Part shown: positions 1 to 37,128 of the stretch, one piece after another
Numbering within the stretch: the stretch's first letter is position 1
How the letters are laid out: each line of letters opens with the position of its first letter
Source of the DNA: Candidatus Nomurabacteria bacterium
Lineage (GTDB): Bacteria > Patescibacteriota > Minisyncoccia > Phycocordibacterales > SBAW01
Assembly: GCA_943348815.1 (NCBI GenBank)
Contig: CALQYT010000002.1
Span: 1-37,128 of the forward strand
DNA length: 37,128 nucleotides
Direction: 5' to 3'
Notes under the pieces: model-generated
The model's database searches: none
The model's input: only the letters and a program-made list of their open reading frames with translations
Told to the model about the DNA's origin: nothing
Program-made: the position numbers and the translations under genes

Positions 1-84
1 TAGCCAGTACCACCCAACTGTGGCTCTTCTATAAAATTTGTGAAGGGCTCAAAACAGCAGAAAGGGGATAACTTTCCGCGTCAA

Positions 85-120
85 ATTTTGCTTCCAAATA
101 AAGCAAAAATATGCTAAAAT
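85..120 (+). promoter_or_regulatory. Promoter with inverted repeat upstream of the MBL-gyrA group
   Basis: An extended -10 (TG-c-TAAAAT, hexamer at 115-120) ends 6 nt before the ATG at 127, which predicts a leaderless mRNA. An imperfect inverted repeat (ATTTTGCTT at 85-93, AAGCAAAAAT at 101-110) covers the -35 region. Its half-sites resemble the core of the ArsR operator at 3949-3958 but are spaced apart, so a repressor site is possible and unproven. Confidence 0.55.
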
Positions 121-126
121 AAAGGC

Positions 127-744
127 ATGGTAATCAGCTACGGGGGAGGGCAATGTTTTAAAGTCAGCCAGGGTAATTTGACCCTTGCTTTTAACCCCCC
201 GGCTAAAGGCTCCAAACTCGCGAGTGCCAAATTTGGTGCCGATATTGCGCTCGTCAGTTTTGATCATGAAGATTTCAACGGTGTCGAAAACGCCGCGTTT
301 GGCGAGCGCCAACCGTTTGTCATAGAGGGCCCAGGCGAATATGAGGTCAAAGAGGTTGCGGTGCGCGGGTTTGGCTCGCCAGCCGAGTATCGCGGAGCAA
401 AAAGCATCAACACGGTCTACTCGGTGATGCTCGAGGGGATGAATTTGGTATTTTTGGGCGCACTCAACAACCCCGAGTTGTCGGCGGCTGCCAAACAAGA
501 GCTGGATGATATTGACGTGTTGTTTGTGCCGGTTGGTGAGGGGGTGTTGAGCCACGGTGCCGCATACAAACTGGCGGTACAATTGGAGCCAAAAGTGGTG
601 GTGCCAATGTGCTCGGACGCAGCCGCGTTGAAAAGTTTCTTAAAAGAAGCGGGCGCAGAGGGTACGAAGGCCGAAGAAAAATTGACGATCAAGAAAAAAG
701 ATTTGGAGGGTAAAGAGGCGGAGGTGGTGGTGTTAAAATCTTAA
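127..744 (+). CDS. Metallo-beta-lactamase-fold protein, apparently metal-free
   Basis: The 205-residue protein has the layout of UlaG-like MBL-fold hydrolases: N-terminal GG...F dipeptide strand, ADIALVSFDHEDFN at about 39-51, FVIEGPGEYEV at about 64-74, and a C-terminal VVVPM strand at about 157-161. The zinc signature HxHxDH is reduced to FDHEDF, and the later histidine after VVVPM is Cys162. I therefore see no intact metal site. The family usually hydrolyses phosphoesters or lactones; this member may have a structural or binding role. It starts at an ATG 6 nt after a -10 box, without SD. It lies upstream of gyrA, separated by a repeat and a small membrane protein gene. Confidence 0.75.
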   Translation: MVISYGGGQCFKVSQGNLTLAFNPPAKGSKLASAKFGADIALVSFDHEDFNGVENAAFGERQPFVIEGPGEYEVKEVAVRGFGSPAEYRGAKSINTVYSVMLEGMNLVFLGALNNPELSAAAKQELDDIDVLFVPVGEGVLSHGAAYKLAVQLEPKVVVPMCSDAAALKSFLKEAGAEGTKAEEKLTIKKKDLEGKEAEVVVLKS

Positions 745-832
745 ATCCGAAGCACGAAACTCGAAACAATATGAAAATTTTTAAATTTGAAAATTCTAAA
801 TTAGGATTTGTTTCGGATTTCGATATTCGGAT
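745..832. repeat. AT-rich imperfect inverted repeat (MITE-like spacer)
   Basis: The arms 745-769 and 808-832 are inverted copies matching at about 20 of 25 positions. They are built of TTTCG/CGAAA and ATTCGGAT motifs and enclose about 38 bp of nearly pure A/T. It begins directly after the stop codon of the MBL gene. Spacers of this CGAAA-rich type are, from general knowledge, frequent in Candidate Phyla Radiation genomes. Confidence 0.6.
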
Positions 833-841
833 TTCGAATTT

Positions 842-1138
842 ATGAAGAGATATCTCGACCATATAAAAAACACCAAAGCTCCGCACGAGCGCCGCGCGCA
901 TGCGGTCAAGGTTGCGGGGTTTGTCACGGCAGCTGTGTTTGTACTGTGGGCCGGCACACTCTCACTTCGTTTGGGTTCTTCGATTGCCCCGGTAGCAGAC
1001 GCGGGCAGCGACAGTAACATGACGCAAAACACGGCCCAGGCAGCACCCTCAACCTCGCTTACCGCATCGGCCGCCGCGGTGCAAGACCAAAACGTGGCAC
1101 ACCTAGAAATTTCGACCACAAGCATTTATAGTCAGTAA
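842..1138 (+). CDS. Small single-pass membrane protein, unknown function
   Basis: This 98-residue protein has a basic N-terminus (MKRYLDHIKNT, then HERRAHAVK), one hydrophobic segment at about 24-42, and an outer Ala/Ser/Thr/Gln-rich tail of about 50 residues. The positive-inside rule puts the N-terminus in the cytoplasm. It ends 3 nt before gyrA and is probably part of the same transcription unit. No known domain was recognised and the start has no clear SD. It could be a membrane anchor or an exported low-complexity protein. Confidence 0.6.
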   Translation: MKRYLDHIKNTKAPHERRAHAVKVAGFVTAAVFVLWAGTLSLRLGSSIAPVADAGSDSNMTQNTAQAAPSTSLTASAAAVQDQNVAHLEISTTSIYSQ

Positions 1139-1141
1139 CCT

Positions 1142-3634
1142 ATGGCCGAGGATAAGAACAAAAAACCGATAGAATCGGGCGACGAGGACAGTGAGCATGG
1201 CGGCATAATCCTGCGCAATATCTCGACCGAGATGCGCGAGAGTTTTATCGACTACGCGATGTCGGTTATCACCGACCGCGCACTGCCCGATGTCCGCGAT
1301 GGTCTAAAGCCCGTGCACCGCCGCATCCTCTACAGCATGCACCGCATGGGGCTTACCTCCGGCGCACGCTTTCGCAAGTCGGCAACGGTGGTGGGCGATG
1401 TGCTCGGTAAATATCACCCGCACGGCGACATCTCGGTGTACGACGCGATGGTCAAAATGGCGCAAGAGTTTAGCATGCGCTACCCGTTGGTGCTCGGCCA
1501 AGGTAACTTTGGCAGCATAGACGGCGACTCGGCCGCGGCCATGCGTTACACCGAGGCTAAAATGTCGCGTCTTGCCGACGCACTTTTGCAAGATTTAGAA
1601 AAGGACACGGTTGAGTGGCGCCCCAACTACGATGGCACGCAAAAAGAGCCGCAGGTGTTGCCGGCCGCGGTGCCCAATATTTTGCTCAATGGTACGCTCG
1701 GCATCGCCGTGGGTATGGCGACCTCTATCCCGCCGCACAACTTGCAAGAAGTCTCGCAAGCGCTTACGCATTTGATAGAAAATCCGGACGCGACCGTTGA
1801 AGATTTGATGCAATTTATCACCGGCCCAGACTTCCCGCTGGGCGCGGTTGCATTTAATAAAAAAGATTTGTTGCATGCCTACTCGACCGGCAAAGGGGGT
1901 GTGGTGGTGCGCGGTGTTGCCGAAACCGTCGAGGGCAAAAAGGGCGACTACCAAATTGTCATCACTTCCATCCCGTATCGCGTCAACAAATCGGACATGA
2001 TCGTGCGCATTGCCGACCTGGTGCGGGAGAAAAAGATCGAAGGCATCCGCGGCCTGCGCGACGAGTCGACCAAAGATATTCGCGTGGTGGTTGAGCTTAA
2101 GCAGGGCGCGCATCCGCAAAAGGTGCTCAACTATTTGTACAAACACACGGCGCTCGAGGATTCCTTCCACTTCAACATGGTGGTGTTGGTTGATGGTGTG
2201 CCGCAAACACTTTCGCTTAAAGGAATTCTTGAGGAGTTTATCAAGCACCGTCGCGAGGTCGTTAAACGCCGCACGCAGTTTGATCTCACCCGCGCACAAG
2301 AGCGCGAGCATATTTTGCTCGGCCTTACCAAGGCACTCGACCATATCGACGAGGTGATCAAGACCATCCGCGCTTCTAAAGATGTTGCCGAGGCCGAAGT
2401 TAATTTGATTAAAAAGTTTAAGTTCTCGGTCTTGCAAGCCAAAGCGATTTTGGAGATGCGCCTCTCGCGCCTCGCCAACCTTGAGCGCAAGAAAATTGAG
2501 GACGAGTTGGCCGAGATTCAAAAACTGATTGGCGAGTTGGAGACTCTGCTTAAGAGCGACAAAAAGATGCTCGGCGTCATTAAGCAAGAGATAGAAGATT
2601 ACGCCAAAAAGTTTGCGGGTGAGCGCCAAACCAAAGTAATGAAGGGCGCCGCGGGCATTATTAATGAGGAAGATTTGGTGCCGGACGAAGAGCAGGTGCT
2701 TACGTTGACTGCTGGCGGCTATGTTAAGCGCACCAACCCCGAGGAATTCCGCAAACAAAAGCGCGGTGGGGTGGGAGTTATAGACCTCGATACTAAAGAA
2801 GAAGATTTTGTAACGACCTTCCTCACGACCTCGACCCACAGCGACCTCTTGTTCTTTACCGACATTGGCAAGGCGTACCAACTTAAGATGTACGACATCC
2901 CCGAGGGCAAACGCTCAACCAAGGGCCGGCCGGTGGTCAACTTCCTTTCGCTCACGGTTGAAGAAAAAGTAACCTCGGTGTTGCCGATGCGCAAAAATCA
3001 AAAAGAGGGAGAGAAATTTTTGTACATGATCACCAAACAGGGTGTGGTTAAAAAGTGCGATGCGACGGCCTTCCACGATGTGCGTCGCTCGGGCTTAATT
3101 GCGCAAAAATTGCAGAAAGGCGACGAGTTGATCGCCGCGCTGTTGGTAGAGAAGGGTGATGAGATATTCTTGAGTACGGCAAAAGGGCAGTCGATACGGT
3201 TTAAAGAAAGCGATGTGCGCCCGATGGGTCGCGCCGCCGGAGGCGTGCGCGGTATGCGCTTGGGTACTGGCGATATTATTGTGGGTGCCGACATAATCCC
3301 CAAAGGCAAGGAGGGCGACAAATACGAAGTGTTGGTAGTCTCGCGCAACGGCTATGGCAAAACGACCAAGACGACTGAGTACAAAACGCAGGGTCGTGGT
3401 GGCAGTGGCATCAAAACCATGAACATGACCGCCAAAACGGGCCCGGTTATTGCCGCCCGCGTGATTTCTAAAGAAGAGGGAGTGGGCGAGGACGAAATTG
3501 TGGTCATCTCCAAAAAAGGCCAAGTCATCCGGACCGAACTTAAAGAAATCCCGTCGCTCTCCCGCAGTACCCAAGGCGTCCGCGTGATGAAATTGCGCGA
3601 TGGTGATGCGATTGCAAGCTTCGTTTGTTTGTAA
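1142..3634 (+). CDS. gyrA: DNA gyrase subunit A
   Basis: GyrA cuts and religates DNA in the A2B2 gyrase to introduce negative supercoils. The 830-residue protein carries the winged-helix breakage domain with catalytic Tyr136 in [10 protein letters not shown], a coiled-coil and tower region to about 500, and a C-terminal beta-pinwheel. The GyrA box appears as QKRGGVG at about 540, which marks gyrase rather than topoisomerase IV. In the quinolone-resistance region HPHGDIS, Ile97 sits where E. coli has Ser83, and Asp101 keeps the Asp87 position. Length is slightly below E. coli GyrA. A TATAGT box (1127-1132) ends 9 nt before the ATG, so gyrA may have its own near-leaderless start inside the preceding gene. 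No gyrB lies in the window. Confidence 0.97.
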
Positions 3635-3645
3635 GATTTCCTTAA

Positions 3646-3834
3646 ATGATTTTAGCATTTATACTCTCAGGCATTTTTATAGCCGCACTTTGGACTCCTC
3701 TTATTGCTGCGGCTGCTTTATTGTGGCGATGGAAGGATAGTAAATTTAATCTCTGGTTTGGCATATTTTGTTTAGTGGTGTTTGGGTTTGAAGTTTATTT
3801 TTGGGGAGATTTATTGATTGCACCTTTCCGCTAG
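3646..3834 (+). CDS. Small two-pass membrane protein, unknown function
   Basis: This 62-residue protein is almost entirely hydrophobic, with two membrane segments (about 3-27 and 37-58) joined by a short loop, RWKDSKFN. It starts 11 nt after the gyrA stop and is probably cotranscribed. Codons are T-rich compared with gyrA. No family was recognised. Confidence 0.55.
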   Translation: MILAFILSGIFIAALWTPLIAAAALLWRWKDSKFNLWFGIFCLVVFGFEVYFWGDLLIAPFR

Positions 3835-3840
3835 AAAATT

Positions 3841-3924
3841 ATGAAAGCCTTTTTATTTGATGCAGACGGGGTGGTGCTTAAGAAAAACAGCGAACTTTTT
3901 ACCAAACTCGGGTATTTTTCCTGA
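3841..3924 (+). pseudogene. N-terminal remnant of a HAD-like phosphatase
   Basis: The ATG opens a 27-residue reading frame beginning MKAFLFDADGVV, the DxDGV nucleophile motif I of haloacid dehalogenase phosphatases, and then meets TGA at 3922. The rest of the fold is absent, because the ArsR operator region follows directly. It is best read as a decayed gene whose 3' part was lost, perhaps when the regulator cassette arrived. A real 27-residue peptide is less likely. Confidence 0.65.
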
Positions 3925-3938
3925 GTATTCGCAATGTT

Positions 3939-3970
3939 TATTCTAGTATTTTGCAAAATTCCGTTATAGA
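3939..3970 (+). promoter_or_regulatory. Promoter and operator copy 1 of the ArsR-like regulator
   Basis: TATTCTAGTATTTTGCAAAA (3939-3958) is repeated exactly at 4227-4246. Its core TTTTGCAAAA is a perfect palindrome and lies just upstream of a -10 box, TATAGA (3965-3970), which ends 8 nt before the ATG at 3979. A repressor bound here would block its own promoter. Only the left outer arm TTCTA is present in this copy. Confidence 0.65.
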
Positions 3971-3978
3971 CTGAGAGT

Positions 3979-4257
3979 ATGGCGACGTCTAAAAATTATC
4001 GGCAGCTAGAGAGGATCGTAAAGGGGTTTGCGAATCACAGACGTATTGAGATTCTCGAACTCTTGCATCGTCAACCGGAATTGTCGGTGGATGAAGTGTC
4101 AGAAAAACTTTCAATAGGGTACATGAACGCCTCCGACCACATCCGCAAGCTTGCGATTGCCGGTTTGGTATTGAAACGGAATGACGGAAATACTGTGCGT
4201 CACAAACTCACGTCCCGTGCTCAATCTATTCTAGTATTTTGCAAAAAGCTAGAATGA
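3979..4257 (+). CDS. ArsR-type winged-helix transcriptional regulator
   Basis: This 92-residue protein consists of a single winged helix-turn-helix. It has the N-terminal helix RQLERIVKGFANHRRIEILELL, the recognition region VSEKLSIGYMNASDHIRKLAIAGLV at about 40-64, and the wing KRNDGNTVRHKL. No metal-binding cysteine pair is visible, so metal sensing is unlikely. It is paralogous to the regulator at 35064. The start is the ATG 8 nt after a TATAGA box, without SD. Its last residues are encoded by the second operator copy (4229-4254), so the gene is bracketed by its presumed binding sites. Autorepression and control of the gene at 4337 are inferred. Confidence 0.8.
   Translation: MATSKNYRQLERIVKGFANHRRIEILELLHRQPELSVDEVSEKLSIGYMNASDHIRKLAIAGLVLKRNDGNTVRHKLTSRAQSILVFCKKLE
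4229..4254. promoter_or_regulatory. Operator copy 2, full 26-bp palindrome
   Basis: The site reads TTCTA-GTA-TTTTGCAAAA-AGC-TAGAA, a two-arm palindrome around a perfect 10-bp core. It overlaps the last codons of the regulator gene. The same spaced architecture recurs at 25989-26014. Confidence 0.65.
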
Positions 4258-4264
4258 AAAAATG

Positions 4265-4299
4265 GTAATTTTGCAAAATTACAAAATATTGAGTATGTG
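4265..4299 (+). promoter_or_regulatory. Operator copy 3 and probable promoter of the 4337 gene
   Basis: GTAATTTTGCAAAATTAC (4265-4282) is an 18-bp perfect palindrome with the same TTTTGCAAAA core. TTGCAA (4271-4276) followed at 17 bp by TATGTG (4294-4299) could be the promoter, in which case the operator covers the -35. The upstream regulator would then control the next gene. Confidence 0.5.
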
Positions 4300-4336
4300 T
4301 TAGGGTGTTGGAGGTTGGAACAGAAAGGGGGACCCC

Positions 4337-4600
4337 ATGGCGGGGACTCGCAAACAACGCATTCGTCGTAAACAGCGGTCTGGTTGGCCGCGCGTCACTT
4401 ACGCTGCTGGCCACATTGGTCGGGCTGCAAAGATGCCTCCGAGAAAAGAAGAACCGGAAGAGCGGCCGGATTTTATGCGGACCTTACGGCCCAGTCCGCG
4501 CCGGACCCTTGCCGGTACCACCACAGGACGTCGCACCAGTACCACCACCAGCACCGGCGCTAGCGACGACGATGACGAGTCCTGGTGGCGTTTACGGTGA
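4337..4600 (+). CDS. Small basic protein with Thr/Ser-rich linker and acidic tail, unknown
   Basis: The 87-residue product has a strongly basic N-terminal half (RKQRIRRKQR, PPRKEE), a Thr/Ser/Gly-rich stretch at about 60-74, and ends in DDDDESWWRLR. It may bind nucleic acid, but no family was recognised. Three things support it as a real gene: an SD-like G-run (4327-4331) 5 nt before the ATG, a hairpin-plus-T terminator immediately downstream (4605-4632), and a possible operator-controlled promoter upstream. An overlapping frame from 4305 was considered and rejected. The start codon lies between complementary C4 and G4 runs, which suggests translational control. Confidence 0.5.
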   Translation: MAGTRKQRIRRKQRSGWPRVTYAAGHIGRAAKMPPRKEEPEERPDFMRTLRPSPRRTLAGTTTGRRTSTTTSTGASDDDDESWWRLR

Positions 4601-4604
4601 TTAC

Positions 4605-4632
4605 CTCACGACTTTGTCGCGAGTTTTAATTT
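4605..4632 (+). terminator. Intrinsic terminator after the 4337 gene
   Basis: CTCACGAC (4605-4612) and GTCGCGAG (4616-4623) form an 8-position stem with one A-C mismatch and a TTT loop, followed by TTTTAATTT. Confidence 0.6.
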
Positions 4633-4645
4633 GTATACTGTACCT

Positions 4646-4891
4646 ATGAAGGGAAACGTAGTCCCGCTGCCTGCTGGAGCGCCCGAAAAGGGCGAGGTGT
4701 ACCGGCACTACAAAGGAGATAGTTATAGAGTGGTGGAGCTGGCTCTCCATAGCAACGACGAAGAGTGGATGGTGATGTACGAGCCGCTGTATGAGAATCC
4801 GGACGCCCCATTTTTTACCCGTCCGTTGCGGGAGTGGTGGCAAGAGGTAGAATGGGAAGGCAAAAAAGTTCAGCGATTTACTAAAATATAA
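4646..4891 (+). CDS. DUF1653 domain protein
   Basis: This 81-residue protein matches the small DUF1653 family: GEVYRHYKGDSYRVVELALHS at the N-terminal side, then an EWMVMYEPLYE strand and FFTRPLREWW near the end. The fold is a small beta-rich domain of unknown biochemical role. The ATG at 4646 is chosen because a TATACT box (4634-4639) ends 6 nt upstream, giving a leaderless mRNA. A longer start from TTG at 4631 would overlap that box. It opens a run of five tightly packed genes to 7067. Confidence 0.8.
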   Translation: MKGNVVPLPAGAPEKGEVYRHYKGDSYRVVELALHSNDEEWMVMYEPLYENPDAPFFTRPLREWWQEVEWEGKKVQRFTKI

Positions 4892-4893
4892 CC

Positions 4894-5358
4894 ATGTCTC
4901 AATCTAAAGACTTTCCAGATTCGTTTTATCGCGTCACTACCAAGGGGCTTTGTGTCCGCGATGGCAGGGTGTTGCTGGCGCACGATTACTCTGGTCGCAG
5001 TGCTACTGACCCAGGCTCTGAATGGGAGTTGCCGGGCGGGGGTTTGGATTTTGGAGAAGACTTTGCCGAGGGGCTCAAACGAGAGGTCAAAGAGGAAATG
5101 GGTCTCGAAGTTGCATGGATCGACGAAAAGCCGACCTACTTGTGGACAACTAAACACGAAGCGGGTCGAGGTATGGAGTGGTACTGGGTCTGTACCGCCA
5201 TCTTCCGTTTTGATGTAGTCGATCTCAATTTTACTCCCACCAAGGAATGCCGAGAGATAAAGTTTTTTTCTAAAGAAGATTTGCAGGCAAATATTGATAG
5301 CCTCGCCTCACAGATTAAACCACTGGCAAAATTCTTTAATCCTCAGGACTTCAAATGA
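4894..5358 (+). CDS. Nudix hydrolase (MutT-like)
   Basis: Nudix enzymes hydrolyse nucleoside diphosphates linked to another moiety. The 154-residue protein has a complete Nudix box at 49-71: Gly49, Glu55, then REVKEEMGL at 63-71 with the metal-binding glutamates. The substrate cannot be read from sequence; nucleotide-pool sanitation is one option. The ATG lies 2 nt after the DUF1653 stop. A TAAAAT box (4882-4887) ends 6 nt upstream, so the gene may also be transcribed separately as a leaderless message. Its last codons overlap the next gene by 4 nt (ATGA). Confidence 0.9.
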   Translation: MSQSKDFPDSFYRVTTKGLCVRDGRVLLAHDYSGRSATDPGSEWELPGGGLDFGEDFAEGLKREVKEEMGLEVAWIDEKPTYLWTTKHEAGRGMEWYWVCTAIFRFDVVDLNFTPTKECREIKFFSKEDLQANIDSLASQIKPLAKFFNPQDFK

Positions 5359-5780
5359 AATCTCAAGATTTTGGGAATAAAGCAATTATTGTGGTTCGTA
5401 GGGACCTCGAGCCGTGGCAGATTACCAACACCATCGCACACTGCGCGGCATATCTCGGTAACAAGCTGGGTGAGAAATTTGATACCGGAGAATACTTTAT
5501 GAGTAAAGACGCTGTGCAACATCCCCGCAACTCGCAGTACGCCATCATTGTGCTTGAAGGCACTCAAGATCACCTTCGCGCGTTGGGTGCCGAAGCTCGC
5601 AAGCACGATTTATTGCACCTGGATTTCATCCGAGAGATGATTGACACCACTGACGATGCAGAACTGGAAGGGTGGGTCAGCAAAAAAGATGACAAAGATA
5701 TTGAGTATTTAGGGGTAGGGGTATTTGGCCCTAAAGAAATATTGAAAGAAATCAGTGGAAAATTTAAGTTGTGGAAATAA
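5355..5780 (+). CDS. DUF2000 family protein (peptidyl-tRNA hydrolase 2-like fold)
   Basis: The 141-residue protein has the DUF2000 pattern: AIIVVRRDLEPWQITNTIAH at 10-29, a SQYAIIVLEG strand at about 60-69, and YLGVGVFGPKEILKEISGKFKLW at the C-terminus. The family has the fold of archaeal-type peptidyl-tRNA hydrolase, but its function is not established. It overlaps the Nudix stop by 4 nt, implying translational coupling. Confidence 0.75.
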   Translation: MKSQDFGNKAIIVVRRDLEPWQITNTIAHCAAYLGNKLGEKFDTGEYFMSKDAVQHPRNSQYAIIVLEGTQDHLRALGAEARKHDLLHLDFIREMIDTTDDAELEGWVSKKDDKDIEYLGVGVFGPKEILKEISGKFKLWK

Positions 5781-5784
5781 TTCT

Positions 5785-6381
5785 ATGACTACCGAATCTG
5801 CTCCCAAAACTCCGCAGGCACCAACGTTTGAGTTTTTAATCATCCGCAAGGAGGATGTGCCCAAAATTGCGCAAACCTATTTTGAACGGAAGGCTGTGGA
5901 CTTGACGCTTCGTATACGCCGGGGAGAGGAAATGCAAGAAACCAAGGAAGAATTTCCGCTCAAACACTTTTTTATGGTCAAACACGACAATGGGGACCGG
6001 ACTTATCTTGCACAACACGAAAAGGTTCTCAACACTACTAAAGACACAGAAAGCAATGTCTATTTGGTCGATATGCGAGAGGATAAAGCGGTCGGCTATG
6101 GAGAGATTATTTCTAATCTCTCCGACCCGGTCCTGCTTGACGAGCCGTATGTGGGGTATACCACCACGGTAGGTGGAGTTGGACATACTGGTTTAGGGAC
6201 TCGACGATTGTTGTTAATGAATGACTTTGCAAAAAAGTTTTTTGGCTACCCGCTGCATGCAGGTAACACGAGTCCTGGTTATGCTACTGCCACATGGCTC
6301 AAATTGGTAAAAGAGGGCTATGCGGTAGCCATACGCAAAAAGAGCGGTTCGAAATTTGCATTTAAATCTGAACAAAAATAA
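5785..6381 (+). CDS. GNAT-like acetyltransferase, tentative
   Basis: This 198-residue protein has an N-terminal strand-rich half and a segment resembling the acetyl-CoA loop of GNAT enzymes (YTTTVGGVGHTGLGTRRLL, roughly 137-155), followed by a helix and a WLKLVKEGY motif as in GNAT C-termini. No substrate can be assigned. The start at 5785 (MTTES) was chosen over an in-frame upstream option at 5755 that would overlap the DUF2000 gene by 26 nt. The stop codon shares one base with the ATG of the next gene. Confidence 0.45.
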   Translation: MTTESAPKTPQAPTFEFLIIRKEDVPKIAQTYFERKAVDLTLRIRRGEEMQETKEEFPLKHFFMVKHDNGDRTYLAQHEKVLNTTKDTESNVYLVDMREDKAVGYGEIISNLSDPVLLDEPYVGYTTTVGGVGHTGLGTRRLLLMNDFAKKFFGYPLHAGNTSPGYATATWLKLVKEGYAVAIRKKSGSKFAFKSEQK

Positions 6382-7067
6382 TGAAAGACAAAGCAGTAGT
6401 CATAACCGGCAGTAGCCGCGGTTTGGGGGCGGTGTTAGCCCGACAGTTGGGCGCAAAGGGCGCCAAGGTGGTGGTGTCGTCGGCACATCATATAGAAGAG
6501 TTGCAGAAGCTAGCACAGGAGATAAAAGGGCTCGCGGTTGTTACCGATGTGACCAAAGAAGAAGATTTGCAGGCGTTGGCCCAAAAAGCCGTTGCCGAGT
6601 TTGGACGGATTGATGTCTGGATCAACAACGCGGGGATTTGGCTTGAGGAGTCACCGATCGAAGCGGTAGACATTGCCGAATTTCGGCGAGTTATGGATGT
6701 CAATTTATTTGGGAGTGTTTTTGGCACGCGCGTGGCGCTTGTGCAGATGAAGGGGCAGGGCGGCGGCGTGATTGTAAACATAGTTTCATCGGCCGCGCTG
6801 CGCGGCCGCAACCTGATAGCACCGTACGCAACGAGCAAGTGGGCGTTGCGCGGATTTACCGACTCGGTGCGCGAAGAAAATCGGGATACGAATATAAAAA
6901 TAATTGGCGTCTACCCAGGCGGGATTAAGACGCATTTGTTTGACGGCATGGAGCCTGCAGAACTTGCCGATTATATGAGCCCCGAATCGGTGGCCGAAAA
7001 AATAATTGCCAATCTTGAGCAAGAAAACCCTCAGGAAGAGTTGATAATGAAAAGAACGGGGCCGTAG
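6381..7067 (+). CDS. Short-chain dehydrogenase/reductase
   Basis: The 228-residue protein is a classical SDR with a Rossmann fold and NAD(P) loop TGSSRGLG at 9-16. NNAG follows IDVWI at about 80-84, and the catalytic triad appears as Ser in NIVSSAA plus YATSK. An acidic Asp-Val-Thr in VVTDVTKEED marks the cofactor pocket. The substrate is unknown; such solo SDRs often act on carbonyls or sugars. It overlaps the upstream stop by one base and closes the cluster that begins at 4646. Confidence 0.9.
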   Translation: MKDKAVVITGSSRGLGAVLARQLGAKGAKVVVSSAHHIEELQKLAQEIKGLAVVTDVTKEEDLQALAQKAVAEFGRIDVWINNAGIWLEESPIEAVDIAEFRRVMDVNLFGSVFGTRVALVQMKGQGGGVIVNIVSSAALRGRNLIAPYATSKWALRGFTDSVREENRDTNIKIIGVYPGGIKTHLFDGMEPAELADYMSPESVAEKIIANLEQENPQEELIMKRTGP

Positions 7068-7079
7068 TAAACTATCCCC

Positions 7080-7415
7080 ATGGCATGGCTTTTGTTTGTA
7101 GTCTTTGGAGTCATTTCTTACCTCGGGATATCGCTGATGGGGCACCTTACGGGTGCCGGGGCACACTCGGGGCTTGGGGCGGCGTTGAGCCTTTTTAAAC
7201 CCGCCGCCTTGGCAGTGCTGCTCGTGGCTAACTTATTTTGGGCAGCAGCTTTTTATTACGGATTAAAAGAAACTAAAGACGCCCTCCCGATGCTTATCGC
7301 GATAGGCGTCATCACGAGCTTTGTCTACTCGGTGGCATTTTTGGGTGATGAAGTAACCGCGTTGCATCTACTCGGGCTTGTGTTGGTCCTTGGCGGGATT
7401 TATTTGTTGGTATGA
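7080..7415 (+). CDS. Four-helix membrane protein, EamA/SMR-like half transporter
   Basis: The 111-residue protein has four hydrophobic helices and ends in LLGLVLVLGGIYLLV, the typical last helix of small multidrug resistance and EamA-type transporters. One such unit corresponds to half of a ten-helix EamA protein, so it would work as a dimer. The cargo is unknown. A TAAACT box (7068-7073) ends 6 nt before the ATG, directly after the SDR stop, so it likely has its own leaderless promoter. It overlaps the next gene by 4 nt. Confidence 0.6.
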   Translation: MAWLLFVVFGVISYLGISLMGHLTGAGAHSGLGAALSLFKPAALAVLLVANLFWAAAFYYGLKETKDALPMLIAIGVITSFVYSVAFLGDEVTALHLLGLVLVLGGIYLLV

Positions 7416-7960
7416 AATTCGGAACTCTAGAATTTGTGCCCGCACTCGAGCGGACAGAACTTTTGGCGCCGCCAGTGGCGGCTGTTTTGCAAACGCTTCC
7501 TAATACCAACGGCGTAGGAGTTTCTGAAATTGATCCAACTCTCTCTGACACCGCCGCTTTTTGCGAGAAATATGGCACGGGGCCCGAGACGGCGGCAAAC
7601 TGTGTGGTGCTTGAGGCAAAGCGTGAGGGGAGGAGTTGGTTTGCGGCGTGTGTAGTGCTGGGGAGTACCCGTGCTGATGTAAATGGTTTGGCCCGCCGCA
7701 CGCTTGATGCGCGTAAAGTATCTTTTGCTCCTATGCCAGAAGCGGTAGCGCAAACGGGCATGGAGTTTGGCGCCATAACCCCTGTTGGTTTGCCCGCAGG
7801 ATGGCCGATCTTGGTAGATAAAGCAGTGGTAAATTCGGCCCGCGTAATCATTGGCAGCGGCGTGCGCAAATCTAAACTGTTGGTCCCGGGCAGTTTTCTC
7901 GCATCGCTTCCTGGGGTGCAAGTGTTAGAAAATTTAGGTCAACCAAAACCGCAAGCATAA
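7412..7960 (+). CDS. YbaK/EbsC-type aminoacyl-tRNA deacylase
   Basis: YbaK/ProX-type proteins hydrolyse mischarged aminoacyl-tRNAs in trans. The 182-residue protein shows the family pattern: ETAANCVVLEAKREG, then ACVVLGSTRADVNGLARRTL at about 80-99 (with the position of the conserved catalytic lysine uncertain), EFGAITPVGLPAGWPILVDKAV at about 119-140, and a GSGVRKSKLLVPG motif near 149-161. It overlaps the membrane protein upstream by ATGA. It might clear Cys-tRNA(Pro) or similar errors, but specificity is not visible. Confidence 0.8.
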   Translation: MKFGTLEFVPALERTELLAPPVAAVLQTLPNTNGVGVSEIDPTLSDTAAFCEKYGTGPETAANCVVLEAKREGRSWFAACVVLGSTRADVNGLARRTLDARKVSFAPMPEAVAQTGMEFGAITPVGLPAGWPILVDKAVVNSARVIIGSGVRKSKLLVPGSFLASLPGVQVLENLGQPKPQA

Positions 7961-8001
7961 AATTCATGTAAGAATCACGCGGGTCGTGCGTTTATATACG
8001 T

Positions 8002-8175
8002 ATGGCACGACTTTTCAAACAATTTACTCACCAGCAAGAAACGATGCTCGTCTTTTTACTCGCGCTTGCGGCGGTGCTCCTTTATTCGTGGTGGGGGTCC
8101 GGGATTTTGCAGGCTCACAAAGGCAATTTGACAGACTTTTCGCCCAGCACTAAGGTTGCAGAGGCTGTACGGTAG
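8002..8175 (+). CDS. 57-residue single-pass membrane protein
   Basis: The reading frame MARLFKQFTHQQETM is followed by one membrane helix (VFLLALAAVLLYSWW) and a short outer tail, LQAHKGNLTDFSPS...AEAVR. A TATATA run (7993-7998) lies just before the ATG, as in the leaderless class. Its 3' end contains the -35/-10 promoter of the next gene. It is too short for family recognition. Confidence 0.5.
   Translation: MARLFKQFTHQQETMLVFLLALAAVLLYSWWGSGILQAHKGNLTDFSPSTKVAEAVR
8128..8156 (+). promoter_or_regulatory. -35/-10 promoter of the 8228 gene
   Basis: A perfect -35 TTGACA (8128-8133), a 17-bp spacer and TAAGGT (8151-8156) sit inside the small upstream reading frame. They give an mRNA with a leader of about 65 nt, which carries a GTAG...CTAC hairpin near 8172-8195 and an SD. 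Confidence 0.6.
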
Positions 8176-8227
8176 GGTTTGCAGCCCCGACTACCCCAAC
8201 GACTAAATCACGAGAGGAGGCGATCGA

Positions 8228-8689
8228 ATGTCCCGTGTGATCAAGATTTTCCTGGCGGTTATCGCTGCGTACTTTTGTGTTGGGCTCGGGTCTGCCTCGG
8301 CTACCTGGGTACCCACCGGCAAAGAAGACGCTGAAACGACCCTTTGGTTCAGCTTGGCCAAGCTGACACCTGCGGCGTGTGCACGGCTAAAAGTCATCGG
8401 CTGTTTGTGTTGTGCAAAAGCGGATCGTGTCAAGACCACCTTCCGTGTCGAGAAGCGGCGTGTCGACGGCACAGACAAGTGGGAGGACGTTTGGTACTAC
8501 GAGGTCGAGAATAAGTGGCTCGAAATCCCTAACGACATCATCCACTACGAAGATGACCCTTTGATGCCACCGCAGCTCAAGCTCGAAGGAGTCCTGTTCA
8601 TCTACAATGGCAACCTGAGCTGTTTTTGGCCGCCCCAACGAAACGGGGGTCAACTTTTGATTCCGAAGCGCTCCCATCTCCCCGACTGA
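8228..8689 (+). CDS. Secreted protein with signal peptide, unknown function
   Basis: The 153-residue protein begins with a Sec signal peptide (MSRVIKIFLAVIAAYFCVG...SASA, cleavage near residue 25). The mature part has a cysteine cluster (C51, C59, C61, C62), a strand-rich middle (WEDVWYYEVENKWLEI) and a C-terminal proline-rich end. It has a strong SD (GAGGAGG) 8 nt upstream of the ATG, a -35/-10 promoter and its own terminator. It favours AAG and TTC codons, unlike its leaderless neighbours. No domain was recognised. Confidence 0.65.
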   Translation: MSRVIKIFLAVIAAYFCVGLGSASATWVPTGKEDAETTLWFSLAKLTPAACARLKVIGCLCCAKADRVKTTFRVEKRRVDGTDKWEDVWYYEVENKWLEIPNDIIHYEDDPLMPPQLKLEGVLFIYNGNLSCFWPPQRNGGQLLIPKRSHLPD

Positions 8690-8706
8690 GAAGGAGCGCT
8701 TTTTTT
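8667..8706 (+). terminator. Intrinsic terminator overlapping the 8228 stop
   Basis: AGCGCTCC (8667-8674) pairs with GGAGCGCT (8693-8700), followed by a T-run to 8706. The left arm lies inside the coding region, so the stop codon is in the loop. Confidence 0.85.
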
Positions 8707-8714
8707 AATGCGTC

Positions 8715-8748
8715 CACCGCTTTTAGCGGGGTCCCGCCACAGGCGGTG
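8715..8748. repeat. Tandem hairpins with palindromic junction
   Basis: Two adjacent hairpins (CCGC-tttta-GCGG and CCGCC-aca-GGCGG) share a junction GCGGGGTCCCGC (8726-8737) that can itself fold. Outer arms CACCGC/GCGGTG enclose everything. The same design occurs at 12117-12156. Confidence 0.5.
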
Positions 8749-8762
8749 ATATACTTATAGCA

Positions 8763-9323
8763 ATGGCAGAGAGTTCGTTTTTACACCCCGCACGGGCATT
8801 ACTGAGCGCACATCTCCACGAGGGTGCGCGGGTTGCCGACTTTGGCTCGGGCTCGGGCTTCTTTACGCGTGCCGCTGCGCGCATCGTGGGCGCACGCGGA
8901 GTGGTGTGGGCAATCGACGTGCACCAAGACCTCCTCCCGCGCCTTAAAAATCTTTCGATCCAAGAAGGCCTGCAAAACGTCGAGGTGGTGCATGGCAACG
9001 TAGAGAAAACCGGCGGCAGCCACTTGGAAGAAAATAGTTTCGACCTCGTCATCGTCTCCAACATACTCTTTGGCGCCGAGCACCCGGACAAAATCGCCAA
9101 AGAGGCCCACCGCGTTTTGCGCCAAGGCGGCCAAGTGTTGGTCATCGATTGGAGCGACTCCTTTGGCGGCATGGGCCCGCACCCCGGCCACGTAGTTAAA
9201 GAAGACCGCGCGCGCACGCTGTTTGAGTTAAATGGGTTCGCCTACACCAAACCGGTACCCGCGGGCGAATTTCATTGGGGATTTTTGGCCAAAAAAGTTC
9301 CGGGTGGCGCTACCATAACATAA
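8763..9323 (+). CDS. Class I SAM-dependent methyltransferase
   Basis: The 186-residue protein has a Rossmann-like methyltransferase core: motif I VADFGSGSGFFT at 24-35, an acidic end of strand 2 in VVWAIDVHQDLL, motif II around FDLVIVSNILF, and VLRQGGQVLVIDW as post-motif III. It resembles the UbiE/Methyltransf_11 group; the substrate is unknown. A TATACT box (8750-8755) ends 7 nt before the ATG, predicting a leaderless mRNA. Its stop abuts the ATG of the solute-binding protein, with which it is probably cotranscribed. Confidence 0.85.
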   Translation: MAESSFLHPARALLSAHLHEGARVADFGSGSGFFTRAAARIVGARGVVWAIDVHQDLLPRLKNLSIQEGLQNVEVVHGNVEKTGGSHLEENSFDLVIVSNILFGAEHPDKIAKEAHRVLRQGGQVLVIDWSDSFGGMGPHPGHVVKEDRARTLFELNGFAYTKPVPAGEFHWGFLAKKVPGGATIT

Positions 9324-10631
9324 ATGAATATGTCGTCATTTCAACTCGTGGTCGTTTCAGTCTTTGTGGCGTTTATCGTCATTGGGGTAGGGGCGTTTGC
9401 ACTCTTTGGCGGTGTGTTTGGTGGTGGTGGCACGGGGCCCGTCACCATTTGGGGCACGATGCCGCAAGAAGATTTTGATTACTTGCTCGACTCGCTACGC
9501 TCGGGGGACAAAAGTTTGCAGGAGGTAAAGTATGTGCAGCAAGACGCGCGCACGTACGAGGCAACACTACTTAATGCGATGGCCTCGGGCCAGGCGCCCG
9601 ACCTTTTTTTGGCGACGCAACAACAGTTGGGCCAGTTTACCGACAAGATCATTCCTATTCCTTACAGCACGGTGTCACAGTCGACCTACCTCTCGTCCTA
9701 CATCGACGAAGGAAATTTGTTTTTAGTGCCGCAAGGTGCCTTGGCGCTGCCGTTTAGTATCGACCCGCTCATTATGTATTGGAATCGCGACCTCTTTGCC
9801 CAGGCGGGGATATCGCAGGTGCCGCAGTTTTGGAACGAGTTTACCGCACAAAACGGGTTGCCCGCCAAAATTAATGCTTTCGACAAATCACAAAACTTAG
9901 CACGCAGCACTATTGCTTTGGGTGCGTGGCAAAATGTTAACAACGCCAAAGCGATACTCTCGATGCTGTTTATGCAGGCGGGCGATTTTATTACCGGTCG
10001 CACCCAAGACGGTCAGTTAGCACCGACCTTTGGCACGCAAAACGCGCAAGGGAGCCCCGCCGAGTCGGCGCTGCGCTTTTATACCGAGTTTGGCAACCCG
10101 TCTAAAACTACGTACTCGTGGAACCGCTCGCTACCCAATAGCCGCAGTGCTTTTGTGGGCGGACAGTTGGCGGTCTACCTTGGCTTTGCAAGCGAGTATG
10201 CCGGTTTGGCGCAAGCCAACCCCAACTTGCGCTTTGGGGTTGGGGTAGTGCCGCAGCTGCAAGCGGGTAACGCGCTTACCTACGGACTTTTGACGGGTCT
10301 TACGATACCGCGCACCGCGCGCAATGTGGCCGGCGCGGCCGTGGTGGCACAAAAGCTTACGTCGGCCGCGGCTGCGGGAGTGATGATACAGCACAGTGGC
10401 ATGCCACCGGCGCGTCGCGACGTGACCTTGGACACTACCAACAGCAGCGCGGCCGAGGTGTTTGCGCGCTCGGCTTTGCTTAGCCGCGGGTGGGTCGACC
10501 CCAACCCCACGGCGACCGATGCGGTATTTAAGACCATGATAGAATCGGTTATAAGCGGTGCCAGCGAGCCCGCAGGCGCAGTGTCGGAGGCTGCGCAGGA
10601 GTTCCAGCAACTTATCCCGACGCATTTTTAA
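9324..10631 (+). CDS. Membrane-anchored extracellular solute-binding protein (family 1)
   Basis: The 435-residue protein has one N-terminal membrane helix (about 8-31) and no lipobox cysteine, so it is held as an uncleaved anchor. The outer part looks like a sugar-type periplasmic binding protein: VTIWGTMPQEDFDYLL, DLFLATQQQL, LPFSIDPLIMYWNRDLFAQAGI (a family hallmark near 142-163), and SRSAFVGGQLAVYLG. No ABC permease or ATPase is nearby. It is followed by four VirB2-like small membrane proteins, suggesting a surface role in that system rather than classical import. Confidence 0.8.
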   Translation: MNMSSFQLVVVSVFVAFIVIGVGAFALFGGVFGGGGTGPVTIWGTMPQEDFDYLLDSLRSGDKSLQEVKYVQQDARTYEATLLNAMASGQAPDLFLATQQQLGQFTDKIIPIPYSTVSQSTYLSSYIDEGNLFLVPQGALALPFSIDPLIMYWNRDLFAQAGISQVPQFWNEFTAQNGLPAKINAFDKSQNLARSTIALGAWQNVNNAKAILSMLFMQAGDFITGRTQDGQLAPTFGTQNAQGSPAESALRFYTEFGNPSKTTYSWNRSLPNSRSAFVGGQLAVYLGFASEYAGLAQANPNLRFGVGVVPQLQAGNALTYGLLTGLTIPRTARNVAGAAVVAQKLTSAAAAGVMIQHSGMPPARRDVTLDTTNSSAAEVFARSALLSRGWVDPNPTATDAVFKTMIESVISGASEPAGAVSEAAQEFQQLIPTHF

Positions 10632-10634
10632 CGT

Positions 10635-11117
10635 ATGAAATTTTCTTTACGCACGCTCGCACCACTCCTCTTAACGTTTGTTTTTATTTGTTTGCCGCTG
10701 GTGGGGTTGGCGGCGGATACTCCCGGCGCCGTAGGCAACCCTCCTGCAAACCCCGGGTATGTAAACAACCCGCCGGCAAATCCTGGCTACGTCAATAACC
10801 CTTCTGGTCTTTGCCCCGGCGGCTCTTGCAGTCTTAAAAATCCGCTTTCAGTGACCAACTTTTGCGACCTGTTAAAAATAATTCTCAAAGCGGCACTCCT
10901 CATTGGTATGCCCATTGCGGTGTTGTTTCTGGTCTACGTGGGTTTTAAGTTTATTGTCGCGCAAGGCAACCCAGAAAAAATTAAAGAAGCGCAGAAAAAC
11001 TTTCTCTATACCCTTATTGGCATCGGCATATTTTTGGGTGCATGGACCATTGCGACGGTTATTGCCAACACCCTCACTGCGCTCGGCGCGCCGGGTCTCA
11101 ACTCCTGTACGAGCTAA
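10635..11117 (+). CDS. VirB2/TrbC-like small membrane protein with signal peptide and repeats
   Basis: The 160-residue protein has a signal peptide (about 1-26), two tandem copies of NPPANPGYVN, a cysteine-bearing segment (LCPGGSCSL) and two membrane helices separated by a charged loop, AQGNPEKIKEAQKN. This is the topology of conjugative pilins (VirB2/TrbC) and of the pilin-like proteins common in Parcubacteria. It lies 3 nt after the solute-binding protein gene. Confidence 0.65.
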   Translation: MKFSLRTLAPLLLTFVFICLPLVGLAADTPGAVGNPPANPGYVNNPPANPGYVNNPSGLCPGGSCSLKNPLSVTNFCDLLKIILKAALLIGMPIAVLFLVYVGFKFIVAQGNPEKIKEAQKNFLYTLIGIGIFLGAWTIATVIANTLTALGAPGLNSCTS

Positions 11118-11120
11118 CGT

Positions 11121-11456
11121 ATGCTAAACACCTCCGGAGGCTTGCCGACCATCGTTGCTTCGATTATCCAGATTTTTAATCAGCTTATCCCGGTCATTGC
11201 GGTGCTGGGGATTGTCTTTTTTATGATCGGGGTCATCAAGTACATCTACAGCGAGGGCGAGTCTGACAAACGTACGATGATCGTGTGGAGTTTGGTGGCG
11301 CTCTTTGTACTCTTTTCGGTCTGGGGGATATTGCGGCTGGTGTGCAGCACCTTTACCGGCAACTCTTCCTGCGCGGCTGGCGTAGCTTCGTGCAATACGG
11401 CAAACTGCGGGCCCGGGTATTATGTACCGGGGCCGGGGACGACCTCGGGATTTTAG
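11121..11456 (+). CDS. VirB2/TrbC-like two-helix membrane protein
   Basis: The 111-residue protein has two membrane helices (about 14-43 and 52-73) around the charged loop YSEGESDKRT, then an exposed tail with several cysteines (C75, C84, C91, C96) ending in a Gly/Pro-rich stretch. It has no cleavable signal peptide. It is a paralogue of its neighbours and starts 3 nt after the upstream stop. Confidence 0.6.
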   Translation: MLNTSGGLPTIVASIIQIFNQLIPVIAVLGIVFFMIGVIKYIYSEGESDKRTMIVWSLVALFVLFSVWGILRLVCSTFTGNSSCAAGVASCNTANCGPGYYVPGPGTTSGF

Positions 11457-11553
11457 CCCCCGACGGGACGCCGAAGCGTCAGCTATCCACACATAGGTAA
11501 AAGACCCCCACAATTCTTGCTACAATAAAAGCTATAACAGTCAAATAATTTTT

Positions 11554-11835
11554 ATGACACCAGGCAATCTTACGCAGCTCATTTCGTTTGCGGGCGATAT
11601 CCTCAACCGGGTGATACCGGTGCTTATCGCGTTTGCACTCGTCGTGTTCTTTTGGGGGCTTATCCAGTACATCCGCACACACAAAGGCGGTAAAGACATT
11701 ATGATCGCCGGCCTCGTAGGCCTCTTTATTATGGTCTCCGTGTGGGGCATCATCCGCTTGGCACAAAATACACTCTTTGGCGGCGCATCAGCCACCACCC
11801 CGGTAGGCGTTCCCCAGGTTCCGCAACGCACCTAA
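11554..11835 (+). CDS. VirB2/TrbC-like two-helix membrane protein
   Basis: The 93-residue protein has two helices (about 17-40 and 50-70) flanking the loop RTHKGGKD, with the shared pattern G-L-I-Q-Y-I before and GLVGLFIMVSVWG after the loop. The upstream 97-bp gap contains a GACGC-cgaa-GCGTC hairpin (11467-11480) and a TACAAT box (11521-11526), so a separate promoter is possible. Confidence 0.6.
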   Translation: MTPGNLTQLISFAGDILNRVIPVLIAFALVVFFWGLIQYIRTHKGGKDIMIAGLVGLFIMVSVWGIIRLAQNTLFGGASATTPVGVPQVPQRT

Positions 11836-12108
11836 ATGACGACCGAGCCCATCCAGGCACTGGTGGGTAAGATAGCCGCCGTTATCATCAACCCCATACT
11901 CATACTCCTCTTTGGAGCGGGTTTGGTGGTGTTTCTCTGGGGAGTGGTGCAATACCTCTACGACCTCAACGTCAAAGGCGAGCAAAACAACGAAGCCAAG
12001 TCGCATATGTTTTGGGGTCTTGTCGGGATGTTTATTATGGCGGCTGCGCTCGCGATTATAAAAGTGGTGGCTAACACTATTGGCACGCAACTCCCGCCGG
12101 GGTATTAA
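11836..12108 (+). CDS. VirB2/TrbC-like two-helix membrane protein
   Basis: The 90-residue protein follows the preceding stop without any gap. It has two helices around a longer charged loop (YDLNVKGEQNNEAKSH) and again WGLVGMFIM after the loop. It is the last of four tandem paralogues. Together they could form a pilus-like or channel-like membrane structure, but no ATPase or core complex gene is present here. Confidence 0.6.
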   Translation: MTTEPIQALVGKIAAVIINPILILLFGAGLVVFLWGVVQYLYDLNVKGEQNNEAKSHMFWGLVGMFIMAAALAIIKVVANTIGTQLPPGY

Positions 12109-12116
12109 AAAATAAA

Positions 12117-12156
12117 CCCCGACGCCTTGGTCGGGGTCCCGACTGAAACGTCGGGA
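12117..12156. repeat. Tandem hairpins with palindromic junction
   Basis: CCCCGAC/GTCGGGG (12117-12123, 12130-12136) and TCCCGAC/GTCGGGA (12137-12143, 12150-12156) are adjacent hairpins with a junction GTCGGGGTCCCGAC that is nearly a palindrome. The layout parallels the element at 8715-8748. Confidence 0.5.
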
Positions 12157-12163
12157 AAGTAAA

Positions 12164-12194
12164 CGGCCCCGCTCATTTGTTTTGAGCGGGGCCG
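12164..12194. terminator. Bidirectional terminator between convergent genes
   Basis: CGGCCCCGCTC (12164-12174) and GAGCGGGGCCG (12184-12194) form an 11-bp perfect stem with a 9-nt loop. It is placed between the VirB2-like cluster (plus) and the 12218-13882 pair (minus). The flanking T-tracts are weak. Confidence 0.7.
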
Positions 12195-12217
12195 TATTGT
12201 GTGTCGAAGAACGTCGG

Positions 12218-12673
12218 TCACTTGAAGTAGGCGATGACCGTGCACTCGTCCTTCGCCGCGCACGCCCAGTGCGTCGGGTTGAATCGGAACTTCTTCTCGC
12301 CGGGGGTGTTGAACACGTCCCGCTCGGCAGAGTCGCGCGTGGGGCCGCGAGTGACCAAGATCGCGTCCTCGAAGTCCCACGACAGGTTGCAGTAGGCGCC
12401 GGAGTTGATGCGCTGAGGGGTCCGGGTGAGTTTGACTTCCCGGGCCGCTCCATCGCATCTGCCCTCGACGCTTGCCGCTGTCGTCGCAGAGGCTGAAGTT
12501 GAGGCAGAAGTGCTTTCTCCTGGGCTAAAGAACACCCAGTAGAGGAACGCCGCCGTCGCAAGCCCCAAGCCCCCGATCATGAGGATCCTGAAGAATCTCG
12601 ACGTAATCACCCGGGCGGGCTCAGTAACCGTGCCCGGGGCAATCCGAGTTGTTGACGCTGGCGCTGTGGCCAT
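12218..12673 (-). CDS. Single-pass membrane protein, partner of the SPFH protein
   Basis: The 151-residue protein has a 28-residue cytoplasmic N-terminus, one membrane helix (about 29-49), a Ser/Thr/Ala linker and an outer domain with four cysteines (C73, C94, C137, C143), ending in an ECTVIAYFK strand. The SD GAGGTGA precedes the ATG by about 6 nt. It begins 12 nt after the SPFH gene and is likely cotranscribed. Stomatin/prohibitin-type SPFH genes are often paired with a small membrane partner, but this one belongs to no family I recognise. Confidence 0.6.
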   Translation of the reverse strand: MATAPASTTRIAPGTVTEPARVITSRFFRILMIGGLGLATAAFLYWVFFSPGESTSASTSASATTAASVEGRCDGAAREVKLTRTPQRINSGAYCNLSWDFEDAILVTRGPTRDSAERDVFNTPGEKKFRFNPTHWACAAKDECTVIAYFK

Positions 12674-12685
12674 AGTGTCACCTCG

Positions 12686-13882
12686 TTAGGTTGTGCGACG
12701 CGGTCCGCGCGCGCTGGTAAGGGCGCGTGCAGCCGCGGCGATGGCAGGTGCCAAACCATTTGCCAGGCCGGCAATATGCTCGTCGGCCTCAAGACGGAAG
12801 ACCTGGACGGCCTTCGTGACATTTTCCTTGGCGTTGAGCATCACCAAGTCGAGTGCGTCCCTGAATTTGAGGGTCGGCGGTTCGCCCGGTGCAGGACGAG
12901 AAGCGTCGACAAGGGCTTGAGCACTCTGCTTATAGATCTCCATGGTAACGCGGCCTTCCTGTGCCTCGCGATAATCTTGAGGCAGAGTTGGGACGCCCAA
13001 GGCGATTTTTTCGGCGCTGACGCCGTACTGCTCTTGGAAGCTGCTCCCGTGGATATCTTTGTATCTGTCCTCGGGGCTCTCCAAAGCCTGGTCGGCTTTA
13101 GTTTGGATCGCGGGAATTTCATTGACCACGTCTTTGATATCGACCTGGCCAATTCCTTCGCCGACGACGGTCTCGAAGATCTCGGTTGCACCCGCCGAGA
13201 TAGTTTTCGTCGAGTGGCTTGCGTTGAGCAGCAACAGCTGCGGAAACACCCGCCACCGCAAGATCGGAGTCTCGAATTTGACGATCAGGGTGTCCCTGGT
13301 CGGGGTAGCAATCGTCCTCGTGATGATGTCGCTCCGGAGCGTCAGATAGTCGTTGGCGGTGACTTGCTCCCAGAAGAAACGGATATTGTATCCCTGGGTA
13401 AAGACGTGAACGCGTTTGGTGATGAGGTTCAGCGCCGTAACACCGACAAGTTTTGGTACTTCGACAAGAAATGCGCCCCACGTCACGCCCGCAACCATAG
13501 CAGCCCAGAGCCCGAGCTTAAACAGCATGCCGGGCGTTCCGGTCACCTGGAAGGGAAGCTTGCCGATCAGCCAGAGCAAGGCCCAGGTGAGCGCCGCCAT
13601 GATGACGAGGTAGGTGGCGATACGCTCCCAAGTGTTGCCGGCTTTACCGGTGATCTTGAGGTGGTACCGAGCAGCGATGTCGCGCAGCTCGGCCGGCGAT
13701 TTCGTCTCGAGCCCGGTAGATATGGGCCGATCCGGTTCGTCCAGCAAATCGCGCAGACGGTTGAATTGGGTTCGCACCCAATTCTTGGTCTGTGCCCAGG
13801 TTGGGACGGACAACCAGCCCATCCCGATCGCCACCAATACTACGAAGGCGAGGAAGAGAAGCGAAAGCACGAAGCTTTTCAT
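12686..13882 (-). CDS. SPFH/Band 7 domain membrane protein
   Basis: The 398-residue protein has an N-terminal membrane helix (about 4-26), a region with two further hydrophobic segments (about 85-107 and 121-145), and then an SPFH-like domain. That domain shows VHVFTQGYNIRFFWEQVTAND, LTLRSDIITRTIATPTRDTLIVKFETPILRW and VVGEGIGQVDIKDVV. A helical tail follows, with EKIALGVPTLPQDYREAQEGRV. SPFH proteins form oligomeric membrane scaffolds. It has a good -35/-10 promoter, a leader of about 66 nt and an SD (GAGGGA), unlike most neighbours. Confidence 0.7.
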   Translation of the reverse strand: MKSFVLSLLFLAFVVLVAIGMGWLSVPTWAQTKNWVRTQFNRLRDLLDEPDRPISTGLETKSPAELRDIAARYHLKITGKAGNTWERIATYLVIMAALTWALLWLIGKLPFQVTGTPGMLFKLGLWAAMVAGVTWGAFLVEVPKLVGVTALNLITKRVHVFTQGYNIRFFWEQVTANDYLTLRSDIITRTIATPTRDTLIVKFETPILRWRVFPQLLLLNASHSTKTISAGATEIFETVVGEGIGQVDIKDVVNEIPAIQTKADQALESPEDRYKDIHGSSFQEQYGVSAEKIALGVPTLPQDYREAQEGRVTMEIYKQSAQALVDASRPAPGEPPTLKFRDALDLVMLNAKENVTKAVQVFRLEADEHIAGLANGLAPAIAAAARALTSARGPRRTT

Positions 13883-13954
13883 GACATTCCCTCGTTGGTT
13901 TGCACAAATTTTCAGTGTTCTGGTGCGGCAAAGACGCGCCGCGGTCCACCCGCA

Positions 13955-13983
13955 ATCATATCATATTTAAGTAGTAAAGTCAA
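13955..13983 (-). promoter_or_regulatory. -35/-10 promoter of the SPFH operon
   Basis: On the minus strand, TTGACT (13983-13978), a 17-bp spacer and TATGAT (13960-13955) form a near-consensus sigma-70 promoter. Transcription should start near 13948. Confidence 0.75.
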
Positions 13984-14010
13984 GCGACGCAGCGTCGTGC
14001 CGTCGGGTGC

Positions 14011-14039
14011 AAAAAAGCCTTTAAAACAAAGGCTTTTTT
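14011..14039. terminator. Terminator of the tRNA-Lys/tRNA-Leu unit
   Basis: AAAAAAGCCTTT (14011-14022) and AAAGGCTTTTTT (14028-14039) form a symmetrical hairpin with T-tracts in both directions. It lies 13 nt past the encoded CCA of the minus-strand tRNA-Leu. Confidence 0.85.
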
Positions 14040-14052
14040 GCTGAAGTGTCTG

Positions 14053-14137
14053 TGGTGGGCGAGGAGAGACTTGAACTCTCAAGGGTTGCCCCACATGGTC
14101 CTAAGCCATGCGCGTATACCAATTCCGCCACTCGCCC
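14053..14137 (-). tRNA. tRNA-Leu (anticodon TAG)
   Basis: The acceptor GGGCGAG/CTCGCCC, a long variable arm and the anticodon loop CTTAGGA on a CATGG/CCATG stem identify tRNA-Leu(UAG). The 3' CCA is encoded. It is 3 nt downstream of tRNA-Lys and shares its transcript. Confidence 0.93.
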
Positions 14138-14140
14138 GTG

Positions 14141-14213
14141 TCCGCCCGCCTGGATTCGAACCAGGGACCATCTCCTTAAGAGGGAGTTGCTCTACCAACT
14201 GAGCTACGGGCGG
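14141..14213 (-). tRNA. tRNA-Lys (anticodon CTT)
   Basis: The acceptor CCGCCCG/CGGGCGG, D-arm GCTC/GAGC, anticodon loop CTCTTAA and T-arm CCTGG/CCAGG give a 73-nt tRNA-Lys(CUU). The first anticodon-stem pair is an A-A mismatch. CCA is not encoded. Confidence 0.93.
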
Positions 14214-14248
14214 ATGAATGCGAACGAACAAAAGAAATGTATCACACG

Positions 14249-15121
14249 TTAGAAGATTTTTCCTCCCACAAACTTGTACAAGGTGGGTGGGTATTGCACA
14301 AACTCAAATCCAAAATGTGATTTAAATTCAGAAAATCCTTTCCATCCCCGCGGCTGACTCTTAAACCAAAAGTTGGTCGTCACCGCAAAGCTGTAGCCGC
14401 GTTCTTTTGTTTGTGCAAACCAATGGTCCACCAGCGCCGTCGCGGCAAATACCCCGCGACCTTCTTTGGTAATAAAAGGTGCAAAGTGAGTCGAGTGTTT
14501 ACAAGTTGGGGAGTATATCACTCCGGTACCGCCTACGATGGTGCCATTTTTGTTACGCACAACCCACAACTCAGTGTGCTCTTTTGCGGCGGTCTGTTGT
14601 CGGCGTTCTAGTTGGTAGAGTCTTTCTAAGTCTACGCGTTTAGCAACCAAGCTTTGCCGATAGGCGTGTGCGTACTCACCGAGTAGCACCGGTTCGATCG
14701 TATAGTGTTGAGCGTGGGTTTCTTGCCACAAACGCAGGTCGCGCCGTGCATTTTTATGCCAACGGCGGGTGTAGTCATCGCCGGTCTGCAGTGGACATAC
14801 TCCATCCACGCGCCACGGCTTTTTTGAAAATGCATACCAACCACGGGGAGTGTCAGTGCGCCGCACCCGGTGCCACATCACGGTGCGCGGACGCGCAAGG
14901 GTGCCCCCTCGTGCAGCGTCTATATCTGGTTCGCTGTCTCCGGTATATTCTTCAAAACAAAGTGGCCCCAAGGCCCAGCGGATCCCGCGAGGAAAGTTGC
15001 CTACCTCTTCGCGTTTGCAGATGCCTGCAGGGTCGGCGAGGTTGCCGTACTCGGGCCACACTTCCGGCGGTTGAAATCCGTCGGGCAGTGCTGGCAAAAT
15101 CTCACCGTAAGGAAAGTCCAT
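14249..15121 (-). CDS. FemAB/BioF2-like GNAT-fold protein
   Basis: The 290-residue protein shows the FemAB/BioF2-like layout: RRWHKNARRDLRLWQETHAQHYTIEPV at about 118-144 (the W..N.R motif), ELWVVRNKNGTIVGGTGVIYS as the acetyl-donor strands, and the C-terminal FKSHFGFEFVQYPPTLYKF. Relatives transfer aminoacyl or acyl groups, some using aminoacyl-tRNA for peptidoglycan bridges. The gene starts 20 nt after tRNA-Leu(TAA) on the same strand and is probably read from the same transcript. The specific substrate is unknown. Confidence 0.6.
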   Translation of the reverse strand: MDFPYGEILPALPDGFQPPEVWPEYGNLADPAGICKREEVGNFPRGIRWALGPLCFEEYTGDSEPDIDAARGGTLARPRTVMWHRVRRTDTPRGWYAFSKKPWRVDGVCPLQTGDDYTRRWHKNARRDLRLWQETHAQHYTIEPVLLGEYAHAYRQSLVAKRVDLERLYQLERRQQTAAKEHTELWVVRNKNGTIVGGTGVIYSPTCKHSTHFAPFITKEGRGVFAATALVDHWFAQTKERGYSFAVTTNFWFKSQPRGWKGFSEFKSHFGFEFVQYPPTLYKFVGGKIF

Positions 15122-15141
15122 AAGGATTAGGAGGATCTCAG

Positions 15142-15229
15142 TGCCGAGGGAGAGACTTGAACTCTCATGAGGGTTTTAAGACCTCCCAGCGTTTTAAGCG
15201 CTGTGCGTCTACCATTTCGCCACCTCGGC
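15142..15229 (-). tRNA. tRNA-Leu (anticodon TAA)
   Basis: The acceptor GCCGAGG/CCTCGGC, long variable arm and anticodon stem CAGCG/CGCTG with loop CTTAAAA give tRNA-Leu(UAA). A36-A37-A38 makes it a likely MiaA substrate. CCA is not encoded. Confidence 0.93.
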
Positions 15230-15269
15230 ATGTTTATATTTCTATCACAAAATGGTAGATTGGCGAGAC

Positions 15270-15341
15270 GGCCACGTGGCGAAGAAGCAACGCGACGGTC
15301 TGCAAAACCGTTATGCGAGGGTGCGAATCCCTCCGTGGCCT
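15270..15341 (+). tRNA. tRNA-Cys (anticodon GCA)
   Basis: The acceptor GGCCACG/CGTGGCC with discriminator U73 and anticodon stem ACGGT/ACCGT with loop CTGCAAA give tRNA-Cys(GCA). CCA is not encoded. Its last base abuts the stop codon of the convergent rbfA. Confidence 0.93.
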
Positions 15342-15650
15342 CTAGTTTGAGAGTTCGTCTAACCGGCGACGATGTTTTTCCCCCATATCGATCTGAAAAT
15401 CCACATGCGGAACGCGTAAGCCGCGCACTTGTTTGAGTAAGAATACGCCAAACTCGCCGCGGTTGCGGTTGGCAAATTTGACCGCGGGTTCCTCGCCCGA
15501 CTCGGGGAAGACACTCAGGTAGATAATCGCGCGTTTGCCGTCGTTGCTCAGTTCGGTGCGGGTGACGGTGATCATACTCGTGCGGTTTGCCTCACGGTTT
15601 AAAAACTCTGCCGCTGCCGCGCGCAATGCCTCTTCTTGTCGCTCTTTCAT
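15342..15650 (-). CDS. rbfA: Ribosome-binding factor A
   Basis: RbfA binds the 30S subunit during late 16S maturation. The 102-residue protein shows the KH-like fold pattern: SMITVTRTELSNDGKRAIIYLSVFPESGEE (about 26-55), FANRNRGEFGVFLLKQVRGLRVPHVDFQIDMGEKHRRRLDEL (about 60-101). The short length is normal for reduced genomes. The start is the ATG at 15650, immediately after the infB stop; a longer frame inside infB is a shadow. This follows the conserved infB-rbfA order. The stop touches tRNA-Cys on the other strand. Confidence 0.9.
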   Translation of the reverse strand: MKERQEEALRAAAAEFLNREANRTSMITVTRTELSNDGKRAIIYLSVFPESGEEPAVKFANRNRGEFGVFLLKQVRGLRVPHVDFQIDMGEKHRRRLDELSN

Positions 15651-15651
15651 T

Positions 15652-17208
15652 TTATGTAAATTCAACCTTATACACTTCGAGTTTGTCGTTTGGAGCCGGC
15701 TCGCACGAGGTTTTGAGCATTGCGCCAAACTCGCTCCCGGCCTCGACCTCGCGCACCTCTTTTTTGTTGCTCTGGAGGCCCACAATGGTGCCGCGGCCAA
15801 TCTCTATATCGCGACGCATAATGCGCACTTCTTCGTTTTGTTTGAGCGATCCTTCTTCAACGCGTCCACCCAACACAATGCGGCCTTTGGCGGTGTTAAA
15901 AAGCTTCAGCACCCGTGCCAGGCCGATGCGCACCTGCGTTTCTTGTCGTGGGCGGCGTTTTTCTATCGCTTCGGCAAGCCACTCGGTGAGTTTGTAGATG
16001 ATGTCAAAGAGTTGGATCTCGACGCCTTGGCGCTCGGCCAACTCGCGCGCTTCGCGCTCGACTTTGACATTGAAGCCTACAATAATCCCTGGTACTTTGC
16101 CGCCGCTGAGGAGCCGCACGTCGCCTTCGGTAATAGCGCCGACCGTGCGCCCCACTACCCGGAGCTCCATCGACGGATCGATAGATAGTTTTGCAAGCTC
16201 GTGAGCGACAGCCTCGCCCACGCCCGCGACGTCGGTCTTAATAAGAAGCGGCAAAATAAAAATTTCCGGTGCTTCTTCTTTTTCTGTGGCCTCCAGCCCA
16301 GTGTCCTTCTCGCTTCTCGCTGCTGCCGTCTGGGTCGGCATCGCGCTGCGGCGCTGCGATGACACTGCGCTTGCGGCCGCCTCCGCCTCTTTTTTGTTTT
16401 TTATAAGTTCAAACTGCACCCCAACCACCGGCAATTCAGAAAAGCCGATAATGCGCACCGGGCTGCCCGCATACGCCTCTTTAATTGGCTTACCCATAAA
16501 ATTTTCCATAATCCGCACTGGCGCAACCGCCGCGCCCGCAACCACAAAGTTGCCACCCGACACCTGGCCGTCGCGGATAATCAGCGTTGCGGTGTTACCG
16601 CGTTTCGGATCAACGTGTGCTTCTATCACCAACCCTTTGGCAGGAGCCTCAGGATTTGAAGACAAGCCTTTAATTTCTGCCGCGAGCAAAATTAGGTCGA
16701 GCAGTTCGGGGATACCCTCGCCGCTTTTGCTCGAGATGCCAACCCACGGCACATCGCCGCCGAGACCTTCCAAAAAGATCTGATGCTCAAGCATCGACAT
16801 TTTTGCTTTTTCGATATTGCTGCCGGGTTTATCTATTTTAGTAAACGCAACAATGTAGGGGAGGTTTACTTGGGTAATCAGTTTAAGTGCCTCGAGCGTT
16901 TGCGGCTTAACGCCTTCTTCGCTCGAAACGACAAGCACCGCAACGTCAGCGGCTTCCAAACCACGGGCGCGCATACCGGCAAAGGCAGCGTGGCCCGGCG
17001 TATCCAAAAAGGTTACCCGGTGTTCGCCGGACGCATTTTTGTGCACGGCCTCATAGGCTGAAAGATGTTGGGTGATCCCGCCCGCTTCACTGTCTACAAC
17101 GTTGGTCTTGCGGATGTAATCGAGTAGCGTTGATTTACCGTGGTCGATATGTCCCACGATCGCAACAATAGGAGGCCGGCTTGCGGCTGTGGCAGTTGGT
17201 TTTGGCAT
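15652..17208 (-). CDS. infB: Translation initiation factor IF-2, short form
   Basis: IF-2 is the GTPase that places initiator tRNA on the 30S subunit. The 518-residue protein begins almost directly at the G domain, without the usual long IF2-N extension: G1 GHIDHGKST at 19-27, G3 DTPGH at 69-73, G4 TKID at 123-126 (most IF-2 have NKxD). Domains II, III and IV follow, ending [10 protein letters not shown] lysine/alanine/serine-rich insertion lies between domains II and III. The ATG at 17208 was chosen because upstream in-frame codons lie inside the DUF4446 gene in another frame. It is the middle gene of the DUF4446-infB-rbfA operon. Confidence 0.95.
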
Positions 17209-17215
17209 AGGTGTT

Positions 17216-17710
17216 TCACTTTTTATGACGCGCGACTCGCTCACGTGCTTTGCGGATAGCCTCTTTTTCCTCCTGCGTGAGCTCAAACGATGAGGAGCCA
17301 TTTTCGACCGGCTTGGCATAGACGCCGACCCGGTCGCGTGCGTAGAGGGTAGAGAATACCACGCCACTCTCCCTTTCGTCGAGGAGCGCCGCGGCAAAGC
17401 TTTGGTTGCCACCTTGGCCCTCGGCAAACGGATTAAAGCGCACCACACCTATCCCTTGGATGCTGCCGCGCAGGCGCGACTCGGCGAGCTTGAGATATTT
17501 TTCCAATTCGGCGCGAAATTCTTTATGATCCTTTGCCTCACGCAACAAATGATTGATCGATTCTTCCAATGACACGCCTTTGCCGACGCTGAGACGTTTA
17601 AGCCTCACTCTAAGCGCGATAGCGTAGCCAACGGCAATCAGTGCAATAACGAGGGCACCCAGGGCAATGTAAGGAGTAGCAATCTGAAGATAGTAGATAG
17701 CAAGCGGCAT
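17216..17710 (-). CDS. DUF4446 family membrane protein
   Basis: The 164-residue protein has an N-terminal membrane helix (about 11-32), a coiled-coil section (KGVSLEESINHLLREAKDHKEFRAELEKYL) and the DUF4446 signature IQGIGVVRFNPFAEGQGGNQSFAAALLDERESGVVFSTLYARDRVGVYAKPV (about 84-135, given here only as its ends IQGIGVVRFNPF and VGVYAKPV). Its function is unknown. A TATACT box ends 7 nt before the ATG, so the operon mRNA should be leaderless. Confidence 0.8.
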   Translation of the reverse strand: MPLAIYYLQIATPYIALGALVIALIAVGYAIALRVRLKRLSVGKGVSLEESINHLLREAKDHKEFRAELEKYLKLAESRLRGSIQGIGVVRFNPFAEGQGGNQSFAAALLDERESGVVFSTLYARDRVGVYAKPVENGSSSFELTQEEKEAIRKARERVARHKK

Positions 17711-17717
17711 GTCTCTC

Positions 17718-17727
17718 AGTATATAGT
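17718..17727. promoter_or_regulatory. Overlapping back-to-back -10 boxes
   Basis: AGTATATAGT holds a plus-strand TATAGT (17722-17727, 6 nt before the ATG at 17734) and a minus-strand TATACT (17723-17718, 7 nt before the ATG at 17710). The two start codons are only 23 bp apart, so both mRNAs would be leaderless and the promoters mutually exclusive. Confidence 0.7.
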
Positions 17728-17733
17728 AGTGCC

Positions 17734-18798
17734 ATGTGGTTTAAAAAGAAGCGCGTATACGCCGATGCGGCGGGAGGAATGCCGCCACATTACAACCCTG
17801 GTGCTTTACATCAAGAAGGATTGGCGGCCAAGAAAAAGCTGGAAGCGGCGCGGGCACAAGTTGCAGCCGCGCTTAATGCCCACGCCGATGAAATCTATTT
17901 TGTAAGCAATGCCACCGAAGCAAACCGTTTGGTGATTGAAGGGCAGCCTGTTGGTGCAGGTACCATAACCTCGGCGATAGAACATAGGTCGGTGCTCGAG
18001 CCCCTGCGTGAGCGGGGGAATGTAACCGAGGTTGCGGTCGATAAAGAAGGAATGGTTTTCCCGAGCGCGGTTGCGTTGGCACTGCAACCTGACACTGCGT
18101 TTGTATCGATACAGCTCGTTAATAGTGAAATGGGCGCGGTGCAACCGGTGCGTGAGATTGCTAAAGAGTTGCAAAGAAAAAGAACAAAAAGCCCGCCTGC
18201 CGGCGGGCAGGTTTATTTTCATACCGATGCGGCACAGGCACCGTTGTGGATCAAATTGGATATGCAAAAACTTCCTGTCGACCTAATGACGCTCGACGGC
18301 ATACTCTATATAAAGCGTGGAACACCGTTTACTTTGCCCCGGCAGGGGACTCCGGATGTTGCGGCGGCGGTTGCGGCCGCACGCTTTCTTGTTGATGCTC
18401 AAGCTGGCGTAGAAAAAAGAGTAAAAAAAGTAACGGCCGTACGCGATTATTTGTGGAACGAAATTAAAAAAGTTTTGCCCGACACTATTTTGAACGGACC
18501 AAGTATTAGCAAGGGTAGCCCTTGCTACAGAGTCGCTAATAATCTCAATATTTCTATCCCCAAACTCGATGCCCAAATGGCGGTGGTCTCGCTCGACGCT
18601 TTGGGCATCGCCGCCTCAACCCGCAGCGCCTGCAACATTGGAGATGAAGAGCCCAGTCATGTGATAAAAGCGATGGGTGTTAGGCCCGAATTAACGGGTA
18701 CGGCGATACGGTTAACCTTGCTTCCTAACGCGTCATATCGCGACGCGCGACGCATTGTCGAAGCACTGCAAGAAACTGCCGAGCGCTACCGGCGCTGA
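17734..18798 (+). CDS. Cysteine desulfurase-like (NifS/IscS) protein lacking the PLP lysine
   Basis: The 354-residue class V aminotransferase fold keeps several NifS/IscS residues: NATEAN at 59-64, Glu83-His84 (PLP stacking), NSEMG at 130-134, HTDAAQA at 163-169 and the cysteine loop STRSAC (Cys300) followed by SHV. After VDLMTLDG (182-189), where the family has a histidine-lysine pair before YGPKG, the chain goes straight to ILYIKRGTP. About 12 residues with the Schiff-base lysine are missing, and the following glycine-rich segment is also shortened. The N-terminus is compressed as well. It is probably not a normal desulfurase. It has an own leaderless start. Confidence 0.8.
   Translation: MWFKKKRVYADAAGGMPPHYNPGALHQEGLAAKKKLEAARAQVAAALNAHADEIYFVSNATEANRLVIEGQPVGAGTITSAIEHRSVLEPLRERGNVTEVAVDKEGMVFPSAVALALQPDTAFVSIQLVNSEMGAVQPVREIAKELQRKRTKSPPAGGQVYFHTDAAQAPLWIKLDMQKLPVDLMTLDGILYIKRGTPFTLPRQGTPDVAAAVAAARFLVDAQAGVEKRVKKVTAVRDYLWNEIKKVLPDTILNGPSISKGSPCYRVANNLNISIPKLDAQMAVVSLDALGIAASTRSACNIGDEEPSHVIKAMGVRPELTGTAIRLTLLPNASYRDARRIVEALQETAERYRR
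18186..18211 (-). repeat. Terminator-like palindrome inserted in frame
   Basis: On the minus strand GCCCGCC-GGCA-GGCGGGC is followed by TTTTT, a perfect intrinsic terminator shape, antisense within the desulfurase-like gene. In the plus frame it adds the loop SPPAGGQ at about 153-159. The alternative stem CCTGCC/GGCAGG (18196-18211) is a REP-like form. Confidence 0.6.
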
Positions 18799-18837
18799 AT
18801 TTGTATTTCATAAAAAAAGTGCTATAGTTTTTATACG

Positions 18838-19620
18838 ATGGACATCGAGCATCTCACCAAGCATCAGATAGTCCTCCTAACGTTATTGGTGAGTTTTGTG
18901 ACGTCTATCGCGACCGGTATAGTCACCGTTTCGCTCATGGATCAGGCTCCGCCGTCGGTGACCCGCACTATCAACCAGATAGTCGAGCACACGATAGAAA
19001 AGGTGGCCCCGGCCCCTGCGGCAGTGTCCGTTTCGCAAAGCGGCTCGGTGGTAACCAAAGAGACGACCGTCGTCGTTAAAGATGATGATCTCGCCGCACA
19101 GTCCATTGCCAAAGTCCAAAAGGGGATCGTGCGGATCGTAAGTAAAAACGACCCCAACACGCTCGCCGCGCGCGGCATTGTCATAAGCGCTAAGGGCGCC
19201 GTGCTCTCCGACCGCGGAGCGCTCGAGCCACTCGGCACCGTTAACTTCGAGGCACTACTGCCCGATGGTACGCGGGTCCCCGCGGTTATGCGTGTGCCGG
19301 TTGGCACCACTTCGGTAGCCGTACTCGACTTGCAGCTTACCAGCACTTCGAGCGCCGTCGTACCCGTCACGTTGGCCGACCCGAGTAAGTTACAACTTGG
19401 TCAGAGTGTCATCCGCATTGGCGGTCTTGGCGTCGACACGGTTGGTACGGGTGTTATCGCCCGGTTGCCCGATGCTCACTCTGGCTTAATTGAAACTACG
19501 GTAGTGTCCAACACCCCCGGTTCCATCGTCATGACGGTCTTCGGCGAAGTGATAGGCCTCATGACCGGAAATTCGGCTGCCGAAGGAAGCGACTTCTACA
19601 CGATTCCTTCGACTCCTTGA
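18838..19620 (+). CDS. HtrA/trypsin-fold membrane protein without catalytic triad
   Basis: The 260-residue protein has one N-terminal membrane helix (about 11-33), a linker and a region aligned with DegP/HtrA proteases: GIVISAKGAVLSDRGALE (113-130), VAVLDLQL (160-167), LQLGQSVIRIGGLG, and TPGSIVMTVFGEVIGLMTG (226-244). In active HtrA the first would contain NHV, the second a catalytic Asp before AVL, and the third GNSGGP. All three are altered here, and no PDZ domain follows. It is probably an inactive binding protein. A TATAGT box lies 9 nt before the ATG. Confidence 0.7.
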   Translation: MDIEHLTKHQIVLLTLLVSFVTSIATGIVTVSLMDQAPPSVTRTINQIVEHTIEKVAPAPAAVSVSQSGSVVTKETTVVVKDDDLAAQSIAKVQKGIVRIVSKNDPNTLAARGIVISAKGAVLSDRGALEPLGTVNFEALLPDGTRVPAVMRVPVGTTSVAVLDLQLTSTSSAVVPVTLADPSKLQLGQSVIRIGGLGVDTVGTGVIARLPDAHSGLIETTVVSNTPGSIVMTVFGEVIGLMTGNSAAEGSDFYTIPSTP

Positions 19621-19646
19621 TACTTGTTATTTGGAACTTGATACTT
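19616..19646. repeat. Short direct repeat CTTGATACTT
   Basis: Two exact copies at 19616-19625 and 19637-19646 (period 21) fill the gap before clpC; the first includes the stop codon of the upstream gene. Confidence 0.5.
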
Positions 19647-19659
19647 ACATAAATTGTTT

Positions 19660-22377
19660 ATGCCTCCCTTCAACCACTTCACCACAAAAGCAAAAGAAGC
19701 AGTACGCCGGGCCCACGAGCTCGCCGTCGAACGGGGCCAAAACCAAGTAAGCCCTATGCATCTGCTCGGTGCGCTCCTCTTGCAAGAGGAGAGCTTGGTC
19801 GTTTCTGCCCTTGAAAGGCTTGAGGTGGATATAACGCTGCTTACTGACACCGTACTGGAGGGTTTGGAGAGTGCGCAAGGCGGCTCGCTTTTAAATCCTT
19901 CCTATCAACTTTATTTGACCCCCGAGTTGGTGCAGGCGCTTGAGCGCTCGGCCAAAGTGGCGACCGAGTTGCACGACGAATTTGTTTCGACCGAACATCT
20001 TTTTGTCGCCGTGCTCGATGTTCCCGGCGCTGCGCGCGATATGTTGGCACGCTTCCGCATTACGCGAGAGGGGATTTTGCGCTCGCTGGTAGAATTGCGT
20101 TCACAAAAAAGCGCGCCGCAAGCCGAGCAGAAAAAGTTCCGCGCGCTCACCAAGTACACGCGCTCCTTGACCCGCGCCGCGCTCGAAAACAAACTCGATC
20201 CGGTCATCGGCCGCGACGAAGAAATCTCGCGCGTGATCCAAATCCTCTCCCGCCGCACCAAAAACAATCCTATTTTGATAGGTGAGGCGGGTGTGGGCAA
20301 AACCGCAATAGCTGAGGGTCTCGCCAGCCGCATTGCGGTGGGTGATGTGCCGGACTCGCTACGCGACAAAGACTTGGTATCGCTTGACCTCGGCTCGCTT
20401 ATTGCCGGCACAAAATATCGCGGCGAGTTTGAGGAGCGCCTGAAGGCGATTATGAAAGAGATCGAGCGCGCCGAAGGGAAAATACTATTGTTTATCGACG
20501 AAATCCACACCGTGGTAGGTGCGGGTGCTGCCGAGGGTGCGATGGATGCGAGCAACATGCTCAAACCCGCGTTAGCGCGCGGCGACCTGCACGTGATCGG
20601 CGCCACTACCTTGCGCGAATATCAAAAGCATATCGAGCGGGATCCGGCGTTTCAGCGACGCTTCCAGCCGGTGTATGTACTTGAGCCTTCAACCGATGAT
20701 GCGGTAGCCATTTTGCGCGGACTGAAAGAAAAGTACGAACTCTTCCACGGCGTTCATATTACTGATGGCTCAATTCTTGCCGCCGTTGAGCTTTCGAGCC
20801 GCTACATCCCGGATCGTTTTTTACCCGACAAAGCCATTGACCTCATTGACGAGGCCGCATCGAGCCTGCGCATATCGTTAGAAAATAAACCGCCGGTACT
20901 CGAAGATGCCCACCGCAAAATTATGCGATTGGAGGTAGAGAAGGAGGCCTTGCGCAAAGAGGCCCAGAATGCCGATGAAAGCTCGTCGACCGGCAAGCGC
21001 AAAGCGGCCGCGCGCGTAAAAGTGATCGAAAAGGACATCGCCGAACTTAAAGAAAAGACCGGCGAGATAGAGCTGCGCTGGAAGAACGAAAAGCAGGTGC
21101 TGCTGGATATCAAATCGATCAAAAAAGAGCTCGAGAGTTTGCGTATAGAGGCCGATGCCGCAGAAGCGTCGGTTGACCTCTCCCGCGCGGCAGAAATCCG
21201 CTATGGCGAAATCCCGGCGCTCGAGCGCGAGCTAGAACTTAAACAAAAGCGGCTCAAAAAATTGCAGTCAACCCGCCGCATACTAAAAGAAGAAATTACC
21301 GACAGTGATATTGCCGCTATTGTGGCCAAGTGGACGGGCATCCCGGTCTCGCGCATGTTGGAGGAAGAGGCGCAGCGCCTTGGCCGTATTGAGGAAGAGC
21401 TTTCGGCTCGTGTGGTGGGTCAAAAAGAGGCGGTGCAAAAAGTATCCGACGCGGTCAAACGTAGCCGCGCGGGCATTGCCGACCCCAATCGCCCGATTGC
21501 CTCGTTTATGTTCCTGGGCCCCACCGGTGTGGGCAAAACCGAGCTCACCAAAGCGCTCGCCAACTTTATGTTTGACGACGAAAAGGCGCTCATTCGCGTT
21601 GATATGTCGGAGTACATGGAGAAACACAGCGTTTCTAAAATAATCGGCGCGCCGCCGGGCTATGTCGGGCACGAGGAAGGGGGAGCGCTCACTGAGTTGG
21701 TGCGCCACCGGCCGTACGCGGTCTTGCTGTTTGACGAAATTGAGAAGGCGCACCCCGAGGTGTTTAACATCCTCCTGCAAGTCTTGGACAATGGCCAGTT
21801 GACCGACGCCAAAGGCCGCAAAGTCAACTTCCGCAACACGATCATCATCATGACGAGCAACATCGGCGCGCAATACATCGACAAGATGGAGCAGCTTGGC
21901 TTTGTCTTGGGTGGCCGCAGCGACGAAGCCGACTATCTTAAAGCTAAAGAAAAAGTGCAGGAGACGCTTAAAGATTATTTCCGCCCCGAATTCCTCAACC
22001 GCATCGACGAAATCATCATCTTTAATATCCTTTCGCCCGATGCGATCAAAGAGATTGTTGGTATCCAGGTTAAAGAAGTGGTTGAGCGTTTGGCACAAAA
22101 AGATATCACCCTTGCGCTTACGCCGGCAGTGTTTGAGTATCTTTCGAAGGAAGGCTACGACCCGCACTATGGCGCCCGCCCGCTGCGCCGGCTCATCCAA
22201 GACAAAATCCTCACCAAAGTTGCGAGCCTAATGGTCAGTCGCGGTGTGCTCTCCGGCGGATCGGTGACGGTGGATGTCCAAAAAGGTGAATTCGTGTTTG
22301 ACGTCAAAAAAAGCGGCAAAGGCAAAGGCGTCAAAATCACTTCTGACGTCATTGCAGAAGAGAAGGTTGGAGCGTAA
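19660..22377 (+). CDS. clpC: Clp-family AAA+ unfoldase (ClpC/ClpB-like)
   Basis: The 905-residue Hsp100 protein has a Clp N-domain (about 1-140), AAA-1 with Walker A GEAGVGKT at about 208-215 and FIDEIH, a long coiled-coil middle domain (about 410-560), and AAA-2 with GPTGVGKT at about 620 and [11 protein letters not shown]. The middle domain with [17 protein letters not shown] is ClpB-like, whereas the loop [11 protein letters not shown] at about 742-752 resembles the ClpP-binding LGF loop of ClpC. It therefore combines features of disaggregase and protease partner; no clpP is in the window. The ATG at 19660 ([10 protein letters not shown]) is preferred over an upstream TTG. Confidence 0.9.
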
Positions 22378-22379
22378 TT

Positions 22380-22407
22380 AAAAAACCGCCCACAAGTACC
22401 GGGGCGG
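22380..22407 (-). terminator. Terminator of the 22445 gene
   Basis: On the minus strand CCGCCC (22407-22402) and GGGCGG (22391-22386) form a hairpin followed by six T. It lies 3 nt past the clpC stop and may also stop clpC transcripts. Confidence 0.75.
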
Positions 22408-22444
22408 CGCGGTCTGCACGTTTACCTGCGTGAGTCAGGTTTAG

Positions 22445-22774
22445 CTACTCTTTGGGGTAGTCTCTCTCCCAGTAGTACTCCTCCTGACGTTCCCGCCAGG
22501 CATCGATATCGAAGTCGTCATCGTAGTAGTCTTCCTCATCGTCTCGCACTGGGTACAGCGTGCAGAAGACGATGTGCCCGTTCGGGCTGTTCTGCGGGTA
22601 CACGGTCCGCGGATAGCCTGGGGCCGGGGAGGCGCCGCCCGTCATCACCAGCTTGTAGTGCTTGCCGGCATGTTCGAACGGGGCCCAGTACTGTTTGTCG
22701 CCCTTGTACTGCCCTTCTTGGAAGGTCGCGACGACGGTGGCAGGGAAGTCAGCAGGGAGTTGATTGACAGTCAT
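22445..22774 (-). CDS. Small acidic protein, unknown function
   Basis: The 109-residue protein has a beta-rich N-terminal part (PATVVATFQEGQYKGDKQYW, HYKLVMTGG, GHIVFCTLYPV) and a very acidic Tyr-rich C-terminus (DDEEDYYDDDFDIDAW, then EEYYWERDYPKE). It is a cytoplasmic protein by composition. A GGAG motif lies about 9 nt before the ATG, a leader of up to about 150 nt carries a hairpin (22804-22840), and an intrinsic terminator follows. It belongs to the SD-led class and no family was recognised. Confidence 0.6.
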   Translation of the reverse strand: MTVNQLPADFPATVVATFQEGQYKGDKQYWAPFEHAGKHYKLVMTGGASPAPGYPRTVYPQNSPNGHIVFCTLYPVRDDEEDYYDDDFDIDAWRERQEEYYWERDYPKE

Positions 22775-22803
22775 GGACAGTCTCCATCTAGAGTGTGCGT
22801 TAC

Positions 22804-22840
22804 CGCACCTCCAGAATGGATCTGTTTATCCAAAGGTGCG
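22804..22840 (-). promoter_or_regulatory. Leader hairpin of the 22445 gene
   Basis: Outer arms CGCACCT/AGGTGCG (22804-22810, 22834-22840) enclose an inner stem TGGAT/ATCCA. On the minus-strand RNA the 3' arm contains GGAGGU, an SD-like motif held inside the stem. A TATACT box near 22935 (minus) could start the transcript. Confidence 0.5.
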
Positions 22841-22965
22841 AAATGGGTTCAAGCCGTTAGGCTCTACATAGTCGCATGGCCCGCTCCTTACGATTGTTGA
22901 ATGTTCAGATACGTAAAATAAACTACACTAAAGTATAGAAAAGTCAATAGAACCCAAAAAATCAC

Positions 22966-23052
22966 TGGTGCGCCGGGTAGGATTCGAACCTACGTAGCCA
23001 CAAGGGCGACTGGTTTACAGCCAGTTGCGATTGACCACTCCGCCACCGACGC
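22966..23052 (-). tRNA. tRNA-Tyr (anticodon GTA)
   Basis: The acceptor GCGTCGG/CCGGCGC (one G-U), long variable arm and anticodon stem ACTGG/CCAGT with loop CTGTAAA give tRNA-Tyr(GUA). CCA is encoded. A36-A37-A38 fits MiaA modification. Confidence 0.94.
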
Positions 23053-23125
23053 AATAGGTAACGGGAACTCACACAGAGTACAACACTCTTCGAGAGAGCG
23101 CAAAATCTGGGTGTATGATTAAGGC

Positions 23126-24511
23126 ATGAAGCTTCGTGCTTTGTTCCTTTTTGCCGCACTATTTCTTTTTGCACCACAGGTGCACGCGCAGAGTGCCACC
23201 TGTATTATGCAAGCGACCCCGGCCACGGTAGTGCGTGGGGGCAGTTTTACGCTCAAATGGCAAGCCAATGTCTCGGCCGGCACCATTACGGGTGTTGGTA
23301 ATGTTTCTTCCACCGGAGCAATAAATTTAATCCCGGTCAACTCAACCCGCTATGTGGGGACCTTTCAGGCGGTGGGCGGTACCGCAACCTGTAGTGCGAT
23401 CGTGGTGGTGCTCGAACCTAACGGCACCGCAAGCCCAGTAGGTGATGCGGTGGGTACCGTGCAGGCCCCTGGTACTGTTGCTCCACCTGCGGCTATTACC
23501 AACACCGACACGATGGCCCCGGCACCTGTATTGCCTGCCGGATCGACGCTAACGCCCAACAACACAAAACCGACGGGGCTTATACCGTGCACCGGCCTCA
23601 ACTGTCAGGCGTGCGACTTAGCCGCGCTCGCACAAAAGGTTATCAACTTTTTGCTTGGGCTCTCTATCCCCATCGCGGCGGCACTCTTTGCGTGGGCGGG
23701 AGTACTCTTCTTTTCTTCAAGTGCGGTGGACAAACTTGATAAAGCACGCAGCATCTTTACTTCGGTACTCATCGGGTTCGGCATTGTGCTCGGCGCATGG
23801 CTAGCGGTCGAAACAGTTCTTAAGACCGTGCTCGATCCCACTTATTACAAAAATTGGAATACGATTGAATGTGTTTCGCCTACTCGACGTCCGATGGGGT
23901 TGACAATCAACGATCTTCTAAGCAGCCTCCCTATCTTGAATAGTAATACCCCGGCTCCTCCTATATCGGTCGGCGGCATATCATACAATGCTGCAGGGAC
24001 CGTGGAGGCCGGATGTCGCGAGGGAGACGCAAAAAGCACCACGGACGGCAAATGTTATGCCTATGGTGCTACCGAAGGCTATGATCCCGTCCCTGCATCC
24101 CAGCTTAATGCTCCCAAGGGCGATTGTTCCGCGACCGCACTTGCAAGTTCTTGGGGGGATAATGCGGCAGCCATGTCATGTATTACACAGAAGGAGAGTG
24201 GCTGTGTGGTAGATCGCCCAAGCCAGTCTGACAGAAGTAATATAGACAAGACTGTATTTTCCTCTGGTCTCTATCAAATCAACATCAGCGCGAACTACAT
24301 GCAGTGTGATGGATTTAATGGAGGACAAAAAGTTGACTGCCCGAGGGCGTTCAATGGTCGCAATTACAACAGTACAATAGCCGATCAAGAAAGGTACACT
24401 CAATGCATCAACATGGCTAACGACTTTGGTTGTGCCACCCAAAACGCGCAGCGTATTTGGAATACTCAAGGACCCCGGGCGTGGAGCACGGCTTCAGCAT
24501 GCGGCCTATGA
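23126..24511 (+). CDS. Exported VirB2/TrbC-like protein fused to a lysozyme-like domain
   Basis: The 461-residue protein has, in order: a signal peptide (1-22); an Ig-like, beta-rich segment (about 24-95); a Pro/Thr linker; a cysteine pair LNCQAC before two membrane helices (about 166-190 and 208-228) with a charged loop SSAVDKLDKARS, as in VirB2-like proteins; and a C-terminal lysozyme/transglycosylase-like domain (about 338-461). In that last domain Glu357 in ITQKESG and the motif SGLYQIN at 380-386 match the catalytic glutamate and G-L-Y-Q-I-N of SLT/lysozyme folds, with many cysteines. It could open the cell wall for a pilus or secretion device. A TATGAT box lies 6 nt before the ATG. Confidence 0.7.
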   Translation: MKLRALFLFAALFLFAPQVHAQSATCIMQATPATVVRGGSFTLKWQANVSAGTITGVGNVSSTGAINLIPVNSTRYVGTFQAVGGTATCSAIVVVLEPNGTASPVGDAVGTVQAPGTVAPPAAITNTDTMAPAPVLPAGSTLTPNNTKPTGLIPCTGLNCQACDLAALAQKVINFLLGLSIPIAAALFAWAGVLFFSSSAVDKLDKARSIFTSVLIGFGIVLGAWLAVETVLKTVLDPTYYKNWNTIECVSPTRRPMGLTINDLLSSLPILNSNTPAPPISVGGISYNAAGTVEAGCREGDAKSTTDGKCYAYGATEGYDPVPASQLNAPKGDCSATALASSWGDNAAAMSCITQKESGCVVDRPSQSDRSNIDKTVFSSGLYQINISANYMQCDGFNGGQKVDCPRAFNGRNYNSTIADQERYTQCINMANDFGCATQNAQRIWNTQGPRAWSTASACGL

Positions 24512-24524
24512 TAGAATTTAATAA

Positions 24525-25088
24525 ATGAAATACGCGGTGGTTATAGGTGGGATAGTAGTAGCGCTGGCGGCTTTTGTCGCGATGTTTGTATGGCTTAGTT
24601 CGAGCTCTGCGCCAAAACCCGCGCCGAGCGATAATTCAAATAACACCAGTATCTACAACAACGACAATACGTCGGTTGTCCCCACTCAATCTCCAACCAC
24701 CACTCAGCAGGGACAGGTGGCTGTTGCGTCTGCTTCTGGCGGCTCGCTTGTGGTGCATGATTTTACCAAAGATTCCCGTGTTGTAGTCGACCCGCATAAT
24801 GCTGGACACTACCACTTGGCCGGAGGCGCAGGTCTCGATCAAGTCGACGCACCGTACCTGATTGTCTATGTTGCCTCGGACCAGAGCTTTACCATCTCGC
24901 TCGAAAAGGAGCCGCTTTCACAGACCCGCTTGGATGCCGAGGCATATCTGATGCAAATGCTCGGGATTTCGAAGCGGGATATGTGCTTGCTGCGCTACTC
25001 AGTTTTGGTACCAAACGATGTAAGTGAGATTTATTCAGGCAAAAACCTCGGGTTTAGTTTCTGCCCCGGGGCGGTCGTGCTCCCGTAG
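24525..25088 (+). CDS. Membrane-anchored exported protein, unknown function
   Basis: The 187-residue protein has one N-terminal membrane helix (about 4-25), a Ser/Asn/Thr/Gln-rich linker to about 68, and an outer domain of about 115 residues with strands LIVYVASDQSFTISL and LGFSFCPGAVVLP. It has two cysteines (C153 region and near the C-terminus) that could pair. It lies 13 nt after the lysozyme fusion; a TAGAAT box (24512-24517) ends 7 nt before the ATG. No family was recognised, though its position suggests a role with the preceding protein. Confidence 0.55.
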   Translation: MKYAVVIGGIVVALAAFVAMFVWLSSSSAPKPAPSDNSNNTSIYNNDNTSVVPTQSPTTTQQGQVAVASASGGSLVVHDFTKDSRVVVDPHNAGHYHLAGGAGLDQVDAPYLIVYVASDQSFTISLEKEPLSQTRLDAEAYLMQMLGISKRDMCLLRYSVLVPNDVSEIYSGKNLGFSFCPGAVVLP

Positions 25089-25094
25089 AGCCTG

Positions 25095-25113
25095 CCCTGA
25101 GCTTGTCGAAGGG
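25095..25113. repeat. CCCTGAGC-TTGTCGAAGGG palindromic repeat
   Basis: CCCTGAGCTTGTCGAAGGG is a single copy of the interspersed palindrome (CCTTCGACAAGCTCAGG on the other strand) known from many unrelated bacterial genomes. It is intergenic, just after a stop codon. Confidence 0.7.
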
Positions 25114-25148
25114 TTGCGCAAAAAAGCCTTAAGGTATATTCTTTTGGC

Positions 25149-25307
25149 ATGTCACAAGACCGCCTCATAAAATTGCAGTGCTCCAAATGCAAGCGCATTA
25201 ACTATTGGAGCTCCAAAAATAAGAAACTCGTTACCCGCAAAATTGAACTTAAGAAATTTTGCAAATGGTGCAAGGTTGCGACCGTGCACAAAGAGGCTAA
25301 AAAGTAG
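25149..25307 (+). CDS. rpmG: 50S ribosomal protein L33
   Basis: The 52-residue protein is a zinc-ribbon L33: C11-SKC14 and C41-KWC44 pairs with the typical INYWSSKNKK and ELKKFCKWC motifs and a VHKEAKK end. L33 sits near the E site of the 50S subunit. The TATATT box (25135-25140) ends 8 nt before the ATG. tRNA-Trp follows 14 nt after the stop and may be cotranscribed. Confidence 0.92.
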   Translation: MSQDRLIKLQCSKCKRINYWSSKNKKLVTRKIELKKFCKWCKVATVHKEAKK

Positions 25308-25321
25308 TATTCTTAGCCCAC

Positions 25322-25392
25322 GGGCGATTGGTGAAATGGTATCACAACGGTCTCCAAAACCGTTAGTGGAGGTTCGATTCCTCCATCGCCCG
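25322..25392 (+). tRNA. tRNA-Trp (anticodon CCA)
   Basis: The acceptor GGGCGAT/ATCGCCC with discriminator G73 and anticodon stem ACGGT/ACCGT with loop CTCCAAA give tRNA-Trp(CCA). The 3' CCA is not encoded. Its 3' half (25363-25392) overlaps the end of miaA on the opposite strand. Confidence 0.94.
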
Positions 25393-26271
25393 CAGAAAGT
25401 TTTTGACGTGCAAAAGGGCCTCTGATTTATTCCCGACCCAGTTAATATCTTTGTTGCGCACAAACCACCGCATCTGGCGTTTAGCGTATTGATTGATCTC
25501 GCGTTCCAGTTGCAACTTGAATTCTTGTTTAGTTAGTTTGTTTTGTAATAAACGCGCCAAGTAACGATACTCGAGCCCCAACTGCTCCATGCGTTTGTAC
25601 GACAAGCCGCCAGCGTGTAATTTTTTCGCCTCGGCTATCATCCCTGCTCCTATTCGTGAGAATAGGCGAATACGGATGTTCTTTTTTAGTTTTTCTGGGG
25701 TAGGGGATAGTCCAAGCCACAACACCTCGTACTTTGGTTCTGGGTTAGCGGGCGGATTTTTACCCAACGCTTTAGCTATCTCTATTGCACGCACCAAGCG
25801 GCGTGGGTTTTGCTTTTCGATAGTTTTGGCGCGCGCCGGGTCGATTTTTTGCAGCAGTGCGTACAGTTGTACCGCACTTTTTTTCTCTAGCTTTTTTCGC
25901 AGGGTAGGTTTGGGTGGCACCTGCGGGTAGCTCATGCGCCCGAGCAGCATGTCTACATACAGTCCCGTCCCACCTACTACCAATATCGTTCTATCGTTTT
26001 GCAAAATGTTAGAACATGCGCGGTCAGCGTGTTTAATAAAATCGTCCACTGAAAATTGTTTTTTAGGCGAGACAACGTCGAGTAGGTGATGCTTCACCCC
26101 CTGCATTTCTTTTTTGGTCACCTTGCCTGTCGCTATATTTAATCCTTTATAAACCTGCCGTGAGTCGGCCGAAATAATCTCCCCATTTATTTTTTTAGCA
26201 AGCCAAATACCCAAGGCGCTTTTGCCCGATGCGGTAGGACCAACAATGGCTATCACTTTCGGTTTAGGCAC
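25363..26271 (-). CDS. miaA: tRNA dimethylallyltransferase
   Basis: MiaA adds a dimethylallyl group to A37 of tRNAs reading UNN codons. The 302-residue protein has the P-loop GPTASGKS near the N-terminus, DSRQVYKG, VGGTGLYVDMLL, and the C-terminal WFVRNKDINW. The start at 26271 is a GTG placed 6 nt after TACAAG on the minus strand; a TTG at 26289 adds six residues and is the alternative. The last nine residues and stop are antisense to tRNA-Trp. Five of the seven tRNAs in the window carry A36-A37-A38, as MiaA requires. Confidence 0.92.
   Translation of the reverse strand: MPKPKVIAIVGPTASGKSALGIWLAKKINGEIISADSRQVYKGLNIATGKVTKKEMQGVKHHLLDVVSPKKQFSVDDFIKHADRACSNILQNDRTILVVGGTGLYVDMLLGRMSYPQVPPKPTLRKKLEKKSAVQLYALLQKIDPARAKTIEKQNPRRLVRAIEIAKALGKNPPANPEPKYEVLWLGLSPTPEKLKKNIRIRLFSRIGAGMIAEAKKLHAGGLSYKRMEQLGLEYRYLARLLQNKLTKQEFKLQLEREINQYAKRQMRWFVRNKDINWVGNKSEALLHVKNFLRAMEESNLH
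25989..26014. promoter_or_regulatory. Distal copy of the ArsR operator inside miaA
   Basis: TTCTA-TCG-TTTTGCAAAA-TGT-TAGAA has the same arms, core and spacing as 4229-4254, extended by one more pair (G...C). It encodes part of NILQNDRT in miaA. Twenty fixed positions make chance unlikely, but a function at this place is unproven. Confidence 0.45.
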
Positions 26272-26298
26272 GACTTTCTTGTAGCACAATTTGTAATT

Positions 26299-26321
26299 AA
26301 AAACACGGTATCGCTACCGTG
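26299..26321 (-). terminator. Terminator of the pyrE-like gene
   Basis: On the minus strand CACGGTA (26321-26315) and TACCGTG (26310-26304) form a hairpin followed by TTTTT. The stop codon of the gene lies at the hairpin, as at 8667 and 35413. Confidence 0.8.
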
Positions 26322-27063
26322 TGTTGAGGCCTTTTGCTACTCGCCACGCATTCACGCGGCGGTTGGTTTCTTGATAGTATTCCGCCGGCCACACACCGAG
26401 ATGTACGAGCGCGGCGATCATGTCTCGCATCCGGTACAACACCAGACCGTTCGTATATCCTGCGTCGCTGAGTGCCTCGGTGCCGCCGAGCTCCCAGTCG
26501 GCAAAGGCGATGTGCCACATCTCCTTGGTCGGATATCCGTCTTCTTCGAGATGTTTGAGGTGATCGAAGTAGGCCTTTGCCGTTGAAACGACGTTCTCAA
26601 CCGTGGCGGGGCTGTAGTGCTCCAGCTCAGGCGGTCCCGCCCACATGGTGTCCGCGGTTTTGCCGTGGCCTTTCTTGAGCTCACTGCGCAGCTGCCGGAA
26701 GCAGATGGTTGAGGTCAGTTGGCGTTGTGGATCAAAGGATGCCATTGCCGCCGCCTGTGCGAGAGGAGTACCGGCGGTGGGGATTCCGATCAAGCAGAAC
26801 TTGGGCCCATGCGTGGGCCGAAGCCCCAGTATTGTCTTTTTGATCTGGTGACCCGCTCGCAGCAAGAGTGGGACATTATGGGTCAGGTCGCTTCTCATGC
26901 GCAGATAGACGTTGCACTGAAATCCTGAATTGAAGGTGACCTCCTTGTCACTCCACTCGATAGTCCTGTTGGCCTCCATCTCCTGGATGAGGAAAAGATC
27001 GTAGTAGTCGAGGATTTGACCCGACGGGGCACGAAACTTCTCGTGCCGGGGGATATTTAACAT
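26314..27063 (-). CDS. Orotate phosphoribosyltransferase-like protein
   Basis: OPRT joins orotate and PRPP to give OMP. The 249-residue protein shows the type I phosphoribosyltransferase core: FCLIGIPTAGTPLAQAAA at 89-106, ICFRQLRSELKKGHGK at 120-135 (the mobile loop), and VENVVSTAKAYFDHLKHLEEDGY at 155-177 in place of the PRPP motif. In that motif the usual E/D-D-x-x-T-T-G-G is EN-VVSTAKA, so one acid and both glycines are lost. The neighbour pyrF performs the next step. A strong SD (AAGGAG) precedes the ATG. Assignment to pyrE is probable, activity uncertain. Confidence 0.7.
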   Translation of the reverse strand: MLNIPRHEKFRAPSGQILDYYDLFLIQEMEANRTIEWSDKEVTFNSGFQCNVYLRMRSDLTHNVPLLLRAGHQIKKTILGLRPTHGPKFCLIGIPTAGTPLAQAAAMASFDPQRQLTSTICFRQLRSELKKGHGKTADTMWAGPPELEHYSPATVENVVSTAKAYFDHLKHLEEDGYPTKEMWHIAFADWELGGTEALSDAGYTNGLVLYRMRDMIAALVHLGVWPAEYYQETNRRVNAWRVAKGLNTR

Positions 27064-27154
27064 CGCTCACGCTCCTTGGGTTAAAGGTACGGGGAATTCG
27101 CCTACACAGTAGCATGCACTTATAAAATTAAAAGCACCTATTTATTGGGTAGGG

Positions 27155-27183
27155 TATACTGCGGCTGGAACCAACGCGAGGTG
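27155..27183 (+). promoter_or_regulatory. -10 box and SD of the 27190 gene
   Basis: TATACT (27155-27160) predicts transcription start near 27167 and a leader of about 23 nt carrying GAGGTG (27178-27183), 6 nt from the ATG. No clear -35 was seen. Confidence 0.5.
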
Positions 27184-27189
27184 TTGCCG

Positions 27190-27378
27190 ATGAACGCAAA
27201 AGCGCCAAAACAACTGATGGTGGGTAGCCTAGTCGTTGAGTTTGAGCCGGGCGGCGGAGCAAGCTTGCGGTCTGAAAAAAACGGCGGGCCATGTTATACG
27301 GTTGCCGCCGATGATTGGCAAAAACTCATTGCCGCCGCCCAAGCGGGCCGTCTGAACCCTCCTGAGGATTCTTCCTAA
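27190..27378 (+). CDS. 62-residue protein between pyrE-like and pyrF, unknown
   Basis: The small protein MNAKAPKQLMVGSLVVEFEPGG... has two predicted strands (VGSLVVEFE and PCYTVAADDW), a C-terminal helix WQKLIAAAQAGRL and an acidic end. It is transcribed against both pyr genes, has its own -10, an SD and a terminator. No family was recognised. Confidence 0.55.
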   Translation: MNAKAPKQLMVGSLVVEFEPGGGASLRSEKNGGPCYTVAADDWQKLIAAAQAGRLNPPEDSS

Positions 27379-27381
27379 TCT

Positions 27382-27410
27382 CTCCCACTGCTGTGGGAGT
27401 TTTATTTTAT
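27382..27410 (+). terminator. Terminator of the 27190 gene
   Basis: CTCCCAC (27382-27388) and GTGGGAG (27393-27399) form a perfect hairpin with a TGCT loop, followed by TTTTATTTTAT. Confidence 0.85.
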
Positions 27411-27415
27411 AAATT

Positions 27416-27441
27416 AAAAACACCTGCCGATTAGGCAGGTG
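27416..27441 (-). terminator. Terminator of pyrF
   Basis: On the minus strand CACCTGCC (27441-27434) and GGCAGGTG (27428-27421) form an 8-bp stem followed by TTTTT. Confidence 0.85.
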
Positions 27442-27448
27442 TACTAGC

Positions 27449-28276
27449 TCATTTCTTCGCCCTGATGGCGCGATCGATCTGCTTAGTCGCGCTGTCGAGC
27501 TCGAAAGCAGGATTTGGCGCAAATATAATAGCCGAGCCGTTGTTGATGATGAGTCCGCCACCAGCTTCGGTGATTCCATTGTTGATGGTCGCGTCGACGT
27601 CTCCACCTTGCGTACCGATGCCCGGGACGAGGAACGGAAGTTCGGGCGCCATGGCCCGTATCTTTTTCATCTCCTCGGGGTAAGTGGCTCCAACCACCAG
27701 ACCACAATTGCCGTGCTTGTTCCAATAATCCTTGACCTGCCTCGCCACGAACTCATAGATGTAGCGAGAAGTGTGCAGGTTTTCTGGTCCCTGGAACTCG
27801 TTTGAACCCTTGTTGCTGGTCTTGCAGAGAATGAAGAATGCCTTGTCCTTGCGGTCTAGCAGCGACTGCATGGCCTCTTGCCCCATGTAGTTGTGGAGCG
27901 TGATGGCATGTGCCCTGCAGATTCCAAAGGCAAAATCGGCGTACCAGTCGTTCGTGGTTCCGATATCGCCCGTCTTCTGGTCGATCGCGTACGGAATGTT
28001 CGGGTGATTGGCCCAAAGATACGCGCAGGTTTCCTCCAGCGCTTTGATGCCTTGATGCCCGCTTTGGAGGTAGGCACCAAGGTTTAGCTTGTAGCAAAGC
28101 GCTTGGCTGTGGGTTTGCTGGATGATGCTGCGATTGAACGCGAGGATACCATCAGCTGCCCCCGCATCGCGAAACCGCACGGGCAGTTTGTTGAAGACCG
28201 AATCGAGTCCAACGCAGACTCGTTTTCCTTCTGCCCAGCGCCCATCTGTCATGTTAAAGAACGGATTTTTTGCCAT
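27449..28276 (-). CDS. pyrF: Orotidine 5'-phosphate decarboxylase (PyrF type 2)
   Basis: PyrF decarboxylates OMP to UMP. The 275-residue TIM barrel has VGLDS at 22-26, YKLNLGAYL at 62-70, the catalytic DQKTGDIG (Asp99, Lys101, Asp104), VVGATYPEEM, and the phosphate loop VPGIGTQGGD, then an NNGSAII strand. The ATG at 28276 lies 6 nt after a GGAGGG SD; the ATG at 28288 includes the SD and is not used. The presence of only pyrE-like and pyrF fits salvage of orotate in a host-dependent cell. Codons favour AAG and TTC. Confidence 0.9.
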   Translation of the reverse strand: MAKNPFFNMTDGRWAEGKRVCVGLDSVFNKLPVRFRDAGAADGILAFNRSIIQQTHSQALCYKLNLGAYLQSGHQGIKALEETCAYLWANHPNIPYAIDQKTGDIGTTNDWYADFAFGICRAHAITLHNYMGQEAMQSLLDRKDKAFFILCKTSNKGSNEFQGPENLHTSRYIYEFVARQVKDYWNKHGNCGLVVGATYPEEMKKIRAMAPELPFLVPGIGTQGGDVDATINNGITEAGGGLIINNGSAIIFAPNPAFELDSATKQIDRAIRAKK

Positions 28277-28343
28277 GGAACCCTCCAATTGGCGTTGCAG
28301 TTCTGCGCTACGGTAGCATAGAACAAACTAGATGTTAACTTTG

Positions 28344-28427
28344 TGCCGGGAGAGAGAATCGAACTCTCATGACCTTGCGGTCGAAGGATTTTGAGTCCTT
28401 TGCGTCTACCAATTCCGCCATCCCGGC
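28344..28427 (-). tRNA. tRNA-Leu (anticodon CAA)
   Basis: The acceptor GCCGGGA/TCCCGGC, long variable arm and anticodon stem AAGGA/TCCTT with loop CTCAAAA give tRNA-Leu(CAA). CCA is not encoded. The possible pyrF promoter (TTAACA-17-TACCGT, minus) begins just after its 3' end. Confidence 0.93.
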
Positions 28428-28462
28428 ATATATCTCGCCGTTGCTATGTTAGAATATCGCCA

Positions 28463-29476
28463 ATGTCTCAGTTTTACAATAACGCGATTTTTTGGGTCGA
28501 GGTCGAGAAGATCCGCCCCAACCCCTTTCAGCCTCGCAAAGAGTTTGACGAAGCCAAGCTTGCCGACCTTGCCAAGTCTATTCGCCAGTACGGCGTGATA
28601 CAGCCGCTCACCGTAAGCCGCAAAGAAGTCGAGCGCCAAGACGGCGGCCTCCAAACCGAGTACGAGTTGATTGCCGGTGAGCGCCGCCTACGCGCGGCCA
28701 AACTTGCGGGGGTGCGCGAGGTGCCGGTTTTGATCCGCGCTGGAGAGGACGACGACAAAACCAAGCTCGAGTTGGCAATTATCGAGAATCTCCAGCGCGA
28801 GGATCTAAACCCAATAGACCGCGCCAAGGCGTTTGACCAGCTCATCAAAAAATTCGGCTTCAAACACGGGGAGATAGCTGAAAAGGTGAGCAAGAGCCGC
28901 GAGTACGTCAGCAATACGGTACGGCTATTGGCACTGCCCGAGGCGATGCAACAGGCGCTCTCGGACGGCAAAATAAGCGAGGGCCATACGCGGCCACTCC
29001 TTATGCTTACGGACCGGCCGCAAGAGCAAGAGACGCTTTTCCGCGAGATTATCCTTAAGCGCGTTACGGTGCGCGATGCGGAGTCTATTGCGCGGCGTAT
29101 CGCGACCGACCGTGTGCGCAAAAAAGAGTATATGTATGCGCCCGAAATTTTGCAGATGGAGCGCGAATTAACCGAGGCTCTGGGTACGCGCGTTGTTATT
29201 GAACCCAAAGAAAACGGTGGTAAGCTTTCGATCGACTTTATGTCCGAAGAGGATCTACGCGTAATTTTTAATCAACTTGCGGCAAAAATGCAGAACAATC
29301 AGCCGCAGCCTGCTCAGGAAAAAGTCCTCGGGTCTCCTGTCTCGGCCAAGCCGGAGGAGGCCGGCAGGCCAGACTATTTTCCTGACCAAGCTGCGGCAGC
29401 TCCGGTCGATGACCGCAGCAAAGAAGAAATCACCAAAGACGAAAATACGTTTGACCCTAACTCTTTTTCGCTCTAG
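28463..29476 (+). CDS. parB: ParB/Spo0J chromosome partitioning protein
   Basis: ParB is a CTP-dependent clamp that loads at parS for chromosome segregation. The 337-residue protein has the N-terminal domain with IRPNPFQPRKEFDE at 17-30, GERRLRAA at 72-79 (CTP-binding box), ENLQREDLNPIDRA, and a helix-turn-helix with VSKSREYVSNTVRLLALP. The C-terminal part is a Gln/Pro/acidic linker rather than a clear dimer domain, ending DPNSFSL. The start at 28463 has a TAGAAT box 7 nt upstream with extended TG. No parA is adjacent. The stop overlaps the convergent rel stop by 4 nt. Confidence 0.93.
   Translation: MSQFYNNAIFWVEVEKIRPNPFQPRKEFDEAKLADLAKSIRQYGVIQPLTVSRKEVERQDGGLQTEYELIAGERRLRAAKLAGVREVPVLIRAGEDDDKTKLELAIIENLQREDLNPIDRAKAFDQLIKKFGFKHGEIAEKVSKSREYVSNTVRLLALPEAMQQALSDGKISEGHTRPLLMLTDRPQEQETLFREIILKRVTVRDAESIARRIATDRVRKKEYMYAPEILQMERELTEALGTRVVIEPKENGGKLSIDFMSEEDLRVIFNQLAAKMQNNQPQPAQEKVLGSPVSAKPEEAGRPDYFPDQAAAAPVDDRSKEEITKDENTFDPNSFSL
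29344..29370. repeat. GC-rich imperfect palindrome in the parB linker
   Basis: GGCC-aa-GCCGG (29344-29354) and CCGGC-a-GGCC (29361-29370) form an inverted repeat encoding AKPEEAGRP in the flexible C-terminal part of ParB. It resembles the in-frame palindrome at 18186-18211. Confidence 0.4.
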
Positions 29477-30981
29477 CTCTTTTTTTGTTTGTCGAGGATA
29501 AGCCTAATGTGCCGGCGCGCGAGTGTTGTTTTAGTAAAGTCCAACCATTTGGAGATGGGCCACGCGTTTTTGCGCGTCTGGATGTCGACAATATCGCCGT
29601 TCTCCAGCACACAATCGAGGGGCATCATTTTGCCGTTTATTTTTGCGCCAAAGGTGTGGTCGCCAATGTCGGAGTGTATGGCGTAGGCAAAGTCGATAGG
29701 GGATGAGTCGGCGGGCAGGTCGACGACGTCGCCTTTGGGCGTAAAGACAAACACCCGGTGGGTAAAGAAGTCTGTTTTGAGCGCGTTTTCAAAATCAGGA
29801 TCTTCCTCGGCATCGTCGCCCAAGTCGGCAAGCCACTCGGGGCCACCGCGCGCACCATAGCGCCGGCGCTCGCCGGGCGCCGTAAGCCGCCCGCGCTTAA
29901 AGCTCGGTATCAAACTTTTTATCCAGTCAAAACTGGTACGACCGCCCTTTTGGGTGCCTTCTTTGTACAACACGTGTGCGGTGATGCCGTACTCCGCCTC
30001 TTCGTGCATCGGCTCGGTGCGAATCTGGATTTCGACGATCCCGCCGTCGCCGCTAAAAACGGTCGTGTGCAAGCTTTGATATCCGTTTGGTTTGGGGAAG
30101 GCAATGTAGTCTTTAATTTTATTGGGCAGTGGTTGCCACAAATTATTGATGATCCCGAGCGCGCGATAGCAATCGGGTATATCTTTAACAACCACGCGCA
30201 GAGCCGCGATATCATAAATATTATCAATCACACCTTTACGTTTGAGTTTGCGCCACAAACTGTAGAGACCTTTCACCCGATAGTTTATGTGCATGTCCTT
30301 GAGCCCTTCTTTAGCAAGTTCTTTAAACAGCACACGCGACATTTTGTGCAGCCGCTCGAGGGTTTCTTTAGATTTCTCGGTCAAGACTTTGCGGATCTCG
30401 GCATACTCTTTGGGGAAGGCATGTTCAAACGCCAGGTCTTCTAGCTCGCGGCGCACCAAGCCCATACCGAGCCGGTGGGCTATCGCGGCATAAATCTCGA
30501 TCGTTTCGAGTGCGATGCGCGTGCGCTTTTGTTCGGGCACAAAACGTAGGGTCCGCATGTTGTGCAAGCGATCCATCAATTTGATGATGAGTACGCGGGT
30601 GTCTTTGCCGGTTGCAATCAATAGTTTGCGCAGCGACTCGCGGTGGCGTTCGGCGCCGCGGTACTTGAGCCGCCCGAGTTTGCTCACACCCTCGACCAAA
30701 AACCGTATTTCTTTGCCAAACTCCGCTTCGAGTGTGTCAGGGGTGACGCCAGCATCCTCAATCGTGTCGTGCAAAAGCCCTGCGGCAACCACGCGGGCAC
30801 TCATGCCGAGTTTGGCCAATTCGCGTGCAGTCTCGACCGGGTGGATGATATATGGCTCGCCGGAGAAGCGCTTTTGGTCTTTGTGGGCGTTTTCGGCAAA
30901 GAGGTAGGCCTTTTCTACCAAGGCGATTTCGTCGGGGGTCGCCCCACTCATCTTCTCCAAAATAGCCTTCAGCTCGTGCAT
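29473..30981 (-). CDS. rel: Bifunctional (p)ppGpp synthetase/hydrolase, truncated Rel type
   Basis: Rel enzymes make and degrade the alarmone (p)ppGpp. The 502-residue protein has the HD hydrolase domain (His47, His71-Asp72, Glu75-Asp76), the synthetase domain (about 225-360 with YDIAALRVVV, KDYIAFPKPNGYQSLHTTV, EIQIRTEPMHEEAEYGITAH), and a TGS domain (about 410-470). The chain ends soon after TGS, so the helical, zinc-finger and ACT domains of full-length RelA/SpoT are absent. TATACT ends 6 nt before the ATG on the minus strand, predicting a leaderless mRNA. Confidence 0.93.
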   Translation of the reverse strand: MHELKAILEKMSGATPDEIALVEKAYLFAENAHKDQKRFSGEPYIIHPVETARELAKLGMSARVVAAGLLHDTIEDAGVTPDTLEAEFGKEIRFLVEGVSKLGRLKYRGAERHRESLRKLLIATGKDTRVLIIKLMDRLHNMRTLRFVPEQKRTRIALETIEIYAAIAHRLGMGLVRRELEDLAFEHAFPKEYAEIRKVLTEKSKETLERLHKMSRVLFKELAKEGLKDMHINYRVKGLYSLWRKLKRKGVIDNIYDIAALRVVVKDIPDCYRALGIINNLWQPLPNKIKDYIAFPKPNGYQSLHTTVFSGDGGIVEIQIRTEPMHEEAEYGITAHVLYKEGTQKGGRTSFDWIKSLIPSFKRGRLTAPGERRRYGARGGPEWLADLGDDAEEDPDFENALKTDFFTHRVFVFTPKGDVVDLPADSSPIDFAYAIHSDIGDHTFGAKINGKMMPLDCVLENGDIVDIQTRKNAWPISKWLDFTKTTLARRHIRLILDKQKKS

Positions 30982-31008
30982 TTCTTTAGTATACGCTTAT
31001 TTGACACA

Positions 31009-31037
31009 TTGACAATTAGGTTGTCTTCGTATAGTTT
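31009..31037 (+). promoter_or_regulatory. Promoter of the 31159 gene
   Basis: TTGACA (31009-31014) with TAGTTT (31032-31037) at 17 bp, or TATAGT (31030-31035) at 15 bp, gives a leader of about 115 nt. A second TTGACA lies at 31001-31006. Confidence 0.55.
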
Positions 31038-31054
31038 TTGAACAAAGTTCCTAC

Positions 31055-31101
31055 TTCGCCATAGCAGAAAGGAGTTACTGACTTTTTTCTGCTGTGGCGA
31101 A
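31055..31101 (+). promoter_or_regulatory. Leader hairpin with SD-like loop
   Basis: A 16-bp stem (31055-31070 with 31086-31101, one G-U pair) holds a 15-nt loop. AAAGGAG (31068-31074), an SD-like motif, spans stem and loop. It has no T-run after it, so it is a structured leader rather than a terminator; it could bind a ligand, protein or ribosome. Confidence 0.6.
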
Positions 31102-31158
31102 CCAATCCTGGTGAGCCTTAAACGTCTACGGGACGACAGCAATGTGGAGGTTGTCATC

Positions 31159-31851
31159 ATGACGACTGATTATCGCACCCCTCGGTTTCGCTTGACTTCG
31201 GACGAGCGAGGCAGACTCGAAGGACGTTTCGATGAAATCAAGGCACGTCTCATGTCGGGAGCACTTTCTCTTCCGGTAGTGATGGGTGGCCTGCAGGACA
31301 TCATCGAAGGCACAGGTGGAATCCGCGGCTTTAAAGTGTTTCAGACAATCCGGCCGCAGGGTTTGTCCGGTAAGGACTACTATGTGAAAATGGCAGAGGC
31401 TCAATGTGCTGTTAGTCTAAGAGTCCATAACCTCGTCGACGCTATCAAGGCGGGACAGCCGGATCAAGAGCTGATCTGTTTCGCTATCGTTGAGGGGAGT
31501 CGGATCACACCGCTTTGCAACAGGACCAACGGCGAAGTGTTGCTAAGAAACGTCGAAGAAGCGGCTCCGAGATTGGGGTTACTGCCGTGTGAACTATCAG
31601 ATGGCCCCGAAATCCAACTTGCGCGCACCGCTAAGCATGCCGGTTCAAACGACCCGATCATGGTGCTCCGAGACGGAACTATCTGGGCTGCGAGTACAGC
31701 GGCCAACGCACAGGCGATGACGTATCGTCTTGGCGCAAGAGAAGGCTTCTCTCATATGTTGGGAGGGAGAGACGTCACAGAGCCGGTCCGCGCGAGTGAG
31801 TCCTTTATTTTCCGGATTCCTCCGGAATGGATCAAGGCCTACATGTCCTAG
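31159..31851 (+). CDS. Unknown cytoplasmic protein with structured mRNA leader
   Basis: The 230-residue protein has no signal peptide or membrane helix. Visible features are the charged helix SDERGRLEGRFDEIKARLMSG near the start, LPVVMGGLQDIIEGTGG, the strand ELICFAIVEGSRITPLC, and the end SFIFRIPPEWIKAYMS. The start at 31159 has a GGAGG 8 nt upstream; an in-frame GTG at 31111 is less likely. It has its own promoter, a strong leader hairpin and a terminator. I could not place it in a family. Confidence 0.6.
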   Translation: MTTDYRTPRFRLTSDERGRLEGRFDEIKARLMSGALSLPVVMGGLQDIIEGTGGIRGFKVFQTIRPQGLSGKDYYVKMAEAQCAVSLRVHNLVDAIKAGQPDQELICFAIVEGSRITPLCNRTNGEVLLRNVEEAAPRLGLLPCELSDGPEIQLARTAKHAGSNDPIMVLRDGTIWAASTAANAQAMTYRLGAREGFSHMLGGRDVTEPVRASESFIFRIPPEWIKAYMS

Positions 31852-31879
31852 CTGCGGAGCTGGGGCATTTTATTTTTTT
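31847..31879 (+). terminator. Terminator of the 31159 gene
   Basis: CCTAGCT (31847-31853) pairs with AGCTGGG (31858-31864), followed by a T-rich tract to 31879. The stop codon lies within the stem. Confidence 0.7.
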
Positions 31880-34085
31880 ACTCCTCTTTCTTTTTCCGGG
31901 CAAAGCCGCGGCGTTTCTTTTCTTCTTTCAAAATTTCGAGTGCGCGTTCGTGCGTAACTTCATATACATCATCTTGTTTGAGCGAGCGGAAGTCGGGTTT
32001 AGGTTTAGTGTTGTGCGCAATGTATGGCCCAAAGCGGCCGACATTGGCCGTGATGCTTTCGCCGGTCTCAGGGTGGGTACCAAGCGTGCGCGGGAGCGAG
32101 AGATATTTAAGCGCTTCTTCCAGCGACACGTTTGCCGGGTCTTTTTCTTTAGGGATGCTCGCGCGCTTGGGTTTGGTCTTGCTACCTTTCTTCATTTCGC
32201 CCACCTGCACGTAGGGCCCAAAGCGGCCGTTCATCACATAAATTTTTTCTTGCGTTTCGGGATAAATACCTATCGGGTCTTGCGGCTCGTTGCTCAATAT
32301 CTCGCCAGTCTCGGTACGCGCGCCGGTGCACTCGGGGAAGGTCGAGCAACTCATAAACTTGCCCTGGCGCGAGAGTTTGTAAACCATATCTTTGCCACAA
32401 ATAGGGCAAGGGAATTCTTTCGGCGCGCTACCCAAGTCGGTAATTTTGCCCGCCTCTTTATCTTTTTTCTTAACTTCTTTTTGGAAGGGTGTATAAAAAT
32501 CTTTCAGTGTCTTTACATACTCACGCTCGCCGCTCGCGATCTGGTCGAGCTCGTCTTCCATCTCGGCGGTAAAGGTGTCGCTAATGTAGGTGGGGAAGTT
32601 GGCTTCCAAAAAGGTCGAAACAACATCGCCCGTGTCGGTGGGTTTAAGCGAGCGGCCTTCTTTGGTCGTGTACCCGCGCGTCTCGAGCGTGCGCATAATA
32701 CTTGCGTAGGTGCTGGGGCGGCCAATGCCGCGCTTCTCTAACTCTTTAACCAACCCTGCTTCGGTGTAGCGCGGAGGTGGGGTTGTTTGCTTTTCTTCGG
32801 CAGCAACTTCTTTTACGTCAAGCTTTTCTGCAGGTTTAACCTGCGGGAGCTCAACATCTTCGCCGCGCGCATCTGGGTCGGCCTTGAGCCAGCCATCAAA
32901 TACCACGCGCGAGCCGGTGGCGGCAAACAGCGGGATATTTTTGTCTTTCGTCGTGGCTTCAATTTTAGTGCGCAAAATTTTGGCGTCGGCCATCTGGCTC
33001 GCCATCGTGCGCTGCCAAATAAGCTCGTAGAGTTTTTTCTGGTCAGGTGCCGACCCGAGTGACTCCTTTTCGATATGCGTAGGGCGGATAGCCTCGTGCG
33101 CCTCTTGAGCGTTTTTAGATTTAGTCGCAAAGGCGCGCGAGAAGGCATACTCTTTGCCGTATTTCTTTTCGGCAAGCGCCACTACCGAAGCGCGCGCTGC
33201 TGCGCCAATGTTAAGCGAGTCGGTGCGCATGTACGTAATATGGCCCGCTTCGTACAGCTTTTGTGCAATACGCATTGTGTTAGAGGGCGAGAATCCGAGT
33301 CGGGACGATGCGGCCTGTTGCAAGGTCGAGGTGGTGAAGGGCGGTCGTGCGGCGCGCTTGGCTTCGCTCTCGTTTACTTCGGTTACCGTCAGTCCATCCT
33401 TTTTAACTGCATCAATGATTTTTTCGGCAACTTTTTTGTCGCGCGGTTCTTCTGCACAAGTCAAAACCAAATCATCTTTTTTGGCAGTCTTGGTTGCCGC
33501 AGTAATGACATAAAATGTTTCGGGCACAAAGGCACGGATCTCGCGCTCGCGTTCCATCAATATGCGCAATGCCGGCGACTGTACGCGGCCGGCCGAGAGA
33601 CCATAGCGCACTTTCTTCCAAATTAGTCCCGAAAGGTCGTAGCCCACCAAGCGGTCGAGTACGCGGCGTGCTTCCTGAGCCAAACGCAAATGCTCGTCGA
33701 TCTGGCGCGGCGCCTTCATCGCCTCGGCAATAGCCTCGGGCGTAATTTCGTTAAATGCAATGCGCTTGGGTTTTTTGAGTTTAAGTGCCTCGGCCAAGTG
33801 CCAGGCAATAGCCTCACCTTCGCGGTCGGGGTCGGTCGCCAGTATCACTTCATCAGCCTTGGCAGCCAACGTTTGCAAGTCGTGTATCACTTTGGCCTTG
33901 CCCGCCACCACCTCGTAGTGGGGGACAAACCCGGCTTCGATATCGATCGCTTTTTTATTGGACTTCGGCAAATCGCGCACATGGCCGACCGATGCGCGCA
34001 CGGTAAAATCGCCCGAGCCTAGCGCGCCGAGATATTTTTCTATCGTCTTCGCCTTCGCGGGCGACTCAACAATTACTAGCTTCAT
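31878..34085 (-). CDS. topA: DNA topoisomerase I
   Basis: TopA relaxes negatively supercoiled DNA, balancing gyrase. The 735-residue type IA enzyme has a Toprim domain starting MKLVIVESPAKAKTIEKYLG with TDPDREGEAIAWH, the active-site tyrosine in GHITYMRTDS at about 290, a four-cysteine zinc ribbon CPICGKD...CSTFPEC at about 585-610, and two C-terminal repeats with GRFGPY. The last residues are a Lys/Arg-rich tail. It starts 21 nt after dprA on the same strand, the frequent dprA-topA order. Confidence 0.95.
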   Translation of the reverse strand: MKLVIVESPAKAKTIEKYLGALGSGDFTVRASVGHVRDLPKSNKKAIDIEAGFVPHYEVVAGKAKVIHDLQTLAAKADEVILATDPDREGEAIAWHLAEALKLKKPKRIAFNEITPEAIAEAMKAPRQIDEHLRLAQEARRVLDRLVGYDLSGLIWKKVRYGLSAGRVQSPALRILMEREREIRAFVPETFYVITAATKTAKKDDLVLTCAEEPRDKKVAEKIIDAVKKDGLTVTEVNESEAKRAARPPFTTSTLQQAASSRLGFSPSNTMRIAQKLYEAGHITYMRTDSLNIGAAARASVVALAEKKYGKEYAFSRAFATKSKNAQEAHEAIRPTHIEKESLGSAPDQKKLYELIWQRTMASQMADAKILRTKIEATTKDKNIPLFAATGSRVVFDGWLKADPDARGEDVELPQVKPAEKLDVKEVAAEEKQTTPPPRYTEAGLVKELEKRGIGRPSTYASIMRTLETRGYTTKEGRSLKPTDTGDVVSTFLEANFPTYISDTFTAEMEDELDQIASGEREYVKTLKDFYTPFQKEVKKKDKEAGKITDLGSAPKEFPCPICGKDMVYKLSRQGKFMSCSTFPECTGARTETGEILSNEPQDPIGIYPETQEKIYVMNGRFGPYVQVGEMKKGSKTKPKRASIPKEKDPANVSLEEALKYLSLPRTLGTHPETGESITANVGRFGPYIAHNTKPKPDFRSLKQDDVYEVTHERALEILKEEKKRRGFARKKKEE

Positions 34086-34106
34086 GGGTTATGGTTGCGT
34101 ACGTTA

Positions 34107-34988
34107 CTACACTCTTTCGATTTTACCAAGCCTCTCTACTATAAGCCCTCGAATCAAAAGCGACGAAAGCGCGATGTTGGCGTCTTGCGCACTTAGCTCT
34201 GCTTGTTCAATTAATTCGTCGCGAATCAAGCTTTCGGTTAGTGCATGAAGTACTTTCATTTCGGGCTCGCTTAAGTCGGTCGGGAGTGGTTGTTGTTTGG
34301 GAGTATCAAGCGGCTTGATCCCGAGCGATTGCAAAATATCATCGGCACTTCGCACTAGCGTGGCACCCTCACGGATAAGTCGGTTGACACCCGCGCCGGT
34401 CTCGCGGCCAAGCTCATGCGGGATGGCCAGCACCTCGCGGTTGTAGTCTAACGCTAGGCGGGCGGTAATAAGGGTGCCGGACTTCTCACCCGCTTCTATT
34501 ATTAGAGAGGCGAGAGACATCCCGGCCGAAATGCGGTTGCGGCGGGGAAAGTCGTGGATCATGGCCTTGTGCGGCTCTCCGTACTCGCTTAAGAGCCCTC
34601 CACCTTGGGCCAAGATCCGCTGCGCCACTCCTTTATTAGTAGCGGGGTAGAGTGACTCGTCGTCGCACGAGGATGGTAGTACGGCCACAGTGGGTAACCC
34701 CACATCCATGGCTGCTTTGTGCGCCTCGCTATCGATCCCCAGCGCCATGCCCGAGACTATTGCCACGGGGTAGCCGGCCAAGCCCGCAATTAGCTGTTGG
34801 CAAACGCGCCGGCCGTAAACGGAAGTTGCGCGCGAGCCGACGACGCACAGATATTTGTAGTCGGCAGGCGGTAGCTCACCGCGGATAAAAAGTGTTTTAG
34901 GGCGGTCAGGTATCTCGCGCAAAAGCGGCGGATACTCTTTTAGGGTCAGTTGGCGAATAGGGAACTCGTCCGCGTCATTGTTATTCAT
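34107..34988 (-). CDS. dprA: DNA-processing protein DprA
   Basis: DprA loads RecA on incoming single-stranded DNA during transformation. The 293-residue protein has the Rossmann core VVGSRATSVYGRR at about 49-61, IVSGMALGIDSEAHKAAM at about 77-94, RNRISAGMS and EAGEKSGTLITARLA, then a C-terminal winged helix (about 225-293). The N-terminal SAM domain is missing. On the minus strand TAGAAT ends 6 nt before the ATG, giving a leaderless mRNA shared with topA. It fits with DNA uptake by pili in such reduced bacteria. Confidence 0.93.
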   Translation of the reverse strand: MNNNDADEFPIRQLTLKEYPPLLREIPDRPKTLFIRGELPPADYKYLCVVGSRATSVYGRRVCQQLIAGLAGYPVAIVSGMALGIDSEAHKAAMDVGLPTVAVLPSSCDDESLYPATNKGVAQRILAQGGGLLSEYGEPHKAMIHDFPRRNRISAGMSLASLIIEAGEKSGTLITARLALDYNREVLAIPHELGRETGAGVNRLIREGATLVRSADDILQSLGIKPLDTPKQQPLPTDLSEPEMKVLHALTESLIRDELIEQAELSAQDANIALSSLLIRGLIVERLGKIERV

Positions 34989-35030
34989 ATAGATATTCTA
35001 ATCCACAAAATTCAATGCTTTGTATATTCT

Positions 35031-35054
35031 CTCATTCGCTCGAATGGTAGAATA
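35031..35054 (+). promoter_or_regulatory. Operator/promoter copy 1 of the second ArsR regulator
   Basis: The 24-bp unit contains CATTCG-CT-CGAATG (35033-35046) followed directly by the -10 TAGAAT (35048-35053), which ends 10 nt before the ATG. It recurs with three differences at 35369-35392. Confidence 0.65.
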
Positions 35055-35063
35055 ACACTACCC

Positions 35064-35333
35064 ATGCAAACACTGCGTGAGACAGAGCGGATTTTAAAAG
35101 TCTTAGCAAATCGACGACGGCTCGCCATTTTGAAATTACTGAACAACAAAGGTGCAACGCGGGTGGGTGCTGTCGCCGAGGAGATAAAGCTCTCACTCAA
35201 GGCCACCTCAAAACATCTCGGTGTTCTATCAGCTGCCGGAGTAGTTGAGAGCGAACAAATCGGTCCGACTATGGAATATTATTTAAAAAGTCCGATACAT
35301 AAACTTACCAAATTAGCACTGGATAATTTTTAA
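35064..35333 (+). CDS. ArsR-type winged-helix transcriptional regulator
   Basis: The 89-residue protein is a single winged helix: LRETERILKVLANRRRLAILKLL, the recognition part VAEEIKLSLKATSKHLGVLSAAGVV and the wing SEQIGPTMEYYL. It lacks metal-binding cysteines and is a paralogue of the 3979 regulator. The ATG at 35064 follows the TAGAAT box; an upstream in-frame start would run through dprA's promoter and is rejected. Both sides carry copies of the same palindrome, which points to autoregulation. Confidence 0.82.
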   Translation: MQTLRETERILKVLANRRRLAILKLLNNKGATRVGAVAEEIKLSLKATSKHLGVLSAAGVVESEQIGPTMEYYLKSPIHKLTKLALDNF

Positions 35334-35368
35334 AAGTTTTTGTTTCTATCTTTATTTCCTTTTATTCG

Positions 35369-35392
35369 CTCATTCGAGCGAATGGTGGAATA
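35369..35392. promoter_or_regulatory. Operator copy 2 after the second ArsR gene
   Basis: The copy differs from 35031-35054 at 3 of 24 positions. Its palindrome is perfect here, CATTCGAGCGAATG at 35371-35384 with a second pair ATTCGCTC/GAGCGAAT. The -10 has become TGGAAT and no gene starts after it on the plus strand. Confidence 0.6.
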
Positions 35393-35405
35393 AAAAATTG
35401 GAGAA

Positions 35406-35433
35406 ACAAAAAAGAGAAGACAGTGTCTTCTCT
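35406..35433 (-). terminator. Terminator of the 35433 gene
   Basis: AGAGAAGA and TCTTCTCT (35426-35433 with 35413-35420) form a hairpin, followed on the minus strand by TTTTTTGTT. The stop codon overlaps the stem. Confidence 0.8.
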
Positions 35434-35597
35434 TACGAACTTTTGATGGGCTCGCCTCGGAGATGTTGTTCCGTAAGTCGATTTAACTCATCGATTCTTT
35501 CGGAAATCTCAGGGTCGTCCAACATACCCTTACCTTGGGCCCACAGGGGATTGAGTCGCTTTCGCACTGACTCGGTAGAAGGAACTTCTGGCGGCAT
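35433..35597 (-). CDS. 54-residue helical protein, unknown function
   Basis: The small protein MPPEVPSTESVRKRLNPLW... is mostly charged helix with ERIDELNRLTEQHL near the end. A very strong SD (GAGGAGGG) precedes the ATG at 35597; a longer start at 35624 would lie upstream of that SD. It has its own terminator. It sits between the operator copy and serS, transcribed the opposite way. Confidence 0.6.
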   Translation of the reverse strand: MPPEVPSTESVRKRLNPLWAQGKGMLDDPEISERIDELNRLTEQHLRGEPIKSS

Positions 35598-35676
35598 TGC
35601 GCCCTCCTCGTGTATCCCGGTCATAGTATCATATCGCCAACTTTTCTGACTAATTATTGTGAGGTATGCTTATACC

Positions 35677-36942
35677 ATGCTCGATATTAAATTTATCCGG
35701 GAGAATAAAGACGCTGTGCTCGCGGGTGCCAAGAAAAAGCATCTCGAAGTTGATATTGACAAGCTCCTCCAGATTGACGAAAAGCGCCGGGCGCTCATGG
35801 CTAAGACCGAGTCTTTGCGTGCGATGCAGAACGACGCATCCAAAAAAATTCCCTCCGCTTCGCCGGAAGAAAAGGCCAAACTGCTCGAGCAGATGAAGCC
35901 GCTGAAAGAAGAGTTTCAGGCCAAAGAAAAAGAGTTGCAAGAGGTTGAGCATGAGTGGCAACTCCTGATGGTGCAAGTGCCCAACCTGCCCGACCACTCG
36001 GTACCCGATGGCGACTCCGATGCCGACAATCAAGAAGTGCGCCGCTGGGGCGATGAGTACAAAGCGCAGCTTGCGACCCCGCGCAGCCATATCGACATTA
36101 TGCAAACACTCGGCATGGCCGATTTTGAGCGCGGTGCCAAGGTAGCGGGCTTTCGCGGCTACTTTTTAAAGGGCGATGGTGCCCTTTTAAACTTTGCTAT
36201 TTGGCGTTACGCGCAAGACTTCTTTTTGAAAAAAGGTTTTGTGCCGATGGTGGTGCCCTCGCTCGTTCGCCGGGTCAACTTCCTCGGCACGGGCTACATC
36301 CCGCAAGGCGAAGAGGATTTGTACAAAACCCAAGACGGCGACTTTTTGGCCGGTACGGCCGAGGTGGCGACGATGGGCTACCACATGAACGAAGTATTGG
36401 AAGCAAAAGAATTGCCGATTAAGTATCTTTCATTCTCACCGTGCTTCCGCCGCGAGGCGGGGAGCCATAGCAAAGATGTCAAAGGCTTGATCCGCGTGCA
36501 CGAGTTTTATAAATGGGAGCAGGTGGTGCTCTGCGAAGCCAGCCACGAAGAGTCGGTCAAGCTGCATGAGTGGCTCAATGGCAACACCGAGGAGTTTATT
36601 CAGACACTCAAAATTCCGTATCACACCGTGGTCAACTGCGGTGGCGACTTGGGATTGGGTCAGGTTAAAAAATACGACATCGAGTTGTGGGTCCCCGGCG
36701 AGCAGAAGTATCGAGAAATCAGCTCGGCATCGTACTTCCACGACTTTCAAACTCGCCGGCTCAATATCCGCTACCGCGACGCGCAGGGTGCGATGCAATA
36801 TGCGCACTCGCTCAACTCGACCGCAATCCCCACACCGCGCATTTTGGTTTCGCTGATTGAAAACTACCAACAAGAAGACGGCTCGATTGTCATACCGGAA
36901 GCGCTCCGTCCGTATTTTGGCAAAGACAAGATTTCTAAATAA
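35677..36942 (+). CDS. serS: Seryl-tRNA synthetase
   Basis: SerRS charges tRNA-Ser. The 427-residue class II synthetase has an N-terminal coiled-coil arm (about 25-100), motif 2 FSPCFRREAGSHSKDVKGLIRVHEF at about 255-279, and motif 3 PRILVSLIENYQQEDGSIVIPEALRPYFG at about 392-420. TATGCT (35665-35670) ends 6 nt before the ATG, so the mRNA should be leaderless. It ends 2 nt before the ftsQ-like gene. Confidence 0.96.
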   Translation: MLDIKFIRENKDAVLAGAKKKHLEVDIDKLLQIDEKRRALMAKTESLRAMQNDASKKIPSASPEEKAKLLEQMKPLKEEFQAKEKELQEVEHEWQLLMVQVPNLPDHSVPDGDSDADNQEVRRWGDEYKAQLATPRSHIDIMQTLGMADFERGAKVAGFRGYFLKGDGALLNFAIWRYAQDFFLKKGFVPMVVPSLVRRVNFLGTGYIPQGEEDLYKTQDGDFLAGTAEVATMGYHMNEVLEAKELPIKYLSFSPCFRREAGSHSKDVKGLIRVHEFYKWEQVVLCEASHEESVKLHEWLNGNTEEFIQTLKIPYHTVVNCGGDLGLGQVKKYDIELWVPGEQKYREISSASYFHDFQTRRLNIRYRDAQGAMQYAHSLNSTAIPTPRILVSLIENYQQEDGSIVIPEALRPYFGKDKISK

Positions 36943-36944
36943 CC

Positions 36945-37128
36945 ATGGCTCGCGTTGAGCTCCCAGAGTCGAGGCTTAAACTCCGCAAACGTCGGATGTA
37001 TCGACGGGTAGCGCTCCTTTGTGTAGTAGTGCTTGTGCTTCTCGGTGCCGCTCTGGTAGGAGTCTCCTATATCCCCGCGCTCCGGGTGGACACCGTGGTG
37101 GTCCATGGCGTCCAAACCCTTGCGACCT
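36945..37128 (+). CDS. ftsQ: Cell division protein FtsQ/DivIB, 5' part only
   Basis: The gene runs off the window after about 61 residues. Visible are a basic cytoplasmic N-terminus (RLKLRKRRMYRR), one membrane helix (about 22-44) and the start of a POTRA domain (LRVDTVVVHGVQTLAT), the FtsQ/DivIB layout. FtsQ links the early and late divisome. It begins 2 nt after the serS stop. Confidence 0.7.
   Translation, partial: MARVELPESRLKLRKRRMYRRVALLCVVVLVLLGAALVGVSYIPALRVDTVVVHGVQTLAT

Follow-up and report, generated by a model that had tools for sequence, protein, structure and literature searches.

A 37,128-nt stretch of a Candidatus Nomurabacteria genome (hereafter the window) contains a small regulator gene with copies of one palindrome on both sides, the downstream copy being part of its own last codons, which raises the question of what such sites do and why they are kept there. 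The arsR-like gene (3979–4257, + strand) encodes a winged-helix protein of 92 aa that matches Pfam HTH_5 with 24.4 bits, above the cut-off of 22, and the MarR model is also above its cut-off (24.9 vs 24.6). The AlphaFold model (pLDDT 88.7) has an ArsR/SmtB fold with N- and C-terminal helices and superimposes on CadC and CzrA with TM 0.83–0.85, and the family profile matches HlyU and CzrA. The classical metal- or thiol-sensing residues, i.e. the alpha3 cysteines and the alpha5 His/Asp ligands (the latter judged by eye), were not found in the regulator; such residues are not universal among ArsR/SmtB members. The only cysteine, C88, is dictated by the palindrome and is replaced by Leu in other palindrome types. 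Two more ArsR-like genes on the same contig (35067–35291 and 111989) have far lower scores and no palindromic bracket, indicating that the bracket is a property of this subfamily and not of ArsR proteins generally.

The core TTTTGCAAAA is found exactly at 3949–3958, 4237–4246, 4269–4278 and 25997–26006 in the whole window. The first three had been noticed in a sequence-only reading of this DNA and the fourth is additional; with 0.13 copies per window expected by dinucleotide shuffling, and four copies reached in 0 of 100 shuffles, chance is no explanation. The 20-bp exact direct repeat which that reading described around the gene (3939–3958 and 4227–4246) was recovered and occurs nowhere else in the genome, and the 18-bp palindrome GTAATTTTGCAAAATTAC at 4265–4282 is indeed perfect. 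A site across the last codons is also present as claimed, but the core is too small a description of it, since the palindrome ATTCTAGTATTTTGCAAAAAGCTAGAAT extends over 28 bp (4228–4255, no strand assigned, 12 of 14 pairs) and takes in the final nine codons (ILVFCKKLE) plus the initial T of the stop codon. The operator is thus a palindrome of 26–28 bp, TTCTAN3TTTTGCAAAAN3TAGAA. In the upstream copy (3937–3968, + strand) the left arm TTCTA and the core are canonical (3939–3958, the 20 bp repeated exactly in the 3' copy) and the right arm is degenerate. The third copy (4265–4282, no strand assigned) has the core with TTAC arms, and its centre is 32 bp from that of the 3' copy; extra copies close to the cassette are found at about ten other loci.

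Searched with the window protein alone, 26 of 60 related genomes contained relatives, and profile matches are present in 91 of the 297 genomes of the order, part of them being weaker generic ArsR genes. Within the genus a sharply separated high-scoring class is found in 14 of 35 genomes, with 1–4 members per genome, so that the family is absent from most genomes of the genus; several specificities can be resident in one genome. Most of the named loci come from Kaiser-, Taylor-, Nomura-, Adler-, Niyogi- and Liptonbacteria and related Parcubacteria; a few lie in bins with the labels Elusimicrobia, Deltaproteobacteria or Nanoarchaeota, where misbinning is possible. A viral origin was considered and rejected, as neither an exact site nor a confirmed relative was found in IMG/VR. 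The sequence-only reading had suggested looking for the same bracket in related genomes, and the homologues do carry the flanking copies: matched palindromes upstream and at the 3' end (one on each side, with 10-bp centres differing by at most 2 bases) are present at 96 of the 106 loci with full flanks, compared to 3 of 421 control genes from the same loci. In 85 loci the 3' palindrome has its centre exactly 13 nt ahead of the stop codon, corresponding to nine codons and the T of the stop codon, and in a second subfamily it is located just after the stop codon. The centres vary between loci (TTTTGCAAAA, TTCTTGAGAA, TTCTTAAGAA, TTCTGCAGAA, AACTGGAGTT), and the two copies of one locus agree at 22.4 of 28 positions, compared to 17.3 for shuffled pairings (at most 18.4 in any of 2000 shuffles). 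By these comparisons the bracket defines a Paceibacteria family of proteins with a predicted ArsR fold. One locus (L059 / L031, G029:C14:34551-35116) has three tandem upstream operator copies, spaced by 123 bp, before a single arsR, and the surrounding sequence is partly repeated.

The position of the 3' copy inside the gene could reflect the protein or the DNA. In a synonymous-codon test, where the encoded peptide is fixed and codons are drawn randomly by local usage, the C-terminal 28-mers have 11.3 of 14 pairs compared to 6.9 expected, with p<0.05 in 75 of 85 loci and a Stouffer z of 20.7 over 42 unique peptides, the loci not being independent. Because synonymous codon choice preserves the palindrome, it is the DNA sequence of the 3' copy, and not just the encoded protein, that is being maintained. 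The tail peptide (ILVFCKKLE, ILKFLRTLE and others) tracks the palindrome type, and the recognition helix (profile columns 44–50) varies with the palindrome centre, a relation that is confounded by shared ancestry.

In the upstream copies of the family, a -10-like box peaks 18 nt past the palindrome centre, and in 41 of 96 loci the distance from its end to the start codon is exactly 6 nt, compared to 2–18 loci at any other distance. The position of this box places the palindrome over the -35 region and spacer of an apparent leaderless promoter, which would be the usual geometry of repression. By this family pattern the window should have a leaderless promoter with the putative -10 box TATAGA (3965–3970, + strand), 8 nt before the start codon, although a consensus scan of 3840–4660 predicted no forward-strand promoter. 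The sequence-only reading had placed a -10 box beside the upstream core and a putative -35 box of the next gene at the third copy; the former agrees with the box beside the upstream palindrome in 41 of 96 loci, and the scan supported neither. The promoter copy of the window has a degenerate right arm, and the promoter is weak. The autorepression proposed in that reading is consistent with this box and with the matched brackets in 96 of 106 loci: an ArsR-fold repressor, probably a dimer, would bind the 26–28 bp palindrome, and the copy over the -35 region and spacer of its own leaderless promoter should cause it to repress itself, with a second copy written into its last nine codons.

If the 3' copy were the promoter operator of the next gene, repressor and neighbour would be controlled together, as the sequence-only reading suggested for the small ORF at 4337 in the window (no Pfam match). 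The gene that follows points the same way as arsR in 89 of 109 loci, and its start is usually no more than 100 bp away, but these genes are diverse and many start 20 bp or less from the stop codon, which leaves too little room for a promoter initiated at the site. Furthermore, 3' copies in general, and solo copies, are followed by no -10 enrichment, and the consensus scan found no promoter before the 4337 gene, making such control very unlikely. Looping between the two copies was also rejected, since the centre distances in 89 loci show no 10–11 bp phasing.

Copies are also found far from the regulator. In the window a solo full palindrome (25989–26014, no strand assigned), which is an exact match to the two-arm pattern and encodes CSNILQNDRT, is located inside miaA (25363–26274, - strand, start codon approximate), identified from its translation and from an orthologue that matches the MiaA equivalog model. 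The two-arm pattern, with up to three mismatches allowed and the arsR copies included, is found at 45 places in the 35 genus genomes, compared to 2 for the reversed control. Solo sites are present inside miaA, tsaD, tatD and mutY in the genus, and in other families inside tgt, mutY and the genes for DNA-3-methyladenine glycosylase, cysteine desulfurase, dihydroorotase and gamma-glutamate ligase. The intragenic solos, in about ten unrelated genes, share a single reading frame, SSILQNTR, and arsR uses the other open frame. Since sites picked by a pattern are biased, orthology was used as a check. The window genome and six others have palindromes at the same miaA position, with different centres and unchanged protein length, and in tatD the site coincides with a native loop, also with no change in length; tatD of G030 has another palindrome type in the same region, in another frame. 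The tsaD loop is 33–34 aa in most palindrome-free genomes and at least 38 aa in every palindrome carrier, and in G001 and G030 a clean insertion of 10 codons carries the palindrome.

The solos resemble the site of the resident regulator (21.1 of 26 positions) more than the sites of other genomes (19.0 of 26, p=0.014), and the tsaD solo of G007 matches its resident site exactly (26/26), with exceptions in G025, G028 and part of G015 and G009. Solos are present without a cognate regulator in G006, G014, G011 and G022, and G025 and G028 hold another type. Each genome has 1–8 palindrome copies; those between genes are placed between tandem or convergent genes, and many of them have no obvious repressed target. 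Four identical perfect intergenic palindromes, TTCTAACATTCTGCAGAATGTTAGAA, are found in G227 (L259-L262), and this 26-mer recurs at arsR genes and solos of several other families. The miaA palindrome of G021 has the same centre as a degraded arsR in that genome (L174:2900-3070, G021:C13), of which just the last 22 residues remain in frame and whose 3' palindrome, of the TTCTGCAGAA type, is intact, indicating that regulators can be lost while sites persist; as a general origin of solo sites, leftovers of lost regulators were rejected, this being the single clear remnant. The dispersed cognate copies thus lie mostly away from promoters, often in housekeeping genes and there in one fixed frame.

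On balance we find it probable that the window encodes an ArsR-like regulator that represses itself and has dispersed putative binding sites, mostly away from promoters, at which it may act as a roadblock. Repressor bound at the non-promoter copies would block transcription elongation and so dampen the message of its own gene or of the host gene. This step is preferred because no promoter signal accompanies the sites in and behind genes and the phasing gives looping no support; taken alone it is tentative, and we rate it slightly below even.

Sites found inside or downstream of genes, and rarely at promoters, might also serve chromosome organisation of the partition or nucleoid type, with the ArsR-like protein as an architectural binder that also regulates itself. 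In Tus/ter, SlmA and ParB/parS a DNA-binding protein likewise recognises scattered sites that are often intragenic, and the family profile has a weak match to the partition protein AspA (E 4e-5). It matches ordinary ArsR repressors much more strongly, and unlike these systems the ArsR-like family is not universal in its lineage, being missing from most genomes of the genus, with several specificities resident together and a rapid turnover of site types, so that a role of this kind appears highly improbable.

The main rival to the roadblock reading is that the palindromes are selfish, a mini mobile element of about 30 bp able to insert between genes and, in frame, inside them, the bracketed arsR being its protein-coding form and the solos dispersed or left-behind copies. 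The 10-codon insertion in tsaD of G001 and G030 and the longer tsaD loops of all carriers are what such an element would leave, as are the single SSILQNTR frame in about ten unrelated genes, the solos between genes and in regulator-free genomes, the different places of arsR in one genus, and the arsR remnant with its palindrome in G021. However, the miaA and tatD palindromes overlay native residues at unchanged length, there are merely 1–8 copies per genome, neither a transposase nor a target duplication was seen, and the closest homologues have common neighbours; we consider a mobile element unlikely.

The surroundings of the cassette bear on the same question. The sequence-only reading had pointed to a truncated HAD gene beside it and to excision or insertion by recombination between the repeats. 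A HAD-like ORF of 27 codons (3841–3924, + strand) does adjoin the cassette, with an intact relative of 190 aa in G007, but an intact HAD gene without the cassette was looked for at the same locus and none was found; the stub fits a past rearrangement and is no proof of insertion. A cassette moving by its repeats is not borne out by the common neighbours of the closest homologues, although arsR positions differ within the genus; some clades have stable arrangements, murC-arsR-rsmI and comM-arsR. The region behind gyrA (window 3646–5780) is a hypervariable gene island in the genus, where the order of NUDIX, DUF1653 and methyltransferase genes changes. It contains the cassette in the window, a NUDIX gene directly after gyrA in G026, and another NUDIX gene and DUF1653 in G018, and in G007 an arsR is located between DUF1653 and NUDIX genes elsewhere than behind gyrA; the region is too variable for an empty-site comparison to inform. 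The same gene gap is occupied as trpS-palindrome-aspS in G002 (L171 / L170) and as trpS-arsR-aspS in G206 (L137), which belongs to another family; the site types of the two differ, and the solo was rejected as a scar of the same element.

Compared to the ArsR/SmtB repressors CadC, CzrA, SmtB and HlyU, the regulator has the same fold (TM about 0.84 to CadC/CzrA), the small, dimer-type winged helix and, judging from its anatomy, a palindromic operator at its own promoter; it differs by the missing classical metal ligands, and its family by the second operator in its own last codons and the dispersed sites in housekeeping genes. Rickettsia palindromic elements (RPE) are in-frame palindromes of about 100–150 bp within unrelated protein-coding genes, with a recurrent peptide and tens of copies per genome (PMC10969869). 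The Paceibacteria palindromes are likewise in frame inside genes, with SSILQNTR in about ten of them and the 10-codon insertion in tsaD, but they are 26–30 bp compared to about 150 bp, have few copies (1–8 per genome), partly overlay native codons and match the putative binding site of the resident regulator. Dispersed palindromes of a similar kind, 20–40 bp, are the REP elements and further small palindromic repeats (PMC3733652); compared to these, the Paceibacteria palindromes are not extragenic only, are of low copy number and are tied to a bracketed regulator.

No description of the bracket arrangement was found in the open-access literature searched, most subscription papers being outside its scope. 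The protein fold is ordinary; an operator in the protein's own C-terminal codons, together with dispersed in-frame copies, is not, and operators inside coding sequence are unusual. Since the operator is a fixed part of the regulator's final nine codons throughout a large bacterial group, the protein tail and the DNA site must co-evolve, and the family offers a natural specificity code of recognition helix against palindrome centre, supplying many candidate repressor-operator pairs from uncultured bacteria. The dispersed in-frame copies tie coding palindromes to a specific DNA-binding protein, and the question of junk or site therefore becomes testable. It is conceivable, if somewhat doubtful, that the coding palindromes in Paceibacteria housekeeping genes are the sites of the bracketed ArsR-like regulator and spread with it as a selfish regulator-operator system. 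If so, a selfish regulator would write its own operator into proteins, namely into its own C-terminus and into surface loops of MiaA, TsaD, TatD, MutY and Tgt, and coding palindromes of the RPE kind would for the first time have a cognate DNA-binding protein.
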